From positions 1-8,524 of the forward strand of contig DOHC01000117.1 in NCBI GenBank assembly GCA_003535475.1: a stretch of DNA of 8,524 nucleotides, read 5' to 3'. The DNA comes from Nitrospiraceae bacterium. GTDB lineage: Bacteria > Nitrospirota > Thermodesulfovibrionia > Thermodesulfovibrionales > UBA1546. Below are positions 1 to 8,524 of this stretch, piece after piece. Position 1 is the stretch's first letter, and each line of letters opens with the position of its first letter. The position numbers and the translations under genes were made by a program. The notes beneath the pieces were generated by a model. It was not told where the DNA came from, did no database searches, and saw only the letters and a list, made by a program, of their open reading frames with translations.

Positions 1-138
1 GTTTATGTCATGATTCACCATTCCTTCTCGCTTCTGAAGATAAGGGTCTGATGCAAAAATATATGACGCTGAAAATAGAGCAAAGGCAAGTAAGAATATC
101 ACTAATGATACCGGGGAAAAATTCTTTTTAAATAACAT
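1..138 (-). CDS. N-terminus of an exported protein, cut by the window edge
   Basis: An ATG at 138-136 opens a frame that stays open for 46 codons to the window edge. It begins MLFKKN, then has a hydrophobic stretch at about residues 9-29 (VSLVIFLLAFALF, then SASYIFA), followed by SDPYLQKREGMV. This is a typical signal peptide: a short Lys-bearing N-terminus, a hydrophobic core and a likely Ala-x-Ala-like cleavage near residue 29. No strong Shine-Dalgarno precedes it. It starts 30 bp after the stop of the RodZ-like gene on the same strand, so the two are probably co-transcribed. The mature start (DPYLQKREGMV) faintly resembles the first helix of protein-L-isoaspartate methyltransferases (RExMVxxQI). 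The conserved RGI that would follow in that family is not visible, so this identity is a guess. The exported nature is well supported; the function is unknown. Confidence 0.6.
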   Translation of the reverse strand, partial: MLFKKNFSPVSLVIFLLAFALFSASYIFASDPYLQKREGMVNHDIN

Positions 139-168
139 ATTCTTATTAATCGTGAAGATAATCAGGAT

Positions 169-966
169 TTAATTTGATTGCTGCCTGCTAAGATTCTGGT
201 TATTACTATCAGGGAGATTAAGAGTTATAACCTTGCCGTTTTCTCCGGGCGCTCCCATATCCTTTCCGTCAAATATCAGTTTGATTCCGCCGGCATTCCC
301 GATTTTCAGAGAGAAGCCGTCCTTTGCCGAAAGCTTTGCTGACTCTCCTTTGTTTAGAAGCAGTTCTTTTGTTTCGGTATTGTCTATAGTTGCAAGAATC
401 CATGTCTTGTCTGAAGCGAGAATCTCAAGACTGTGTTCTTTCGCTGTTTTTTCTCCTTGTGGATTTGCCGCAGCTTCTGTTTTTCCCTTTTCAGTATTTT
501 CTTTTTCTTGCGCCTGGCTGCCGGGCTGCAGCGCTGCTGGTGTTGGCGCTGTTTTTTCAGACAGAGGCGTTTTTGGTCCTTCCGGCGCAAAAACAAATAA
601 GGATAAAACGGTTAATAAAGCTGCAACTGCCACTGCTGACAGTGTGATTGCAGTCGCGGAGTATCTGGGAGCGGTTTTCTCTTCTTTAACGGTATTTTCA
701 GCATGGGTAATGGGCTCAGGTTGTTTTTCTATTACAGGAGGCGATATCTTTTCTATATAAGCCTTTATAACAGTTTCAGGGTCTGTTTTAAGAAATTTGG
801 CATACTCTCTGATGTAGCCTTTTGTATAAACCTCTATAGGAAGTTTTTCAAAGGTTCCCTCTTCAATTGCCTTTAGATAATCGGATCTTATTCTCAGGGT
901 CTTGGCAATTTCCTTGAGGGTATACCCCAATTCTTCACGCCTTTTTTTTAGGATTTCTCCGGGCAC
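169..966 (-). CDS. rodZ: RodZ-like helix-turn-helix membrane protein
   Basis: This 265-residue protein has the RodZ layout. A cytoplasmic helix-turn-helix of the HTH_25 type spans about residues 3-72 (KKRREELGYTLKEIAKTLRI, then YLKAIEEGTFEKLP, then YTKGYIREYAKFL). A basic stretch leads to one membrane helix at about 104-127. A Pro/Glu/Lys/Ala-rich periplasmic linker follows (about 128-178), and then a beta-rich DUF4115 domain at about 180-251 (LEILASDKTWILATID). RodZ proteins link MreB to the inner membrane and help set rod shape; the family also includes less studied relatives. The start is GTG at 966-964, supported by GAGAGGA at 977-971 four bases upstream. The gene is divergent from fabF and followed closely by an exported-protein gene. 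The family is clear; a true cell-shape role is inferred, since no mreB or other shape gene is in view. Confidence 0.85.
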   Translation of the reverse strand: MPGEILKKRREELGYTLKEIAKTLRIRSDYLKAIEEGTFEKLPIEVYTKGYIREYAKFLKTDPETVIKAYIEKISPPVIEKQPEPITHAENTVKEEKTAPRYSATAITLSAVAVAALLTVLSLFVFAPEGPKTPLSEKTAPTPAALQPGSQAQEKENTEKGKTEAAANPQGEKTAKEHSLEILASDKTWILATIDNTETKELLLNKGESAKLSAKDGFSLKIGNAGGIKLIFDGKDMGAPGENGKVITLNLPDSNNQNLSRQQSN

Positions 967-970
967 CTTT

Positions 971-977
971 TCCTCTC
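971..977 (-). promoter_or_regulatory. Shine-Dalgarno of the RodZ-like gene
   Basis: GAGAGGA on the minus strand lies four bases before the GTG at 966. It decides the start of this gene, which has no ATG at the family-typical position. Confidence 0.6.
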
Positions 978-1091
978 TAAAAAAGATAACATAATTAACA
1001 TAGGAAATGGTATAGAAAATTTTTTATCTTCAGAAATGAAATCTTATAGAAAAAGGGCGGGTTTTGTTCCCATATGATTGTAAACCAATTA

Positions 1092-1100
1092 TGCTATTAT
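1092..1100 (+). promoter_or_regulatory. Extended -10 box just before fabF
   Basis: TGCTATTAT matches the extended -10 pattern TGnTATAAT with one mismatch. It ends eight bases before the ATG at 1109, so a transcript starting at the usual distance would begin at or next to the start codon. No convincing -35 box lies at 16-18 nt. No Shine-Dalgarno is present between it and the ATG. The rest of the divergent gap (967-1108) shows no other clear site. Confidence 0.35.
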
Positions 1101-1108
1101 AGTTGACA

Positions 1109-2389
1109 ATGAAAAGGGTTGTTGTAACGGGCATAGGAGCAGTCAGTTCTCTGGGTAATTCATTCCGCGAATCATGGACGGCTGTCCAAAAAGGATTATC
1201 AGGCATAGCTCCTTTAACAAGATTTAATGTTCCCCCGATGAAGTGGAAAATGTCAGGAGAATTAAAGGGTTTTGATGCAGGGCTGTATCTGTCTCAAAAG
1301 GAAATGCCTCATCTTGACCCATTTGTACATTATGCAGTTGCCGCATCTTTGATGGCTGCAGAAGATGCGCAATTAGTGCAGAAGTCACTCGCTTCAGGCG
1401 GTGTGATTATCGGCTCAAGCAGAGGCGGCATAACTACGATAGAACAGGCAATAATAAAACAGGAAAATTCAGGATGCAGGATTCAGGATGCAGGATTCAG
1501 GATAAAGACAGTTGAAACTCCTAACTCACAATCCCTAACTCATAACTTTCGCTTGTCTCCTTACCTTATGCCTTCAACAAGCGTAAATGCGGCAGCATCA
1601 TATGCGGCGCAGAAGATCGGTATTAAAGGTTACTGTCTCGGCATATCAAATGCCTGCTCATCAGGAGCAAATGCAATAGGCGAGGCGTACAGATTGATAA
1701 AATCCGGCTATGCAGATATGGTTTTTGCCGGAGGCACAGAGGCTCCAATATGCAGGTTGTGTATTGAAGGGTATGGCGCATCAGGCGCATTGTCAAAAAT
1801 AAACGATGCCTCTGCAAGCAGGCCGTTTGATAAAACGAGAAATGGTTTTGTTCTTGCAGAAGGCGCATGTGTTCTTGTCCTTGAAGATTATGAGACAGCG
1901 TTAAAAAGAGGAGCAAGGATTTATGGCGAGATTATCGGATACGGAAATACCACGGATGCATTCCATCAGACAAGGCCCAGCGCAGAAGGAGAGGCAAGGG
2001 CGATAAGGCTTGCAATGGAAGAAGGGGGTTTGTCGCCGGAGGATGTAGATTATATCAATGCTCACGGAACGTCAACACCTCTCGGCGATAAGGCAGAAAC
2101 AGAGGCTATAAAGCTTGCCCTTGGCAAAAGGGCTTATGAAATTCCGATAAGTTCTGTAAAGTCAATGACAGGTCACATGCTTGCAGCATCAGGCTCATTT
2201 GAGGCTGCTGTTACGCTGATGAGTATTTATGAGGGCATAATCCCTCCGACTATAAATCTTAAGACAAAAGACCCTGAGTGTGATTTGAATTATGTTACCG
2301 AAACCAGAAAGACTGAGATTAAGACCGCTATTTCCAATTCATTCGGATTCGGAGGGGTGAATGCAGTGCTGGCGTTCAGGAGGGTTTGA
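1109..2389 (+). CDS. fabF: beta-ketoacyl-ACP synthase II-type (KAS II) with a repeat insertion
   Basis: This 426-residue thiolase-fold enzyme condenses malonyl-ACP with acyl-ACP in the elongation step of fatty acid synthesis. The N-terminus KRVVVTGIGAVSSLGNS is typical of FabF. The Cys-His-His set and conserved Lys are present: C183 in NACSSG, H319 in HGTSTPLGD, K351 in SVKSMTGH, H356. The end reads NSFGFGGVNAVLAF, also typical. I start at ATG 1109 rather than the in-frame TTG at 1103, because the family begins with M(K)RVVVTG. Residues about 119-147 do not fit the family. They are encoded by tandem heptamers (1467-1544) and lie between GGITTIEQ and SPYLMPS, a surface region in KAS enzymes. 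The frame is intact and the catalytic residues remain, so it is probably active. It stands alone without acpP or fabG, so a specialised KAS role is possible. Confidence 0.88.
   Translation: MKRVVVTGIGAVSSLGNSFRESWTAVQKGLSGIAPLTRFNVPPMKWKMSGELKGFDAGLYLSQKEMPHLDPFVHYAVAASLMAAEDAQLVQKSLASGGVIIGSSRGGITTIEQAIIKQENSGCRIQDAGFRIKTVETPNSQSLTHNFRLSPYLMPSTSVNAAASYAAQKIGIKGYCLGISNACSSGANAIGEAYRLIKSGYADMVFAGGTEAPICRLCIEGYGASGALSKINDASASRPFDKTRNGFVLAEGACVLVLEDYETALKRGARIYGEIIGYGNTTDAFHQTRPSAEGEARAIRLAMEEGGLSPEDVDYINAHGTSTPLGDKAETEAIKLALGKRAYEIPISSVKSMTGHMLAASGSFEAAVTLMSIYEGIIPPTINLKTKDPECDLNYVTETRKTEIKTAISNSFGFGGVNAVLAFRRV
1467..1544 (+). repeat. Two-armed heptanucleotide repeat inside fabF
   Basis: Five tandem 7-mers run from 1467 to 1501, alternating ATTCAGG and ATGCAGG. 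After a 15-nt spacer, four degenerate 7-mers run from 1517 to 1544 (ACTCCTA, ACTCACA, ATCCCTA, ACTCATA). The right-arm unit read as CCTAACT is close to CCTGAAT, the reverse complement of the left-arm unit, so the arms are roughly inverted. The total is 78 nt, a multiple of three, which keeps fabF in frame. Each 7-nt unit by itself is not a multiple of three. Confidence 0.8.
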
Positions 2390-2497
2390 GTTAGAACGTC
2401 TGAACTGTGCGAAACTGAATTAGCACGAGCGATTTATTTGACTAAACCAAGACAGTAGTGTGGGAATAACACTATCCGTATTTTCTTTTCATCATAC

Positions 2498-2541
2498 CAG
2501 CACAAAAGTTTCAGTCTCAAGTCTTAAGCTCTGCCATCCCA
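2498..2541 (+). repeat. Diverged ~43 bp direct repeat, copy 1
   Basis: This copy starts CAGCACAAAAGTTTCAG and ends CTGCCATCCCA. Hand alignment to 3312-3353 gives 33 matches in 42 aligned positions plus one 2-nt gap. It lies 77 bp upstream of the metallopeptidase gene. Confidence 0.55.
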
Positions 2542-2596
2542 AGAATCTGGAATTCCAACACCTCTTCACCTTCCATTTTTTTCAACTTCCTCCGTC

Positions 2597-2605
2597 TGTT
2601 ATAAT
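2597..2605 (+). promoter_or_regulatory. Perfect extended -10 box before the YgjP-like gene
   Basis: TGTTATAAT is an exact TGnTATAAT. The ATG at 2619 is 13 bases past its end, leaving room for only a very short leader. There is no Shine-Dalgarno. A run of T at 2576-2582 sits where the -35 would be but is not a recognisable -35 hexamer. Confidence 0.45.
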
Positions 2606-2618
2606 AGTTCTGCACATT

Positions 2619-3290
2619 ATGGAAGAAATTAAAATCAGCAAAATAATCCGCTCAAAAAGAAAAACGATTGCGCTTGTGCTGACGCACGATGCAACGCTTG
2701 TTATTCGTGCACCGCTTAAAACCCCTGTTGATTACTTGGAAAAGCTGGTTAATGAAAAACGTGCATGGATTAGAACAAAGTTGCTGGAAATAAAGAGCAG
2801 GCCCAAGCTAAAAGCCAAAGAATTTGTAAATGGAGAGTCGTTCTTTTGTCTCGGAAAGAGCTATAAGTTGAAAATTGTGGATAGTTGCGGTGTTGATATT
2901 GAGCTTAAAGATAATCTGCTTTTATCTCTGGAAAAAGTGCCTTATGCAAGGGATGTTGTGATAACGTGGTACAAATCAGTTGCGGAAAAGAAGATAAAAG
3001 AGCGCTGCGAGTGGTATGCAAGTCTTACCGGATATAAGCCGCTCTCGATCAAAATCACTGTCGCTCAAAAAAGATGGGGCTCAAGTGGACCAAAAGGAAC
3101 AGTAAATTTCAGCTGGCGTTTGATAATGGCGCCTCTGGAAATAATTGACTATGTAATTGTGCATGAACTTGTGCATTTGGAACAAAGAGACCATTCAAGA
3201 TTATTTTGGGATAAAGTAAAAAGCATCATGCCTGATTTTAAGAAAAGGCAAAAGTGGTTGAAGGATAACGAAAGGACTCTGAGCATTTAA
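2619..3290 (+). CDS. YgjP-like (DUF45/M48-type) zinc metallopeptidase-fold protein
   Basis: This is a 223-residue protein of the YgjP/DUF45 family. The zinc site is HELVH at residues 182-186, with E183 as the catalytic base and a third ligand H192 in DHSRLFW. The family hallmark KRWGSSGPKGTVNFSW lies at about 151-166, just before it. The N-terminal half (EEIKISKIIRSKRKTIALVL, then RAPLKTP) is the usual beta-rich part. No signal peptide or membrane segment is visible, so it is presumably cytoplasmic. Members of this family often lie next to unrelated genes or restriction systems, and their substrates are poorly known; I do not assign one. ATG 2619 is chosen because the upstream extension to 2460 has no family similarity. 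The gene is bracketed by two diverged copies of a short repeat and points toward the convergent EamA gene. Confidence 0.85.
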   Translation: MEEIKISKIIRSKRKTIALVLTHDATLVIRAPLKTPVDYLEKLVNEKRAWIRTKLLEIKSRPKLKAKEFVNGESFFCLGKSYKLKIVDSCGVDIELKDNLLLSLEKVPYARDVVITWYKSVAEKKIKERCEWYASLTGYKPLSIKITVAQKRWGSSGPKGTVNFSWRLIMAPLEIIDYVIVHELVHLEQRDHSRLFWDKVKSIMPDFKKRQKWLKDNERTLSI

Positions 3291-3299
3291 AGGAAATCG

Positions 3300-3328
3300 G
3301 AGCGGAAAAATCAGCAAAAGTTCCGCTC
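3300..3328. other. 8-bp hairpin between convergent genes
   Basis: GAGCGGAA (3300-3307) and TTCCGCTC (3321-3328) are exact inverted repeats around a 13-nt loop. The hairpin starts nine bases after the YgjP-like stop. It could act as a weak or Rho-assisted terminator for either strand, but no T-tract follows on either side. Its right arm overlaps the second copy of the diverged repeat. Confidence 0.4.
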
Positions 3329-3353
3329 TCAGGTCTTGAATCCTGCCATCTCA
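3312..3353 (+). repeat. Diverged ~43 bp direct repeat, copy 2
   Basis: This copy starts CAGCAAAAGTTCCG and ends CTGCCATCTCA. It begins 22 bp after the stop of the YgjP-like gene and matches copy 1 upstream of that gene in the same orientation. Confidence 0.55.
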
Positions 3354-3394
3354 TTTAGTTTGACAGCAAGATAGCGCGATTGCGAAGGGTATTT

Positions 3395-4219
3395 TTACTT
3401 TTCTACTCTTAAAGTAAGATACCCTGAAAATATTATCAGCAGTCCGCCGATAATAGAGCCTTTTCCAGGCGATTCGCTCAAAAATATTATGCCGAATATT
3501 ATCGCTATAACAGGCTCAAGATAGCCGAGAACGGCAGTTCTGTTGGCAGTGACAAACCGAATGCCTTTAAAGTATAGTATCGGTGCGATTGTTGAATGGA
3601 CAATCCCCATTACCAGAAAGCTCCAGAGCGCCTTTGCCGGAAACTCTCTCACAAACGGGGCAAGCAGGATTGCAATTACGGCATTTGAGAGAAAAACAAG
3701 GACAAGGGGATTAAAGTTTTTGGCATGGATTCTCAGAATGATAACGACTGCCGCATATGTAAAGCCTGAAATCAATCCTGAAATTATACCTATTGCCTGA
3801 CCTTCCTTGAATGTAAATCCATTGAGCATAATCCATAAGCCTGTAGAGGCTATGATTATTGAAGCAACAATTCTCTTTGTTGTTGCTTCCTTCAGGAACA
3901 GCGGTGCAAGGAATGCTACAATTACAGGCGCGGTGTAGTGTGTAAGGACAGCGTTTGCTATCGTGGTGTGTTTAAAGGCGTAGAAATAAGTGAAGGTGTT
4001 CATTAATGAGGCAACCCCGAGTATTAAAGGATATTTAAGCAGTTTTATTCCGGGGAACTCTTTCCGGTAATTTTTCCGAGACAGGATTATACCCTGAACG
4101 ATAAGAGAGACTATAACGGAATAAAAAATAAGGATATGGACATCAATCCCTGAAAGCCTCACAACAATGCCGAGGGAGCTCCACAAAAAAATCGCTGATA
4201 AGATATAAAGAGAATGCAT
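3395..4219 (-). CDS. EamA/DMT-family permease, ten membrane helices
   Basis: This 274-residue integral membrane protein belongs to the drug/metabolite transporter superfamily. Two EamA halves of about five helices each can be seen (about residues 3-127 and 143-270). The second ends with the conserved pattern GYLEPVIAIIFGIIFLSE, and a matching HYTAPVIVAFLAPLFLKE lies in the first. Such proteins usually export amino acids, metabolites or drugs across the inner membrane; the substrate cannot be read from sequence. The frame is open back to 4309, but ATG 4219 is the better start: MHSLYILSAIFLWSSLG is the family-like first helix, and AGAGGA (4231-4226) sits six bases upstream. The ribosome site lies within an inverted repeat. 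The neighbour upstream on the same strand is a secreted-protein gene 115 bp away, with no evident functional link. Confidence 0.85.
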   Translation of the reverse strand: MHSLYILSAIFLWSSLGIVVRLSGIDVHILIFYSVIVSLIVQGIILSRKNYRKEFPGIKLLKYPLILGVASLMNTFTYFYAFKHTTIANAVLTHYTAPVIVAFLAPLFLKEATTKRIVASIIIASTGLWIMLNGFTFKEGQAIGIISGLISGFTYAAVVIILRIHAKNFNPLVLVFLSNAVIAILLAPFVREFPAKALWSFLVMGIVHSTIAPILYFKGIRFVTANRTAVLGYLEPVIAIIFGIIFLSESPGKGSIIGGLLIIFSGYLTLRVEK

Positions 4220-4221
4220 TA

Positions 4222-4244
4222 ATGTTCCTCTGAGCAAGGAACAT
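4222..4244 (-). promoter_or_regulatory. Inverted repeat covering the EamA ribosome site
   Basis: ATGTTCCT (4222-4229) and AGGAACAT (4237-4244) are exact 8-bp inverted repeats with a 7-nt spacer. Read as minus-strand RNA, the second arm contains most of the Shine-Dalgarno AGAGGA, two bases before the ATG at 4219. A TGGTAAAAT extended -10 (4251-4243) overlaps the outer end. The dyad may therefore be an RNA hairpin hiding the ribosome site, or a repressor operator over the transcription start. Confidence 0.4.
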
Positions 4245-4333
4245 TTTACCATAAAAGTTTTCTGTAGGAATGGATTAGGGCAGCCCCTTAGAACTACCCT
4301 GTAAATCACCCATGATAATATTCGGGGAGTGTA

Positions 4334-4852
4334 TCAATCTCCATGCTTGCCCTTTCCCTTGCCTTTTCCCGGTCCTTTTTGTTCCATCTTTTCCGGTTTT
4401 CCTCCCTGCTGCCCTTTGACCGCAGGTTTATCCCAGTGTTTTTGGTTTTCCCATGTCTTCCAGTTCTGTTTCAACTGGCCGTAAGGGATGCGCTGATGTC
4501 CGGGAGGAACGCGCCTGTAGTCAGGCGGAAGGCTCCTCAGCACTCCGGGAACAGAGCCTATTGCTACATGCACCCAGGGCCCGTTGTAATATGTTGCTCT
4601 ATACCATACACCACCATAAGGCCTGTACCAGTAGCCATGGTAGAATACGAGCTCAGCCTCTACGTCAGGGGCATAATAAACATAAGTGCCGGGCACCACA
4701 ACTACAGCAGGAGGCGCACTCAACACAAGCGCCGGCAATTGAACGCCTATGCCGATGTGCACATCCACTTCCGAAAGGGCATTCTCAGAGTTTATTGAAA
4801 ATACCAAAAGAACAGCACCAAAAAAGATTAAAACAGCTCTCAACTTTTTCAT
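4334..4852 (-). CDS. Small secreted protein, aromatic-rich core and Lys/Gly-rich tail
   Basis: This is a 172-residue protein of no named function that I can give. Residues 1-28 form a signal peptide (MKKLRAVLIFFGAVLLVFSI, then NSENALSE). A hydrophobic beta-like part follows (VHIGIGVQLPALVLSAPPAVVVVPG). Then comes an aromatic-rich stretch at about 58-95 (YVYYAP, FYHGYWYRPYGGVWYRATYYNGPW), resembling the Tyr/Trp/Gly repeats of small proteobacterial envelope proteins sometimes called YXWGXW proteins. The segment PPDYRRVPPGHQRIPYGQLKQNWKTW precedes a very basic, low-complexity tail (about 141-172, ending GPGKGKGKGKHGD). It is probably periplasmic or surface-associated; the tail may bind anionic polymers. 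The start is sure: AAGGAGG at 4863-4857 lies four bases before ATG 4852. There is no cysteine suggesting a lipoprotein. Confidence 0.75.
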   Translation of the reverse strand: MKKLRAVLIFFGAVLLVFSINSENALSEVDVHIGIGVQLPALVLSAPPAVVVVPGTYVYYAPDVEAELVFYHGYWYRPYGGVWYRATYYNGPWVHVAIGSVPGVLRSLPPDYRRVPPGHQRIPYGQLKQNWKTWENQKHWDKPAVKGQQGGKPEKMEQKGPGKGKGKGKHGD

Positions 4853-4881
4853 GAAACCTCCTTATTGGAATAATTAAATAA

Positions 4882-4910
4882 ATATTAGCAAATCTGCAAA
4901 AATGCTTCAA
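4882..4910 (-). promoter_or_regulatory. Promoter of the secreted-protein gene
   Basis: On the minus strand, TTGAAG (4910-4905) and TAATAT (4887-4882) are 17 nt apart, and the -10 is preceded by TGC, the extended -10 motif. The expected start near 4875 gives a leader of about 23 nt containing the strong Shine-Dalgarno. This is the most conventional promoter in the window. Confidence 0.5.
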
Positions 4911-4969
4911 GCAGAAAGTTTATTCCGCAAATTTTGAATGTGGCATTTTCATTTCATCGGTGTTTTATT

Positions 4970-5083
4970 TTACTTCAGCCTTGCGGTTGATTCAATAAAA
5001 ACATCCACCTGCTGGCCGGGATAAACAGGAAAATCAGGGATCTTAAAACTATAAATTATCTGCAATACACTGACATCAACTCT
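4970..5083 (-). pseudogene. 3' remnant of an HlyD-type efflux adaptor gene
   Basis: The gap between the secreted-protein gene and lipA contains a minus-strand frame ending at TAA 4972-4970. It encodes RVDVSVLQIIYSFKIPDF, then PVYPGQQVDVFIES and TARLK. The block with PVYxGQQVDVFIE at the end of a protein matches, as I recall it, the C-terminus of HlyD-family periplasmic adaptor subunits of ABC or RND efflux pumps. Only about 38 residues are recognisable. The frame stays open up to 5131, but the upstream residues (MIVNYKRNTNTF) do not look like the family and overlap the lipA start. The rest of the adaptor (hairpin, lipoyl and barrel domains) is missing, and no pump gene lies nearby. It is best read as the stub of a gene truncated by a rearrangement at the lipA side. 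Confidence 0.55.
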
Positions 5084-5091
5084 TTTTATAA

Positions 5092-5121
5092 TTGAAAAAG
5101 TGTTGGTATTTCTTTTATAGT
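5092..5121 (+). promoter_or_regulatory. Promoter of lipA (and perhaps alaC-hom)
   Basis: TTGAAA (5092-5097) and TATAGT (5116-5121) are 18 nt apart. The expected start falls at about 5127-5129, directly before ATG 5130, so the transcript would be nearly leaderless. No Shine-Dalgarno lies before lipA. Confidence 0.4.
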
Positions 5122-5129
5122 TAACAATC

Positions 5130-5972
5130 ATGCGATTGCCGGAGTGGATAAAAGTGAAAAGCCCTATGGGGGTTCATGATACAAAACAGATTTTAAGGAA
5201 TCACCGCCTTTCCACTGTCTGCGAGGAGGCGCGATGTCCGAACATGGGAGAGTGTTTTTCAAAACCAACTGCGACCTTCATGATTATGGGTTCTGCATGC
5301 ACAAGAAACTGCGGGTTCTGCTCCGTAGAGTCCGCAATCCCCCAACCGCTTGATAAGAACGAACCGGAAAGGGTTGCGTTTGCTGCAAGGGAGATGGGAT
5401 TGAAGTATGTTGTTGTGACATCTGTTACACGTGATGACTTGCCTGACGGCGGTGCTAAGCATTTTGCTGAGACAGTCAGGGCAGTAAAAAAATATCTTCC
5501 TGATAAAACTGTTGAAGTTCTCACGCCTGACTTTAAAGGCAGTTATAATTCACTGAAAACTGTTCTTGATTCTGCGCCCGATGTCTATAATCATAATGTA
5601 GAGACTGTGCCAAGGCTTTATCCGTATGTAAGGCCAAGGGCAAATTATGAGAGATCCTTAAATGTTTTGCGGAATGCAAAAAAAAATGCATTTGATATCA
5701 ACGCAAAATCAGGGCTGATGGTAGGGCTGGGCGAGACTTTCAATGAGGTCATCAGCGTATTGAAAGACCTCATGGATGCCGGCTGTGAGACTGTTACAAT
5801 AGGGCAATACCTCAGGCCGTCTAAAAAAAATCTTCCTGTTAAGGAATATGTAAGGCCTGAGATTTTTAATGAATATAAAGAAATAGCTGTTAAAATAGGG
5901 TTTAAATATGTGGCATCATCCCCGCTTGTAAGGAGCTCGATGAATGCAGAGGAAATGTATAATAATCGGTGA
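5130..5972 (+). CDS. lipA: Lipoyl synthase
   Basis: This 280-residue radical-SAM enzyme inserts two sulfurs into octanoyl groups on lipoyl domains of the pyruvate and 2-oxoglutarate dehydrogenases and the glycine cleavage H protein. Both Fe-S sites are complete. The auxiliary cluster is C31, C36 and C42 in CEEARCPNMGEC; the SAM cluster is C57, C61 and C64 in CTRNCGFC. The C-terminal R268-S269-S270, which ligates the auxiliary cluster, is present in VRSSMNAEE. DDLPDGGA and the NHNVET segment are also family-typical. The start at ATG 5130 (MRLPEWIKVK) fits LipA N-termini, although no ribosome site precedes it. Length is at the short end of the family. The stop codon lies in a short tandem repeat, so the last three residues (NNR) may derive from it. 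No lipB or lplA gene is in view. Confidence 0.95.
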   Translation: MRLPEWIKVKSPMGVHDTKQILRNHRLSTVCEEARCPNMGECFSKPTATFMIMGSACTRNCGFCSVESAIPQPLDKNEPERVAFAAREMGLKYVVVTSVTRDDLPDGGAKHFAETVRAVKKYLPDKTVEVLTPDFKGSYNSLKTVLDSAPDVYNHNVETVPRLYPYVRPRANYERSLNVLRNAKKNAFDINAKSGLMVGLGETFNEVISVLKDLMDAGCETVTIGQYLRPSKKNLPVKEYVRPEIFNEYKEIAVKIGFKYVASSPLVRSSMNAEEMYNNR

Positions 5973-6034
5973 ATGGGTGAATGGGATTAATGATATTTTT
6001 GCGATTCACCGATTGACCGATTCCCCAATTCACC
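5964..6034. repeat. Octamer repeat with inverted arms between lipA and alaC
   Basis: The left arm has CGGTGAAT then GGGTGAAT then GGGATT (5967-5988). The right arm has four 8-mers at 6003-6034: GATTCACC, GATTGACC, GATTCCCC and AATTCACC. AATCGGTGAAT (5964-5974) and ATTCACCGATT (6004-6014) are exact 11-bp inverted repeats with a 29-nt loop. The lipA stop TGA (5970-5972) is inside the left arm, and the right arm ends at the alaC ribosome site. As RNA it could form a hairpin in the intercistronic region; no T-tract follows. Confidence 0.7.
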
Positions 6035-6046
6035 AGAGGAGTTTAA

Positions 6047-7222
6047 ATGTTTGAGTTCAACAGGATAAAGAGGCTTCCGCCTTATGTGTTTGCCATAGTC
6101 AACGGCCTTAAGATGGAGGCGAGAAAACGCGGGGAGGATATAATTGACCTTGGCATGGGAAATCCTGACATGCCTGCTACAAAACATGTGATAGACAAAC
6201 TCTGCGAGGCAGTGCATAATCCCAAAAACCACAGATATTCTGCGTCAAAGGGAATTACCCAGTTGAGAATGGCGGTATGCGAGTGGTACAAGAGGAGATT
6301 TGATGTTGATTTAGACCCTGAAAGTGAGGCAGTTGTAACTATCGGTTCAAAGGAAGGGCTTACGCACCTTGCCCTTGCAACAATACAGCCAGGAGATGTT
6401 GTCATGACGCCTGCGCCTGCATACCCTATACATCCTTATAGTGTGATTATCGCAGGCGGTGAGATTATAAGCATTCCGATAGGTCCGGGGATTGATTTTT
6501 TTGCAGAAATGGAAAAGGCATTCAAGAAGACATGGCCAAGGCCTAAGATGCTTATAATAAACTTTCCGCACAATCCGACAACAATCGTTGTTGAAGGGCT
6601 GGAATTCTTTAAGAAGGTCGTGGATTTTGCAAAAGAAAACAATATAATAGTTATCCATGATTTTGCCTATGCAGACCTTGTATTTGATGATTACAAGGCG
6701 CCGAGCTTATTGCAGGTTCCGGGAGCAAAGGATGTAGGAGTTGAATTTTTCTCTCTCACAAAAAGCTATTCCATGCCAGGATGGAGAGTCGGTTTTTGCG
6801 TTGGAAATAAGGATATTGTCGGAGCGCTGATAAAGATAAAGAGCTATCTTGACTACGGGATGTTTCAGCCCATACAGATTGCAAGCATTGTTGCCCTGAG
6901 AGGGCCTCAGGATTGTGTTGAGGAATTCAGAAAAATATACGAGTCAAGGCGCAATGTGCTGATTAACGGGCTTCATAATGCAGGATGGAATGTGGAATCC
7001 CCAAAGGCTACAATGTTCGTATGGGCAAAAATTCCTGAGCAGTTCAGAAAAATGGGTTCCCTTGAATTTGCAAAACTTCTTATAAACGAAGGCGGAGTTG
7101 CGGTGTCTCCGGGAATAGGTTTTGGAGAAGGAGGAGATGAATACGTGCGATTTGCCCTTGTTGAGAACGAGCACAGGATAAAACAGGCTGCAAAGGGAAT
7201 TAAGAAGGTGCTTGGCGGATGA
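6047..7222 (+). CDS. alaC: AlaC-type alanine aminotransferase (PLP class I/II)
   Basis: This 391-residue fold-type I PLP enzyme is close along its whole length to E. coli AlaC as I recall it: FxRIxRLPPYVF at the N-terminus, [48 protein letters not shown] and VSPGIGFG. The PLP lysine is K239 in [16 protein letters not shown]176 (HNP), D205 and Y208 (HDFAYAD) and R368 (YVRFA) occupy the expected cofactor and carboxylate positions. AlaC transfers amino groups between glutamate and pyruvate to make alanine; related enzymes use aspartate or LL-diaminopimelate. Its coupling to hom leaves room for an aspartate-pathway role. AGAGGAG at 6035-6041 is a strong ribosome site for ATG 6047. The 3' end overlaps hom by four bases (ATGA), indicating translational coupling. 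Confidence 0.9.
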
Positions 7223-8232
7223 TTAATGTCGGCATTATAGGATTCGGGACTGTCGGAACAGGAACGGCTAAGATATTGCTTGAAAACAAGAGCGTTATTT
7301 CTCAGAGAATTGGTTTTGATATAAACCTGAAAAAAATTGCAGACCTTGACATAAAAAAGAGCAGGGGGATTAAACTGCCGGAAGGGATTTTAACCGCCAA
7401 TGCCGACGAGATACTTAATGCCCCTGAGATTAATATAGTTGTTGAGCTTATCGGAGGCATACACCCTGCAAAGGAACTTATCCTGAGAGCCATAAGGAAT
7501 AAAAAACATGTGGTTACAGCAAATAAAGCGCTTATCGCCACAGAGGGGAATGAAATATTGGCTGAAGCGGAAAAGCATGGCGTTGAGATCGGCTTTGAAG
7601 CATCTGTTGCCGGCGGCATTCCCATTATCAAGATTCTTAAAGAGGGCCTCATTGCAAACAGGATACTGGCAGTCTATGGGATAATAAACGGCACTTCAAA
7701 TTATATTCTCACAAAGATGACGGACGAGGGCATTGAGTTTTCTGATGCTCTGAAAGAAGCGCAGAGGCTCGGCTATGCAGAAGCTGACCCTACTTATGAT
7801 ATAGAAGGAATCGATTCAGCCCATAAGCTGGCGATTCTTGCATCGTTGGCGTATAACATACCGTTTTCGTTTAATGATGTTTATAAAGAGGGGATAACCA
7901 GAATAACCTCTCAGGACATTGGCTTTGCAGGAGAGTTGGGTTATAAGATAAAACTTCTTGCAATCGCAAAGGCTTCCGACAACAAGGTGGAACTCAGGGT
8001 TCATCCCACAATAGTTCCAAAGGATTATCTTATATCAAAGGTTGACGGTGTTTTTAATGCAATTTATGTGCAGGGCGATGCGGTCGGCGACACCCTTTAC
8101 TATGGAAGAGGCGCAGGCGATATGCCGACAGGGAGTGCGGTTGTAAGCGATATCGTAGATATCGGGAAGAAGATAGTCAGGAGTCAGGAGTCAGGAGTCA
8201 AGAAGCAGTCCAGATACCGCGCTCCAAGCTAA
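7219..8232 (+). CDS. hom: Homoserine dehydrogenase, catalytic part; ACT domain split off
   Basis: This enzyme reduces aspartate semialdehyde to homoserine, the branch step to threonine and methionine. The Rossmann motif is GFGTVGTG (8-15). TANKALIA (100-107), EASVAGGIP (127-135) and [11 protein letters not shown] (154-164) follow, then [20 protein letters not shown] with the catalytic pair D199 and K203. The catalytic core ends with [20 protein letters not shown] (297-315). The bacterial enzyme is usually 420-440 residues with a C-terminal ACT domain. Here the frame stops after 337 residues, with a tail ([17 protein letters not shown]) encoded largely by AGTCAGG repeats. The ACT sequence continues downstream in another frame. 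All catalytic residues are present, so the product is probably active but may lack threonine feedback control. The start overlaps the alaC stop, with AAGGTG at 7205-7210 as a fair ribosome site. Confidence 0.9.
8175..8200 (+). repeat. Heptamer tandem repeat at the hom break
   Basis: Three full AGTCAGG units (8175-8195) and a partial AGTCA (8196-8200) lie between the catalytic and ACT parts of hom. The unit differs by one base from the ATTCAGG unit inside fabF. A change of one unit shifts the reading frame by one base. Confidence 0.85.
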
Positions 8233-8261
8233 AGGTTAAGGGCATAGAAGACATTGAGGCA

Positions 8262-8516
8262 ATGTATTATTTCAGGTTCACTGCATTTGACAAGCCGGGC
8301 GTTCTCTCAAGCATCTCCGGGGTGCTCGGCAGTTACAACATAAGCATAACCTCTGTTATTCAGAAAGGAAGACGGCTCGGAGAGGCTGTCCCTCTTATAG
8401 TTCTTACGCATACGGCAAAAGAAAAGGATGTTATTAAAGCAGTAGCGGAAATTGACAGGCTTTCAGTTGTTGCGGATAAAACGCTTTATATAAGAGTCGA
8501 GGGGAAAGAAGAATAG
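8262..8516 (+). CDS. ACT domain of homoserine dehydrogenase, out of frame
   Basis: This 84-residue open frame is the regulatory ACT domain that normally ends Hom. YYFRFTAFDKPGVLSSISGV, then LGSYNISITSVIQKGR, then VPLIVLTHTAKEKDV and ADKTLYIRVE follow the family's order and length to the natural C-terminus. The same frame upstream of the ATG (from 8226) reads [12 protein letters not shown], which also looks like the Hom linker, so the ATG at 8262 is probably an internal methionine rather than a true start. No well-spaced ribosome site precedes it; GAGG lies only two bases before the ATG. The catalytic frame stops at 8230-8232, and a -1 change relative to it (or +2) would join the two. It is either the back half of a frameshifted gene or, less likely, a separately reinitiated regulatory subunit. 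The stop is TAG at 8514-8516. Confidence 0.8.
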   Translation: MYYFRFTAFDKPGVLSSISGVLGSYNISITSVIQKGRRLGEAVPLIVLTHTAKEKDVIKAVAEIDRLSVVADKTLYIRVEGKEE

Positions 8517-8524
8517 AAAATTCT

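Follow-up and report, generated by a model that had tools for sequence, protein, structure and literature searches.

A homoserine dehydrogenase gene that, as assembled, is split from its ACT domain at a heptamer array of a dispersed repeat class in a Nitrospiraceae bacterium

The window analysed here, a contig of 8,524 bases (C11) from a Nitrospiraceae bacterium of the order Thermodesulfovibrionales, ends with a homoserine dehydrogenase gene (hom) whose two parts lie in different reading frames. The catalytic part (positions 7219-8232, forward strand; 337 aa as assembled, from the ORF list) starts with an ATG that overlaps the stop codon of an upstream aminotransferase gene (6047-7222). Profile searches of this frame matched PF03447 (1-116 of 116, residues 8-127) and PF00742 (1-173 of 173, residues 135-313), and NF004976, the class of monofunctional homoserine dehydrogenases with a C-terminal ACT domain, was matched at 482.5 bits against a cut-off of 205; the NAD-binding and catalytic domains are complete. 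The ACT domain is absent from this polypeptide, as the linker end and the ACT domain (8205-8516, forward strand) lie in another frame; this frame stays open from a point upstream of 8061 until the stop at 8516, and PF01842 was matched in it at 39.9 bits (cut-off 27; residues 22-83 of 8205-8513). The linker between the two domains carries an AGTCAGG array (8175-8200, forward strand), for which Tandem Repeats Finder gave a period of 7, 3.7 copies and 100% matches. The catalytic frame stops at 8232, 32 bases 3' of the array, after an out-of-frame tail of 10 residues in the ORF list (8201-8232, forward strand), a stretch that a protein of the same species, P0003, translates in the other frame as QEAVQIPRS. 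An earlier note, made from the letters alone, had described a catalytic frame ending at 8232, an ACT domain in a different, open frame that runs to 8516 and 3.7 copies of AGTCAGG between them; the ORF list and Pfam agree on the frames and Tandem Repeats Finder on the copy number. The catalytic part also has Ile in HPT(I)VP at a residue that is Met in 131 of the 132 proteins matched and Leu in the remaining one, a substitution that might reflect decay, a difference between strains or an error.

Two further repeats are present in the window. Tandem Repeats Finder located a second heptamer array (1467-1503, forward strand) in frame within fabF (1103-2389), the frame of which is intact, with TIGR03150 (fabF, NCBIfam) matched on both sides of the array. 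A repeat and hairpin search found an octamer element (5964-6034, no strand assigned) with inverted arms GGTGAATG and CGATTCACC at the end of a lipA-like gene (5130-5972), and this element folds as a DNA hairpin (5955-6042, z -3.07). An Rfam search of the window returned no match.

A fused form of the enzyme exists in the same species as the window. P0003, a protein of 434 aa encoded on a 9,730-base contig, has both the catalytic part and the ACT domain and agrees with the window at 317 of 318 residues of the catalytic part and at all 83 of the ACT part; its linker is that of the window plus one unit, the array DNA being deduced from the protein. It had been predicted in the earlier note that the gain of one unit would fuse the two parts, and P0003 is such a form with one more unit. 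Two unit numbers may occur within one species, the 4.7-unit form being deduced from the P0003 protein and the 3.7-unit form possibly an assembly error. The best 120 matches listed per search included no copy of the 337-residue protein or of its ACT fragment, and PF01842 was present in 119 of the best 120 matches to the catalytic part; the exception, P0121, is named partial, ends in unrelated residues and lacks PF01842. A linker of 39 residues was common to all 21 of the retrieved proteins that share this linker type. P0216, a 64-residue ACT-only fragment from a close relative that is encoded on a 150,022-base contig and starts inside the ACT domain, is perhaps another broken hom. An AlphaFold2 model of P0003 built from 26 sequences had a mean pLDDT of 57.7, too poor for placement of the linker.

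Among 61 genomes, hom was found in 60, of which 59 are relatives of the window's genome, and one (G014) gave no match. Two relatives with only N-terminal pieces at contig edges (G003 and G032) were left out of the frame count, and in all 57 evaluable relatives the open frame is continuous through the linker; 55 of these encode at least 428 aa, and the other two (G002 and G005) are truncated only N-terminally, yet are long enough to reach the end. The proposal that the two parts form one protein in relatives thus held, and repeat-free relatives with the split as two normal genes, the arrangement named in the earlier note as contrary to its reading, were looked for among these genomes and not found. 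The junction was read at 31 relative loci, 29 of which are in the same frame, the motif search having failed in the other two. One locus, L063, was considered as an out-of-frame hom and ruled out since its DNA reads as one continuous frame.

The nearest relatives, G006 and G007, have the same AGTCAGG array with one unit more. Their linker is 117 nt long and that of the window 110 nt, a difference of exactly one 7-nt unit, and the perfect run at the array is 31 nt in both and 26 nt in the window. The size of the difference, exactly one unit, and the continuous frame in all 57 evaluable relatives speak against chance. Codon differences in the ACT part are 9 silent to 1 changed against G007 and 16 silent to 1 changed against G006; judged by these codons, the ACT part is under constraint and shows no decay, which points to a recent split.

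The hom array belongs to a class of dispersed microrepeats of period 7 or 8, often found as inverted pairs, many of which are in frame in housekeeping genes of this genus. A search of the window's genome (G000) for exact array patterns gave 15 places, at least 15 in all since the count covers these patterns only, and 14 of them (not that on C20) were read. Twelve of the 14 lie within one open frame. Seven of these are within the protein chain, in dapF, purC, fabF, cobA/hemD (where the contig ends 40 bases after the array), cobN, cbiX-cbiC and a BPL_N protein, and five are near an N-terminus with an uncertain start codon, in an outer membrane efflux protein, a lipoprotein-like ORF, lptD, an amidase and ATP synthase b. 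Pfam supports 10 of the 12 in-frame genes and NCBIfam supports fabF. The array on C279 is at a gene boundary, and that in hom is the sole one among the 14 seen to split a gene. Because such arrays are widespread in the genes of this genome, and mostly in frame, the hom array is ordinary in kind. The arrays on C179, C198, C208, C261 and C263 lie close to the N-terminus of proteins that are exported or in the membrane; there the inverted arm encodes HASCIL-like residues beside a hydrophobic stretch. A second repeat, translated as a PPLSPLxKGG-like peptide, lies between the heptamer arms on C179 (L144) as well as in the hom linkers of P0039, P0048, P0051 and P0081.

The periodicity was examined in 400 kb of a congeneric genome, G001, which contained 22 arrays of period 7, 10 of period 8 and 16 of period 14, the last presumably as a multiple of 7, with 0-2 at each other period from 4 to 15; one shuffle of this stretch contained none except a single array at period 15. 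At a looser threshold the same 400 kb gave 54 arrays in 45 elements, of which 23 are inside ORFs, 10 at an edge and 12 between ORFs, whereas random placement would put 36.7 (sd 2.5) of the 45 inside; genes are therefore avoided by the elements but not closed to them. Inspected by eye for further gene splits, the ORF pairs up- and downstream of the 45 elements look like ordinary neighbouring genes. All six separate GGTGAAT-type octamer arrays inside ORFs of G001 are in the stop-free orientation. The pattern GATNCANGATNCANGATNCA was present in 48 of the 295 phylum genomes. Its overlapping matches numbered 273 in G001, 627 in G008 and 25 in G000; its reversed control gave none in these three and was non-zero in G038, G204 and G133. 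G008 is a 2.9-Mb genome of the same family, and its 627 overlapping matches are to the GATNCAN array pattern. A further pattern, CAGGANNCAGGANNCAGGA, was found in 20 of 61 genomes, including seven of the eight of the genus (not G004), and its control gave none in the genus and was non-zero in G013, G025 and G026.

At fixed sites the repeat unit differs between species. The 112 hom loci with DNA yielded 88 distinct linkers, the rest being duplicates or without a motif; ten of the 88 carry a period-7 array and one a period-8 array at a score of at least 15, and 440 shuffled linkers scored at most 11. The unit at the hom site is AGTCAGG in G000, G006 and G007, GATACAG-like in G002 and G005, and part of a period-8 array in G004, while the G001 linker has a weaker heptamer array that scores below 15. 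Several hom linkers have, by eye, an inverted array after the array. The fabF loop (L162-L175) carries CAGGATG/CAGGATT in the window, GCATCAC in G004, G005 and G006, and other short repeats in G001 and G013. The array sequence in hom is identical in G000, G006 and G007; homogenisation was considered for this identity and rejected, as the identity is not beyond chance at 5-7% divergence.

Rickettsia palindromic elements are small, dispersed, palindrome-forming sequences that lie in frame inside protein genes and make up one family of related sequences. The elements described here resemble them in having many copies in frame inside genes (12 of the 14 arrays read in G000, five of them near an uncertain N-terminus), but their arms are tandem heptamers or octamers that differ between related species at the same site: at hom, the unit sequence and even the period (7 or 8) vary, so that they do not form a single family of related sequences. 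The palindromic fold also varies by element, with z -7.84 for the dapF element, z -3.07 for the octamer element of the window and z -0.41 for the hom array. Dispersed tandem heptamers are known from other bacterial genomes, namely the TAACTGA repeats of Beggiatoaceae and the GGGAATC and GGGGA(C/T)T repeats of Xanthomonas and Nostoc, both described as mainly intergenic (PMC4679880, PMC4692102). Forward TAACTGA gives stops in all frames (PMC4679880), whereas the heptamers described here are stop-free in all frames and, in contrast to both sets of known repeats, often lie inside genes. A literature search, with most subscription papers outside its scope, returned no description of such elements in Nitrospirota.

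For the split itself, the account that we favour, and to which we give an even chance, is that hom lost one 7-base unit, most likely by slippage, producing a sporadic allele without its brake. Replication slippage at the perfect array would have removed one unit from the hom linker, in an event that may have been both biological and recent. Since 7 leaves 1 modulo 3, the loss of one unit leads to a stop 10 codons past the array, and the ACT regulatory domain is predicted to be omitted from the product. The shortened enzyme would work and would escape inhibition by threonine, the probable ligand of this Hom. The PDB holds homoserine dehydrogenase chains of 304-335 aa that, judged by length, are catalytic-only. 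A C-terminal deletion in the C. glutamicum homoserine dehydrogenase is reported, by title, to abolish inhibition by L-threonine. This feedback-resistant C. glutamicum enzyme (Archer et al. 1991) resembles the window hom in having lost its C-terminal regulatory part; we know of no tandem-repeat origin of that allele, whereas the loss in the window is linked to a repeat. We take the short allele, which could in principle revert, to be sporadic and not a selected switch.

Arrays of this kind are sites of possible misassembly, and for this reason we place a real loss no higher than this and give substantial, though lesser, weight to the explanation that hom is fused in the cells, with 4.7 units, and lost one of these to the assembler. 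In a perfect run of 33 bases, as deduced from the P0003 protein, k-mers repeat up to k = 26; if the true allele is of this kind, then by arithmetic a de Bruijn assembler working at k of about 20-26 would shorten the run to exactly the 26 bases observed. On general knowledge, however, a larger k is usual in the final assembly and a 33-base array is shorter than the usual short read. The assembly is fragmentary (1.74 Mb in 322 contigs, 66% complete), undetermined bases occur in 12 loci of other contigs at four places of assembly, the hom stop lies 8 bases from the end of the window contig, and the exceptional Ile would fit an error. Against this, the frame is kept at 12 other arrays of the same assembly, arrays of 31 bases were kept in G006 and G007, and the window may represent a different strain from P0003 since at least one further residue differs. 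A doubtful contig join at a heptamer array is seen in a congener: fabF of G007 is in two pieces, on C9 (C9:734, L191) and on C65 (C65:1338, L192), each of which runs at its heptamer array into an unrelated gene, murD-like on C9 and peptidoglycan hydrolase-like on C65, the latter present weakly in G020 and absent from 14 of 15 other genomes searched. A genuine rearrangement could account for this, but misjoined contigs are the likelier cause; in both cases such arrays mark sites at which assembly can go wrong.

The earlier note had suggested that the repeat may act as a reversible switch. Its frame arithmetic stood, as did the fused allele, and the alternatives that it named itself, a fixed frameshift and an assembly error, are both plausible; the switching did not find support. 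We regard as improbable an evolved phase-variable locus at which unit changes are frequent and selection retains the feedback-controlled enzyme alongside a free-running one. In neuO of E. coli K1, an AAGACTC heptanucleotide repeat near the gene start varies from 3 to 53 units (PMC13001214). As at a neuO-type locus, the reading frame at hom depends on how many units a heptanucleotide array inside the gene contains (PMC13001214). In favour of a switch, two unit numbers may occur within one species, and the P0216 fragment could be a second split, although it starts inside the ACT domain. However, the neuO array switches the whole protein from near its start, whereas the hom array lies between two domains and affects only the regulatory one, and against the 3 to 53 units of neuO the short hom array (26-31 bases) has 3.7 or 4.7 (PMC13001214). 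Frequent slippage should also leave variants that gained or lost three units and so kept the frame; the relatives did not show such a spread of lengths, the 21 linkers of this type being of one length, and ACT is carried by all but the partial P0121 among the best 120 matches. We consider it very improbable that the ACT part is made by programmed ribosomal frameshifting or by internal initiation at 8262. No stop interrupts the other frame anywhere across the junction, and an ATG does occur at 8262, but this ATG belongs to the conserved EAMYY motif of the ACT part and the GAGG ahead of it is at a distance of only 2 bases; no usual slippery heptamer was found by eye, and folding of the hom array is no better than that of shuffles (z -0.41). 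The two-frame arrangement was not found to be conserved in relatives, and because these encode Hom in one frame, there is no conserved frameshift signal.

If the split allele is real, it would be a natural example of an enzyme being parted from its feedback domain by a single repeat unit, and the loss of such a domain is a change that breeders have selected in industrial strains. The arrays are also a warning that assemblies of these organisms may contain errors at such places. A wider account, which we offer as speculative and rather unlikely to hold as a whole, is that in Thermodesulfovibrionales a spreading class of tandem-heptamer hairpin elements colonises permissive linkers and loops in proteins with housekeeping roles and keeps its site while the unit turns over, so that one slipped unit can detach a domain, and that hom has been caught in the course of such a detachment, freed from its brake. 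The setting matters more than the single allele: these genomes carry hundreds of short tandem-heptamer elements, many of them in frame in essential-looking genes, at fixed sites and with changing sequence.
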